Positions 1 through 64,000 of a stretch of 64,000 nt of DNA are shown piece after piece. Both the position numbers and the translations under genes were made by a program. The stretch's first letter is position 1. Each line of letters opens with the position of its first letter. The stretch is from the NCBI GenBank assembly GCA_902619265.1, contig CACNDL010000001.1, positions 124,001-188,000 on the forward strand, read 5' to 3'. Origin of the DNA: an uncultured SAR86 cluster bacterium (GTDB lineage Bacteria > Pseudomonadota > Gammaproteobacteria > Magnimaribacterales > TMED112). The notes below the pieces were generated by a model, which made no database searches, was not told where the DNA came from, and saw nothing but the letters and a program-made list of their open reading frames with translations.

Positions 1-241
1 GATAAAAAGTTACAGGAGCTGAGCCATTAACTGTACTTAAGAACCGTATATTTACTTGGCGCTCATAAGTTTCATTATTTTTTTTAAAGAAATCTGAAGG
101 ACCGTATATTTTTCCATTTAAGCCAGTTACTTCGCAAAATACATTGTAAAGAGGCACCAGCATGAACGAGAAAAAAAACATAAAAGTCACAGCGCCAAGC
201 AAGGACACAAAAACTTTATTCTTTAATGGTCCGTTACTCAT
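1..241 (-). CDS. ctaG: Cytochrome c oxidase assembly protein CtaG/Cox11 (partial, runs off the left edge)
   Basis: Reverse translation from 241 gives MSNGPLKNKVFVSLLGAVTFMFFFSFMLVPLYNVFCEVTGLNGK..., with the Cox11 PLYxxFCxxTG motif; start overlaps the ctaD stop. Not in the ORF track because it is truncated. Confidence 0.9.
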   Translation of the reverse strand, partial: MSNGPLKNKVFVSLLGAVTFMFFFSFMLVPLYNVFCEVTGLNGKIYGPSDFFKKNNETYERQVNIRFLSTVNGSAPVTFY

Positions 242-1821
242 TTAACTTTAGGAGGAACATCAAATGTGTGGTATGGTGCTGGCGAGTCAACTGTCCATTC
301 AAGTCCATCCGCCCCATCCCAAACTTGTGGAGTAGCCTTTTTGCCTGCAAATACAGTTTTAACAACAATGTATAAAAATAATAGTTGTGACAAACCAAAC
401 AAAAATGCTCCTACTGAAGAAACAGCGTTCCACTCAGCAAACTGTAATGCATAATCTGCATATCTTCTAGGCATCCCTGCAAGACCAACGAAGTGTTGTG
501 GGAAAAACGTGATATTTACACCAGCGAATGAAAGCCAGAAATGCAATCTGCCCATTTTTTCGTCGTACATATTTCCGGTCCATTTTGGCAACCAGTAATA
601 AACTGCTGCCATTATTGAGAATACTGCTCCAGGTACTAATACATAGTGGAAATGAGCTACCACAAAGTAAGTGTCATGATATTGGAAATCTGCTGGTGTT
701 ATTGCGAGCATCAAACCTGAAAAACCCCCAATAGTGAATAAAACTACAAAAGCAATTGAAAACAACATTGGTGTTTCATAAGTGATTGATCCTTTAAATA
801 TAGTTGCGCACCAGTTGAAAACTTTAACCCCAGTTGGAATTGCTATAAGCATTGTTGCCCACATAAAAAACAGTTCAGCAACAAGCGGCATACCTACTGT
901 AAACATATGATGTGCCCAAACTACAAATGATAGAACCGCAATAGATACCATTGCATAAACCATTGAAGAGTGTCCAAATAGCGGTTTTCTTGAAAATGTT
1001 GAAATTATGTGTGAGGTGATACCAAATGCTGGCAAGATCATAATGTACACTTCGGGATGTCCAAAAAACCAGAAGACGTGTTGGAAAAGTACTGGATCAC
1101 CACCACCTGCAGCATCGAAAAAAGATGTTCCAAAGTAAGCATCCATCAATAGCATTGTTACAGCGCCTGCTAAAACAGGCATAACCGCTATTAAAAGATA
1201 TGCAGTTATTAGCCAAGACCATACAAAAAGAGGCATCTTCATTAGAGTCATACCTGGTGCTCTCATGTTCATAATGGTTACTATGACGTTGATTGAGCCC
1301 ATTATTGATGAAGCTCCCATAATATGAATAGCAAAAACAAAGTAGGCTACATTAGGATAATTGGTAGATAAAGGAGCATAAAATGTCCAACCAAAACCTG
1401 GCATCCCACCTTCCATAAAAGCTGTTGAAAGAAGAATGGCAAAAGCTGTTGGCAATAACCAAAAACTGAGGTTATTCATCCTCGGCATGGCCATATCAGG
1501 TGCACCGATCTGTAATGGTATTAGCCAATTAGCCAAACCTACAAACGCTGGCATCACACCACCGAAAATCATTATAAGGCCGTGCATAGTGACAAGCTGG
1601 TTGTATCTAATTGGGTCCATAAGCTGAAGACCAGGCTCAAATAATTCGGCCCTTATTCCCATTGCAAATGCTCCGCCAAGAAGAAAAGCTGCAAAACTAA
1701 ACCACAAATATAAAGTCCCAATATCTTTATGATTTGTTGTTGTAAGCCATCTCATAATGCCTTTTTTTGGTCCATGATGATGGTCATCATGATGATTGTG
1801 ATTTTCAACTACTGCACTCAT
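238..1821 (-). CDS. ctaD: Cytochrome c oxidase subunit I
   Basis: 527 aa; WFFGHPEVYIMILPAFG and HDTYFVVAHFHYVL heme-copper oxidase motifs. Confidence 0.98.
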   Translation of the reverse strand: MSAVVENHNHHDDHHHGPKKGIMRWLTTTNHKDIGTLYLWFSFAAFLLGGAFAMGIRAELFEPGLQLMDPIRYNQLVTMHGLIMIFGGVMPAFVGLANWLIPLQIGAPDMAMPRMNNLSFWLLPTAFAILLSTAFMEGGMPGFGWTFYAPLSTNYPNVAYFVFAIHIMGASSIMGSINVIVTIMNMRAPGMTLMKMPLFVWSWLITAYLLIAVMPVLAGAVTMLLMDAYFGTSFFDAAGGGDPVLFQHVFWFFGHPEVYIMILPAFGITSHIISTFSRKPLFGHSSMVYAMVSIAVLSFVVWAHHMFTVGMPLVAELFFMWATMLIAIPTGVKVFNWCATIFKGSITYETPMLFSIAFVVLFTIGGFSGLMLAITPADFQYHDTYFVVAHFHYVLVPGAVFSIMAAVYYWLPKWTGNMYDEKMGRLHFWLSFAGVNITFFPQHFVGLAGMPRRYADYALQFAEWNAVSSVGAFLFGLSQLLFLYIVVKTVFAGKKATPQVWDGADGLEWTVDSPAPYHTFDVPPKVK

Positions 1822-1830
1822 TTCCTACTC

Positions 1831-2991
1831 CTATAAATTTGTTTCCTTATACTCAACAATATCTTTTGGTATAACAATCTCTCCATCTCCTGATCTCTCA
1901 TTACCCCAAGCAAGCCTAGTAAAAGTAATAACAGATGCCATTTCTACCTCATTTAACTGTTCAGCAAATGATTGCATCTGACTACCTCTTATACCTTCCA
2001 TTAAAATTTCAATTTGTTTTGCTTTGTCATTCATAACAACATCGCTTCCTGCGAGTGCTGGATAGAATCCAGCAATTCCTGCTCCATTAGTTTGGTGACA
2101 TGCAGCACACCTAGTCTCATATATTTCTTCACCCGTTGCCAATAGCTCTTCCGATGTCCACTCTTTTTCTGTTAGATATGCAATTTGCTCAGCAAGATCT
2201 CTTTTCTGCTGTAGCCATTCTTGATATTCTTCTTGGGTTACTGCTTTAACAACTATTGGCATGTATGCATGACGTTCCCCACATAATTCTGTGCAATTAC
2301 CTCTGTAGATTCCTGGCACATTTACTTTTGTCTTAGCGACATTTATAAAGCCTGGTATGGCATCTTGTTTAACAGCAAAGTCACTCATGTACCAAGAATG
2401 TATTACATCATTGCTTGTAATTAAAAAACGAACGGGCGTGTCTACTGGTATAACTACTGGCTCATCCACCTCTAATAAATAATTCTCTGTCTTTTCAACC
2501 CTATTAAATTCATATTGATCTGGTGGAGTGGTTAAGTTTGAAAAAAAGCTTAATGGTTTGTTTCCAACTTGCTCATCAAGATATTTGTATTGCCATTTCC
2601 ATTGCCACCCAACAACCTGTATGTCAATACCGCCTTCCTCAGCCTCATGATCGTATATTTTTTTTAAAGTAATTGAGGCTGGCACAGCCATTGCAATTAA
2701 AATAAGGGTAGGAATAATGGTCCAAAGTATTTCAACCGTATGGTTTTCAGTAAAAGTTGCAGGCTTCTTATTGTTTGATCTCCTATATTTCCACATGGAC
2801 CAAAACAGAACACCAAAAACAATAACCCCAATAGCAACAACGACAAAAAATATTGCCATATGTAGTCCAAAAACTTCTTTACTTATATCAGTTACACCGA
2901 CAGGCATATTTACGTCCAACCAGTCGGCAGACATAAAAAGTGATATAGGATAGAGAATAAGTGCCCAGAGCTTGTTCTTCATGTACGCCAT
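1831..2991 (-). CDS. ctaC: Cytochrome c oxidase subunit II with C-terminal cytochrome c domain
   Basis: CuA motif CTELCGERHAYM; C-terminal heme motif CAACH. Confidence 0.95.
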   Translation of the reverse strand: MAYMKNKLWALILYPISLFMSADWLDVNMPVGVTDISKEVFGLHMAIFFVVVAIGVIVFGVLFWSMWKYRRSNNKKPATFTENHTVEILWTIIPTLILIAMAVPASITLKKIYDHEAEEGGIDIQVVGWQWKWQYKYLDEQVGNKPLSFFSNLTTPPDQYEFNRVEKTENYLLEVDEPVVIPVDTPVRFLITSNDVIHSWYMSDFAVKQDAIPGFINVAKTKVNVPGIYRGNCTELCGERHAYMPIVVKAVTQEEYQEWLQQKRDLAEQIAYLTEKEWTSEELLATGEEIYETRCAACHQTNGAGIAGFYPALAGSDVVMNDKAKQIEILMEGIRGSQMQSFAEQLNEVEMASVITFTRLAWGNERSGDGEIVIPKDIVEYKETNL

Positions 2992-3010
2992 ATACTACTA
3001 TAAATACCGT

Positions 3011-3035
3011 TAATGTCGAGTAATAAGCGACACTA
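3011..3035 (-). terminator. Hairpin between the yheV-like gene and ctaC (possible terminator or leader)
   Basis: TAATGTCG-agtaataag-CGACACTA, 8-bp stem with one G-U wobble; no strong U-tract. Confidence 0.3.
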
Positions 3036-3047
3036 ATGTATGCTTTT

Positions 3048-3233
3048 TTAGTCGTCTATAATTTTAATAGATTCTATGATGTTAGTGTCTTTTTTACCAA
3101 ATTCTTCCTCTTTCACTTTCAAGTAATTGCAAGAAACACATCTTATTTCTGAATCATCGTTTTTAAGCATTATTGAATCAACGTCTCCGCAAGCAGGACA
3201 TACAGCACCTGCAATGAATTTAAACCCTTTCAT
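3048..3233 (-). CDS. YheV-like zinc-ribbon protein
   Basis: 61 aa with CPACG...CVSCN paired CxxC motifs; overlaps aroE. Confidence 0.7.
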   Translation of the reverse strand: MKGFKFIAGAVCPACGDVDSIMLKNDDSEIRCVSCNYLKVKEEEFGKKDTNIIESIKIIDD

Positions 3234-3978
3234 CTAATAGATTTTTTACCTCTTCAACGCTTGGTTTTTTATCAAACCATAGACGGAAACACTCTGCAGC
3301 CTGCTCTACAAGCATCCCAACTCCATTGTAAAAATTGGCTTTTTTGGAGAGGGAAAGATCTTTTAGTTTTAAATTTGTATCATTCGTATAGTTTATATCG
3401 TAAATGAATCCACCTTCATTTAATGAAAAGTGTTCAAAATTTTTTAAAGTGTTCAAATCTAGTGAGGAGGCGCAAGATATGATTAAATCTAATTGCTCTC
3501 CATCGTATTTATCCAAATTATTTTTTTTGCCAATTAATTCTGAAGATTTTTTTTCAGTTCTATTGCTAATAAATATTTTCTTATTGGAGTTTATTGTTTC
3601 TAATATTGAAGTTGCTGCGCCCCCTAGCCCATACACAAGGATATTCATGTTTTGATAATCAATTTTTTTCGATTCCAAATCATTCAACAAACCAGCACCA
3701 TCAGTAGAGCATGCTTTTGTTCCTTTTCCGTAGATACAATTAATAGATTCGACATCAGGGTTAAATTCTTTTGCAACAATGTGCTTGAATGGTTTTGTAA
3801 TGTTTAATCCAAAGCCCTCATTATCAAAAAACTCATGTACGAAGTTCACTGGATCTTTATCAATATCATAAATTAAATATTCAATTGGATAATTATGTTG
3901 TTTTGCAAACTCTTGATGAATTTTTGGAGAAAGAGAATAGCCAATATCTTTGCCTAAAACCCCTAGTTTATACGCCAT
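3220..3978 (-). CDS. aroE: Shikimate dehydrogenase
   Basis: SLSPKIHQ, NITKPFK and YGLGGAATS motifs. Confidence 0.93.
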   Translation of the reverse strand: MAYKLGVLGKDIGYSLSPKIHQEFAKQHNYPIEYLIYDIDKDPVNFVHEFFDNEGFGLNITKPFKHIVAKEFNPDVESINCIYGKGTKACSTDGAGLLNDLESKKIDYQNMNILVYGLGGAATSILETINSNKKIFISNRTEKKSSELIGKKNNLDKYDGEQLDLIISCASSLDLNTLKNFEHFSLNEGGFIYDINYTNDTNLKLKDLSLSKKANFYNGVGMLVEQAAECFRLWFDKKPSVEEVKNLLDERV

Positions 3979-4888
3979 CGATCCAGTTCCTTGGTATTTT
4001 TAAAACATTGTATAGCTTTTGTTGTGCTTCTGTGAGTTTCTCATCAAACTTATAGTGCCATTCAACCTCATTGGGCAAAGACATTAAAATTGACTCAATC
4101 CTTCCTCCCGACTGAAGCCCAAATAAAGTTCCCCTGTCATATGTAAGGTTAAATTCCACATACCTGCCCCTTCTAAACCTCTGGAATTTTTTTTCATCAT
4201 TCGTGTAGTGTTTGTTTTTATGTTTATCTACGATTTCTATATAGTTTTGAGTAAAACTTTCACTGACTTTCCTTGAAAAAAGTAGGCCCTCATTGAATTG
4301 ATCAAATTTTGTTTTCTCATAAAAAATTCCGCCAATACCTCGATGTTCTTTTCTGTGTGGGATGTAAAAATATTCGTCGCAATTCTTTTTAGACTCTTTA
4401 TAAAAATTAGTTCCAACCATTTCACACGCAGCTTGAGCGCCCTCATGCCATTTTTTGCAATCTTCTTCGTCTAAAATGTATGGTGTAAGGTCAAACCCTC
4501 CCCCAAACCATTCTTCGAAAACTTTATTTTTTTTATATGTGCAGAAATATCGAACATTAAGATGTGCTGTAGGAATGTGGGGGTTTTTAGGATGAAAAAC
4601 AACAGACACCCCTGTAGCGAAAAAAGGCAAACCATTAGAATTGCTTTTACTTCCTACTGATGACTCAGGTAACGACTTTCCAGAAATGCTTGAAAAATTT
4701 ATTCCTGCTTTATCAAAAAAATTGCCATCATCTATCACAACAGAATTTCCATAACCAAGGTCATTTTTTTCCCAATTATCATCCTGAATGTTAGACAGAT
4801 CCTCATATACCTTCAAACTATCTGAAATATCTTTGTGAATATTTTTAAACGCACTAGAAATAGTATTTTGTCTATCTAATATACTCAT
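3968..4888 (-). CDS. hemF: Aerobic coproporphyrinogen III oxidase
   Basis: FGGGFDLTPY, HRKEHRGIGGIFYE and RRGRYVEFNLTYDRGT motifs. Confidence 0.97.
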   Translation of the reverse strand: MSILDRQNTISSAFKNIHKDISDSLKVYEDLSNIQDDNWEKNDLGYGNSVVIDDGNFFDKAGINFSSISGKSLPESSVGSKSNSNGLPFFATGVSVVFHPKNPHIPTAHLNVRYFCTYKKNKVFEEWFGGGFDLTPYILDEEDCKKWHEGAQAACEMVGTNFYKESKKNCDEYFYIPHRKEHRGIGGIFYEKTKFDQFNEGLLFSRKVSESFTQNYIEIVDKHKNKHYTNDEKKFQRFRRGRYVEFNLTYDRGTLFGLQSGGRIESILMSLPNEVEWHYKFDEKLTEAQQKLYNVLKIPRNWIDGV

Positions 4889-5390
4889 TGTTTTCTAAAT
4901 CTAATATTTTTGATGGTTTTTTTTCACCACCCAGTTGGCCATCAAATGCACCATAAATAGTTCCGTTAAAAACGGCACTTATTTCCTCTATATTTTTGCA
5001 TGTTCTTTGCCCTGATAGGTTTGCAGATGTAGATATTATGGGTTTACCTATCAGATTCAAGAAATATAAGAGATTTTTGTCACCAGGTATTCTGGCGGCA
5101 ATTTTCTCATGTTTCGTTGGAATAATCATAGTAGTGAATGTGTGCTCAATGTTTTTGATTAGTGAATGGTATTTATCTTCAATATCAAAATATTTTGTTA
5201 GTTGTTGAAATGAGTAAAAAAGAAGGATGTAATTTTTAGTTTCATCTCTTTGTTTTGCTAAATTTATGGCTTTGATATTTTCAGGTGTATTTAAACCTCC
5301 AATGCCCCAAACTCCCTCTGTTGGATAAGCAATAACTTTTTCATTGAGAATCCATTGGGCAGCTAAATTGGCTTCTGTAGTTATATTCAA
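4872..5390 (-). CDS. tsaC: Sua5/YciO/YrdC family threonylcarbamoyl-AMP synthase
   Basis: AYPTEGVWGIG and ISTSANLSG motifs; neighbours aroE and purE. Confidence 0.92.
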   Translation of the reverse strand: MNITTEANLAAQWILNEKVIAYPTEGVWGIGGLNTPENIKAINLAKQRDETKNYILLFYSFQQLTKYFDIEDKYHSLIKNIEHTFTTMIIPTKHEKIAARIPGDKNLLYFLNLIGKPIISTSANLSGQRTCKNIEEISAVFNGTIYGAFDGQLGGEKKPSKILDLENNEYIR

Positions 5391-5881
5391 TCTCTATCAA
5401 GATTTTTATCTTTCTGGATGGTTTTTTCTCTAAGTTCTTTTTTAAACTCAACCATCTTTTCCGCCATTGAAGCATCGCTTGTGGCCAGCATTTGCGCTGC
5501 GAATATCCCAGCATTTGTTGCTCCTGCGGTGCCAGCTGCAAAAGTTGCTACAGGAACGCCTGCTGGCATTTGAAGTGTTGATAAAATTGCATCTAGTCCA
5601 TTTAAACTGTGTGTTGTTGGGACACCTAATACTGGGCTTGATGAATGAGCCGCTACCGCACCAGCTAGATGTGCAGCCATGCCTGCAATAGCTATATATG
5701 CCTTGCAACCCCTTTCTTTTGAGCTTTTCAAATACTCTACTAAGACGTCAGGCGATCTGTGAGCTGATATAACTTTGAGTTCGCAATCAATATCGAAACT
5801 TCGTAATGATTTTATAGCTGCTTTTCCCAGATCTACATCTGAATCTGAACCGAGAATTACAGAAACTTGTATATTGTCCAT
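5387..5881 (-). CDS. purE: 5-(carboxyamino)imidazole ribonucleotide mutase
   Basis: ILGSDSDV, SAHRSPD and IAGMAAHLAG motifs. Confidence 0.95.
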   Translation of the reverse strand: MDNIQVSVILGSDSDVDLGKAAIKSLRSFDIDCELKVISAHRSPDVLVEYLKSSKERGCKAYIAIAGMAAHLAGAVAAHSSSPVLGVPTTHSLNGLDAILSTLQMPAGVPVATFAAGTAGATNAGIFAAQMLATSDASMAEKMVEFKKELREKTIQKDKNLDRD

Positions 5882-5907
5882 ATATATAAAACTATAATAA
5901 TTAATCT

Positions 5908-6420
5908 ATGAATAGGCTAAATATATTAACATTTCCTGACCCAAGGTTAAGAAAAAAAGCAATCCCAATAACTGCTTTTGACAAAGACCTTGAAAAAAAA
6001 GCTGATGATATGCTTTTTACCATGTATGAGGACAAAGGGATTGGGCTTGCTGCAACCCAAGTTGATATTCATGAGCGCTTAATTGTAATTGATCTATCGG
6101 AAGACAGATCAGAACCCTTGATAATCATCAATCCGAGCTATACTGTGCTTGATGATACCCTTGAGGTTTCAAAAGAGGGCTGTCTTTCAATCCCCACATT
6201 TCAACAAGAAGTGCCAAGAGCAAAAGAGATAGAGTTAACTTATCAGGACTTAAATGGTCGTGAACAAAAACTAATTGCCGACGGTTTGTTGGGTTATTGT
6301 ATTCAACATGAGATCGATCATCTAAATGGAAAATTATTAGTAGATTATGCTTCATCACTAAAGAGAAGTCGTATAAAAGAAAAACTAATGAAATCTAAGG
6401 ATGTCAAAAACAAAAATTAA
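5908..6420 (+). CDS. def: Peptide deformylase
   Basis: GIGLAATQV, EGCLSIP and QHEIDHLNG motifs. Confidence 0.97.
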   Translation: MNRLNILTFPDPRLRKKAIPITAFDKDLEKKADDMLFTMYEDKGIGLAATQVDIHERLIVIDLSEDRSEPLIIINPSYTVLDDTLEVSKEGCLSIPTFQQEVPRAKEIELTYQDLNGREQKLIADGLLGYCIQHEIDHLNGKLLVDYASSLKRSRIKEKLMKSKDVKNKN

Positions 6421-7336
6421 AGTTGGGTTTGCAGGCACACCCAAAATAGCCTTTGATATATTCAATGAAATTCTATTATCAGATGAAATTTCAACTGAAT
6501 TTGTACTCACTCAGCCTGATAAATTATCAGGTAGGGGTTTAACTGCGTCAAAATCGCTGTTTATAAACTCAGCAAAATTACCAGTGCTCCAGCCCGATGA
6601 TTTAAACAGCAAAGATTTAGTAGATAAAATTAAAGATTTTGGTGTTGATATATTAGTCGTTGTTGCATATGGAAAATTACTACCAACCTGGCTACTTAAC
6701 ACACCGAAATTTGGTTGTCTGAATGTTCATTTTTCCAAACTTCCAAAATATAGGGGAGCTGCACCCATACAAAGAGCAATAGAAAATGGTGAGAAGGAAA
6801 CAGGCATAAGTTTTATGAAGCTGACTGAGGGTTTAGATGAGGGCCCAATCTATAAGAACATAGTAGTAAATATTGAAAATAAAGATTATTACGAAGCTGA
6901 GTCGCTCTTATTAAAAGAGTCCTTGAATAATATTTGTGATGTTATTAAAGATATAAGAAGTGGTTTAAAGCCGGAAAGTCAAGATCATTCAAGCGCGACT
7001 GTAGCAGAGAAAATTCATAAGAGTGAAGGTTTAATTGATTGGGCAACTAATAGTGATGAAATTAAAAATAAGTTTCTAGCATTTAAGAAGTGGCCAAAAG
7101 TATTTTTTAAATTTGGAGGAGTTAACGTAGAGGCTGTGGACTTGCAGTTACATTCAAATGATATAGGAAACCCTGGTGAAGTTTATGAGTTTGATCAAGA
7201 GGCATTAAAAATTTATTGTAAGAATGGTGTGGTAGCCATCACATCTGTAAAATTTCCTGGGAAAAAAGTTATAGGATCAAAAGATTTCTTTAACTCAAAA
7301 AGAGATATAATTTCAAGAGGAGATTTATTGATTTGA
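6401..7336 (+). CDS. fmt: Methionyl-tRNA formyltransferase
   Basis: GCLNVHFSKLPKYRGAAPIQRAI and GISFMKLTEGLDEGP motifs. Confidence 0.96.
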   Translation: MSKTKIKVGFAGTPKIAFDIFNEILLSDEISTEFVLTQPDKLSGRGLTASKSLFINSAKLPVLQPDDLNSKDLVDKIKDFGVDILVVVAYGKLLPTWLLNTPKFGCLNVHFSKLPKYRGAAPIQRAIENGEKETGISFMKLTEGLDEGPIYKNIVVNIENKDYYEAESLLLKESLNNICDVIKDIRSGLKPESQDHSSATVAEKIHKSEGLIDWATNSDEIKNKFLAFKKWPKVFFKFGGVNVEAVDLQLHSNDIGNPGEVYEFDQEALKIYCKNGVVAITSVKFPGKKVIGSKDFFNSKRDIISRGDLLI

Positions 7337-8673
7337 AAATAATCATATTGGGGGGCGGCTCAATTGGAGGCAGTGTTGCTAAAGAGCTTTCCTCAGAAGA
7401 GAATGATGTCGTTGTAATTGATAACAATGATGAAAACCTTGAGCCGATAAAAAGTGTTGAAGGCATTCAAACTCTTCATGGAAATGGATCATCACCGAAG
7501 TTGCTTGAGAAAGCAGGGCTCGATGAAAGCAGCCTATTGTTGTGTCTGACAGACTCAGAAGAAACAAATCTTTTAGCGTCCTTAATTGGGAAAGAAAAAT
7601 TTAATGCTGGACGAATAGTATGTAGACTTAAAGGTTCTGAATATAAAAAAATTGCAGAAGAAATAATTCCTTTTGTTGATTTCTTTATCAATCCTGAGGA
7701 CCTTATAACAGAAGAGATTAAGAACCTTTTACACCACCCAGGTGCTCTTGAAATATTGGATTTTGCTGAAGGCAAAATTAAGCTGGTAAGTGTTTATGCA
7801 AAAGAGTCTGGTGTTTTGGTAGGAAGGCAAATTAAAGAGCTTAAAGATGATTTGCCTGAATACGAAACAAGAATACCCGCTCTTTATCGAGATGAAGAAC
7901 TTTTAATTCCAACAGGAGAAACAATTATCAATGAAGGAGATGAGGTATTTTTTATTGCGGATGAAAAACATATAGAAGATGTAACAAAAGAATTACAAAA
8001 ACTTGAAAGCCAATATAAGAACGTCTACATCGCTGGAGCAGGGAATATAGGAAAATCTCTAGCCAAAAAAATTAATGATGAATTCAACACCAAATTAATT
8101 GAAAAAAACATAGAACAGTGTGAACAGGCTTCAGAAGAACTAGATGGTGTGTTGGTGTTGAATGCTGATGCAGCCGACAAAGACTTCTTGGCATCAGAGG
8201 GAATTGAAGATTGTGATGTGTTTGTTGCAGTTACTCAGGACGACGAATCAAACGTTCTTTGTTCATTAATGTCGAAAAAACTAGGTTCAAAAAAGACTAT
8301 CACAATTATTAATAAAGAAGCTTATTTTGATATAGTGGGTAAAAATGAGCTTGATATAATCATTTCTCCAGTACAGATAACTGTGTCTCATGTGCTCAAA
8401 TATATAAGAAAGGGGTCAGTTTCAAATGTGCATAAGGTCAAAAAAGGTATGGCTGAGGCGATTGAAATAATCGTAGATTCATCTTACCAAAACCTCAAAG
8501 GCAAATTAATCTCTGATTTAAGATTAGATGAAAATATCAATATTCCTGCACTCAAGAGGGGTGAAAGTGTTCTTATGGCCCATAGTGATACAGAAATACA
8601 TGATGAAGATCATTTAATTGTTTTTTATAAAGATAAGGAAGTAATAGACAATTTTTATAATACTTTCAGATGA
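7333..8673 (+). CDS. trkA: Trk system potassium uptake protein TrkA (TTG start)
   Basis: Two Rossmann/TrkA-N repeats with TrkA-C domains. Confidence 0.93.
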   Translation: MKIIILGGGSIGGSVAKELSSEENDVVVIDNNDENLEPIKSVEGIQTLHGNGSSPKLLEKAGLDESSLLLCLTDSEETNLLASLIGKEKFNAGRIVCRLKGSEYKKIAEEIIPFVDFFINPEDLITEEIKNLLHHPGALEILDFAEGKIKLVSVYAKESGVLVGRQIKELKDDLPEYETRIPALYRDEELLIPTGETIINEGDEVFFIADEKHIEDVTKELQKLESQYKNVYIAGAGNIGKSLAKKINDEFNTKLIEKNIEQCEQASEELDGVLVLNADAADKDFLASEGIEDCDVFVAVTQDDESNVLCSLMSKKLGSKKTITIINKEAYFDIVGKNELDIIISPVQITVSHVLKYIRKGSVSNVHKVKKGMAEAIEIIVDSSYQNLKGKLISDLRLDENINIPALKRGESVLMAHSDTEIHDEDHLIVFYKDKEVIDNFYNTFR

Positions 8674-10106
8674 TTAGCTTATTTAAATTACTAAGGTTTC
8701 TTGGTCCAACATTATTATTTTTTGGAACTTTTGTTGTTCTGCCACCTTTGGCTTTAAGTTATTTCAACAATATTCCTGATGCCCAATTGTTAAATATTTA
8801 TTTAGGATGCATCGCATATTCTATTGTCATTTTTTTCACGCTGAGACAAAGAAAGTTTTCATACAGCCCTAAAGATGGTTTTGTAATTACTTTTTTAACG
8901 TGGGTAATGATTTCATTATTGGCTTCATTACCATTTCAAAATGCGAATATGGTATTTTATGACGCTCTGTTTGAGGCAGTTTCTGGTTTAACGACGACAG
9001 GATCAACTGTTATTAAAGATCTTTCCCTTTTTCCAGATCATATTCTTCTGTATAGACAATTATTGCAGTGGGCTGGTGGCGTGGGCTTGGTAATAGTTGT
9101 TTTGGCAATAATACCAGCAGTATCTGGCGGCATGAAGGTTCTACAAGCGGAAACATCTGGGTTTGCGGACAAAAGCTTTTCGCCACGACTAAGGGAGACA
9201 GCAAGATCCTTGCTTAAATTTTATGCTCTCATAACCATAGCCTGTGTATTTTCTTATTGGTTAGCTGGAATGACCTGGTTTGAAGCCTTTTCTCACTCAT
9301 TTAGTACTGTATCAATTGGTGGTTTTTCAATTTACAACGAAAATTTTGGATACTTTAATAATCCTGCAATAGAATTTGTCGCTGTTTTTTTTATGGTTAT
9401 GTCTGCTACAAACTTTGGCTTACATTTCTTATCATTTACAAAAAGAAGCTTAAAATATTACTTGTCAAACGATGAGCTTAAGCTTTTTTTAAGCACAATT
9501 TTAATTATTGTTTTAATTTCGACACTAACCCTTTACATAAAAGAAGGGTTTACCATTGATGAATCAATCAGGTATGGTTTCTTTCAAACAATTTCAATTG
9601 TTACAACAACTGGATTCACTATTGAGCCTCTTTCAGCCTTAGGAGGATCGGTTGGTTTTTTAATATTTATTGTTGCTTTCATAGGTGCTTGTTCAGGCTC
9701 TGTCGGAGGAGGAATAAAAGTGTGGCGAATATTATTATTGTTTAAGGTTGGTTTTTCCAATATTACAAAAATCATGCATCCTAGCGCTATTAGTAGTGTA
9801 AAACTCAATGGCGAAAAAATAGCCTCCTCACAAATAGAGGCTGTATTTTCATTTGTTGCCATTTATATATCTTTTTTCTTGCTTTTCATGTTTGTTCTAA
9901 TTTTTCAAAATGTAGATTTTTATTCTGCTTTTTCAGGCACGGCAGCTGCGATAAACAACCTTGGCCCAGGTTTAGGTGATTTTTCTGAAAATTACTCTAC
10001 CCTGTCTGATGTGGGGAAATTCACACTAACAATGGCCATGATTGTTGGAAGGCTTGAGTTGTTTGGTGTGCTGATTTTGTTTGTGCCTTCTTTTTGGCGG
10101 AGTTAA
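8670..10106 (+). CDS. trkH: Trk potassium transporter membrane subunit
   Basis: 478 aa; SGLTTTGSTV and TTTGF pore-loop motifs; overlaps trkA. Confidence 0.93.
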   Translation: MISLFKLLRFLGPTLLFFGTFVVLPPLALSYFNNIPDAQLLNIYLGCIAYSIVIFFTLRQRKFSYSPKDGFVITFLTWVMISLLASLPFQNANMVFYDALFEAVSGLTTTGSTVIKDLSLFPDHILLYRQLLQWAGGVGLVIVVLAIIPAVSGGMKVLQAETSGFADKSFSPRLRETARSLLKFYALITIACVFSYWLAGMTWFEAFSHSFSTVSIGGFSIYNENFGYFNNPAIEFVAVFFMVMSATNFGLHFLSFTKRSLKYYLSNDELKLFLSTILIIVLISTLTLYIKEGFTIDESIRYGFFQTISIVTTTGFTIEPLSALGGSVGFLIFIVAFIGACSGSVGGGIKVWRILLLFKVGFSNITKIMHPSAISSVKLNGEKIASSQIEAVFSFVAIYISFFLLFMFVLIFQNVDFYSAFSGTAAAINNLGPGLGDFSENYSTLSDVGKFTLTMAMIVGRLELFGVLILFVPSFWRS

Positions 10107-10918
10107 TAAATATTTGACTTGTTTGGTCGCAACTTTCTGAATTTTTTATACTCCCAACTATATAATTCTGGCGCAGTTAAAATTGCTTCTTCAAAAAATT
10201 TATTCATTTCTGCAGTGTTTATTTGGTCTTGTACTTTTTTACAAACAACTCTGTACTTTTTGTGTTTTCCTTTTGTTAGGTAGATAAGAAAAAGGTCATG
10301 TGTTCCTTTTTGGGATAGTTTTTCAATTAAATCTATACAAAAACATTCTTTATTAAAAAATTTTTCATAAACCCCTTTTTCATGTGGCACGAGATCAGAA
10401 GCAATCAAGACATTACTTTTGTCTAAATAGTTCTTATACAGATTTTTTACGCCTTTTGGTGTTGCTGGAAACATGCTAGCACCTTGTCTTTGTCTTATTT
10501 TTAATAGTTTTTGTTCAAGCACTTTATTTTTTGCAGGCGTGTAAAGAATATCTATTTGAGATAGAAGTTCGGACAAAACAAAAACCAAAATATCTACACA
10601 CCCCATATGCAATGTAAAAAAAAGCTTTGGCCTATCACTTTTTAATGATTGTTCATGCAAATAATCAGAATCTATTAGGTTTTTATAGTTGTCTTTCTTG
10701 CCCCACACATAAGGGAACAATAATGATAGTTGTGCTGTTTCTTCAAAACTTTTGTTAATAAGTTTTTTGTCATCTCCAAAACAATGGTTAATATTTTTCT
10801 TAGTTACCTCTAGTTGAGAAGTTTTGAAAAAGTAAGCAATTAAGAAAAAAATAAAAGATATAGCTTTGAGAAAGAAAAGCGGTGTGCGCGAAATTAGAAC
10901 AAAGAGTATGCTAAACAT
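10103..10918 (-). CDS. LpxL/HtrB-like lysophospholipid/lipid A acyltransferase family protein
   Basis: HMGCVDIL (HxxxxD) acyltransferase motif, N-terminal TM segment. Confidence 0.75.
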   Translation of the reverse strand: MFSILFVLISRTPLFFLKAISFIFFLIAYFFKTSQLEVTKKNINHCFGDDKKLINKSFEETAQLSLLFPYVWGKKDNYKNLIDSDYLHEQSLKSDRPKLFFTLHMGCVDILVFVLSELLSQIDILYTPAKNKVLEQKLLKIRQRQGASMFPATPKGVKNLYKNYLDKSNVLIASDLVPHEKGVYEKFFNKECFCIDLIEKLSQKGTHDLFLIYLTKGKHKKYRVVCKKVQDQINTAEMNKFFEEAILTAPELYSWEYKKFRKLRPNKSNIY

Positions 10919-10964
10919 CTATAAAATAATAAAATAGCCTAATTAGCATAATATAGGAAAAACT

Positions 10965-15290
<4,326 letters not shown>

Positions 15291-15298
15291 TCTTTCTA

Positions 15299-16396
15299 TT
15301 ATAAGAGCAGTGGCATTAATACAAGAACTTGGTTAGAGTCGCCGCTTTCTACAAGCGCACTTTTATCACTACCAAAACTTACAAGAGATATTTCTTCCTG
15401 ATCAATGGTGCCTAACACTTCTTTGAGATAATTTACGTTAAACGCTATATCAAAGTCAGCAGAAGCTCCTGAAATGTCCAGTTTCTCCTCAGCCGACTCT
15501 TGGTCTGGGTTGTGGGCAGAAATATCTAAAACACCTGAGTCAGCTTTTAGTTTTACTCCTTTAAACTTTTCGCTTGTGAGAACAGAGACTCTTGAAAGAG
15601 AGTCCAGCATATTTTTTCTATTAAAAGTTATTTTTGAACCTTCTCCTTGTGGAACAACCTGGTTGTAGTTTGGATAGTTGCCATCTATTAATTTAGATTT
15701 AAATGTAAATTTTTTAGACATAAATACAATGTTGTTTGTATTTATATAAAACTCAATGTCGCCATCCTGTTTGGGAAGAATTTTCATGAGCTCAATTACC
15801 GTTTTTCTTGGTATAATGCCAGTAAAGTCGCCCTCTCCCTCAAGGCTAGATTTAAAAATTGCAAGCCTGTGTGCGTCTGTAGCAACCATGTTTAGAGCGT
15901 TTTCAGTTTTTTCAAACAAGCAGCCGTTTAAATAGTGCCTCCAATCTTGGTTGGCCATGGCGAATGAGGTTTTTTGAAAAAGCTCAAAGAGTTTTGTTGA
16001 TGATATTTTGTGAGTAGTATCGCTTTTAACAACATCAAAATCAGGAAAATCTGATCCAGGAATTGTTGAAAGATTGTATTTGCCTGACGACGATCTAACA
16101 GTTAGTTTTGAGCTTTCCTCATTAAGCTCAAAAGAAACCTGGCCATCAGGAAGCTCTCTAATTATGTCCGCTGCTTTTTTTGCAGGAATTGTTGTTTCGC
16201 CTGGTTGTTCTACGCTTGCACCCTCTAAAGAGACATCAAGCTCTACTTCTAAATCTGTGCTCAGAAGCCTAATAGAGTCTGTCTCACACCTAATAAGTAT
16301 GTTGCTCAAAATCGGTAAAGTTTGTTTTTTATCGGCAACTGCCGCCAAGGATTGAAACTCGTTGATTATTTCTGCTTTATCTATTTTAAACTTCAT
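15299..16396 (-). CDS. dnaN: DNA polymerase III beta sliding clamp
   Basis: 365 aa; C-terminal QVLVLMPLLL; neighbours dnaA and recF. Confidence 0.96.
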   Translation of the reverse strand: MKFKIDKAEIINEFQSLAAVADKKQTLPILSNILIRCETDSIRLLSTDLEVELDVSLEGASVEQPGETTIPAKKAADIIRELPDGQVSFELNEESSKLTVRSSSGKYNLSTIPGSDFPDFDVVKSDTTHKISSTKLFELFQKTSFAMANQDWRHYLNGCLFEKTENALNMVATDAHRLAIFKSSLEGEGDFTGIIPRKTVIELMKILPKQDGDIEFYINTNNIVFMSKKFTFKSKLIDGNYPNYNQVVPQGEGSKITFNRKNMLDSLSRVSVLTSEKFKGVKLKADSGVLDISAHNPDQESAEEKLDISGASADFDIAFNVNYLKEVLGTIDQEEISLVSFGSDKSALVESGDSNQVLVLMPLLL

Positions 16397-16397
16397 A

Positions 16398-17696
16398 TTA
16401 AGCTGAAAGGCTTCTTCTTAATTTTTTATAATCTTCATCAATCTCAAGGTTGTCTTTCTTGAGTTCTTTTGTTTTTTCACAAGCATGTATCACTGTTGTG
16501 TGATCCCTTCCACCGAAGGCCTCTCCAATCTCCGGCAGGCTGTGGTTTGTAAGCTCTTTGGAAAGAGCCATTGCTATTTGTCTTGGTCTTGCAATAGACC
16601 TGTTCCTTCTTTTTGAAAGCAAATCACTCATTTTAATGTTGTAATAGTCTGCCACCACTCTTTGGATGTTGCTGATTGTAACCATTTTTGCCTGAATGGC
16701 TAAAACATCTCTTAATGATTCTTTAATTAGTTCGATGTTTATTTCTGATTTAGCAAATTTAGCATTTGCAGCAACCCTTTTTAGGGCTCCTTCTAGCTCT
16801 CTTACGTTCGATTTGACTTGTTGCGCTATAAAGAAGGCGCAATCTTCAGGGAGTTCTAGGCTCATTTGTTCAGCCTTTTTCAAAAGAATGGCTGCTCTTG
16901 TTTCAAGGGCAGGGGGATCTATAACAACAGACAAACCCCACCCAAATCTTGATTTAAGCCTATCTTCAAGACCCTCTATTTCTTTAGGATACCTGTCACA
17001 AGAAAATATCATCATGTTTCCGCTTTCAATTAGGCTGTTGAAAGTATGAAAAAGCTCGTCTTGAGACTGTTCTTTTCCTGCAAAAAACTGAATATCATCA
17101 ATTAAAAGCGCATTTAATCCTCTGTAGAATTTTTTGAATTCATTAATAGCTCCAAGTTGTAATGCTTTTACCATGTCGCTTACAAACCTTTCAGAATGCA
17201 CATAACATATTTTTGCATTTGGTCTGTCTTCTAAAAGCTTGTTTCCGATTGCGTGCATTAGGTGAGTTTTGCCCAGACCAACGCCCCCGTAGACAAATAG
17301 CGGATTATATTCTGTTTCTGATGCTTGTTCGGCAACCTGTTTAGCAGCAGCCAGGGCTATTTGGTTAGACTTCCCCGTAACAAATGTGTCAAATGTGTAG
17401 TTTTTGTTTAAGCCAGTTGTTTGGGGTTGTGTTTGGGTAGAAGCTTTAACAGAAACATTTAATATAAATTTGTTTCGCCCTATGTTGTCTTCGAGGAGGG
17501 TCGTAATTTGTGGTAAATATTTTTCTTTAAACAAATCTCCAACAAAATTATTTGGGGCGTAGATATTAAAGTTGTTTTCCTTCAAATCAAACTTTAGTGG
17601 CTTTATCCAAGAGTTAATCTCGGTGCTATTTAAATTCTTCTCTAGCTCCTTAACACACTGGTTAAAAATATTTATTGTTGAAACCTTGTTAGACAT
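16398..17696 (-). CDS. dnaA: Chromosomal replication initiator DnaA
   Basis: [34 protein letters not shown] and [12 protein letters not shown] motifs. Confidence 0.98.
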
Positions 17697-17776
17697 GTCG
17701 ATAAGTTTATAATACTTAAGCTTTTTAAAACATGTAATAAATACATTGTTTTTTTGTTAAAAAACTGTGGATAACT
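17697..17776. other. Candidate oriC or part of it (AT-rich dnaA-rpmH gap)
   Basis: Divergent dnaA/rpmH junction, AT-rich, one perfect DnaA box at its right end. Confidence 0.4.
17766..17774 (-). promoter_or_regulatory. DnaA box
   Basis: TGTGGATAA, reverse complement of TTATCCACA. Confidence 0.7.
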
Positions 17777-17911
17777 ATGAAAAGAACACTAAAAGTAACA
17801 AACATTAAAAGAAAACGAACCCACGGGTTCAGGGAAAGAATGTCAACCAAGGCCGGCAGGTCTGTGCTCTCAAACAGAAGATCAAAAGGCAGAAAGTCCT
17901 TAGCTGTATAA
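17777..17911 (+). CDS. rpmH: 50S ribosomal protein L34 (below the ORF-track size cutoff)
   Basis: Translation [44 protein letters not shown]. Confidence 0.97.
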
Positions 17912-17916
17912 CCTTA

Positions 17917-18234
17917 ATGGGCAAAGATTTTTCCCTCTCAAAAAACCAGAGAAGAAAAAAACTTACCAAAGAAATGTTTGGGTGGAAGGTTTGCAACGTA
18001 GCAGATGGTGTTTCTGTTTTTTTTAACCCCAACAACAACAAAAATACTGTTTTAGTGTCAGTTCCAAAAAAAGCTGTCAAAGAGGCTTACAAAAGAAACC
18101 TCCTCAAAAGGAAAGCTAAAGAAGTGTTTAGATTGAATGCTAAGAGAGATAAGTCGGCAGATTATTTGATAAGATTTAACAAGTTCGCTGAAGGTTTTGA
18201 AAGCAGCCTTAAGGATTTTTTTAGAAATGTTTAA
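17917..18234 (+). CDS. rnpA: Ribonuclease P protein component
   Basis: KKAVKEAYKRNLLKRKAKEVFR motif; directly after rpmH. Confidence 0.93.
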   Translation: MGKDFSLSKNQRRKKLTKEMFGWKVCNVADGVSVFFNPNNNKNTVLVSVPKKAVKEAYKRNLLKRKAKEVFRLNAKRDKSADYLIRFNKFAEGFESSLKDFFRNV

Positions 18235-19732
18235 CCCAAGAACAATATTCGCGTCTCTGTCCCTGGTTTTGGTTTTGGGGCTAATTTACGAGTGGAACTC
18301 TGGCAGCAAATCAACAAAACTTGAACGCTCTGTCTTGGTTCAAAACTCTGCGGGAGCTTCTGGGTATGAAAAGATAAGCAACGGCAGCCTCGACATATAT
18401 ATTGACATAGTTGATGGCTCAATAAAGGAGGCCTACCTGTATGAAAAAGAGCGTGGGGACGGTCTTGTTAAAACCAGGCTAATGTCTGATGACAGCCTAT
18501 TAAAGTTTTATTTTAAAACCTCTATCTCTGGCTTTAGAAATGATGGGTCTTTTAAAATTAAGGACAAAACGAGCGACTCCTTGGTTTTGGTGGGGTCAGA
18601 CCTAAACAACAACACCCTTGAAAAGGTTTTTTATTTTGAGGGCCCAAACGTCGTAAGGGTTGACGATAGTTTGGATTTGGTTTCTTCCTCTTTTGGGAAT
18701 ATCTCGGCATTTAAAACTTTCTACCGAAACAAGAACAAGTCAATTGATTATGGGGTTTCTTTCTCAAGGGACCATCTGGCATACAGCACAAGCGATGATG
18801 TTTTTAATGACGAACAGATTACTTCCATAAGAAACAGAGAGGACTACACAGGAAATTGGATTGGGTATTCGCAAAAACATTTTGTGGTAGCGGTTTTTGA
18901 CAAAAACAGTCAACAAAAAATTTCACTTTACCCACAAGATGAAAATGGTGTTTACCGGTTTGGTTTTTCGGAGGAAGCTGTGCCAACCTCTGGGGGCTAC
19001 GTTTCTACAACCAGTCTGTTTTTAGGCCCCAAACAAAAAACTGTTCTAGAGTCTGTTGCTCCACACTTCAAATACAACCTTGATCTTGGTTTTGTATATG
19101 GAATAGGTGAGTTCCTTATTGTGGTGCTTAACTTTTTCCACTCTTTGGTGGGGGACTGGGGTTTCGCAATTGTTTTGCTAACTCTTTCATTTAAGCTTCT
19201 CTTGTCTCCTCTTCAAATAATGCAAATAAACTCCATGGTGAAAATGAGAAAACTTCAACCAAAAATACAAGAAATACAAGACATGCACAAAAACGACCAA
19301 CAAAAAATTGGTATGGAAATGATGCAGCTCTACAAGAAAGAGAAATTTAACCCCCTGGCTGGTTGTTTTCCAATGATTCCTCAAATACCCATTTTCTTAG
19401 CTATGTTCTGGGTAACAAGAGAGGCGTTCGAGTTTAGGGGTGAGTCCTTCTTGTGGATTCCAGATCTTGCTGAATCCGACCCCTATATGATTGCTCCGGT
19501 TCTTATGGGTTTAATGATGTATTTGTCTCAAATGATGATGCCGAAGCCTCCCCAAACCCAAGGAATGCAGGCTCAGATTTCTCGTCAGATGATGATAGTT
19601 TTTCCACCGATGTTGACTCTTATCTTTTTATTCATGCCCGCTGGTGTCGTCATTTATTCCGTCATCAACATGGCTCTTTCAATTGTTCCTCAAGCATTAA
19701 TTTTAAGAAGCGTAGACCCCGATGGTCGGTAA
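18227..19732 (+). CDS. yidC: Membrane protein insertase YidC (ATG 18227 preferred over TTG 18197)
   Basis: MFNPRTIFASLSLVLVLGLIYEW N-terminal TM; GCFPMIPQIPIFLAMFWV insertase motif. Confidence 0.96.
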   Translation: MFNPRTIFASLSLVLVLGLIYEWNSGSKSTKLERSVLVQNSAGASGYEKISNGSLDIYIDIVDGSIKEAYLYEKERGDGLVKTRLMSDDSLLKFYFKTSISGFRNDGSFKIKDKTSDSLVLVGSDLNNNTLEKVFYFEGPNVVRVDDSLDLVSSSFGNISAFKTFYRNKNKSIDYGVSFSRDHLAYSTSDDVFNDEQITSIRNREDYTGNWIGYSQKHFVVAVFDKNSQQKISLYPQDENGVYRFGFSEEAVPTSGGYVSTTSLFLGPKQKTVLESVAPHFKYNLDLGFVYGIGEFLIVVLNFFHSLVGDWGFAIVLLTLSFKLLLSPLQIMQINSMVKMRKLQPKIQEIQDMHKNDQQKIGMEMMQLYKKEKFNPLAGCFPMIPQIPIFLAMFWVTREAFEFRGESFLWIPDLAESDPYMIAPVLMGLMMYLSQMMMPKPPQTQGMQAQISRQMMIVFPPMLTLIFLFMPAGVVIYSVINMALSIVPQALILRSVDPDGR

Positions 19733-21014
19733 AGGTCTTGATCCTATATTTGCACAAGGGTCAGCGCCCGGCCAATCTGCCATTGCTGTGGTTCGTTTGT
19801 CAGGCAAGCTTCCTGACTCTCTTTACGATGAATTAAAAATTTATGAGGATGAGCGGTCCTTTTTTTTGAGAGAAATTAATTTTGGAGATTTTGCGGATAG
19901 CTGTCTTGTTTTAAATTTTCCTGCTCCTGGCTCTTATACGGGAGAAAGCATGCTTGAAATACATTCACACGGAAACCAATTGATTGTTGCTGAGATTTTT
20001 CGGTGGCTTGAGGAAAGGGGCTTGAGAGAAGCAGAACCGGGCGAGTTTAGCAAAAGGGCTTTTTTAAACAATAAGATTAGCCTCGTTCAGGCTGAAGGAG
20101 TTTCTCTGGGCATAGAGGCAGAAACAAAAGACCAGCTGGTTGCCTTAGATTCTTTTAGGTCAGGCGTGTTATCAAAAAAAATTGAAAACGTTATGTCTCA
20201 GCTCAATGGTGTCTTGGTAGAGCTTGAAGCTCAGCTTGATTTTTCTGATGAAGAAGATGTTATAGACACAAAGTCAGGCGCCATACAAGACTCTCTCAGT
20301 TGCGTGCTTGTAGAGCTGGCTGATTTGTTAAAAAATTATGGTCCCTTTGAAAAGAATTCACTAAAGAAAAGGGTTGTTTTGGTAGGTCGTCCCAATGTTG
20401 GCAAGTCTTCTATTTTTAATTCTTTATTAAACGAAGACGTAGCAATTGTATCGCAAGAAGCTGGCACAACAAGAGATATAGTAAGAAAGGTTTTGCCGCT
20501 TTCAGGGTTTGAGGTTGAGGTTGAAGATACCGCGGGCCTTCGTCCTGAAACAAACGATGCTATTGAAAAGTCTGGTATGGTTTTAACAGTTAAGGCTGCC
20601 GAGTCTGCTGATTTCTTAATCTATGTAACGGATGACCCTGAAGAAATTGTGCCAAAAGAGTTTAGGGACCGTTCTTTTTTGGTTTTCAACAAATGCGATT
20701 TAAACCCGGCCCCTTCTTCGTTCTCAGGGCTTTCGGTTTCTGCAAAAACTGGTGAAGGTATAGGTGTGTTGCTTGAAAAACTGAAAAGCCTAGCAACAAG
20801 CAGCTCTGGGCAAAAACTAATTTCCGAGAGAACTCATAAAAAACTTGAGAAAGCGATGAAGATCTTATCAAAAGAGGCTGGTGGTGCTGATTTTTTTGAA
20901 ATGACTGCCCAAAACATAAGAGATGCCAACCAAGAGCTTAACGAAATATATGGGGAGCTGGATAACGAGAAGATTCTTGATCAGATTTTTAACAACTTCT
21001 GTATAGGCAAATAG
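19722..21014 (+). CDS. mnmE: tRNA modification GTPase MnmE
   Basis: GRPNVGKSSIFNSLL, DTAGLR, C-terminal FCIGK. Confidence 0.97.
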   Translation: MVGKGLDPIFAQGSAPGQSAIAVVRLSGKLPDSLYDELKIYEDERSFFLREINFGDFADSCLVLNFPAPGSYTGESMLEIHSHGNQLIVAEIFRWLEERGLREAEPGEFSKRAFLNNKISLVQAEGVSLGIEAETKDQLVALDSFRSGVLSKKIENVMSQLNGVLVELEAQLDFSDEEDVIDTKSGAIQDSLSCVLVELADLLKNYGPFEKNSLKKRVVLVGRPNVGKSSIFNSLLNEDVAIVSQEAGTTRDIVRKVLPLSGFEVEVEDTAGLRPETNDAIEKSGMVLTVKAAESADFLIYVTDDPEEIVPKEFRDRSFLVFNKCDLNPAPSSFSGLSVSAKTGEGIGVLLEKLKSLATSSSGQKLISERTHKKLEKAMKILSKEAGGADFFEMTAQNIRDANQELNEIYGELDNEKILDQIFNNFCIGK

Positions 21015-21198
21015 TTTTGGTGTTAGTTTTTTGTGGATGTTTTTTTAATCACATACTATCAACAACCTAACAGCTCTAAATAAAGATTTTAAACACAAAA
21101 AACCCCGCCTTTTCATTTTTTATAAAAGCCTTATAAAAAGGTATAATTCGAAGTTATTAACAGGAAGACTAGACCTTAATAATAACAACAAACAAAAG

Positions 21199-23013
21199 AT
21201 GAATAGTATATTTGATTTAGTAGTAATAGGGGGTGGGCACGCAGGCGTTGAGGCGGTGCTTGCTGGAAAACGCATGGGCCTTAATGTTGCACTAATTACA
21301 TTAGATAAAACTAAAACAGGGCGCATGTCTTGCAACCCAGCTATAGGGGGTATCGGCAAAACACACCTGGCAAAAGAGATAGATGCTCTTGGCGGTTATA
21401 TGGCAGAAGCAACTGATTTGTCGGGCATTCAGTTTAGAACTCTTAATAAGAAGAAGGGGCCGGCTGTTCAGGCAACAAGAGCTCAGGCTGACAAAGAGCT
21501 TTACGAAAAAACCATTCAAGCGAAGCTCAAAAAAGAGCAAATTGACGTGTTCGAGGATGAGGTTATAGATTTTGAAGAAAAGAATTGTGAGGTTTTTGCT
21601 GCTGTTGGTAAAAACAAAAAATACAAAGCTAAAGCATTTGTGCTTACAACAGGAACATTTTTAAATGGCGCTATTTTGATTGGAAGCAACAAAAGAGAAG
21701 GCGGCAGGATAGATGAAAAAAAAGCCTCAGGTCTCGAAAAATTTTTTGATAAACAAAATCTTATGCTGGGTCGTCTTAAAACTGGCACGCCACCCAGACT
21801 TGCAAGAGAGACCATAAACTTTGAAGTCCTGGAAGAACAACCAGGAGACCAAGAAGTTTGTTATATGTCTTTTTTAGAAAACAAAAACCATCACCCGAAA
21901 CAAGTTTCCTGCTATATCACAAAAACAAACAAGAGAACTCACGATATCATCAAAAAAAACATAAAAAAATCAGCCATGTATTCCGGGCTTATTAGTGGTG
22001 TTGGGCCCAGATATTGCCCCTCAATAGAAGACAAAATAATGAGGTTTTCATCAAAAGACAGCCACCAGATATTCGTGGAACCAGAGGGCTTGGAAAGTAA
22101 TTGGGTTTATCCAAACGGCATCTCTACGAGCCTGCCACGAGAAGTGCAGGAAGAATATATTAGGTCTATCGAGGGCTTTGAAAGTGCTGAAATATTGCAG
22201 CAAGGCTATGCTGTTGAGTACGATTACATAGACCCAAGAAACCTCGAAAAAACCCTTAGACTAAAAAACCTCAAAAATCTCTTTTTGGCGGGGCAGATCA
22301 ACGGCACAACAGGGTACGAAGAAGCAGGAGCACAAGGCATGGTTGCAGGTATAAACGCCTCTCTGTTGGTTCAGAAAAAAGCAGAATGGATTCCACAAAG
22401 ACAAAACAGCTACATGGGTGTGTTGGTTGACGACCTAACAAGGTTTGGGGTAAGCGAGCCCTATAGGATGTTTACGTCTAGAGCAGAACACAGGCTGGTG
22501 CTGAGACAGGACAATGCTGATGAAAGAATGTTTGAGGCTGGCATACACATGGGGCTAATCAACAAAGAAAGAGAAGAGGTCTTTTTGAAAAAACAAAAAG
22601 AAAAAAAACAAAACCTTGAACAGCTTAGAAAAACAAAGATAAAGTTCGGAGACCAAATCAAAACAGCCCACGACCTTTGTAAAAGGAACGACTTCACCAT
22701 GGAAGACGTAAAAGGAACGCTAGAGAAGACCAACAAAAGGTTCGGAGAAACATATTACGACATACGCTACTCTGGCTATGTAGACAAACAAAGGAGAGAG
22801 CTTGAAAAAATGAGAAATCTAGAAGAGCATGATTTGGGGCTGATCTTCGATTATGCAGAGGTTGTGGGGCTTTCTGGAGAGGTTAAGGAAAAGCTCAACA
22901 AAACAAAACCGAAAAACCTTCTTGAGGCCTCAGGGGTCGAAGGCATAACACCGGCTGCCCTAAACGTGTTGGCCATCCACTTGAAAAAAATTGATGCAAT
23001 CAGAACAAGCTGA
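21199..23013 (+). CDS. mnmG: tRNA uridine 5-carboxymethylaminomethyl modification enzyme MnmG
   Basis: GGGHAGVEA, SCNPAIGGIGKTHLAKEIDALGG and GRLKTGTPPRL motifs. Confidence 0.98.
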   Translation: MNSIFDLVVIGGGHAGVEAVLAGKRMGLNVALITLDKTKTGRMSCNPAIGGIGKTHLAKEIDALGGYMAEATDLSGIQFRTLNKKKGPAVQATRAQADKELYEKTIQAKLKKEQIDVFEDEVIDFEEKNCEVFAAVGKNKKYKAKAFVLTTGTFLNGAILIGSNKREGGRIDEKKASGLEKFFDKQNLMLGRLKTGTPPRLARETINFEVLEEQPGDQEVCYMSFLENKNHHPKQVSCYITKTNKRTHDIIKKNIKKSAMYSGLISGVGPRYCPSIEDKIMRFSSKDSHQIFVEPEGLESNWVYPNGISTSLPREVQEEYIRSIEGFESAEILQQGYAVEYDYIDPRNLEKTLRLKNLKNLFLAGQINGTTGYEEAGAQGMVAGINASLLVQKKAEWIPQRQNSYMGVLVDDLTRFGVSEPYRMFTSRAEHRLVLRQDNADERMFEAGIHMGLINKEREEVFLKKQKEKKQNLEQLRKTKIKFGDQIKTAHDLCKRNDFTMEDVKGTLEKTNKRFGETYYDIRYSGYVDKQRRELEKMRNLEEHDLGLIFDYAEVVGLSGEVKEKLNKTKPKNLLEASGVEGITPAALNVLAIHLKKIDAIRTS

Positions 23014-23569
23014 GACACTCAAAAAGCTCGCAAACCTAATCGCTGAAAAAAACAAACAACACAACCTCACCTCTGCAAAAACAGCGGAAGAGATTTATAA
23101 AAACCACATAAACGACTGTGTTCAAGCCTTTAAAAAGGTGCAAAAAACTCTTAGAAAAACAGTAATAGATTGTGGTTCTGGAGCAGGACTGCCTGGCCTT
23201 GTTTGGGCCACACTAGACCCCAACAAAAAAATTTATACCGTAGACAGCACAAACAAAAAGACAGCATTTCAAAAGCTCGCAATAAGAGAGCTGGCGCTTA
23301 ACAATGTAGTAGCCGTCAATGACAGGATCCAAAACGTAATCCTAGACCACGAAAACACAGTAGTGTTCAAGGCCTTTTCGTCTATCAAAGATGGGGTCCT
23401 CAGCCTTAATAAAAAAAACAACCATAAAAATATGCTTTTTCTAAAAAAGGACGACGAAAAAACAAAACTAGAGATAACAGAAGCGTCTTCTTTGTTATAT
23501 GATTACAAAAGGCACGAATATGCGTCAAACGACACGAAGATGCTCGTGCTCGAGCTTTATGACAGTTAA
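22994..23569 (+). CDS. rsmG: 16S rRNA (guanine527-N7)-methyltransferase
   Basis: VIDCGSGAGLPGLVWA motif; downstream of mnmG. Confidence 0.93.
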   Translation: MQSEQAETLKKLANLIAEKNKQHNLTSAKTAEEIYKNHINDCVQAFKKVQKTLRKTVIDCGSGAGLPGLVWATLDPNKKIYTVDSTNKKTAFQKLAIRELALNNVVAVNDRIQNVILDHENTVVFKAFSSIKDGVLSLNKKNNHKNMLFLKKDDEKTKLEITEASSLLYDYKRHEYASNDTKMLVLELYDS

Positions 23570-24341
23570 GATAGCCGTAACAAACCAAAAGGGAGGGGTT
23601 GGAAAAACAACAACGGCAGTTAATTTGGCTGCAACCCTTGCAAAGGTCAACAGAAAGGTCCTTTTAATCGACATTGACCCGCAAGCAAATGCAACCTCGG
23701 CGGCTGGCGTAGAGAAGAACACCAAAGACTCTCTTTATGAGCTTTTTGAAAACAAACTAAATCTCGAAGAGTGTGTAGTTAAAGCCACTGGGGGGTACGA
23801 AATATTGCCAGCGAACTCAAACCTAATTGCTACAGAGAAGATCATCGAGCAAACCAAGAATAGAGAAAAATTCTTTTCCAAACACCTCAAAAAAAATATC
23901 AATAAGTACGACTATGTTTTATTTGACTGTCCACCGTCTCTAAACCTTCTCACCATTAATGCTATGGAATACTGTAAAAAGGTTTTGGTGCCTGTGCAGT
24001 GTGAGTATTATGCGCTCGAGGGCCTTGTAACCCTCAAGAGTACAATTGACCAACTCAACAGCGCGCTTGGACTAAAGATCGAGATAGTAGCAATTCTTAG
24101 AACAATGGCTGACTGGAGAAACCGCCTAACTAGAGAGGTGTCAGCCCAGCTTGAAAAACACTTTAAAAAAACCGTTCTAAACACAATAATTCCAAGAAAT
24201 GTTAGGCTGGCAGAAGCGCCAAGCTATGGCCAATCTATAGTTGATTATGATATAAAATCAATTGGTGCGGAGGCTTTTTTAAGTCTGTCCGGCGAGTTTA
24301 TTAGGAAATTTGAAAATGGCAAAAAAAACATCACTAAATAA
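23559..24341 (+). CDS. parA: ParA/Soj chromosome partitioning ATPase (ATG 23559)
   Basis: MTVKIAVTNQKGGVGKTTTAVNLAA; FDCPPSLNLLT. Confidence 0.96.
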   Translation: MTVKIAVTNQKGGVGKTTTAVNLAATLAKVNRKVLLIDIDPQANATSAAGVEKNTKDSLYELFENKLNLEECVVKATGGYEILPANSNLIATEKIIEQTKNREKFFSKHLKKNINKYDYVLFDCPPSLNLLTINAMEYCKKVLVPVQCEYYALEGLVTLKSTIDQLNSALGLKIEIVAILRTMADWRNRLTREVSAQLEKHFKKTVLNTIIPRNVRLAEAPSYGQSIVDYDIKSIGAEAFLSLSGEFIRKFENGKKNITK

Positions 24342-25191
24342 AGGGCTACAGGCTTTGCTTGGTGAGGTTGCGCCAAAGGCGCCCGCACCAAGAATCACTC
24401 CAAACAAAACAAAAAAACCAAAAAACAACACCCCAAACAGCGAAATCAATATAAGCGCGATTAAGGCGAACCAATACCAACCAAGAACCACCTTTGATGA
24501 GAAAAAACTAAAAGAGCTTTCAGAGTCAATAAAAAAACATGGCGTAATTCAGCCGGTTCTGGTTAGACAAGAAGGCAAAGGGTATGAGCTTATAGCTGGC
24601 GAAAGAAGGCTTAGAGCCTCAAAGCTTGCTGGCCTTAAAAAAATACCAGCAGTGGTTGCAAAAATATCTAACATACAGTCGCTTGAGATCGCAATACTAG
24701 AAAACGTTCAAAGAGAAGACCTTAATCCACTTGAGGTTTCAAAGGGCTACCAGCGACTGAAAGAAGAATTTGGTTACACACAAGACCAGGTCGCCAAAAG
24801 CGTTGGCAAGCCCCGAAGCTCAATAGCAAACTCATTAAGGCTTTTAACGCTTCCAGAAAAAGCACAAAACGAGCTGGAAAAAGGCTCTATATCAGAGGGG
24901 CACGCTAAGGTTTTGTTGGGTGTTGATCCCTCAAAAATAGAAGCAGTTCTTGAAAGGGTTTTGTCAGAACAGCTCTCTGTCAGGGCGCTAGAAAGCTCAC
25001 TCAACAACACAAACAAAAACCAAACCAAAAAGAATGACAAATCAAGAGACGAGCTTAACCTTGAATCAGCCTTAAGCTCAAAGCTCGGCTCAAAAGTAAC
25101 GATTGATGACACCAAAGGAAAAGGGAAAATGACTATCAAATATTATTCCTATGATGAGTTAGATGGAATCATTGAGAAAATATCGTCCTAA
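24316..25191 (+). CDS. parB: ParB/Spo0J chromosome partitioning protein
   Basis: YELIAGERRLRASKLAG; ENVQREDLNPLE. Confidence 0.96.
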   Translation: MAKKTSLNKGLQALLGEVAPKAPAPRITPNKTKKPKNNTPNSEINISAIKANQYQPRTTFDEKKLKELSESIKKHGVIQPVLVRQEGKGYELIAGERRLRASKLAGLKKIPAVVAKISNIQSLEIAILENVQREDLNPLEVSKGYQRLKEEFGYTQDQVAKSVGKPRSSIANSLRLLTLPEKAQNELEKGSISEGHAKVLLGVDPSKIEAVLERVLSEQLSVRALESSLNNTNKNQTKKNDKSRDELNLESALSSKLGSKVTIDDTKGKGKMTIKYYSYDELDGIIEKISS

Positions 25192-25233
25192 CCCTGTAAA
25201 GAATCTAAAAAATACATTAAAATTACGGCACCC

Positions 25234-26226
25234 ATGGCATCTGAGAGTTCAGGACGTACATTTCAAGAATATTTAGAACACCATTTACAAAATTTGGTGT
25301 ATGGTCCCCTGCCTGCCGGCCACGAGAGAAAGCTTTATTCAAAGGGGAGCGATGAAACGACAAAAGAAGCTTATTGCCAAAGCAAAAACCTAGACTACGA
25401 TGGAGAAAAATACTGTAAAGAAACCCTTACAGAGGATGGGTGGTATTTAGCCAACAACAAAACAGATGTAGAGGCAATGGGATTTTGGGCGCTTCACATA
25501 GACACAATGTTTTTCTCTGTGCTTTTAGGCGCGCTGTTTTTGTTTGTATTTACACGCGCAGCCCAAAACTTTTCTTTGGACAAACCAACCAAACTACAAT
25601 TGTTTATAGAGATGATGATCGACTTCATTAATGGGGTTGTTAAAGGAACATTTAAAGCTGCACAAAATTCTCTAATAGCACCAATGGCTCTCACAATATT
25701 CTTTTGGGTCCTTTTGATGAATGTAATGGATTTGGTTCCTGTGGACCTCATACCTTACCCTGCAGAATTGTTGGGGATCCCGTACTTGAAGGTGGTTCCA
25801 ACAACAGACCTAAACCTAACCGCGGCATTAGCGCTATCAGTATTTGTTCTGTATTTGTTTTATAGCATTAAGTCCAAGGGTTTTGTGGGTTTTATAAAAT
25901 CAATATCTCTGCATCCTTTCGGACCATGGATGTTGCCTGCTAACCTATTTATAGAAATAATTGACCTCATTGCGAAGCCCCTTTCTTTGGCGCTTAGGTT
26001 ATATGGGAACTTGTATGCAGGAGAGATGATATTTTTGTTGATTGCTGGAATGGTATCAATTAACCTCACATCATTTATGGGGTTGGGTTTAAACCTGGCA
26101 GGAATTACACTAAGTTTAATTTGGGCAATATTTCATATTTTAATAGTGGTGCTGCAGGCATTCATATTTATGATGCTTACAGTGGTCTATATGAATATGG
26201 CACACGAAAAATTTGAACAACATTAA
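25234..26226 (+). CDS. atpB: F-type ATP synthase subunit a, extended N-terminus
   Basis: LALRLYGNLYAGEMIFLL and LQAFIFMMLTVVY motifs. Confidence 0.96.
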   Translation: MASESSGRTFQEYLEHHLQNLVYGPLPAGHERKLYSKGSDETTKEAYCQSKNLDYDGEKYCKETLTEDGWYLANNKTDVEAMGFWALHIDTMFFSVLLGALFLFVFTRAAQNFSLDKPTKLQLFIEMMIDFINGVVKGTFKAAQNSLIAPMALTIFFWVLLMNVMDLVPVDLIPYPAELLGIPYLKVVPTTDLNLTAALALSVFVLYLFYSIKSKGFVGFIKSISLHPFGPWMLPANLFIEIIDLIAKPLSLALRLYGNLYAGEMIFLLIAGMVSINLTSFMGLGLNLAGITLSLIWAIFHILIVVLQAFIFMMLTVVYMNMAHEKFEQH

Positions 26227-26239
26227 GGAGGTTGTGAAT

Positions 26240-26470
26240 ATGGAAGTAGAAGCTGCAAGATTTATCGGAGCAGGATTAATGTTTGGTTTGGCTGCAATCG
26301 GGGCTGGAGTAGGCGCGGGCGTTTTAAGCTCAAAGCTAATCGAGTCAATTGCAAGACAACCAGAGCTAGAAGACCAACTAAGACCAACATACTTTTTAGG
26401 TATTGGTCTTGTCGATGCTGTGCCAATGATTTCTGTTGGTTTAGCGTTTTATGTATTATTTGTTGCTTAA
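26240..26470 (+). CDS. atpE: F-type ATP synthase subunit c (ATG 26240 after AAGGAGG)
   Basis: GAGVGAGVLSSKLIESIARQPE; LVDAVPMI. Confidence 0.96.
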   Translation: MEVEAARFIGAGLMFGLAAIGAGVGAGVLSSKLIESIARQPELEDQLRPTYFLGIGLVDAVPMISVGLAFYVLFVA

Positions 26471-26473
26471 AAA

Positions 26474-26950
26474 ATGAATTTAAACGCAACACTACTTGGG
26501 CAGATGATAGCTTTTGGGCTATTCGTTTGGTTTTGTTGGAAGTTTGTTTGGCCCCCATTATTGGCCGCCATGGAAGAGCGGGCTGAAAAGATTGAACAGG
26601 GCCTAAAAGACTCTGAAGAAAGCGCAAAAAAAATTCTTAATGCTGAAGAACAAAGCAAAAAAATGCTAGCCGAAGCAAAAAAAGAAGCAAAAAAGATAAT
26701 GGACAATGCTAAAAACCAGTCTGAAAAGATTGTGGAGGAGTCAAAAAATAAAGCTACTGAGGAAAAGGATAGGATTGTGGGTTCAGCTCAGTCTGAAATA
26801 GAAAAAGAGGTTGTTAACGCAAAAAAAACCCTTGAGAAAGATTTTGCAGCAAGCGTTATGTCAGCAGTTAAAAAAATCGTTGCCAAAGAGGTTTCTATGA
26901 GCAACTATCAAGACACAGTAGACAAAAGCTTGGATGATTTTAGAAAATGA
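26474..26950 (+). CDS. atpF: F-type ATP synthase subunit b
   Basis: N-terminal TM and long charged coiled coil; operon position. Confidence 0.95.
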
Positions 26951-27465
26951 GCAAATTGTTAGAGGTATACTCAAAAGGCCTGTACGACTCTTTAAACAAA
27001 GAGAACGTAACGGATGTGGTTGAGCACTTCCAAAACATTTCTAATGACACTTCTGTACATGGGTTGGCTGATTTGTTTAAAAACAAAACAATACAAAAAG
27101 ATGAGAAGCTGAAGGCAGCTATAGAGCTCGTTGGTGAAAGTGAAGACCTAGAAGCTTTTATGCAAACGCTTGGAAACAACGGGCGCCTAGATCTATTACC
27201 AAATATTTTTAGTTACTTTGTGGACTATGCTTCTAGAAGACAAAACAATGTACCAGTAAAAGTTACGGTAAGCGAAGAGCCAAATGAAGAAACCAAAAAT
27301 AAAGTGTCTTTATTTGTCTCACAAAAAATGGGACACAACACCCCAATTAAATATGAAATTAACAAAACAATGCTCGGCGGTGTTGTCTTGAAGTACAAAG
27401 ACAACGAAATAGATTTGAGCGTTGACAATAAACTAGATGGACTAAATTCGGTTTTAACAAATTAA
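26947..27465 (+). CDS. atpH: F-type ATP synthase subunit delta
   Basis: Size and operon position; C-terminal [23 protein letters not shown]. Confidence 0.93.
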
Positions 27466-27475
27466 AGGAGAAAAG

Positions 27476-29023
27476 ATGACAACTAAAATTAACCCCTCAG
27501 AAATATCGAGCATCATCAAAAAGAAGATAGATGGGTATAAAGGAGCAGCAACAGAAGCAAATGTTGGAGAGGTTTTAACAACAGCAGATGGTATTGTGCA
27601 AATCTTTGGTTTAGAAGATGCGATGTATGGTGAATTATTAGATTTTGGAGAAGGCACTTATGGTTTAGCGCTTAATTTGGAAAACGATTCAGTTGGTGCT
27701 GTTGTGCTTGGGGACTCTGGACACATCAAAGAAGGACAAAAAGTTAAAACTACTGGCAGAGTTTTAGATGTTCCGGTTGGCGAAGGCCTAAAAGGCCGTG
27801 TTATTGACGCCCTGGGAAGACCAATAGATGGCAAGGGTGAGGTAAAATCAGATCACAACTCTCCTATTGAGGTTGTGGCGCCTGGTGTTATTGATAGAAA
27901 GTCAGTAGACCAACCAGTTCAAACAGGAATTAAATCTATTGATGTTATGGTCCCCATTGGGAGAGGACAAAGAGAGCTAATAATTGGAGACAGACAAACA
28001 GGCAAAACAGCTATTGCAATTGATACTATTATCAGACAAAAAGATTCAGGCATCACATCGGTCTATGTTGCTATTGGTCAAAAACAATCGACAGTAGCAA
28101 CTGTAGTTAGACAGCTTGAAGAGGCAGACGCCCTGAAAAACACAATAGTCGTTTCAGCTAGTGCGGCAGAAAGTGCAGCATTACAGTTTTTAGCACCCTA
28201 TTCAGGATGCACTATGGGCGAGTATTTTAGAGACAAAGGAGAAGACGCATTAATTATTTATGATGACCTGTCAAAACACGCTGTTGCTTATAGACAAATA
28301 TCACTACTATTAAAAAGACCTCCAGGCAGAGAGGCTTTTCCTGGCGACATCTTCTACCTTCACTCAAGGCTTCTTGAAAGAGCTTCAAGAGTGAATGAAG
28401 ACTATGTAGAAAGACTTACAGGAGGAAAAGTAAAAGGAAAAACAGGCTCCTTAACCGCTCTTCCTATAATTGAAACACAAGCGAGTGATGTTTCTGCATT
28501 TATTCCAACAAACGTGATATCAATTACTGATGGTCAGATTTTCTTGGAAACCGACCTGTTTAATTCAGGCATTAGGCCAGCAATTAATGTTGGTATCTCA
28601 GTATCTCGTGTTGGTGGAGCAGCTCAAACTAAAATAATTAAAAAGTTGGGCGGTACAGTAAAACTGGCCCTTGCACAATTTAGAGAACTAGAATCTTTCT
28701 CACAGTTTGCCTCTGATCTGGACGATGCCACAAAAGAGCAACTTGAAAACGGCCAAAGAATTACAGAACTCTTCAAACAAACTCAGTTTGCCCCGAGATC
28801 GGTAGCTTGTATAGCTATTGTTCTTTATGCAATTGAAAACAAATATTTAACAGAAGTTGAAAAAGACAAGATGCAGTCCTTTGAAGAAAACCTAAGAACT
28901 CATTTTAAATCGAACCATGGAGATGTGTGGGAAGAGGTCAACAAAACTGGTGACTGGAACGATGACCTTGATAAGAAGTTTAAAGAAATAGTGAGCTCAT
29001 TTATGAAAGAGGGTTCGTGGTAG
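27476..29023 (+). CDS. atpA: F-type ATP synthase subunit alpha
   Basis: [27 protein letters not shown]. Confidence 0.98.
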
Positions 29024-31702
<2,679 letters not shown>

Positions 31703-31736
31703 TTTAAGTACAGAAAAAAACCATTAAAATCACCTA

Positions 31737-33095
31737 ATGGGACTTAGTATTGTTTTGCTTGCGGCTGGTGAAGGCAAGCGCATGAAAACTGACAAACCAA
31801 AACCTCTGGTTCATTTAGCTGATCATCCGCTAATACAATATTCATTAGACACAGCCAAAACCTTAAAACCAGAACGAATTGTTCTGGTAACAGGATATAA
31901 AAAAGACGAAGTTAAAAAGTATGTTTTGTCCAACAATCCTGGTGACTTTGTTTTTTGTGAACAAAAAGAAAGGTTAGGCACCGGGCACGCAGTCAAACAA
32001 GCAGCACCATATTTACCTGATACTGGAAAAACCTTGGTGCTATACGCAGATGTGCCATTGGTAAGTGTTAAGTCGTTAAGAAAACTGATTAAATCCTCTA
32101 ACAGAAAAAAATTATCTATCCTTACTTCAAAAGTAACGGATCCTAGATGGTATGGCCGAATCATCAGAGATGAAGCTGAAAGCCCAATTGCAATTAGAGA
32201 AGAAGCTGACGCTTCAAATAATGAAAAGAATATAAATGAAATATTCACTGGCATCATGATAGCTGATAATGAGTTTTTGAAAAAAGGACTCAAAGGTTTA
32301 TTAAGAAACAATAAAGCGGGTGAATATTATTTAACTGATCTTGTTGATTATGCGAGCAAAAGACAATTAAAAATTGGTTCGACACAAACTAAAGAAAAAG
32401 AAATTTTGGGTGCCAATAACAAAGAGGAGCTTGCTGTTTTATATAAGTCCTTAGTAGCACTTAATGTTGAGGAAGCAAAGAAAAAAGGCACAATTTTTAA
32501 AGATGAAGCTACTTGTTATGTAGAAGGTAATTTAAAAGTTGGTAAAGATGTGCGCATTGGCAGTAATGTCACTATAAAAGGCGATGTAAAAATTGGTAAC
32601 GATGCTTCCATCGAGTCAAATGTGGTACTTGCTAACGTTAATATTGGTGACAACTCAGTAATTAAAGACTTTTGTTCAGTAGAAGATTCAACGATAGCAA
32701 AAAATGTAGAGGTTGGTCCATTTGCGAGGTTAAGAGACGGCGCCGTGCTAGACGATTCTGCAAAAGTTGGCAATTTTGTTGAAATAAAAAAATCAAAAAT
32801 CGGGGAAGGTTCAAAAGCCAATCATCATGCTTATCTTGGAGATGCCAAAGTAGGAAAAAAAGTAAATATAGGAGCAGGCACCATAACTTGTAACTATGAC
32901 GGCAAAGTCAAACATAAAACCACAATTGAGGATGGCAGTTTTGTGGGCACGAACTCATCCTTAGTTGCTCCACTTAAGATTGGCAAAAAGGCCTATATTG
33001 CAGCAGGATCAGTAATTACAAGCAATGTTCCTTCAAGTGCACTTGCTTTTGGCAGATCGAAACAAAGCACAAAAAAGAACTGGAAGAAAAAATAA
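31737..33095 (+). CDS. glmU: Bifunctional GlcNAc-1-P uridyltransferase / GlcN-1-P acetyltransferase
   Basis: LAAGEGKRMKTDKPKPL; C-terminal hexapeptide repeats. Confidence 0.97.
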   Translation: MGLSIVLLAAGEGKRMKTDKPKPLVHLADHPLIQYSLDTAKTLKPERIVLVTGYKKDEVKKYVLSNNPGDFVFCEQKERLGTGHAVKQAAPYLPDTGKTLVLYADVPLVSVKSLRKLIKSSNRKKLSILTSKVTDPRWYGRIIRDEAESPIAIREEADASNNEKNINEIFTGIMIADNEFLKKGLKGLLRNNKAGEYYLTDLVDYASKRQLKIGSTQTKEKEILGANNKEELAVLYKSLVALNVEEAKKKGTIFKDEATCYVEGNLKVGKDVRIGSNVTIKGDVKIGNDASIESNVVLANVNIGDNSVIKDFCSVEDSTIAKNVEVGPFARLRDGAVLDDSAKVGNFVEIKKSKIGEGSKANHHAYLGDAKVGKKVNIGAGTITCNYDGKVKHKTTIEDGSFVGTNSSLVAPLKIGKKAYIAAGSVITSNVPSSALAFGRSKQSTKKNWKKK

Positions 33096-34918
33096 TGTGT
33101 GGAATAGTTGGCGGCACTTCCGAGAGAAACATTTTACCAATACTGGTTGAGGGTTTAAGAAGGCTTGAATATCGAGGTTACGATTCTGCAGGCGTAGCAT
33201 TTAAAAAAAATGGAACAATCTCCATCACCAAAAACAAAGGGAGAGTAGAGCAGCTTGCTAAAAAACTTAACTTAAAAGAAAACCAAAGCAATTTAGGTAT
33301 AGCGCACACAAGATGGGCAACACATGGCATACCATCAGAAAAAAATGCTCACCCACACGCTAGTAAGAATATTTTTGTTGTACATAATGGAATTATAGAA
33401 AACCACAATGAACTAAAGGCTCAGCTTAAAGCAGAGGGCATTAGGTTTTCTACACAAACAGACACAGAAGTAATTGCACACTTGATTAAAATATATACAG
33501 AGAAAGGCCAAAGTTTTGAGAAAGCCGTATTCAACACTATAAAAAAACTCAAAGGTGCGTACGCACTTGGCATTCTTGATAAGAACGATCCAGAGCAAGT
33601 AATTGGCGTTAGAAATCAAAGCCCACTTGTACTTGGAAAGGGTTTTCAAGAAAACTTTATCGCTTCAGATGTTATGGCCCTGTCCCCTGTTACCAATAAA
33701 TTTGTTTATTTGGATGATGGACAAGTTGCACTACTCAACCACCATAAAACAGTAGTGAAAAATGCATCCAATCAGACTGTTAGGGTTAAGACTCATGAAG
33801 TAGACTCAAATGCCTATACCACCGACCTGCAGGGACACAACCATTTTATGGAAAAAGAAATTTTTGAACAGCCTGCTGCTGTTAAAGATTCGATTGAGGG
33901 CCGCTTAACTAAAAATGAAACGCAAGAAGGGATATTTGGGGCCGGTTTCGAAAATGCAGTAAAAGATATTACCAATATACAAATTGTTGCTTGTGGCACC
34001 AGCTTCCACTCAGCGAGAATATTCGAATTTTGGTCACACAAATTTCTAGGAATAAATTGTCGAGTTGATTACGGCAGCGAATACCAATACCAAGAACCCG
34101 TGAAAACCGATAAAACGCTTTTGGTTACTATTTCACAATCAGGCGAGACTGCAGACACGCTTTCTTCATTAAAATTTGCAAAAAAAACAGGCAACCCTAT
34201 CTCGCTTGCTATTTGCAATGTGGCAAACAGCTCTATCTGCCGAGAATCAGACTTTACACTCTTAACAAACGCAGGCCCAGAAATAGGTGTCGCTTCTACC
34301 AAGGCCTTCGTGACGCAATTAACAGCTTTAAACTTATTATTGCTTACCCTTATGAGGGTTCATGGTTGTCTACCAAGTGCACGAAAAAGAATTACCAAAG
34401 CCTTAAATGAATTACCCAAACATTTAGAAAAAACTCTCAAACAAACTGACGTGTATAAAAAAGTAGCTAAACAGCTCTTCAAAAAAAATAGCACTCTTTT
34501 TCTTGGTAGAGGGCTGTATTTTCCTATCGCCAGAGAAGGCGCTTTGAAACTAAAAGAGATCTCCTACATTCATGCTGAAGCTTATCCTGGTGGTGAGTTA
34601 AAGCATGGGCCTTTAGCTTTAATAGATAAAGATATGCCCGTGATTGCTTTAGTGCCTGACAATGAACATCTAGATAAAATTACTTCCAATATTGCAGAAG
34701 TTGCTGCAAGAAAAGGCAAGGTCTTTACTATTGGGCCACTAGGCAAAACGAAAATTACTAAAGAAGGTGGGCATATAAAGATCCCAAAAACACTAGACCT
34801 TTTGAATCCTATAATCTCTGTAGTTCCAATGCAGCTCATTGCTTATTACACAGCATTATTTAAAGGCACAGATGTTGATAAGCCTCGTAATTTAGCAAAG
34901 AGCGTTACGGTGGAATAG
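33095..34918 (+). CDS. glmS: Glutamine-fructose-6-phosphate aminotransferase (isomerizing)
   Basis: MCGIVGG; LRRLEYRGYDSAGVA; C-terminal KPRNLAKSVTVE. Confidence 0.98.
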   Translation: MCGIVGGTSERNILPILVEGLRRLEYRGYDSAGVAFKKNGTISITKNKGRVEQLAKKLNLKENQSNLGIAHTRWATHGIPSEKNAHPHASKNIFVVHNGIIENHNELKAQLKAEGIRFSTQTDTEVIAHLIKIYTEKGQSFEKAVFNTIKKLKGAYALGILDKNDPEQVIGVRNQSPLVLGKGFQENFIASDVMALSPVTNKFVYLDDGQVALLNHHKTVVKNASNQTVRVKTHEVDSNAYTTDLQGHNHFMEKEIFEQPAAVKDSIEGRLTKNETQEGIFGAGFENAVKDITNIQIVACGTSFHSARIFEFWSHKFLGINCRVDYGSEYQYQEPVKTDKTLLVTISQSGETADTLSSLKFAKKTGNPISLAICNVANSSICRESDFTLLTNAGPEIGVASTKAFVTQLTALNLLLLTLMRVHGCLPSARKRITKALNELPKHLEKTLKQTDVYKKVAKQLFKKNSTLFLGRGLYFPIAREGALKLKEISYIHAEAYPGGELKHGPLALIDKDMPVIALVPDNEHLDKITSNIAEVAARKGKVFTIGPLGKTKITKEGGHIKIPKTLDLLNPIISVVPMQLIAYYTALFKGTDVDKPRNLAKSVTVE

Positions 34919-34989
34919 TTTCGTTTGCAGAATTAAAATTTAGATAATGGGTAAAGAAAATATAAACACATAACTTTAATGTCAAAATA

Positions 34990-36069
34990 ATGATAAAGAT
35001 TAGATTTGTTCTCTTTATAACTCTGTTAATCAGTTTTCAGATTTTTTCAGGACAAAAATCTACAATCCAAGAAGTAATAGATAAAATTACTCAAAAACAT
35101 TTTGAAGATTCTCAAAACAAAGGTTTATCTATTGGCATAATAGACGGGGATTCTGTTCAATTCTTTTATTTTGGAGGGAAGCACATAAAGGAAATTAAAG
35201 ATGTTGGTCCTAATACATTGTTTGAGTTAGGTTCAATAACAAAACTTTATACTGTTCATGTGTTTAATGAGTTAGAAAAACTAGAGGTTATTAGTAGAAC
35301 GGATTTACTTTCGAAACATCTTCCAGTTGAAATATACGAAGGAAAAAAATGGAATAATCAGATTAGATTGGTTGATGTTATTACCCACACCTCGGGATTG
35401 CCCCCTTTTAGCAGTACTAGAGAATTGGAGGCGATTAAGGGATTTAATTCCGAAGACCCATATAAGGTTTTTGATTCCAATTTTATTCTCAATACACTTA
35501 AGGAACTCGATATAATTTCAAACTATGGCACTGTATCCTATTCCAATTTTGGATATGGAGTTATAGGTTATGTTATGCAAGAAGTAACTAGCACACCTTT
35601 TGAAAACCTGTTTGAAAATTTCATCAACATTGACTTAGGATTGACAAACACTTATCTGAAAATTCCAGAAGAACAATTTACAAACGTTGCTACACCACAC
35701 AAAGGAGATGAACAGGTACCACTAATTCAACTGTATAATCTTTCTCCTGCCGGAAGTGTAAAATCAACACTGCCTGATGTAATGAAGTTTTTAAAATACT
35801 ATTTAGATACTTATGACACTTCGCATCATACAAAATCTATTTTATCCGACCAGTATCCAAATGCTGATGGAATTGTTCCATTGGGATGGGGGACAATTAG
35901 AAAAAATAATATTGATATATTTTTTCATATTGGAGGAACATATGGAAGCAACAGCATAGTGTGTTTAATTCCGGAGAAAAAGATTGGAATATCAATTTTA
36001 TCTAACAATAAGTTAGATAATGGATTAAGCAATTATTTACTAGAGATAGTTGATTTTTACACGAAATAG
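34990..36069 (+). CDS. Serine hydrolase, beta-lactamase/class C-like family
   Basis: Signal peptide; SITK (SxxK), YSN (YxN) and HIGG motifs. Confidence 0.88.
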   Translation: MIKIRFVLFITLLISFQIFSGQKSTIQEVIDKITQKHFEDSQNKGLSIGIIDGDSVQFFYFGGKHIKEIKDVGPNTLFELGSITKLYTVHVFNELEKLEVISRTDLLSKHLPVEIYEGKKWNNQIRLVDVITHTSGLPPFSSTRELEAIKGFNSEDPYKVFDSNFILNTLKELDIISNYGTVSYSNFGYGVIGYVMQEVTSTPFENLFENFINIDLGLTNTYLKIPEEQFTNVATPHKGDEQVPLIQLYNLSPAGSVKSTLPDVMKFLKYYLDTYDTSHHTKSILSDQYPNADGIVPLGWGTIRKNNIDIFFHIGGTYGSNSIVCLIPEKKIGISILSNNKLDNGLSNYLLEIVDFYTK

Positions 36070-36160
36070 TTAAACAAAAAAACAGGGGAGTATTGAAATT
36101 TTTCTAAAGTTTTATGTCTTAAAAATAACTATAATCAACACATATTTAAATAAAAAAATT

Positions 36161-36535
36161 ATGAAAAACTTCTTTATAAACCTAACATTGATATTTTTTA
36201 TATCTAGTTGCACCTCTTTTAACTATCAATTTGATGATTCCCAAGAACAAGGTATAAAGATAGTTAATAATACAATCTCTCAAAAGACAATCTATCTTAG
36301 ATTTCTCATTCCCGGATTATCTGAAAAAGAATCTAGGAATTCAGGTACTAAACACACACTTTATCCTGGTCAATCAAAAGTATATTATCTGCCAGAAGAA
36401 ACTATGGTAGTTGCTACTGATGGACCTTACTGGGATAATCCCAACCCACAAAAACCTAATGAACGAGAAGTCCTTTATGTTGAAAAAGATATTATTTCAA
36501 AAGTAGATATAGACACACTTCTTTTCGCAAATTAA
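36161..36535 (+). CDS. Putative lipoprotein of unknown function
   Basis: MKNFFINLTLIFFISSCTSF lipobox-like N-terminus. Confidence 0.6.
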   Translation: MKNFFINLTLIFFISSCTSFNYQFDDSQEQGIKIVNNTISQKTIYLRFLIPGLSEKESRNSGTKHTLYPGQSKVYYLPEETMVVATDGPYWDNPNPQKPNEREVLYVEKDIISKVDIDTLLFAN

Positions 36536-36557
36536 ATGATTATAGGTTGGGTTAAAA

Positions 36558-36576
36558 ACACTCGGTTACTGTAGAA
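36558..36576 (+). repeat. Imperfect direct repeat, copy 1, at the 5' edge of the SRA-HNH gene
   Basis: ACACTCGGTTACTGTAGAA; 16/19 identical to 38222-38240. Confidence 0.55.
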
Positions 36577-38210
36577 TGAAACCAAAATTTTCTACAATTA
36601 TTGATGAATTAAAAAAATACAAAAACACAAATGGAGACCTAAAGATTCCTCGGACGTATAAGGCAGATGGGTTTAATTTAGGTCACTGGTTACAATATAC
36701 AAGAGTATCAGTCATTAATAAAAAATCTCAATTAACTAAAGAACAAATAAATCAATTAAAGTCATTAGGCATAGATTTCTCTTTAAGGCGGAAGGCAGCA
36801 GTTACTCACAATGAAGAGGATTACCTTAATGCGTTTAAAAAATATTTTTACAGAGAGGGACACCTAAATATTCATAGAAAACATAAAGAAGATGGACTGA
36901 ACCTCGTGTATAAGAAAACACATTTCAAAAGAAAATATAAAGAACAACGCCTTTCAAAAGAGATTATTGAATTCTTTGAAAGTGTTCCTGGTTGGGAATG
37001 GGACTACATACACCCAGAAAAAATAACATTTGAAAAGGGAGTTGCCCTACTTAAAGAATATCAAAAAGAAAATGGACATTTACGAATATCTAGAAAGGAA
37101 ATAATAAATGGAATAAATTTAGCGTATTGGGCGGGAGGACAAAGAAAGAAATACAAAAAAGGGGAATTAGAAAACTTCAAAATAAATGAATTAGAAAGCA
37201 TCCCAAATTGGGAATGGAGTACAAAAAAATACACTGAATTTAGAGAGGGAAACTTTAAAACGGTTGAAAAAAACATGACTAACTATAAAGACTCGGACAA
37301 ATTTAAAAGAGTTCAAAAGAATAAGGAAGAATTAATCTTTGGACATATTGAAGGAGTTCAGGTTGGTCAGATTTTTGAATCAAGAAAAGAACTTTCAAAA
37401 TTTGGACTTCATGCACCTACTATGGCAGGCATTTGGGGAAGAGAGAACGAGGGTTCTTGTTCAATAGTTTTGTCTGGTGGTTACGAGGATGATATAGATA
37501 ATTTAGATTACATTCTTTATACAGGACAAGGCGGTCAGGATGCTCGCGGCAAACAAGTCTCTGACCAAGAGTTTTCGAGAAGAAATAAAGGACTTCAATT
37601 AAGTTGTGAATATGGTCTACCGGTGAGAGTTACTAGAGGACACCAAATTCAAAACGGACCTGAAAGCGGATACCGATATGATGGACTCTATTATGTGACC
37701 TCATACGAAAGAATTATTGGTAAAAGCGGTCACTATATTTGTAGATTTCATCTTGAAAGCGAATTATCTATTTCTGATTTAGAAAAAAAATTAGATGAGA
37801 ATTTGCCTGAGAACTACAAAACCGCCCATAGAACGGAAACAACCATCAATAAAATAAATCGAAATATAAAACTGAGAGAAAAAATTAAAGAAATTTACAG
37901 TCATAAATGCCAGATATGCAATGTCTATCTTAGAAAACCTCACGGTGCTATTGCTATTGGTGCTCACATTAAAGGTTTGGGGCAACCACACAATGGACCT
38001 GATACTTTAGGCAATATGTTGTGTTTGTGCCCAAACCATCATGATCAATTCGATGCGTTTGCGTTTTATATAGATCCAGAAACATTTACTATTAAGGGTC
38101 TTGAGGGGTATGAGGAAGTTAAGTTAACTATTTCAAAGAATCATAAAATAGATAAACAGTTCCTTGAGTATCACAAGGATCAGTATGAGAAAAAAACCAG
38201 TGAGATCTAA
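36576..38210 (+). CDS. Probable modification-dependent (type IV) restriction endonuclease: helicase-associated repeats x3 + SRA/YDG + HNH
   Basis: Three ~65-aa repeats ending in W-type motifs (PGWEWDY, PNWEWST); SRA block GQIFESRKELSKFGLHAPTMAGIWG...SIVLSGGYEDD...YTGQGGQD...GYRYDGLYYV; HNH CQIC...AHIKGLGQPHNGPDTLGNMLCLCPNHHDQFD. Confidence 0.88.
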   Translation: MKPKFSTIIDELKKYKNTNGDLKIPRTYKADGFNLGHWLQYTRVSVINKKSQLTKEQINQLKSLGIDFSLRRKAAVTHNEEDYLNAFKKYFYREGHLNIHRKHKEDGLNLVYKKTHFKRKYKEQRLSKEIIEFFESVPGWEWDYIHPEKITFEKGVALLKEYQKENGHLRISRKEIINGINLAYWAGGQRKKYKKGELENFKINELESIPNWEWSTKKYTEFREGNFKTVEKNMTNYKDSDKFKRVQKNKEELIFGHIEGVQVGQIFESRKELSKFGLHAPTMAGIWGRENEGSCSIVLSGGYEDDIDNLDYILYTGQGGQDARGKQVSDQEFSRRNKGLQLSCEYGLPVRVTRGHQIQNGPESGYRYDGLYYVTSYERIIGKSGHYICRFHLESELSISDLEKKLDENLPENYKTAHRTETTINKINRNIKLREKIKEIYSHKCQICNVYLRKPHGAIAIGAHIKGLGQPHNGPDTLGNMLCLCPNHHDQFDAFAFYIDPETFTIKGLEGYEEVKLTISKNHKIDKQFLEYHKDQYEKKTSEI

Positions 38211-38221
38211 TGTTGCTACGG

Positions 38222-38240
38222 ACACTCTGCTACTGTTGAA
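38222..38240 (+). repeat. Imperfect direct repeat, copy 2, 3' of the SRA-HNH gene
   Basis: ACACTCTGCTACTGTTGAA; 16/19 identical to 36558-36576. Confidence 0.55.
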
Positions 38241-38248
38241 TAAATTAA

Positions 38249-38635
38249 ATGAATAGAAAGTCTATTTATTACATTATTTTTGCTATTTCTTTTTTGCTTT
38301 TTTCTATAGTCCAGGATTACATAAGACCAAATTACGATGGTGCTAATGGAATAATAATTTATCTTCTTGGGGTTGCTCCAAATTTCTTACCAGGAATTGG
38401 ATTGCCTGCTCTGTTATATGTAGTAATTCCAGAAGTATCCAAACCTAATTCATCTTTATTTAAAAATCGACTCTATTGGTCAGTAGGAATCTCCATATCG
38501 GGATTAATTGCCAATGAGTTCATTACAATTTTTACACCTGGAAGAGGTGTCTTCGATTGGAATGATATTCTATGGACTATAATTGGAACAGGTTTGTTTA
38601 TATTGATACACAGAAAGTTAAGATTTGAGTCATGA
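38249..38635 (+). CDS. Hypothetical membrane protein
   Basis: 128 aa, several hydrophobic segments; overlaps next ORF. Confidence 0.65.
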   Translation: MNRKSIYYIIFAISFLLFSIVQDYIRPNYDGANGIIIYLLGVAPNFLPGIGLPALLYVVIPEVSKPNSSLFKNRLYWSVGISISGLIANEFITIFTPGRGVFDWNDILWTIIGTGLFILIHRKLRFES

Positions 38636-38826
38636 TTTGTATTAAAACAGAAATACCAAAAGAAATTTGTGAAATAGATGACGAGTTAAAAGCAATTTAT
38701 CATTCACGTGACACTGTTTGTATATGGGTCTTTAAATCTAGAGAAGATAGAAACAATTTTATGAACGAAACAGTTGGCATGAATAAAGAAGATAGAGAAA
38801 AATATTTTTCAGATAATTATGGATAA
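38632..38826 (+). CDS. Hypothetical small protein
   Basis: 64 aa; 4-nt overlap with upstream ORF. Confidence 0.55.
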   Translation: MICIKTEIPKEICEIDDELKAIYHSRDTVCIWVFKSREDRNNFMNETVGMNKEDREKYFSDNYG

Positions 38827-38968
38827 AAAATCAAACAATACTGGAAATTGGATTGGTGTTGGTACAGCAATAGGCGCAGCAGTATTCGCTGCAACAAATG
38901 AACCAGTATGGATAGCGGTGGGTGTTGCAGTTGGTGCGGCGCTTAGTTCGCAAAAACCAGAAGACTAA
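38819..38968 (+). CDS. Small glycine/alanine-rich membrane-type protein, 49 aa (below ORF-track cutoff)
   Basis: MDKKSNNTGNWIGVGTAIGAAVFAATNEPVWIAVGVAVGAALSSQKPED; glycine-zipper-like; overlaps upstream ORF. Confidence 0.6.
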   Translation: MDKKSNNTGNWIGVGTAIGAAVFAATNEPVWIAVGVAVGAALSSQKPED

Positions 38969-38989
38969 AATTAAATATAATTATCGATA

Positions 38990-39277
38990 ATGGAAATAAA
39001 TTGGGTAGTAGTTGGTTGGATTATTGACATGATCTTAAACGGGGTTGTGTGGCTGATCATCGCAGCAGTATCTTTGCCACTAATTGATATTGCAGATAAA
39101 TGGACAAGAAAAGCCCTTAAATCCATGGATAAAATTGATGTATGGATTAGAGAATTTGTCGAAAACTCATTTGAATGGGTTCTAAAGAAGAACCTTACAA
39201 TACTCTCAAGCATCGTATTATTAATTGTCTTGGGTGCCCTCTCTCAATTAGGAGTAATACCGAAGCTAATAACTTAA
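38990..39277 (+). CDS. Hypothetical membrane protein
   Basis: 95 aa; two predicted TM segments. Confidence 0.6.
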   Translation: MEINWVVVGWIIDMILNGVVWLIIAAVSLPLIDIADKWTRKALKSMDKIDVWIREFVENSFEWVLKKNLTILSSIVLLIVLGALSQLGVIPKLIT

Positions 39278-39280
39278 TAA

Positions 39281-39302
39281 AAAACTTGTTGATACAAGTT
39301 TT
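39281..39302 (+). terminator. Hairpin with short U-run downstream of the 38990 ORF
   Basis: AAAACTTGT-TGAT-ACAAGTTTT, 9-bp perfect stem. Confidence 0.6.
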
Positions 39303-39357
39303 GGTTATATATAAAAGTTAAGAGTGATATGCACGTTCAAATATTGGATGAGTTATA

Positions 39358-39462
39358 ATGATTGAAATATTTTTTTGGAGTTTAGTAGCAGTGACATGGG
39401 CAGCAGTTGGCATGCATGTCGCCAAAGAATTTATTCGATCAAAGTGGATTAGAGATGAGTGA
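39358..39462 (+). CDS. Single-TM micro-protein, 34 aa
   Basis: MIEIFFWSLVAVTWAAVGMHVAKEFIRSKWIRDE; 8-nt overlap with the next gene suggests translational coupling. Confidence 0.5.
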   Translation: MIEIFFWSLVAVTWAAVGMHVAKEFIRSKWIRDE

Positions 39463-39865
39463 ACCTAAAATGAAAAAACCCAGCCTTTTTCGAACAGCAG
39501 TCATGGGTATTGTTTACGCCTGGAGGCGTGTGATGGATGTGAAGTATAACCCACTCAAATACGTGCCTGATCCCAGCTTGCAAGCATACTTTATGTTGGT
39601 CTTATTTATTGCATGGAGTCTTTTCTTTGGCGTACTAGCAGTAAATTATCTTGGCTTCTTTGATTACAATGTAGTTGTCAGCATAATAGTCCACACTTTG
39701 GTGCTTATGCCTTTAGCTTTTACTAATGCAATTTTTGTTGATGCAGAAAGGGATGGTGCAAAATGGTTAAAAGAATGGAAAGAAGAACAATCAAGATACA
39801 AAATCGTTGCAAATAGGCTCAAAGCGAAAAACTTTGTATTGTGGAATCCATTTAAAAAGGTGTGA
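39455..39865 (+). CDS. Hypothetical membrane protein (ATG 39455)
   Basis: MSEPKMKKPSLFRTAVMG..., two TM segments. Confidence 0.6.
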   Translation: MSEPKMKKPSLFRTAVMGIVYAWRRVMDVKYNPLKYVPDPSLQAYFMLVLFIAWSLFFGVLAVNYLGFFDYNVVVSIIVHTLVLMPLAFTNAIFVDAERDGAKWLKEWKEEQSRYKIVANRLKAKNFVLWNPFKKV

Positions 39866-39902
39866 GTGTCTAAGCTTTGTTCAGTCTCATACAAACAATA
39901 AA

Positions 39903-40358
39903 ATGAAAAAAACACTTCTAGTCTTCTTAGTAATATTTTTACAAAACATCTGGGCTGAATCTGAGCTCGATGCTTTAATAGACGGCCTTCATCAGGACGC
40001 CCATGAAGGAAATTTTCAAACTTACTTTGATCGCTATAGCGTCGATGCCATTTTTTTAGGTACAGATAAAACAGAGCGCTGGACGGTAGAAGAGTTTAAA
40101 GCTTACGCTGAACCAGCATTTGCAGACGGCAATGGATGGACCTATGAAGTGGTGGAGCGTAATTGGGAAGGCAGTGGTAGCACACGTTGGTTTGATGAAA
40201 TTTTATTCAATGAAAAGTTAGGCCATTGTCGTGGGACTGGTGTTGTGCAATTGATGGACGGCGAGTGGAAAATAGCTCACTATGCTCTCACGATGCTGGT
40301 GCCAAATGCAATAGCTGCAGAAGTGGGCTCCCAGACCCAAGAAGCTGATAAACTTTAA
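39903..40358 (+). CDS. SnoaL/NTF2-like protein with signal peptide (ATG 39903)
   Basis: DALIDGLHQDAHEGNFQTYFDRYSVDAIFLGTDKTERWTVEEFKAY...HYALTMLVPN pattern. Confidence 0.7.
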   Translation: MKKTLLVFLVIFLQNIWAESELDALIDGLHQDAHEGNFQTYFDRYSVDAIFLGTDKTERWTVEEFKAYAEPAFADGNGWTYEVVERNWEGSGSTRWFDEILFNEKLGHCRGTGVVQLMDGEWKIAHYALTMLVPNAIAAEVGSQTQEADKL

Positions 40359-40363
40359 TTTAT

Positions 40364-41611
40364 ATGAAAAAAACTTTAATAGTTTCAGTAATTTTTTTGT
40401 TTTTACTCACATCCTGCACACAACAAGACAATGTTAAAAACCAACCTAAAGAATTACTGTATGTTTGGTTACACGATATAGGTTTTGAGGACCCTAACTT
40501 TCTAGCAGTTATTAATGCTGACTCAGAATCAGAAAACTACGGTGAACTTGTGGACACTATTCCTGTTTTTGAAACCGTTGGCATGGCTCACCATACACCA
40601 ATATTTCTGCCTAGCTCAGGCCTAATATACGCGAACGATTTTCATAACAGCCATACTTATATATACGAGACCAGTAATCCGTTAAAACCGAAATTATCTA
40701 AGAGCTTTGGAAAAATAAAAGGATATAGTTTTCCCCATAGCTACTCTGAGTTACCGAATGGCAACATCATTTCTACCTTTCAAACAAAAGGCGGCATTAA
40801 TACTGTTGGCGGTCTTGTCGAATTTACCCCTGAAGGGAAATATCTAAGGTCTGCTGATGCTGAAATCCAGGAAGAGCCAGTCTTTTTAAGACCATATGGA
40901 ATTGTATTAGTGCCAAAACTCAATCGTATTATTACAACAAATTACGATATGCATGAAACCGATAATTCCTACCATATTCAAATTTGGGACATGAGAACAC
41001 TTGAACGACTTCATACTATCAGGCTCCCAAAAACAGAAGATATGATTATTGATCAAAACCCTTTCGAAGGCAGATTACTTTCTGACGGTGAGACTGTTTT
41101 GTTTCAAACCTTTTCATGTGGTTTATACATGCTGAACTCCTTAGATCAGAATATGCCTAAAATTTCGTATGTGCATCATTTTGCTGAGGGTCCTTTTTGC
41201 TCTCTGCCGGTGAGGCTTGATAATTTCTGGATACAAACTGTTGCAAGCGATAAGGGTGGGTTTAACGGTGTGGTTGTACTTGATATTACAGACCCGGCCA
41301 ATCCGATTGAAGTTGATCGCTTGGATACCGGTAAAGATTATGGAACTCACTGGTTAAGTCCTAATAAAAGCGGGGATAAAATCGTGCTAACTGGATTTTT
41401 TAAAGAACTAGAACGTAGAGTTGTGGTATTAGACTTCAATAAGACTACTGGGGAGATTTCGATAGATGAATCATTCGGAACTCTGGATGATAAAGAACTA
41501 GGCTTTAGGTTGGACAGGGAAACTTGGCCGCACGGAGAAACAGGAGCAGCCATGGCCCATGGAGCGATATATTGGCCTGCAGCAGATCCTGATTGGAAAA
41601 TAGTTAAATGA
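40364..41611 (+). CDS. Selenium-binding-protein-like (SBP56 family) beta-propeller lipoprotein
   Basis: Lipobox FLLTSC; MAHHTPIF, PHSYSELPNGNIISTFQ and RPYGIVLVPKLNRIITTNYDM blocks. Confidence 0.6.
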   Translation: MKKTLIVSVIFLFLLTSCTQQDNVKNQPKELLYVWLHDIGFEDPNFLAVINADSESENYGELVDTIPVFETVGMAHHTPIFLPSSGLIYANDFHNSHTYIYETSNPLKPKLSKSFGKIKGYSFPHSYSELPNGNIISTFQTKGGINTVGGLVEFTPEGKYLRSADAEIQEEPVFLRPYGIVLVPKLNRIITTNYDMHETDNSYHIQIWDMRTLERLHTIRLPKTEDMIIDQNPFEGRLLSDGETVLFQTFSCGLYMLNSLDQNMPKISYVHHFAEGPFCSLPVRLDNFWIQTVASDKGGFNGVVVLDITDPANPIEVDRLDTGKDYGTHWLSPNKSGDKIVLTGFFKELERRVVVLDFNKTTGEISIDESFGTLDDKELGFRLDRETWPHGETGAAMAHGAIYWPAADPDWKIVK

Positions 41612-41964
41612 CACAAAAAGAAATTTTTACTCTAGCCATTGTGGCCTTCTTTGTTCTATTAATTCTTTTTATTATTTTTGCCTCAAAAAATAAAAAGCTA
41701 ATGAACCAAGCAAAAGAGAACACTAAAAAACAAAAATTAGTTGCCAAACATTACCCTACATACGATTTCGCCCTTCGTTATGGTTCTGTTGTACCAATAA
41801 CATTTGGCGGTCCGCTTGCATTTCAAACTTATGGCCTGACAGGCGGGTTCGTAGTCTTAGGTTTAATCTTATTTCTTCTACCACTTCTGCATATGGCTTC
41901 ATTATTTCTTCAAGAGCAGGCCAGGCTGAGAGAAGCAGAAGGTGATGAGGGCTATAAAGCGTAG
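41608..41964 (+). CDS. Hypothetical membrane protein
   Basis: 118 aa, TM segments; overlaps the 40364 ORF. Confidence 0.6.
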   Translation: MTQKEIFTLAIVAFFVLLILFIIFASKNKKLMNQAKENTKKQKLVAKHYPTYDFALRYGSVVPITFGGPLAFQTYGLTGGFVVLGLILFLLPLLHMASLFLQEQARLREAEGDEGYKA

Positions 41965-41973
41965 GTAAAGCTT

Positions 41974-42183
41974 ATAAAAAAACACAATTCTGTAGACTAT
42001 AATGCTTTTATAATTGTTGCTTGTTTTGGAGGTTCATTTTTAGGTGCTTATTTATATGATTTTGGCATACTTCAGGCAATTACATTTGGATCTCTTATTA
42101 TTCTTTTGTTTGCGCCGTTAGATCACTGGGTGCATAACAAGCTCTTTGAAAAATCCAAACTCAAAGATCAAGCAACCAACTAA
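41974..42183 (+). CDS. Small membrane protein ORF with no ATG/GTG/TTG start (possible ATA start)
   Basis: IKKHNSVDYNAFIIVACFGGSFLGAYLYDFGILQAITFGSLIILLFAPLDHWVHNKLFEKSKLKDQATN; AGG about 8 nt upstream of ATA. Confidence 0.4.
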   Translation: MKKHNSVDYNAFIIVACFGGSFLGAYLYDFGILQAITFGSLIILLFAPLDHWVHNKLFEKSKLKDQATN

Positions 42184-42203
42184 ATAGAGTTACTATTAAC
42201 CAA

Positions 42204-42680
42204 GTGAAGAACAAAATTTTAAAAATTTACTCTCTCATAATAATGATTTTAATGGCTGGTTTTTACTGGGATTCTGTTTTTGACAACTTACCTTTAACAG
42301 ATCTGGTCATGTTTCTTTTAGCTATGCCAGTTATTTATTACCTAACTCATGATCTGTTTATTAAAGATAAATCAGCCCAAAATAAAGCCCTTAAAATTTA
42401 CTCATTTACTTATATCTGTATTTATTTGCTTTGGTGTCTAATTGATATTGTCGGCTTCGCTTTCACTATGGGAGATATTTCTGGGCTCATGGCTTATATG
42501 CTATATCTAAATGGTTTGTTGTTTCTTGCCCCTGTACTGTATATTCTGGCAAAAGACATATTCCTTAAAAGCAAAGGGCCACGATACATTTTTATTGCTT
42601 ATATAGTTTTGCTCTTTATATTGGCTTTTATACCTGAACAACTTAATAAAATAGGTTTTTATGACACCACTTCTAACTAA
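42204..42680 (+). CDS. Hypothetical polytopic membrane protein (GTG start)
   Basis: 158 aa, several hydrophobic helices. Confidence 0.6.
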   Translation: MKNKILKIYSLIIMILMAGFYWDSVFDNLPLTDLVMFLLAMPVIYYLTHDLFIKDKSAQNKALKIYSFTYICIYLLWCLIDIVGFAFTMGDISGLMAYMLYLNGLLFLAPVLYILAKDIFLKSKGPRYIFIAYIVLLFILAFIPEQLNKIGFYDTTSN

Positions 42681-42912
42681 ACTAAGAAAAATAATAGGCT
42701 GGACACTTATCATTATTTCTACAATTTTGATGTTCATAAGCATATTTATAGCTACTACTGGTGAGCTTTTAAAAGGGGGTGGTATTTACGTGGCAAGCCA
42801 ACTAACCTGGTATCCTGGTCTTGCATTGTTGGGCCCCGAGATAGTTCAAAAAAGTAAAGAGATATGGAATAATTTTATCCAGAGGATAAAAAATGGATTT
42901 ACACAAAAATAA
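42661..42912 (+). CDS. Hypothetical membrane protein
   Basis: 83 aa, two hydrophobic segments; overlaps both neighbours. Confidence 0.55.
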   Translation: MTPLLTKLRKIIGWTLIIISTILMFISIFIATTGELLKGGGIYVASQLTWYPGLALLGPEIVQKSKEIWNNFIQRIKNGFTQK

Positions 42913-43270
42913 AGGAGAGGTTACAGTCGTTATCGACCTGTCTTTCTCTGCACCAATAGAAGAAGTTAAGGACTTTATCTTAAATGAACAGTCCCCTTTT
43001 ATTTTGAGTCAGAGCGATGAAAACCTACTTAAATTTGAATGGTTTATAGATGAAGCTACTAATACAGCTACGCTCTTAGAGGTCTTTGCGAATGCCGAGG
43101 GCTTTGAGTTACTTGCTGGCAAGGTTATGGGGACACCAGTGAATTTAAAATTCCGTGACTTATTCACGGTGGAAAAAATGACAATCTTAGGAGAGCCGAC
43201 AGAAAGTCTAAAAGAGACGATTGCTGTGATGAACCCAGTCATCAAACCTTACACTGGCGGCCTAAATTAA
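42893..43270 (+). CDS. Putative dimeric alpha-beta barrel / antibiotic biosynthesis monooxygenase-like protein
   Basis: 125 aa with EWFIDEATNTATLLEVFANAEGFELLAGKVMGTP pattern. Confidence 0.5.
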   Translation: MDLHKNKGEVTVVIDLSFSAPIEEVKDFILNEQSPFILSQSDENLLKFEWFIDEATNTATLLEVFANAEGFELLAGKVMGTPVNLKFRDLFTVEKMTILGEPTESLKETIAVMNPVIKPYTGGLN

Positions 43271-43284
43271 AAAAAGCTTGATAG

Positions 43285-43809
43285 ATGCAAAAGTTTAGCA
43301 ACCTTATTGTTCTATCGCCTTTAATTTATTTAGTCCACCACTTTGAAGAACATATTATTTTTAACTTTAGAGAATGGCGACTCAGCTATTTTCTTGATAA
43401 TAACCCACTCACTTCGGAAGAGATGCTCATAAGGCTGGCCGCTTTTCTATTGATCATAATTTTTGTACACCAAATCAAACAAAACAGAGCAAGCGCACTT
43501 TTGGTTTTGTATTTTGTTATGACAACCCAGGTTGTGAATGCCATCTTTCATGTTTTTTTTAGTTTTTATTTTGCCGATTTTAGTCCTGGTGCTATTACAG
43601 GTGTTTTGCTTTACTTGCCCATCAATTATTTGATTTATAAAGCGGCCATGAATGAGGGCTATATTAAAAATAATGTAGAAATACTTATTTTGTTCATCTT
43701 GGGTGCTGCAACCTTTGCGCTATTTGAAGCATTTGGGCCTGCAGTTACCGCAGTATCAATTTTTCTATACCCTGTCTTCTATTTTCTTTTAAAAGCTAAA
43801 GAGGCTTAA
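43285..43809 (+). CDS. HXXEE-type integral membrane protein
   Basis: LVHHFEEHI matches HxxEE; later NAIFHVF. Confidence 0.6.
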   Translation: MQKFSNLIVLSPLIYLVHHFEEHIIFNFREWRLSYFLDNNPLTSEEMLIRLAAFLLIIIFVHQIKQNRASALLVLYFVMTTQVVNAIFHVFFSFYFADFSPGAITGVLLYLPINYLIYKAAMNEGYIKNNVEILILFILGAATFALFEAFGPAVTAVSIFLYPVFYFLLKAKEA

Positions 43810-43850
43810 TTTATTATTAAATTAATTACTTTTTAGTTTAAAATATTGCC

Positions 43851-43898
43851 ATGTATGATTGTTGCAAATGTTGTGAGTGCTCTTGTTGCTCAAAGTAA
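43851..43898 (+). CDS. Putative cysteine-rich micropeptide, 15 aa
   Basis: ATG TAT GAT TGT TGC AAA TGT TGT GAG TGC TCT TGT TGC TCA AAG TAA = MYDCCKCCECSCCSK, 7 Cys of 15. Confidence 0.4.
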   Translation: MYDCCKCCECSCCSK

Positions 43899-43945
43899 TA
43901 TAAATTTATCTTAGACAAAAGACTCTTTTTACTTGAAAAAAAGAA

Positions 43946-44971
43946 ATGCCAACTACAAAACAAATAGGAAATCTTCTCGACAGGTCTTTTCAGAAATGGG
44001 ACCACAAGAAAGCCGTTCAATTAAGCGATAACGAATCAAAAACAAGAGATTATCTCATTGAGCCGTTTTTTAATTTGCTTGGATACAGCAAGATGGAGCA
44101 TTACTCCCATGAGTTTAGTCTACGTCTTGGCAAAGGCAGTGTTAAAAAAATTGATATGGTCATAAGCATCAACGGACGAACACCTATTATGTTGGTTGAA
44201 TGTAAGCGATCAACCTCAAACTTAACCAAAAGCCACCTCAAACAACTTTCACAATATTTTCATAATCACAAAGAATCAAAAATTGGCATATTAACCAACG
44301 GGATTGTTTATGAATTTTATTCAGTAAAATGGAATGATAGTAAAAGCTTGAGTGATAAGCCCTTTATGGTTTTTGATCTAAGAAACTTTACTAGAGCAGA
44401 CTTAGAAGATATCGCAAATTTTCATTTACAAATATTCAATGTCAAAAATATCTTGGAACTCTCAGAAGAAAAATATTTCCTAGATGATTTTAATGCAGCG
44501 CTAACTAAAACATTACATCCTGTTGGAGACGATTTAATTAAGCTGGTATATCAGAATATGGGCGGCAAAAGGATTACAGATAGCATACATAAAAAACTCA
44601 GCAGGCTTATAAATTCAGTATCAATAGAACGTTCAATCGAAGTTATAAAAGAGCTCGAAGGCAAACAGTCCTCATCTGGAATTTTTACTACAGCAGAAGA
44701 GCTTAAAGCTTACCAAATCATAAAAACTATTCTTGTAATGAATCCTAAATTAAAAGACCACTCAGAGAGAATTGGTTACAAAGATTATAAAAGCCAATTT
44801 AAGATATTGGTTGACGATATGCCTTCAAAAGAAATATGTAATTTAAGTCTTACTAATACTTCAAAAAAACTAACAATTGGAAATGAAACTTTTGAGTTAG
44901 ATAAAATCTCAACTCTAGAGCTAAGAAAATTTAGAATGAAATTAGTCGAGATGGCTTTTAAACAAACATGA
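43946..44971 (+). CDS. Stand-alone HsdR N-terminal (PD-(D/E)xK)-like protein
   Basis: SKTRDYLIEPFFNLLGY...KKIDMVISINGRTPIMLVECKRS (D...ExK)...IGILTNGIVYEFY. Confidence 0.75.
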   Translation: MPTTKQIGNLLDRSFQKWDHKKAVQLSDNESKTRDYLIEPFFNLLGYSKMEHYSHEFSLRLGKGSVKKIDMVISINGRTPIMLVECKRSTSNLTKSHLKQLSQYFHNHKESKIGILTNGIVYEFYSVKWNDSKSLSDKPFMVFDLRNFTRADLEDIANFHLQIFNVKNILELSEEKYFLDDFNAALTKTLHPVGDDLIKLVYQNMGGKRITDSIHKKLSRLINSVSIERSIEVIKELEGKQSSSGIFTTAEELKAYQIIKTILVMNPKLKDHSERIGYKDYKSQFKILVDDMPSKEICNLSLTNTSKKLTIGNETFELDKISTLELRKFRMKLVEMAFKQT

Positions 44972-45501
44972 GCTTAAGAAAACTTCATAAATATATAAGC
45001 CTGTTGGTATCCCTGCAGTTATTGTTATGGACAATCTCGGGCATCTACTTTTCATTCAACAAAATTGAAAATGTCAGAGGTGAACAGTACTACAAAACTG
45101 AGGAAGTAGAAGAAATCACTGCACCAATAAATGTATCAAAAGTTTCGCAAGCTTTTGCGTTTGAAGTGATTGAAGAAGAAACCTTTTTAACACCCCTCAA
45201 TCTCGAACTTATTGAGGAAGCCAAGGCTGGCTCAGAATATAGGGGCCGAGACTTACCACTTTATAAAATCACAGCTGAAAACGACAAAGGTGAAGAAATA
45301 AACATTTATCAAAACCCATACACAGGTGAAATCCTAGCTATTAGATCACAGCAATGGCGTATTTGGGATCTCATGTGGGGCTTACACATTATGGATTGGA
45401 CTGAACGCGATAATATTGGAAATATTTTCTTAAAAATCTTTTCTTTTATTGCATTATTTACTGCAGCAACTGGTATTATTCTATTTTTTAAACGCAAATG
45501 A
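44968..45501 (+). CDS. PepSY-type membrane protein
   Basis: LHKYISLLVSLQLLLWTISGIYFSFNKI N-terminus and GIILFFKRK C-terminus. Confidence 0.72.
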   Translation: MSLRKLHKYISLLVSLQLLLWTISGIYFSFNKIENVRGEQYYKTEEVEEITAPINVSKVSQAFAFEVIEEETFLTPLNLELIEEAKAGSEYRGRDLPLYKITAENDKGEEINIYQNPYTGEILAIRSQQWRIWDLMWGLHIMDWTERDNIGNIFLKIFSFIALFTAATGIILFFKRK

Positions 45502-46604
45502 AAAACTTCCTAATCACCGCTTTACTGTTTCCTTTCTTTGTTTTGTCTGCTGATCCTGATATGCACAAGGATCATGAATCGATGCACAAAGATCACGAAA
45601 ACATGCATACGGCAGATCACATGCATCATTCAGAGCATCATTCGTCTGCTCCTGTTGGCACAACAGGCAATATGCATCACATGGGTTGGATGGTTTCAGT
45701 AAAACAAGGGCTTATGAACATGAATGGCAACATTATGGATGGCGACAGTATTTCTAATGCCGATATTCTGCTAATGCCAAATCCTATGGGGAGCATGCCA
45801 GCAAACTTATCAGTTATACCAGAAGATATGGATATGCAGATGACAATGATAGATGTAATGTATGCCCCATCAAAAGATCTTACATTGATGATGATGGGGA
45901 CGTATGTATCAAAGGATATGACCCTAAACACCTATGCAGCCATGATGGATAGAAACTTGCTTGGGCAATTCAGTACTTCTTCGAGCGATTTGTCTGAACT
46001 TACTTTTAGTGCATTACATAAGTTACAAGAAGTGGGGAGTTCTAAATGGCATAGTGAAGTCACACTGCAAAAATCTATAGGCACAAATGATGAGACCGAT
46101 CAAGTTCTAACACCTATGGGCACTGAGATGAATATGATCTTGCCTTATGCTATGCAATCAAGCGACAAAGCTACCCGACTAATTTTGGGGTTAACTAATA
46201 CCAGAAAACTGAGCGATAAAATTTCATGGAGCAATCAGGCTAGATACAAAAAAGTTATTAATAAGAAAGACTGGGCTTATGGTGATCAAGTAGAACTAAG
46301 TTCTTGGGTTCAACATCAATACCAACCTTATCTATCTTTTTCGGCTAGATTAAAATTTATGAACCAAGATGAAATCTCCGGAGCAAATCCGATGATTATG
46401 GCCCCTGTTCAGACTGCAAGTCCGGAAAATTATGGGGGCAGTGAATTGCACATTGGGCTAGGCTTTAATCATGACCTAAGTTTACTTACATCAAAAAAAG
46501 ATACGATAGGTGTGGAATTTTTATTTCCCATTTTTCAGGATAAGAACAACCTACAAATGGAAACAAGCTACCAAATAGTTATTGGTTTCAATAGGAGTTT
46601 CTAA
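45498..46604 (+). CDS. Met/His-rich secreted protein, probable outer-membrane beta-barrel
   Basis: Signal peptide; DMHKDHESMHKDHENMHTADHMHHSEHH; barrel-like alternation and terminal Phe (GFNRSF). Confidence 0.65.
   Translation: MKNFLITALLFPFFVLSADPDMHKDHESMHKDHENMHTADHMHHSEHHSSAPVGTTGNMHHMGWMVSVKQGLMNMNGNIMDGDSISNADILLMPNPMGSMPANLSVIPEDMDMQMTMIDVMYAPSKDLTLMMMGTYVSKDMTLNTYAAMMDRNLLGQFSTSSSDLSELTFSALHKLQEVGSSKWHSEVTLQKSIGTNDETDQVLTPMGTEMNMILPYAMQSSDKATRLILGLTNTRKLSDKISWSNQARYKKVINKKDWAYGDQVELSSWVQHQYQPYLSFSARLKFMNQDEISGANPMIMAPVQTASPENYGGSELHIGLGFNHDLSLLTSKKDTIGVEFLFPIFQDKNNLQMETSYQIVIGFNRSF
45561..45602 (+). repeat. Two 21-bp tandem units encoding MHKDHE[S/N]
   Basis: ATGCACAAGGATCATGAATCG / ATGCACAAAGATCACGAAAAC. 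Confidence 0.7.
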
Positions 46605-46635
46605 ATAGAGTAAGATAAGAAAAGAAAGGGGGCAT

Positions 46636-48747
46636 ATGAAAGGCATTAAAACTTTAATTATTACAGGGATTTTTACGCTATTGGTCGTGTTAGCTATTTG
46701 CTATTACGCATTAATGCAGTTTGCTCAAGAGAAATACTCTATTGTTTTAAAAGATTCATCCTTAGAGATTGTTGATTTTTCAATTGAAGATAAAGAAGAA
46801 TTAGCAAACGAGGTGCCGCCCAACCCGCTTAAAAATCCATATTTCGGTGATTTACATGTGCACACAAGATATTCATTTGATGCGTATGTTTTTGGAGTGA
46901 ATGCAACTCCATATGACGCATATAGATACGCTAAGGGTGAGATGATCAAACATCCATTAGGCTACGAAATGCAGCTAAAAGAACCATTAGATTTTTATGC
47001 TGTTACAGATCACGGCATCTACATGGGCATGATTCAAGAATATGGTGATCCTAATTCTCCGCAAGCTGGCTATGAGTGGGCTATTCCATTTCAAAATATC
47101 AATAGAGAGGAAAACCGAACGCTTGAGTCCATGGGGGAAAGACTTAATCTTTTCAGCTTAATGGCAGGCGATGGATATTTAGAAAGGCCCTATCCAATTT
47201 GGCACCCAAAAATGTGGCAAGCAATTTTTACTAAAAATAGACAATTGGCCTCAAAAGCATTTGACTACGATGTTCATAAATCTGCCTGGGCAGATATTGC
47301 TAATGCTGCCGAAGAATATAATGAGCCTGGAAAATTTACTACCTTTATCGGCTATGAGTTCACAGCAGGCACAGAAGTTGAGGGCGGCAACTTACATAGA
47401 AATGTAATTTTTGAATCTTCAGAAGCACCAATTAGACCATGGTCAAGAGAGGACTCTTTAAATCCGATGGATTTATGGGCTTGGATGGATAAATTAAGAG
47501 CCAAAGGGTTGGACTCTATAGCCATACCTCACAATAGTAATGGCTCAAATGGAGAAATGTTCGAAGTAGAAACTTATTACGGCACACCAATTGATTTGAC
47601 CTATTCAGAAACTCGTATGAGAAATGAGCCGATCGTTGAAATGACCCAAGTTAAAGGAACTTCAGATACACACCCTTTACTTTCACCAGACGATGAATGG
47701 GCAGATTTTGAAATTATGGATGGTAGGGTCGGAGCCAGACCTCCAACTTATAGTTATCCTGCTGGTGGTTATGTAAGAGATGCTTATTTGAGAGGTTTAA
47801 TGTTGGAATGGAAGGGCCAAGGCAATCCCTATAAGTTTGGTTTAATTGGTTCAACTGATACCCACTTAGGGGCAGGCGCATTCGAAGAAAGTAATTTTTG
47901 GTCAAAGGTTGGGGTTGTAGATGGTTCTCCAATGAGCAGAGGGAGTATTCCTTTAACAGAACAACGGCTGGAACAGCTGAAAGAATATTCTGCTGAGTAC
48001 AATCAGCCCGTTAGCGCAGTCGAGGTTGATGGCAATTCTTATGCTATTGGTTTTGATCAATGGGGTGCTTCTGGATTAGCAGCTGTTTGGGCTGAAGAAA
48101 ATACAAGAGAATCAATTTTTTCCGCACTCAGAAGGAAAGAAGCTTTTGCTACCACAGGGCCAAAGGTTGCTGTGAGATTCTTTGCCGGCTTCGATTTAAC
48201 TTCTATTGATATCAATGCCGAGTCATTAGTGGAAGAAGCTTACAGTAAAGGCGTACCTATGGGGGCAGACTTATTTGCTGATGGAGAAAAAGTTCCTGAA
48301 TTTATTGTCTGGGCCCAAAAAGATAAATACTCAGCTTCTTTACAAAGAGTTCAAATTATAAAAGGCTCGATAACTAGCGGTGGTGCAAGACCGAGTGAAA
48401 AAGTATTTGATGTTGTTTGTTCTGACGGTCTCGAAGTTGATTCAACGACACATCGCTGTCCTGATAATGGAGCAAGGGTTAATATAGAGGACTGCTCCAT
48501 AACGGATAATGTCGGTGCCACAGAGTTAAAGGCTACATGGAAGGATCCAGAATTTAATCCGCAAGATAAAGCCTTTTATTACGTCAGGGTTTTAGAAAAT
48601 CCAACCTGTCGATGGTCTACATGGGATGCTATAAAGGCGGGTGTCAAACCAAGATCTGACATGCACAAAACCATTCAAGAACGCGCCTGGTCGTCGCCAA
48701 TTTGGTACATACCCGTACCTGAAGATATTGATATATTTGCTCTATGA
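46636..48747 (+). CDS. DUF3604 (PHP-like) family protein
   Basis: NPYFGDLHVHTRYSFDAYVFG...FYAVTDHG; IAIPHNSNGSNGEMF; GLIGSTDTHLGAGAFEE. Confidence 0.88.
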   Translation: MKGIKTLIITGIFTLLVVLAICYYALMQFAQEKYSIVLKDSSLEIVDFSIEDKEELANEVPPNPLKNPYFGDLHVHTRYSFDAYVFGVNATPYDAYRYAKGEMIKHPLGYEMQLKEPLDFYAVTDHGIYMGMIQEYGDPNSPQAGYEWAIPFQNINREENRTLESMGERLNLFSLMAGDGYLERPYPIWHPKMWQAIFTKNRQLASKAFDYDVHKSAWADIANAAEEYNEPGKFTTFIGYEFTAGTEVEGGNLHRNVIFESSEAPIRPWSREDSLNPMDLWAWMDKLRAKGLDSIAIPHNSNGSNGEMFEVETYYGTPIDLTYSETRMRNEPIVEMTQVKGTSDTHPLLSPDDEWADFEIMDGRVGARPPTYSYPAGGYVRDAYLRGLMLEWKGQGNPYKFGLIGSTDTHLGAGAFEESNFWSKVGVVDGSPMSRGSIPLTEQRLEQLKEYSAEYNQPVSAVEVDGNSYAIGFDQWGASGLAAVWAEENTRESIFSALRRKEAFATTGPKVAVRFFAGFDLTSIDINAESLVEEAYSKGVPMGADLFADGEKVPEFIVWAQKDKYSASLQRVQIIKGSITSGGARPSEKVFDVVCSDGLEVDSTTHRCPDNGARVNIEDCSITDNVGATELKATWKDPEFNPQDKAFYYVRVLENPTCRWSTWDAIKAGVKPRSDMHKTIQERAWSSPIWYIPVPEDIDIFAL

Positions 48748-49556
48748 GCTCAAAACCCTATTTAAGAATCATTCTGTTCTTTGTGCTGGGGTTTATTATC
48801 TATTTTGCTGACATAACCATGAACTACGATGAGGAATCAAAGGATATTTATATTTCTGACCAAGAGCTTGATGGCCTCTTTTCGGCCTGGAACTCTCAGG
48901 TTGGCAGACCTCCTAACGAGCAAGAAGCTATAAATATTATTAACGATTTTATTGAAGAAGAAATTCTATATCGAGAAGCTTTAAGATTGGGCTTAGATCA
49001 AAACGACCGAATAATAAAAAGGCGTCTGGCACAAAAAATTTCTTTTTTAAAACAAGAAACCAATAGAGCAGAGCCAGACACTGAACAACTAACAGATTTT
49101 TTTGAAATGAATTTAGACAAATACTATGTTCCAGCAACTTTCTCCTTCACCCATTACTACTTTTCTGCATCATCAACAGCAAAGATTGAGGCCACATTAG
49201 CTTTAACTGAAATTGAAGAGACTGGGATACCAGCGAAATCCGAACCATTTTTTTTGGGGAAGAATTTTAGTGAATACAGTTTAGGCGAGATAGAGCAAAC
49301 TTTCGGTAAAGACTTGCTTGTTGCTTTTGCTGACCCAACTCTAAATAAGTGGATTGGCCCTTTTTCTTCAAGTTATGGCGAGCATCTGCTTTTCATTAAC
49401 AACAAAAGCATAGGTTATTCACCAAAATTTTCAGAAATAAGAGACTTGGTCAGACAAGACTACATGTTACAAGAACAAGATAGGATGCTTTCAGACTACT
49501 TAGATAGTATTAAATCAGAATACAAAGTAATAATTAATCCGACATACGAACTCTAA
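48744..49556 (+). CDS. Membrane-anchored peptidyl-prolyl isomerase-like (PpiC/SurA type) protein
   Basis: N-terminal TM; IINDFIEEEILYREALRLGLDQNDRIIKRRLAQKISFL; overlaps DUF3604 gene by 4 nt. Confidence 0.72.
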   Translation: MSSKPYLRIILFFVLGFIIYFADITMNYDEESKDIYISDQELDGLFSAWNSQVGRPPNEQEAINIINDFIEEEILYREALRLGLDQNDRIIKRRLAQKISFLKQETNRAEPDTEQLTDFFEMNLDKYYVPATFSFTHYYFSASSTAKIEATLALTEIEETGIPAKSEPFFLGKNFSEYSLGEIEQTFGKDLLVAFADPTLNKWIGPFSSSYGEHLLFINNKSIGYSPKFSEIRDLVRQDYMLQEQDRMLSDYLDSIKSEYKVIINPTYEL

Positions 49557-50509
49557 TGGTTAAAAGTATTCAAGCTGTATTAATTTTATTATTCTTCTCG
49601 TTTTCAGTAAGCGCTCATGAATTTAATCCTGCTCATTTGGTAATCAAAGAGGTTGAAACTAATACTTATCAAACTGAGTGGATGTATCCAGCCAAAAACA
49701 TAGGTGCTCGCGGCGAAGTTTTATTCCCTCAAGATTGCATAAGAGAAAATACCCAGTTTGAAAAAAATGGTAGATATCTGGTTGAGGCTTTCTCTCTAAT
49801 TTGTGAATCAACCCTGAAAGGGCAGAAGATAAATGTCACGAGCCTAAGTGTGCTCACAGATGCATTAGTCACAGTTAATCATCTAGACGCGACCACTTTT
49901 GAGGGGCTAATGAATTCTAAAAATCCTTCTATCGAAATACCCTTAAAAAAACAAATTTATCCCACAGGTTATTTTAGGTTGGGCATTGATCACCTTTTAG
50001 GAGGCAACGACCACATTATCTTTATTTTTGGTTTGCTCTTTTTAGTCTCAAATTTAATTGTAGCTATAAAAACTATTACAGCATTTACAGTAGCGCATAG
50101 TATCACTTTAGGTCTGTCAGTGTTTGGCTTGATTTCATTACCTCAAGCAACTGTTGAGGCTATTATTGCATTAACTATTATTTACTTGGCTTACGAAATT
50201 AGCGATCAAAAAAAGTATGACCGAACACCATGGGTTATAGCGTTTGGATTTGGATTGCTTCACGGGCTTGGTTTTGCAAATGTATTGAGTGGCATAGGTA
50301 TAGCTAATGAACAATTGGCAATGTCTTTGCTATTTTTTAACCTTGGAATTGAGGTTGGCCAGCTCTTATTAATTCCAATATTTGCATTTTTACTCTGGGG
50401 AGCAAATAAGATAAAACTTAATCAGTCTTTCACAGCTTTTTCTTATTTAATTATTGGTGGATTAGGTTCTTATTGGCTTATTGATAGATTGGCTCGAATT
50501 ATTCTATGA
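49556..50509 (+). CDS. HupE/UreJ-like membrane protein
   Basis: FRLGIDHLLGGNDHIIFIFGLLFL; IAFGFGLLHGLGFANVL. Confidence 0.85.
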   Translation: MVKSIQAVLILLFFSFSVSAHEFNPAHLVIKEVETNTYQTEWMYPAKNIGARGEVLFPQDCIRENTQFEKNGRYLVEAFSLICESTLKGQKINVTSLSVLTDALVTVNHLDATTFEGLMNSKNPSIEIPLKKQIYPTGYFRLGIDHLLGGNDHIIFIFGLLFLVSNLIVAIKTITAFTVAHSITLGLSVFGLISLPQATVEAIIALTIIYLAYEISDQKKYDRTPWVIAFGFGLLHGLGFANVLSGIGIANEQLAMSLLFFNLGIEVGQLLLIPIFAFLLWGANKIKLNQSFTAFSYLIIGGLGSYWLIDRLARIIL

Positions 50510-52292
50510 GCCTGAAGAAATTTTGGATTTGTTGTTTTGGATAAGTGCTATTGTTTGCACGCCAAACATTTGAAGTACCTGCTTTGCTATTTTTAAACTG
50601 CACACAATACTCGTTATATGATGTTTGTCGACCTGTAATTATCTGACACTTGTCGATCCAAATATAATTCTGATCAAGTGGCAATCTTTTAACATGTCTC
50701 TCAAGAGAAAGTGAATAGTAAAACTCAAACATAATTCTGGAAACTTCAATATTTTCGTCTAGCAATATTAGAGCTGGATACTCTATATACCTATCTCCAA
50801 AATCGATGATTTTGTTTGCGGAGTCAATTACAAGCTCTTTGGTGATTTGAGGAAACGACCATAATTCTAAAATCCTCTTTTTATTGTTGTCTATAACCTC
50901 ATCAAGTTTGTCTCGTTCAATGCTTTCTTCAAAAAATAAATTTCTTCCTAAAGCCATGCCTTTTGTATCCGTTCCAACAAAACCTAATGTTGTTGGTCCG
51001 ATATCAAAAAGACTACCTTTTTGATTAAAGGTATTAGGTATTAAATCTTTGCCGAAAATAAGGAATAAATTTTTCCTATCCCCTTTATTTAGTAAATCAG
51101 TAGCAGTATTTTTTAACGCTAAATGGTCGGATAGAACAACGAGTACAGTGCTGTCATACAGTTTTGAGTTTTTATATTTTTCAATGAAGTTTCCTACCAG
51201 CATATCGACACAGTGGACTGCATTTAGAATTCTGTTTTGACCATCCTGGTAAGATTTGTTTTTACAGGGCTCCGATAAGTAACCATAAGGATGGTGGGTA
51301 TCTAGAGTTAGAGTAAATAATCCAAAGGGTTTGTTATTATCATTAAGGCTTAAAGCTCTTTGAAAGACCAAGTCTAATAATTCATCGTCATATACCCCCC
51401 ATGGTGATCTATAATTTGGGTTTTTAAGCATTGGCTTTAATTCTTTCCAGCCCTCAACACTTGAAAAGCCATGAGTTGAATAAAATTTTCCCTTACCACC
51501 AAACTCAGTATCAGCACCCCCCACATAATGAAGTTCATAGCCAGCATCATTGAGAATATCGCCGGCACATTTAGCTAACGGCATAAACTTATCAACACCT
51601 GACATGGAGTTTTGACTGGCAATTGGAGTAAATAGTGGCACACCACATTGTGATGCTGCCATGCCCCCAACTGTCCAGTTTGTTGCTTTAGGTATAGAAA
51701 TATCAGTAAAAGTAATTGCCTCTTTTTCTAATCTTGATATGTTTGGTGTTAAATCCGGAAACAGTTGCTCATCTAGATAAGTTCTTTCAATCTGTTCAAG
51801 GTATAAAAAAATGACGTTCTTATTTTCTTTAGTGTAAGAGATTTTTTGGTCGTAGAATAAATCATTATCAATGCTGGTTTCAGATACTGTAAGGAACCTA
51901 TTAAGATCTAAAAATAATGGGTTTACATAAACACTGCTAGATAACAAAATCAATCCAAACAGAAATTCTATAAAGTTTGTTCTTTGCCCTCTAAGAAAGT
52001 TTATGAAATATTTTAACGACTTAAGACAAACGTAAATAAAGACTAGAAAAAGGATTGATGGAAGGATGTACTCCTCATATCCGACACCTTTCACACCAAA
52101 AACAAAATGAAAAACAAGTGCCTCAAAAATATCTTCCCCAAAAATTTCTTGTAAAAAGGCATACCAAGCAAGAATAAAAAGATTTCCGAAAGTAAGCAGC
52201 GCAACAAAGAATTTAAGAAAATTTTGATTTTCTGCAAGGTTTTTTCTCAAGAAAAGCATCGAGAGTGATTTGAAAACTAGGCTTAGTATCAT
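50499..52292 (-). CDS. Membrane sulfatase-fold phosphoglycerol/phosphoethanolamine transferase-like protein
   Basis: N-terminal TM helices; NVIFLYLEQIERTY; candidate nucleophile ATNWTVGGMAASQCG; VVLSDH. Confidence 0.8.
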   Translation of the reverse strand: MILSLVFKSLSMLFLRKNLAENQNFLKFFVALLTFGNLFILAWYAFLQEIFGEDIFEALVFHFVFGVKGVGYEEYILPSILFLVFIYVCLKSLKYFINFLRGQRTNFIEFLFGLILLSSSVYVNPLFLDLNRFLTVSETSIDNDLFYDQKISYTKENKNVIFLYLEQIERTYLDEQLFPDLTPNISRLEKEAITFTDISIPKATNWTVGGMAASQCGVPLFTPIASQNSMSGVDKFMPLAKCAGDILNDAGYELHYVGGADTEFGGKGKFYSTHGFSSVEGWKELKPMLKNPNYRSPWGVYDDELLDLVFQRALSLNDNNKPFGLFTLTLDTHHPYGYLSEPCKNKSYQDGQNRILNAVHCVDMLVGNFIEKYKNSKLYDSTVLVVLSDHLALKNTATDLLNKGDRKNLFLIFGKDLIPNTFNQKGSLFDIGPTTLGFVGTDTKGMALGRNLFFEESIERDKLDEVIDNNKKRILELWSFPQITKELVIDSANKIIDFGDRYIEYPALILLDENIEVSRIMFEFYYSLSLERHVKRLPLDQNYIWIDKCQIITGRQTSYNEYCVQFKNSKAGTSNVWRANNSTYPKQQIQNFFRLIE

Positions 52293-52334
52293 TTGAGTTA
52301 TAGGATAATAGAGTTAAACATTTTTACCAAAATT

Positions 52335-52700
52335 ATGAGCTTTGAAAAAATAAATTTTAAAGAAAAGTTTTCTAGATTCTCTGAACATTGGCAACCAAAA
52401 GTGATTGCAAACTTGAATGATTACGAAATAAAACTTGTGAAGATCAAAGACGATTTTGTTTGGCACCATCATGAGGAAACAGATGAAGCCTTTATCGTCC
52501 TAGAAGGTGAGATGCACATAGAATTTGAAGATCGTACAGTAAAGCTATGCGAGGGAGAAATGTTGGTTGTGCCTAAAGGGACAAGACATAGACCATACGC
52601 TTTTGAAGAGGCTCATATAATGATTGTTGAACCGAAAGATATCAGAAATACTGGTAATATCGAAGACGATCTTACCGCTCCAAACGATAAGTGGATATGA
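52335..52700 (+). CDS. Cupin domain protein (ATG 52335)
   Basis: FVWHHHEETDEAFIVLEGEMHIEFEDRTVKLCEGEMLVVPKGTRHRPYA. Confidence 0.9.
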   Translation: MSFEKINFKEKFSRFSEHWQPKVIANLNDYEIKLVKIKDDFVWHHHEETDEAFIVLEGEMHIEFEDRTVKLCEGEMLVVPKGTRHRPYAFEEAHIMIVEPKDIRNTGNIEDDLTAPNDKWI

Positions 52701-52754
52701 GATTGTATTTATTTTCTTTGGCTGATAACCTTTTAGTAGAAATATAGGAGTTTT

Positions 52755-53120
52755 ATGGAAATTTATATCGTTTTAGCATTATTGCTTGCTTTATTTCAGT
52801 CTTGGCTGATACCAATGGCCATTAATATTCAAAATTTGCAGTGGATGATGGGAGCTAGAGACAGTTCACCAAGTGAATCTGTCTTATTAAAACGCGCTAG
52901 AAGAGCTTCCTTAAACTTACATGAAAGCCTCGCACCATTTCTAGCATTAGTTTTAGCCTCAATGTACCTAGAAATTGATAATTCAACTTATGCATGTTGG
53001 TGGATGATTTTAAGAGTTGTTCATGGCTTAACTTATTTATTAGGTGTGCCATATATTCGGACATTAGCATTTATTGGCTCAATTATTTGTTTAGCTGGGA
53101 TGGCATTAGCGCTTCTTTAA
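52755..53120 (+). CDS. MAPEG family membrane protein
   Basis: RARRASLNLHESLAPFLALVL; VVHGLTYLLGVPYIRTLAF. Confidence 0.8.
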   Translation: MEIYIVLALLLALFQSWLIPMAINIQNLQWMMGARDSSPSESVLLKRARRASLNLHESLAPFLALVLASMYLEIDNSTYACWWMILRVVHGLTYLLGVPYIRTLAFIGSIICLAGMALALL

Positions 53121-53123
53121 ACA

Positions 53124-53510
53124 ATGAGATTATTTATAAATATTTTGCTTCTCACAATAATTAGTGCTTGCTCATCTATGCAAAATTCGAATACAGAAGG
53201 TGAATACAGATATGTTCCTATCACCGAAGCTTTAAAAAAACTTTCTGATGAAGAAGTAGCAATAAGACTACGTACTGCCTCCTTAACTTGTGAAAACGAC
53301 ATGTTAAAAGTTTATGTGCCATCACGAACTGTTGATCCTGAAGGATGGGAAAGTGGACAAAGAGAAAGGCGAAGATACTTTTCTAATTGTTTAGAACTTA
53401 AAGGTTTTGAAAGAAAATGGATTCCGCTTAGTGTTATAAAAAAACAAAAAAGAAAAGAAGATAGAGAGCTTACTTCAGAAGAATTATTAAAGAAACCTAG
53501 ATACCTTTAA
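53124..53510 (+). CDS. Putative lipoprotein
   Basis: MRLFINILLLTIISACSS lipobox. Confidence 0.6.
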   Translation: MRLFINILLLTIISACSSMQNSNTEGEYRYVPITEALKKLSDEEVAIRLRTASLTCENDMLKVYVPSRTVDPEGWESGQRERRRYFSNCLELKGFERKWIPLSVIKKQKRKEDRELTSEELLKKPRYL

Positions 53511-53813
53511 TTAAATCAGATCCCATGACCTAATACCTGACGAGGTTTCTTTATAGGCATACCAGAGCTTTACTGAGGATTTATGATCTTTTTGTAATCT
53601 TATCCTCACATTAACTATTGTAATTTGGCCAAACCTTCTTTGGTCTATTCGAAAAGAATAATCATTATATTTGGCAGAAAGTTTTTTTTTCACGTCAGCA
53701 GTAATGGTTGCCTTGCTAAAAGGGTCAGACACCGAGAAAAGCATTGAATTTTTTTTGAACCCAATAAGAAATAGATAGTATTTTAATCTAAACATGTCTT
53801 GAAGTATGTCCAA
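53511..53813 (-). CDS. Hypothetical protein
   Basis: 100-aa ORF in a gap with no competing gene; no recognised motif. Confidence 0.4.
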   Translation of the reverse strand: MDILQDMFRLKYYLFLIGFKKNSMLFSVSDPFSKATITADVKKKLSAKYNDYSFRIDQRRFGQITIVNVRIRLQKDHKSSVKLWYAYKETSSGIRSWDLI

Positions 53814-53948
53814 TTTTATGACATTAATTTATGTTATTTTTTGCTTTATGTAAAATAATTAAACATTATTTATTAGACTAAACTCGACTAACAAATGCCT
53901 AAATAATCTTGGTAAACAAAAAGTGTGTTTCAAACTATAATTAAGTAG

Positions 53949-55034
53949 ATGAAAATTGGGGTGCCCAAAGAAATAAAAAATAATGAGTTTAGAGTTGGTC
54001 TGACCCCAGATTCAGTCTCCAAGTTGTCTTCAAATCACAAAGTTTATGTTGAACAAAATGCTGGTAGAGCTATAGGTTTCACTGATGAGATGTATCAAGC
54101 AAGTGGCGCCGAAATTTTAAGAGATCCCAGTTTGATATATGAAGAAGCAGAGCTGATAGTAAAAGTAAAAGAACCTTTATCTGAGGAAAATAAGTTTTTG
54201 TCTCAGAAGCATACGCTTTTTACCTATCTGCACCTTGCAGGCAACAAGAAAAATGCAAAGAAACTTATAGATACTGGAGTAAAAGGAGTTGCTTATGAGA
54301 CCGTTACTGCTGATGACGGTAGCCTGCCACTTTTAGCCCCTATGAGCAAGATTGCCGGGCGCATAAGCTTGGTCGTAGGACAATATTTTCTTCTTAAACC
54401 TAACAAAGGTATTGGAACCCTTTTTGGGAAGTTTGAAAATATTCAGCCACGAGAAGTTACAGTTGTAGGTGCTGGTGTTGCTGGCAAAGAAGCTATAAGC
54501 AAAGGCATTGACTCAGGGGCGCATGTAAATGTTTTAGATATTTCCGATCATAAGCTTCAAGAGTTAGCAAAAGAATTTGGTTCTGAAAATATTTCTTATA
54601 TTAATTCGACACCTGAAAATATTTCAGATGCCGTTAGTAAATCTGATTTAGTGATAGGTTCTGTTTACGTAGTCGGTAAAGAAGCCCCAAAAGTTATTAC
54701 TAAAGAGATGCTAAAAGGCATGAAACCAGGCAGTGTGGTAGTTGATATATCAATAGACCAAGGCGGTTGCATAGAAACAAGTAGACCTACAACTCATGAT
54801 GATCCTGTTTTTCTAGAAGAGGAAGTAGTGCATTATTGTGTCACTAATATGCCTGGTGCTGTGCCCTTAACTGCTTCACTAGCTTTGAATCATGCAACAC
54901 TGCCATTCATAGAAAAAATTGCAAATCTTGGTCTTGAAAAAGCATGTGCCTCAGATAACCATTTGGCAAACGGGCTTAATATGGCTGATGGAGAGGTAAG
55001 ACACCCCTCAGTTGAAGCAGCTCTCAATAGCTAG
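53949..55034 (+). CDS. ald: Alanine dehydrogenase
   Basis: MKIGVPKEIKNNEFRVGLTP; VVDISIDQGGCIETSRPTTH. Confidence 0.96.
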   Translation: MKIGVPKEIKNNEFRVGLTPDSVSKLSSNHKVYVEQNAGRAIGFTDEMYQASGAEILRDPSLIYEEAELIVKVKEPLSEENKFLSQKHTLFTYLHLAGNKKNAKKLIDTGVKGVAYETVTADDGSLPLLAPMSKIAGRISLVVGQYFLLKPNKGIGTLFGKFENIQPREVTVVGAGVAGKEAISKGIDSGAHVNVLDISDHKLQELAKEFGSENISYINSTPENISDAVSKSDLVIGSVYVVGKEAPKVITKEMLKGMKPGSVVVDISIDQGGCIETSRPTTHDDPVFLEEEVVHYCVTNMPGAVPLTASLALNHATLPFIEKIANLGLEKACASDNHLANGLNMADGEVRHPSVEAALNS

Positions 55035-57385
55035 GTCTTGGAAAGTTTAAGCCAAGTTTCTATGACAGTGTCAGGATTTAAGGAAATACTATCTATACCC
55101 TCTTTAAGTAACCAAGCAGCAAAATCTGAATGATCTGATGGGCCTTGCCCACATATTCCCACATATTTACCTTTTGATTTACATGCACTGATTGTTAGTG
55201 AGAGCATCTTTTTTACAGCTGCATCTCTTTCATCAAATATATCAGAAACTAGTGCAGAATCTCTGTCTAATCCTAAAGTCAGCTGAGTCATATCATTTGA
55301 GCCAATCGACATGCCGTCAAAATAAGATAAAAAATCCTCTGCAAGCAAAGCATTTGAAGGAATTTCAGACATCATTAAAACTTTGAGATCATTTTGGCCA
55401 CGCTTTAAGCCATTTTGCTCCAGAAGCGTAACAACATTTTTTGCTTCTTCAATAGTTCTAACAAATGGAATCATTAATTGCACATTGGTAAGACCCATAT
55501 CATTTCTGACCTTTTTAAGTGCCTCGCATTCCAATTCAAAACACTCTCTAAAATCTTCTGATATATATCTGCCTGCTCCCCTGAATCCCAGCATTGGATT
55601 CTCTTCTTTAGGTTCAAAATACTTCCCGCCAATAAGATTTGCATACTCATTTGATTTGAAGTCAGATAAACGAACAATTACAGGTTTTGGTGAAAAAGAG
55701 GCAGCTATCGTTGCTATGCCTTCAGACAGTTTTTCTATAAAGAATGTTTTTGGATCTGAATATCCAGCAATTTTGTCCTGAATTTTTCTTGCAGTCTGCT
55801 TATCAACAGATTTCATATCTAGTAATGCTTTGGGGTGAATGCCAATCATTTTATTGATTATGAATTCTACTCTAGCTAAACCAACCCCCTCGTTTGGCAA
55901 CATTGAAAAACTCATTGCCCTATCTGGATTCCCAACATTCATCATTATCTTTATTGGCACCTCAGGCATAGAGCCAAACTTAATCTTTTCAACTTTGTAA
56001 TCAAGCTCTCCTTTGTAAACCCTACCTTCATTGCCCTCTCCACAACTGGCAGTTACTTTTGAATTATTAAGAATAAACTTCGTCGCAGTATTGCAACCAA
56101 CAATAGCAGGTATGCCAAGCTCTCGAGCAATAATTGCAGCATGACATGTTCTTCCTCCACGATTAGTTACTATGCCTGAAGCAATTTTCATAACTGGTTC
56201 CCAGTCTGGATCAGTCATGTCTGTAACCAATACATCACCAGGCCTAATATTCTCTATTTCAGAAATATCTTTAACCACTTTTGCAGTGCCTGTTCCAATT
56301 TTTTGTCCAACACTCTTCCCGCTTACTATTAACTCACCTTTTTCTTTGAGCGTGAATCTTTCAAAGTAATTAGAGACTTTACTTTGAACTGTCTCTGGCC
56401 TTGCTTGGAGAATATAAATCTTTTTATCTTTTCCATCTTTTGCCCATTCAATATCCATAGGCACTTTGTAATGATCCTCAATAGTTTTCGCGCATTTAGC
56501 TAATTCAATAATTTCGCTATTAGTAAGTGAAAATTTATTAGTCTCTTTTTTTGGCACTCTGATGTATTTAACGCTTTTGCCTGGCAAATTATTGTCAGCA
56601 AAAATCATTTTTTTTGCCTTTTCACCTAAACTTTTTTTAATTATTGGGAAATCGTTCTTTTCCAAAGCTTCCTTAAAAACATAGAATTCATCTGGATTTA
56701 CTGTGCCCTGAACAATACCTTCACCTAAGCCATACGAAGAGGTGATAAATATCGAACCCCTATATCCTGATTCGGTATCGAGTGTAAAAGCCACTCCTGA
56801 AGCGCCAATGTCACTCCGAACCATTTCTTGCACCCCAACAGAAATGGAAAGTGAGCCTTTGAAGTTTCTAAGCCTTCTATAGGAAATTGCTCTATCAGTA
56901 AACAATGAAGCATAAACTTTGCGGACAGCATCGATTAAATTATCAAATCCATTAATGTTAAGAAAAGTTTCTTGTTGACCAGCAAATGAAGCATCAGGTA
57001 GGTCTTCTGCCGTAGCTGAAGAACGGACAGCAAAACTTTTACCAGATTCAGAAACATCTAACCAGGCATGTTGTATTTCTGAAATTAAATTTTGCGGCAG
57101 AGGCGTTTTTAGAATTAGACCTCTTATTTTCTTTCCAGCGCGCCTCAAGTCGCTGAGATTTTCGACATTTAAATTTGCTAATTCCTTTGAAATTACCTTA
57201 TCGATTTTGCTGTTAGATATAAATTCATTAAATGCTGAAGATGTTATAGCAAAACCTCCAGGGACATTGATGCCCAACTTTGTAAGATTATTTAACATTT
57301 CTCCAAGAGATGAATTTTTGCCACCAACGGCATCAAAATCCTGCATAGAGATTTCATTGAGATTTTTAATAAAAGTTCTGGCCAT
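55031..57385 (-). CDS. ppsA: Phosphoenolpyruvate synthase
   Basis: VGGKNSSLGEM; GGRTCHAAIIARELGIPAIVG; SIGSNDMTQL; GICGQGPSD. Confidence 0.97.
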   Translation of the reverse strand: MARTFIKNLNEISMQDFDAVGGKNSSLGEMLNNLTKLGINVPGGFAITSSAFNEFISNSKIDKVISKELANLNVENLSDLRRAGKKIRGLILKTPLPQNLISEIQHAWLDVSESGKSFAVRSSATAEDLPDASFAGQQETFLNINGFDNLIDAVRKVYASLFTDRAISYRRLRNFKGSLSISVGVQEMVRSDIGASGVAFTLDTESGYRGSIFITSSYGLGEGIVQGTVNPDEFYVFKEALEKNDFPIIKKSLGEKAKKMIFADNNLPGKSVKYIRVPKKETNKFSLTNSEIIELAKCAKTIEDHYKVPMDIEWAKDGKDKKIYILQARPETVQSKVSNYFERFTLKEKGELIVSGKSVGQKIGTGTAKVVKDISEIENIRPGDVLVTDMTDPDWEPVMKIASGIVTNRGGRTCHAAIIARELGIPAIVGCNTATKFILNNSKVTASCGEGNEGRVYKGELDYKVEKIKFGSMPEVPIKIMMNVGNPDRAMSFSMLPNEGVGLARVEFIINKMIGIHPKALLDMKSVDKQTARKIQDKIAGYSDPKTFFIEKLSEGIATIAASFSPKPVIVRLSDFKSNEYANLIGGKYFEPKEENPMLGFRGAGRYISEDFRECFELECEALKKVRNDMGLTNVQLMIPFVRTIEEAKNVVTLLEQNGLKRGQNDLKVLMMSEIPSNALLAEDFLSYFDGMSIGSNDMTQLTLGLDRDSALVSDIFDERDAAVKKMLSLTISACKSKGKYVGICGQGPSDHSDFAAWLLKEGIDSISLNPDTVIETWLKLSKT

Positions 57386-57473
57386 ACTTTCTATTTAAAA
57401 ATTCAATTATATAATTTAAATCCCCAATAGGCTTAAAGTTGGTTTTTAATAAACTACACTTAAATAAAAAACT

Positions 57474-58043
57474 ATGAATGACGCATTAAATAACATACTT
57501 AACAGAAACTCACATAGAAAGTTAACAAAACCAGCTCCTTCCCAGGATGAGATGGATTTAGTTTTTCAGGCCGCCTTAAGAGCGCCTGATCACGCGTGGC
57601 TTAGACCATCCTCTTTTATAGAAATTCAGGGAGAAGGGCTAAAAAAACTATCCGACGCCTTCGTTAGTTATGCTAAAGAAAATATTGAAGATCTGGAAAT
57701 AGAAAAACTTAAGAAATACGAACAAGCGCCGTTTAGAGCACCAATGATAGTTGTGTTGGTTTGCACACCCAAAGAACATCCAAAAGTTCCAGAAGTAGAA
57801 CAAATAATGTCAACTGCAACAGCAGGGCAAAATATTCTTCTTGCATTAAATTCCATGGGTTACGGTGGTATGTGGCGTACAGGCACTTTCTCACTTAACG
57901 ACAAAATTGGTAAATATTTAGAGTTAGATCAGGGTCAACAAGTAGTTGGTTATCTATATATAGGCACGCCAGAAGGCAAAGCTAAAAAAATTCCTGAACT
58001 CAACACACAAGACTTTGTGACTAAATGGGGCCTAAATGAATAA
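57474..58043 (+). CDS. Nitroreductase family protein (YdjA-like)
   Basis: RNSHRKLTKPAPSQDEMDLVFQAALRAPDHAWLRP; GYGGMWRTG. Confidence 0.88.
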   Translation: MNDALNNILNRNSHRKLTKPAPSQDEMDLVFQAALRAPDHAWLRPSSFIEIQGEGLKKLSDAFVSYAKENIEDLEIEKLKKYEQAPFRAPMIVVLVCTPKEHPKVPEVEQIMSTATAGQNILLALNSMGYGGMWRTGTFSLNDKIGKYLELDQGQQVVGYLYIGTPEGKAKKIPELNTQDFVTKWGLNE

Positions 58044-58974
58044 AACTGTATTTTTTGTTCCTTTATCTTTAGTCGGCTTATTTTTTACTGTTTATATTCT
58101 GTTGGCGTCTACAACAAACTTTTTGTCTGTTGAGCCTGGTTATGCAATAGGGGAAGTTTCAAGATGGTGTGAAAGAATCAGTGGAGGCTATTTCAGAGAA
58201 CCTGCTAATGCTTTAAGTAATCTCGGATTCATGTTTACCGGGTTGTTAATGTTTTGGATCTTAGCCAATGAAAAGAAGATCAAAGGCAGCAGATTTCATG
58301 GGCCAACAATTACAGCATTAACATACGCAACTGCAGCAGTTTGGTTAGGTCCAGGGTCCTTATTAATGCATGGAACTCACACTGCATGGGGACAATGGGC
58401 AGATTGGCTCAGCATGATAATGTGGATTTCAATCCCTTGGTTGGTAAATATTTTTACTATCAAGAATTGGAAGGAATCTCTGTTTCTTAAAACCTATTTA
58501 TTTATTGTTGGTATATATGGAATTTTAAGTTGGTTTTTAGGAACAGGTCTTGGTGTAAATTTTAATTTTTGGTTTTTATCAATTGCACTTTGGGTGATAA
58601 CAGAAGTTTTGCAATCTTTTTACAGCCCAATAGTTAGATACCTTTCAGGCTTTGTTGGTATAGCAGTAATGGCAGTATTTGGTGTTTTCCCTAATGAAAT
58701 AATTCAAGAGCCATCTAAATATTGGTGGATAATTTTATTTTGGATCCCAGCATTCTTCATTAATAAAAAACATCAATCAAATAAAAGTTATTTTCCATGG
58801 TACTGGTTAGGTATAGCCTTCTATATGACTGCTTTTGCAATATGGTTGCAAGGTTACCCTAATCAACCATTTTGTAATCCTGACTCCCTAATTCAACCAC
58901 ATGCTATTTGGCATATTTTAAGTTCTTGTGCCACCTTATCTTTTTTCTTTTTCTTTCGCACAGCAAGAAGTTAA
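58036..58974 (+). CDS. Ceramidase-like (CREST-type) membrane protein
   Basis: CERISGGYFREPANALSNLGFMFTG; GSLLMHGTHTAWGQWADWLSM. Confidence 0.7.
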   Translation: MNKTVFFVPLSLVGLFFTVYILLASTTNFLSVEPGYAIGEVSRWCERISGGYFREPANALSNLGFMFTGLLMFWILANEKKIKGSRFHGPTITALTYATAAVWLGPGSLLMHGTHTAWGQWADWLSMIMWISIPWLVNIFTIKNWKESLFLKTYLFIVGIYGILSWFLGTGLGVNFNFWFLSIALWVITEVLQSFYSPIVRYLSGFVGIAVMAVFGVFPNEIIQEPSKYWWIILFWIPAFFINKKHQSNKSYFPWYWLGIAFYMTAFAIWLQGYPNQPFCNPDSLIQPHAIWHILSSCATLSFFFFFRTARS

Positions 58975-58992
58975 ATCTATTAAAATAAAAAA

Positions 58993-59835
58993 ATGACAGA
59001 TTTAACTGTTTCACAGACTCTTGCAATTGGATTGCCCATAGCTTTTTTCGTAATTTTCTTAGAAGCTGTGTTTTCTGCCTGGCAAAAAAAAGGCTACTAC
59101 AAAACATCAGACACGCTTTGTACTCTTGGTTTATTGGTTGGAAACATGATGGTAGTTCTAGCCACAAAAGGATTAACCCTAGCTTTCCATATTTATCTGT
59201 ATCAGTTCAAACTTTTTGATATTGCATCTATGGTTCCGCTTTGGATGATGTGGTTGTTGGCCTTTATATTGATTGATCTGGTTTTTTATATTTACCATAG
59301 ACTGTCTCATCGGGTTAGCTTTCTTTGGGCTATCCATATGAGTCATCATTCAAGCCAAGAAATGAATTTTGCTGTTTCATTCAGACAAGCTTGGTTTGGG
59401 CCGCTTTCTAAAATTCCCTTTTTTATGATTTTGCCTTTAATCGGATTAGACCCAACTATAGTTGCGGTCGCAGGCTCTATAAGTACACTATGGGGAATAG
59501 TTGGTCATACACAGATAATTAATAAACTAGGACCACTAGAAATATTTCTGAATACCCCATCACATCACAGAGTACACCATGGTGCCAATAAGCAATACAT
59601 TGATAAAAACTATGGGAACTTATTGATTATTTGGGACAAGATGTTTGGCACATTCGAGCCAGAGCATGAAAAGGTTGAATATGGATTAGTTAATAACGTA
59701 AATACCTACAATCCTGTTAAGATAACTTTTATGGCATGGCTAGAGATATTTTCTGAGATGAAAAAATCTGAAAATTTGAAAGAGGCACTAAATTGTTTTT
59801 TTGGACCACCAAAAACAAAAATTAAAGAAGTATGA
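58993..59835 (+). CDS. Sterol desaturase/fatty acid hydroxylase family protein
   Basis: His boxes HRLSH, HMSHHSSQEMN, HRVHHG. Confidence 0.92.
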   Translation: MTDLTVSQTLAIGLPIAFFVIFLEAVFSAWQKKGYYKTSDTLCTLGLLVGNMMVVLATKGLTLAFHIYLYQFKLFDIASMVPLWMMWLLAFILIDLVFYIYHRLSHRVSFLWAIHMSHHSSQEMNFAVSFRQAWFGPLSKIPFFMILPLIGLDPTIVAVAGSISTLWGIVGHTQIINKLGPLEIFLNTPSHHRVHHGANKQYIDKNYGNLLIIWDKMFGTFEPEHEKVEYGLVNNVNTYNPVKITFMAWLEIFSEMKKSENLKEALNCFFGPPKTKIKEV

Positions 59836-60125
59836 ATAAAGCAGTCATATACTTTGCATACCTTTGTATTTATACAACCCCGATACAGTTATTCATCCTA
59901 GGGTGGATAAGCTTAATTTTGTTTCAAACAGATAACTCAATTCTAGGTTATTCAACAAAGGCATTTCTTGTTGAAAATTTAAAATTTTGGCACGATTGGA
60001 TTTATTCCTGGTTTTGGAATGCTTATTTAGATTTTTGGTATCAGTTTCCAGCCCTAATCATGATTATACTCAAAACAGTGCTGTCAACTTGGCTTGGTTT
60101 TTGGCTGTTGAAAAAATTCAAATGA
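59832..60125 (+). CDS. Hypothetical membrane protein
   Basis: 97 aa, hydrophobic; 4-nt overlaps with both neighbours. Confidence 0.55.
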   Translation: MNKAVIYFAYLCIYTTPIQLFILGWISLILFQTDNSILGYSTKAFLVENLKFWHDWIYSWFWNAYLDFWYQFPALIMIILKTVLSTWLGFWLLKKFK

Positions 60126-60826
60126 TTTTTAGATTTTTAATTACTCTATTGCTGGGTTTTAATTTGTACTGTGCTGATCTAAAGACTATTACACAGTCAT
60201 ATAACAAAGATGGACCCTTTATTGCAGGAGAAAATCTCACTAATCTAAAACCAGGCATACATTTTCTTGAAAATAATAACGAGCAGCAAGCAGAATTAGT
60301 AATTGCAGTTCATGGTTGGCAAACTAAAGGGTTTGAGTGGGTATATCCGCTGATTAATCTAAATAAAGAGTCTAATAGAATTTCATTTTTTAGGTGGAAA
60401 ACAAATGGGTGCCCAAACAAAGCTACGAATGAATTGCTAAATATTATCCAAAATGAAATTAACAATTATTCAAAAATTTCTCTGATAGGACACAGTTATG
60501 GCGGCATAGTTCTAGCAAAGTTGCTAGAAAAAGACTATTCCAAAAATATCGAATTTCATATCGTTGCGTCCGGCATCTCTGGAGATCCAAGGTTAAATTC
60601 TTTTTGTGGCTATAGGCCACCAAAACAAACTGGCAAAAATGTTGTTGCATATCAATGGATGACGCAAAAACATCTTGATGGAGCATTTAAAGACTTAGAT
60701 ATTGATACACAAATTCAAAAAATAGAGGGTGTTTCTGCGGTAAGGTTGCCAGAGGTTTATAAAGATAATACATTAACACACAACTGGTCCATAAGTTGGC
60801 TGGTAGATTATTTAAATAAAAAATAG
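60122..60826 (+). CDS. Secreted alpha/beta hydrolase (ATG 60122)
   Basis: MIFRFLITLLLGFNLYCA signal; VIAVHGWQ; LIGHSYGGIV (GxSxG). Confidence 0.8.
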   Translation: MIFRFLITLLLGFNLYCADLKTITQSYNKDGPFIAGENLTNLKPGIHFLENNNEQQAELVIAVHGWQTKGFEWVYPLINLNKESNRISFFRWKTNGCPNKATNELLNIIQNEINNYSKISLIGHSYGGIVLAKLLEKDYSKNIEFHIVASGISGDPRLNSFCGYRPPKQTGKNVVAYQWMTQKHLDGAFKDLDIDTQIQKIEGVSAVRLPEVYKDNTLTHNWSISWLVDYLNKK

Positions 60827-60828
60827 AG

Positions 60829-61803
60829 ATGCTTCCAAAAATTCTTGAAAATAATTTATCGGTGCCTGTAGTAGGTGCACCACTTTTTATCATCTCGCGC
60901 CCTCAATTGGTTATTGCTCAATGCAAAGCAGGCATAGTTGGCTCATTCCCTGCGCTTAACGCAAGACCTCAGGAACTTTTATCAGATTGGATTACACAAA
61001 TAAAAGATGAGCTAGGACAATTCAAAGAAGACAATCCTGACAAGCCAGTTGCTCCATTTGCAGTTAATCAAATTTGTCATTTATCAAATGATAGGCTCTT
61101 TAAGGATGTTGAAACTTGTGTGAAACATGAAGCTCCAATAATAATTACTTCTTTGAGACCTCCTGAAGATTTAGTTAAAGCCATTCATTCATATGGTGGT
61201 TTGGTTTTTCACGATGTTATTAGTACAAGGCATGCTCAAAAAGCAGTTGAGCAAGGAGTTGATGGTTTAATTTTGGTTTGTGCAGGTGCTGGAGGCCATG
61301 CTGGTGCCTTATCACCTTTTGCGCTACTTAGAGAAACTCGCGAATGGTATGACGGAACAATATTGCTTTCTGGTTCAATTTCTGATGGTTTTTCAGTTGC
61401 AAGCGCAATTGCTATGGGCGCTGATTTGGCTTATATAGGGACGAGATTTATAGCAACACAAGAATCTGAAGCTGATGATGATTATAAAAATATGTTGATT
61501 GAATCAGCTGCTAAAGATGTTGTTTATACAAATTACTTTAGTGGAGTTCATGGAAATTATTTAAGTCCATCAGTTGAGAGGGCCGGTATGGATCCTTTGA
61601 ATTTGCCCGAAGCAGATAAAACAAAAATGAATTTTAACTCAGGTGGTAATGCATCTTCTAAAGTGTGGAAAGACATTTATGGTTCTGGACAAGGCATTAA
61701 TTCAATAAAGGATTCACCCAAAGTAAAAGATCTGGTTGGTAAAATGAAAGCTGAATTTCAGCAAGCTAGAAGCGAATTTAGTACAAAATCCAATTATTAC
61801 TAA
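60829..61803 (+). CDS. Nitronate monooxygenase / 2-nitropropane dioxygenase family
   Basis: PVVGAPLFIISRPQL; GLILVCAGAGGHAG; AIAMGADLAYIGTRFIATQES. Confidence 0.9.
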   Translation: MLPKILENNLSVPVVGAPLFIISRPQLVIAQCKAGIVGSFPALNARPQELLSDWITQIKDELGQFKEDNPDKPVAPFAVNQICHLSNDRLFKDVETCVKHEAPIIITSLRPPEDLVKAIHSYGGLVFHDVISTRHAQKAVEQGVDGLILVCAGAGGHAGALSPFALLRETREWYDGTILLSGSISDGFSVASAIAMGADLAYIGTRFIATQESEADDDYKNMLIESAAKDVVYTNYFSGVHGNYLSPSVERAGMDPLNLPEADKTKMNFNSGGNASSKVWKDIYGSGQGINSIKDSPKVKDLVGKMKAEFQQARSEFSTKSNYY

Positions 61804-61835
61804 AAATATTTTCAGCCATAAAGTATAATAATCCT

Positions 61836-62636
61836 GTGGAAGTAGCTGGTTTTATAATTTCAATTTTTGCCCTTGTCATAGGGATTTTAGCGCTCGTGCT
61901 ATCTATGAGAGCCCTTTATATAATTGGTGTAAATGCTGGATTAGATAAGCAATTTGATCCACAAGCTAATACTGTGCCAACCCCAAATGAAGTAAAAATA
62001 GAAACCAAAAAAGAATTCAAAAAACCAATAAGAGTGGAAGGAAATAAGATTGTTTATAATGAGGACCCCTTTATTTATGTAATTGAAGATTTCATCTCAG
62101 ATGCGGAATGTGATCATTTTGTAAAGGCCTCAGATTCTAAGCTTGAAAGAGCTAAAACTATTGGCGGCAAGGATGGCATATATCATGAAAACAGAACAGG
62201 TAGTAATTGCTGGTTGCCACACAGCCACTCTTCAGTCACTCAAGAAGTTGGCCAAAGAATTGCAGATTTAGTAGGTTTTCCCTTAAAAAATGCTGAATCT
62301 TATCAAATAGTTTATTACACCGGTGGCACTCAGTATAACGATCATCATGATGCTTTTAATGACCAAACAGAAGAAGGTAGGAAACACCTTAAAAGAGGCG
62401 GGCAGAGAATATATACAGCTATTGCTTATTTAAATGATGTTGAAGAAGGAGGGGCAACTGAATTTAGGGATTTAAATATTTCTGTTGCACCAAAAAAAGG
62501 ATCAATATTAGTTTGGAAAAATGTACTGCCAGGAACAACAAAAGTTCATCCGTTGTCATTGCACGCCGGAAGACCTGTCACTGGAGGTGAAAAATACGCC
62601 TTCAATCTTTGGTTCAGGGAAAATAAGTTTGTTTAA
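61836..62636 (+). CDS. Membrane-anchored prolyl 4-hydroxylase-like 2OG-Fe(II) oxygenase (GTG start)
   Basis: YNDHHDAF (HxD), HAGRPVTGGEKYAFNLWFRE; N-terminal TM. Confidence 0.9.
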   Translation: MEVAGFIISIFALVIGILALVLSMRALYIIGVNAGLDKQFDPQANTVPTPNEVKIETKKEFKKPIRVEGNKIVYNEDPFIYVIEDFISDAECDHFVKASDSKLERAKTIGGKDGIYHENRTGSNCWLPHSHSSVTQEVGQRIADLVGFPLKNAESYQIVYYTGGTQYNDHHDAFNDQTEEGRKHLKRGGQRIYTAIAYLNDVEEGGATEFRDLNISVAPKKGSILVWKNVLPGTTKVHPLSLHAGRPVTGGEKYAFNLWFRENKFV

Positions 62637-62639
62637 TCA

Positions 62640-64000
62640 ATGGATGTATCCTATATCCTTGACGATCTCAATGATGCTCAGCGTCAAGCAGTAACTTCAG
62701 AATCAAAAAAGCTTTTAGTTTTAGCTGGAGCAGGTTCTGGTAAAACAAAAGTGCTTGTGCACAGAATTGCATGGCTTATAAAAGCTTTGTCTAATTCAAC
62801 TCACAGCATTCTTTCAGTAACCTTCACCAATAAAGCTGCAAATGAGATGACTGGTAGAATTGAGCAAATTTTAGATCAGCCAATTCCTGAAATGTGGTGT
62901 GGGACATTTCATTCGATCTCGAACAGACTTCTGAGAAGACATTACAAGGAAGCTGGGCTTGAAAAAGACTTCAGCATACTCGACAGCGATGATCAGCTGC
63001 GAGTAATCAAGAGAAACCTAAAAGAATTAGATATTGATGAAGATCAATGGCCTGCTGAAAAAGTAAGATGGCAAATAAATAACTGGAAAGATGAAGCGTT
63101 AAGACCAAGGGATGTTGATGATAAAGGCGACTTTAATCTTGAAACACTTAAAAAAATATACACCCACTACGAAAGTTATATGCAGAAGGAAAATCTCATA
63201 GATTTTGCTGAGTTGATTTTGAGATCATATGAATTAATTAGAGACAACCCAAAAGTTAAAGAGCTATATGGTAATAAGTTTAAAAATATTTTGATCGACG
63301 AGTTTCAAGATACAAATGAAATTCAATTTAAATGGATAAAGAATCTTACTGGAACCAATACTACTGTCACTGCAGTTGGTGATGACGATCAATCTATATA
63401 TGGTTGGCGGGGAGCAAAAATTGAAAACATAAATAAATTTTCAAAAGAAAAAGAGACCTCAATTGTAAGACTTGAACAGAACTACCGCTCTACGCAAAAG
63501 ATTCTGAATGCAGCAAATGCTGTGATTGGCAAGAATTCAAACAGGTTGGGTAAAAAACTTTGGACCGAAGGGAATGAAGGAGAATGTATTGAAGTTTATG
63601 AAGCCTACAATGAGCAAGAAGAAGCTAACTACGTCGCTGAAAATGTTCACAAGATCTTTTCCGGCGGTGACTATTATAAAGATATAGCGGTTTTATATAG
63701 ATCAAATGCACAGTCAAGAACAATTGAAGAGTATTTGTTAAGACAAAACCTCCCTTATGTAATTTATGGAGGCGTTAGATTCTATGAAAGGTTAGAGATA
63801 AAAAATGTTCTAGCTTATCTAAGGTTAATAGTTAATAGAAATGATAATGCTGCGTTTGAAAGATCAATAGGTGCACCTACAAGAGGTATAGGTGAAAAAA
63901 CTCTTGAGTTAATTAGAGCGTACTCTCAAGAAAATAATTCATCTTTATTTCACTCATGCAAAGGACTGGTTAAAGATGGAGCATTGAAAGGTAAAGCGGC
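62640..64000 (+). CDS. uvrD: UvrD/Rep/PcrA-type helicase (partial, runs off the right edge)
   Basis: MDVSYILDDLNDAQRQAV; LAGAGSGKTKVLVHRI; DEFQDTN; GDDDQSIYGWRGA. No stop before the window end. Confidence 0.93.
   Translation, partial: MDVSYILDDLNDAQRQAVTSESKKLLVLAGAGSGKTKVLVHRIAWLIKALSNSTHSILSVTFTNKAANEMTGRIEQILDQPIPEMWCGTFHSISNRLLRRHYKEAGLEKDFSILDSDDQLRVIKRNLKELDIDEDQWPAEKVRWQINNWKDEALRPRDVDDKGDFNLETLKKIYTHYESYMQKENLIDFAELILRSYELIRDNPKVKELYGNKFKNILIDEFQDTNEIQFKWIKNLTGTNTTVTAVGDDDQSIYGWRGAKIENINKFSKEKETSIVRLEQNYRSTQKILNAANAVIGKNSNRLGKKLWTEGNEGECIEVYEAYNEQEEANYVAENVHKIFSGGDYYKDIAVLYRSNAQSRTIEEYLLRQNLPYVIYGGVRFYERLEIKNVLAYLRLIVNRNDNAAFERSIGAPTRGIGEKTLELIRAYSQENNSSLFHSCKGLVKDGALKGKA

What the first reader, a model, noticed from the sequence alone, without database searches (positions are those of the whole stretch)
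36576..38210. HA-SRA-HNH protein: candidate modification-dependent nuclease with an unusual N-terminal targeting module
Seen: three tandem helicase-associated-type repeats (aa ~5-215), a full SRA/YDG block (aa ~254-395) and an HNH block (aa ~445-492) in one 544-aa ORF. Established: SRA domains bind modified cytosine in DNA, and SRA+HNH fusions are predicted or shown type IV restriction enzymes. Inference: helicase-associated (PF03457-like) repeats normally sit on helicase-like proteins and their role is unclear. Fused here to SRA-HNH without any helicase, they may add sequence or structure recognition. No methyltransferase lies nearby, consistent with type IV logic.
Basis: partly seen in the sequence, partly recalled or inferred. 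Interest (0 to 1): 0.75.

Follow-up and report, generated by a model that had tools for sequence, protein, structure and literature searches.

The report
HA-SRA-HNH nuclease in glmS cassette array
A marine SAR86 bacterium carries an enzyme that probably cuts foreign DNA bearing modified cytosines, with an unusual front end, and its gene is one cassette in an apparently undescribed array of exchangeable gene cassettes attached to the end of the glmS gene.

Summary
In detail: one intact 544-aa ORF carries three helicase-associated (HA) repeats, a full SRA domain and an HNH domain. The SRA-HNH part is a TagI-type modification-dependent endonuclease with its pocket and catalytic residues kept. HA fused to SRA-HNH was found nowhere else in the collections searched.

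The larger result is the context. The genome is SAR86. The gene is one of a tandem series of cassettes behind glmS, separated by copies of the last ~18 bp of glmS (Ser-Val-Thr-Val-Glu-stop). A same-genus genome lacks this stretch, with the break inside the core. Such arrays occur in roughly half of 204 SAR86-order genomes and are almost absent from other Gammaproteobacteria sampled. Cassette ends are inverted repeats of each other that vary between cassettes but covary. Wobble positions place the crossover at one point in the core: conservative site-specific recombination, formally integron-like, yet most of these genomes hold only two Xer-like tyrosine recombinases.

All four SRA-HNH genes found in SAR86 lie in such cassettes, each with a different N-terminus; two share a ~90% identical core with unrelated N-termini. 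I read HA as an exchangeable recognition module. No activity was tested.

The parts
36576..38210 (+). HA x3 - SRA - HNH protein, 544 aa
36588..37226 (+). three HA (PF03457) repeats, about aa 5-217
   Evidence: two of the repeats located separately; repeat 1 modelled as a three-helix unit at pLDDT about 80
37338..37757 (+). SRA domain aa 255-394; pocket residues I286, Y303, D306, Y315
   Evidence: residues mapped on the TagI alignment with the residues named in PMC6212794
37908..38075 (+). HNH domain aa 445-500; H464, D476, N480, H489, D493; zinc ligands C445, C448, C485, H488
34901..34918 (+). 3' end of glmS (AGC GTT ACG GTG GAA TAG): anchor site of the array
   Evidence: direct reading; order-wide anchor
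36562..36579 (+). R1: copy of the glmS end (TCG GTT ACT GTA GAA TGA); its last bases supply the ATG of the HA-SRA-HNH gene
38226..38243 (+). R2: copy of the glmS end (TCT GCT ACT GTT GAA TAA); identity to same-genus G014 begins inside it at 38232
34990..36069 (+). beta-lactamase-family protein (PF00144), first cassette region
36161..36535 (+). small lipoprotein-like gene; 90% identical homologue in a cassette of another SAR86 family
38249..38635 (+). 128-aa membrane protein that directly follows glmS in same-genus G014; recurrent cassette gene
38990..39277 (+). 95-aa protein recurrent in SAR86 glmS arrays

Best explanation
The gene encodes a TagI-like type IV (modification-dependent) restriction endonuclease. 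The SRA domain flips out and senses a modified cytosine (5mC or 5hmC), and dimerised HNH domains nick or cut nearby. The three HA repeats are an added DNA-binding module that modulates target choice or affinity. The gene travels as one cassette of a tandem, integron-like array anchored at the 3' end of glmS: each cassette carries the right half of the glmS-end core at its left end and the left half at its right end, and is inserted by conservative site-specific recombination at the centre of the core. The SRA-HNH core has passed between SAR86 lineages while its N-terminal module was exchanged. Shown by computation: domains, conserved residues, cassette boundaries, presence/absence against a same-genus genome, crossover position, shared core with different N-termini. 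Inferred: modification-dependent cleavage, an anti-phage role, HA function, mobility today, and which recombinase acts.
For: Domains and TagI homology with pocket and catalytic residues kept. Core 90% identical in DNA to a gene in another SAR86 family whose glmS is only 46% identical in protein, the match ending at the 3' core repeat. Four SAR86 SRA-HNH genes with four different N-termini, all in arrays. One N-terminal module has a free-standing homologue in a cassette behind glmS. Array: clustered co-oriented glmS-end copies order-wide, rare outside; covarying inverted-repeat ends; half-core histories that fix the crossover; breakpoint against G014 at the same point. Other cassettes carry restriction enzymes and nucleases.
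Against: No biochemical or phage data. HA function is unproven and only repeat 1 gave a usable model. TagI Asn259, important there, is Ala here. The window's own two cassettes lack self-matching arms, so they may be rearranged and no longer mobile. No dedicated recombinase was found.
Confidence: 0.68

Rival explanations
1. HA supplies the main target recognition and the SRA domain no longer senses modification, as reported for HHPV4I, where a winged helix and not the SRA-like domain senses the modified base.
For: Precedent in PMC10101028 and PMC11037411. A 217-residue added module is a large investment if it only tunes affinity.
Against: The SRA pocket residues are intact, the core is under purifying selection, and the same core works with other N-termini or with none in relatives.
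Confidence: 0.15
2. The glmS-end repeats come from target-site duplication by a transposon- or casposon-like element, not from site-specific recombination between cores.
For: Inverted repeats at cassette ends and a repeated target at a gene's 3' end look like transposon or casposon insertions; no dedicated site-specific recombinase was seen.
Against: A duplication would leave both flanking cores host-derived. Instead the two halves of the core have different histories, split at the dyad centre, and the break against G014 lies at the same place.
Confidence: 0.12
3. The HA fusion is a chance by-product of cassette rearrangement: HA is inert or only stabilises the protein, and the enzyme behaves as plain TagI.
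For: The architecture is seen once; the ATG lies in the core repeat R1 and the left arm does not match the right arm, as after a rearrangement.
Against: Three intact HA repeats without stop or frameshift score far above the Pfam cut-off; relatives also keep N-terminal extensions of other kinds.
Confidence: 0.2

Closest known systems
TagI and the SRA-HNH restriction endonucleases (ScoA3IV, TbiR51I); PDB 6GHS, PMC6212794
   Same: SRA followed by HNH, homologous over aa 254-537, same pocket and catalytic residues, zinc site of the CxxC...CxxH type
   Different: TagI starts directly with the SRA; here three HA repeats precede it. TagI Asn259 is Ala494
ScoMcrA (head-SBD-SRA-HNH), PMC7461809
   Same: An extra DNA-binding module in front of SRA-HNH
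   Different: The module there is a sulfur-binding domain; here HA repeats, which were not found with SRA elsewhere
HA-repeat helicases (PF03457)
   Same: Tandem HA repeats of the same Pfam family
   Different: No helicase domain; HA is fused to a nuclease
Integron gene-cassette arrays (attI/attC, IntI)
   Same: Tandem, mostly single-gene, co-oriented cassettes at one anchor; ends pair with each other while the arm sequence varies; crossover at a fixed point in a short core
   Different: Core is the coding 3' end of glmS; the arms are split between both cassette ends; no third tyrosine recombinase in most of these genomes
Additive flexible genomic islands and tycheposons (Ca. Methylopumilus tRNA-Lys 3'-end repeats, PMC10872708)
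   Same: Streamlined aquatic bacteria; island extended by repeats of a gene's 3' end; variable accessory cargo
   Different: Target is a protein gene (glmS) and not a tRNA; covarying arms and the crossover point are resolved here; no integrase seen in the arrays
Tn7-like insertion at attTn7
   Same: Same chromosomal neighbourhood, downstream of glmS
   Different: Tn7 inserts beyond the stop codon without repeating the glmS end (own knowledge); here the coding end is the recombining site and is repeated

Membership tests
SRA-HNH (TagI-type) modification-dependent endonucleases | SRA domain with the flipped-base pocket (TagI I38, Y55, D58, Y67) | tested here: met
   PF02182 E=2.3e-47; I286, Y303, D306, Y315 on the TagI alignment
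SRA-HNH (TagI-type) modification-dependent endonucleases | HNH active site (TagI H229, N245, H254 with D241, D258) and structural zinc site | tested here: met
   H464, N480, H489, D476, D493; C445/C448 and C485/H488
SRA-HNH (TagI-type) modification-dependent endonucleases | Asn259 at the dimer interface | tested here: not met
   Ala494 here, Asp or Ala in the SAR86 relatives. TagI N259A is weakly active (PMC6212794); this is an auxiliary and not a family-defining residue
SRA-HNH (TagI-type) modification-dependent endonucleases | Cleavage that depends on 5mC or 5hmC | not testable with these tools
   needs the purified protein or a restriction test
HA (PF03457) helicase-associated repeat proteins | Tandem HA repeats | tested here: met
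   three stretches, 102 bits against a cut-off of 28.4
HA (PF03457) helicase-associated repeat proteins | Attached to a helicase-like protein | tested here: not met
   no helicase family matched in this protein
Integron | Tandem co-oriented cassettes at one anchor site with repeated recombination sites | tested here: met
Integron | Site structure conserved through base pairing while sequence varies, with a fixed crossover point | tested here: met
Integron | Dedicated integron integrase (IntI) | tested here: not met
   16 of 20 array-bearing genomes, among them three single-contig genomes and the window's own, have at most two PF00589 proteins, of XerC/XerD size; IntI-specific features were not examined
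Integron | attC boxes (RYYYAAC / GTTRRRY) | not tested
   the core found here is glmS-derived; no formal attC model was run
Additive flexible genomic island / tycheposon | Island extended by repeats of the 3' end of the target gene | tested here: met
Additive flexible genomic island / tycheposon | tRNA target and element-encoded tyrosine recombinase (tycheposon) | tested here: not met
   target is glmS; no tRNA in the window; none of 30 cassette proteins scanned is a recombinase
Tn7-like transposon | Insertion beyond the glmS stop codon without repeating the coding end | tested here: not met
   the coding end is repeated and carries the crossover; tns genes were not searched

The most novel reading that the evidence does not exclude
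SAR86, an abundant ocean bacterial group, uses an undescribed integron-like system: gene cassettes with structure-conserved, sequence-variable arms recombine at the stop-codon end of glmS without a dedicated integrase (by XerC/XerD, or by a recombinase supplied from outside). Its nuclease-rich cargo includes type IV enzymes whose recognition modules are exchanged and also circulate as free-standing cassettes.
Probability: 0.45. Interest if true: 0.88.

Novelty: new variant of a known kind. Interest (0 to 1): 0.74.

Why it matters
The enzyme is a testable case of a type IV nuclease whose sensor core stays fixed while its N-terminal module is exchanged, and it offers a context in which the unclear function of HA repeats can be assayed. 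The cassette array matters more: it would explain how a streamlined, largely uncultured ocean bacterium gains and loses defence genes, it gives precise cassette boundaries for mining new defence genes, and it poses a clear question, namely which recombinase moves the cassettes.

Tried and rejected
Viral-contig scans failed three times, so phage or satellite carriers of the core or of a recombinase were not examined. AlphaFold without an alignment gave a usable model only for HA repeat 1 and nothing for the G065 N-terminus, so no fold search was run. The G065 N-terminus matches no Pfam family and no solved structure. Tn7 insertion and target-site duplication were considered and set aside because of the half-core histories. 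Incompatibility with host 5mC methylation: 0 of 4 SRA-HNH genomes have a C5-MTase, but the background is only 26%, so this says nothing. A serine resolvase as the mover: found in 1 of 20 genomes. Two papers surveying SRA-HNH and related enzymes (PMC6765204, PMC4333417) are not held, so a published HA-SRA-HNH protein cannot be excluded. A first idea that the gene was simply a defence gene next to attTn7 was dropped once the repeats were seen.

Full report
OBSERVATION. The ORF at 36576-38210 is real and intact. Pfam finds three HA stretches (PF03457, E 2e-29), SRA (PF02182, E 2e-47, aa 255-394) and HNH_2 (PF13391, E 3e-10, aa 445-500). The nearest solved structure is TagI (6GHS, E 3.5e-53, aa 254-537). 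Residues named in the TagI paper (PMC6212794), mapped by me on that alignment: pocket I38/Y55/D58/Y67 = I286/Y303/D306/Y315; catalytic H229/N245/H254 with D241 and D258 = H464/N480/H489 with D476 and D493; zinc ligands C445/C448 and C485/H488; H288 = H523. Only N259, whose Ala variant is weakly active in TagI, differs (Ala494). The nuclease reading is well supported by sequence; no activity was measured.

HOW RARE IS THE ARCHITECTURE. HA together with SRA was seen only in this protein: not among 204 SAR86-order genomes, 369 gammaproteobacterial genomes or 399 Pseudomonadota genomes (the samples overlap), nor in the phage collection or the plasmid collection (no place covering 80% of the query). 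The genome-contig scan relies on exact peptide seeds and returned two relatives, both without HA. HA elsewhere sits mainly in long proteins, many annotated as helicases. The papers read on SRA-HNH and related enzymes do not mention HA or helicase domains, but the library holds open papers only.

THE SAME CORE WITH OTHER N-TERMINI. The closest relative is in SAR86 AG-359-G23 (L002, the same contig as G065). Its core is identical at 264 of 291 residues and about 90% in DNA from the start of the SRA to the end of the 3' core repeat, whereas glmS next door is only 46% identical in protein with saturated synonymous sites. So the core moved between lineages, and it is under purifying selection (dN/dS about 0.12). 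The N-termini are unrelated: HA x3 here, a ~125-aa domain of unknown fold there. G040 has a third N-terminus of ~95 aa and G098 has none. The G040 module has a homologue that stands alone as an 85-aa gene directly behind glmS in same-genus G009 (33% identity, pairwise E 1e-8). This supports module exchange; how the fusions form is not shown.

THE ARRAY. The sequence after the gene reads S-A-T-V-E-stop and the one before it S-V-T-V-E-stop: copies of the last codons of glmS. A pattern for that end (TCNGTNACNGTNGARTRN) occurs two or more times on one strand in roughly 110 of 204 SAR86-order genomes (my count), up to ten times, in tight co-oriented clusters; the reversed pattern gives 0 or 1 per strand. 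In 366 other gammaproteobacterial genomes it is typically found once, as expected for glmS itself; among the positions listed only G551 has a clustered pair. Of 40 fetched loci, 38 begin at glmS, and none has a reversed copy. All four SRA-HNH genes of the order lie in such cassettes, although for G098 the contig ends before any glmS.

INSERTION IN THIS GENOME. In same-genus G014, glmS is followed directly by the 128-aa gene that in the window follows R2. The alignment of the two begins inside the repeat, at the AC of the core (window 38232). So about 3.3 kb (the beta-lactamase-like and lipoprotein genes, and the HA-SRA-HNH gene) is inserted in the window, or deleted in G014, with its break at the core. 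G009 also lacks these genes. Flanking small genes have 64-97% identical homologues inside cassettes of other SAR86 families.

THE SITE. Across 96 distinct cassettes the ~17 bases after the core and the ~17 before the next one are inverted repeats at one offset only: 56% Watson-Crick, against 27-33% at other offsets and 36% (sd 1.3%) when ends are re-paired at random. All four pair types occur at most positions, so the arms covary and do not just share a sequence. The dyad centre falls at core position 6.5. Independently, sites that share a right flank agree at wobble positions 11, 14 and 17 but not at 2 and 5, and sites that share a left flank agree at 2 and 5 but not at 8, 11, 14 and 17; background disagreement is 0.5-0.7. 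Group-level sign tests give p = 6e-5 and 0.018. The crossover therefore lies at the AC of the threonine codon, at the dyad centre. Predicted junctions of excised cassettes fold as hairpins more often than re-paired controls (56% against 21% at -6 kcal/mol or lower). This is the pattern of conservative site-specific recombination and argues against target-site duplication.

WHAT MOVES IT. Sixteen of 20 array-bearing or related SAR86 genomes, including this one, have at most two tyrosine recombinases, both of Xer size, and a serine resolvase was found in one of 20. No recombinase family appeared among 30 cassette proteins scanned. XerC/XerD or a recombinase from outside are the candidates; this is inference.

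CARGO. The cassette proteins scanned include a C5 methyltransferase, MvaI/BcnI-type and type III restriction enzymes, several HNH proteins, an HsdR-N protein and a NucS/YhcG-like nuclease. I chose these proteins as likely nucleases or recurrent families, so enrichment is an impression and not a statistic. Most ORFs of 80 aa or more (128 of 147) run in the direction of glmS.

LIMITS. The 40 loci were chosen because they had strict core matches, which biases the core towards the pattern but not the arms or the half-core contrast. Cassettes from related genomes are not independent; the group-level test corrects only partly. The window's two cassettes do not have self-matching arms, so they may be rearranged remnants. 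I found no paper describing a glmS-end array in SAR86; the nearest published relative is the tRNA-Lys repeat island of Ca. Methylopumilus.

Noticed in passing
L052 (G098 contig C18), about 2371-4348 in array orientation: A second cassette cluster in G098 with no glmS in the 2.4 kb before the contig end; the glmS-linked array of the same genome is on contig C1. Either a second array or an assembly effect.
   Followed up: no
L027, L032, L039, L042, L043, L049: A ~1.5-kb cassette with two sulfotransferase-like genes recurs in arrays of different SAR86 genomes.
   Followed up: partly
L021:2610-2951 and homologues in L017, L029, L031, L046: A 114-aa HTH-like protein without Pfam match recurs in five arrays; it looks to me like the DNA-binding part of a recombinase or regulator.
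   Followed up: partly
window 36576-36578, and other cores ending GAATGA: The start codon of the HA-SRA-HNH gene lies in the core repeat (GAATGA: stop TGA overlapping ATG), which next to glmS could couple cassette translation to glmS.
   Followed up: no
G551 contig C15:143430-144426: The only clustered pair of glmS-end copies seen outside SAR86 in the listed matches, 980 bp apart, in a ~1-Mb genome.
   Followed up: no
L051 6653 and 6677 in array orientation: Two cores only 24 bp apart, as if an empty cassette or a core-to-core junction.
   Followed up: no
L086 (G572) and L087 (G802): SRA-HNH relatives without HA in other Pseudomonadota (47% and 42% identity; the second with one in-frame stop).
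   Followed up: no
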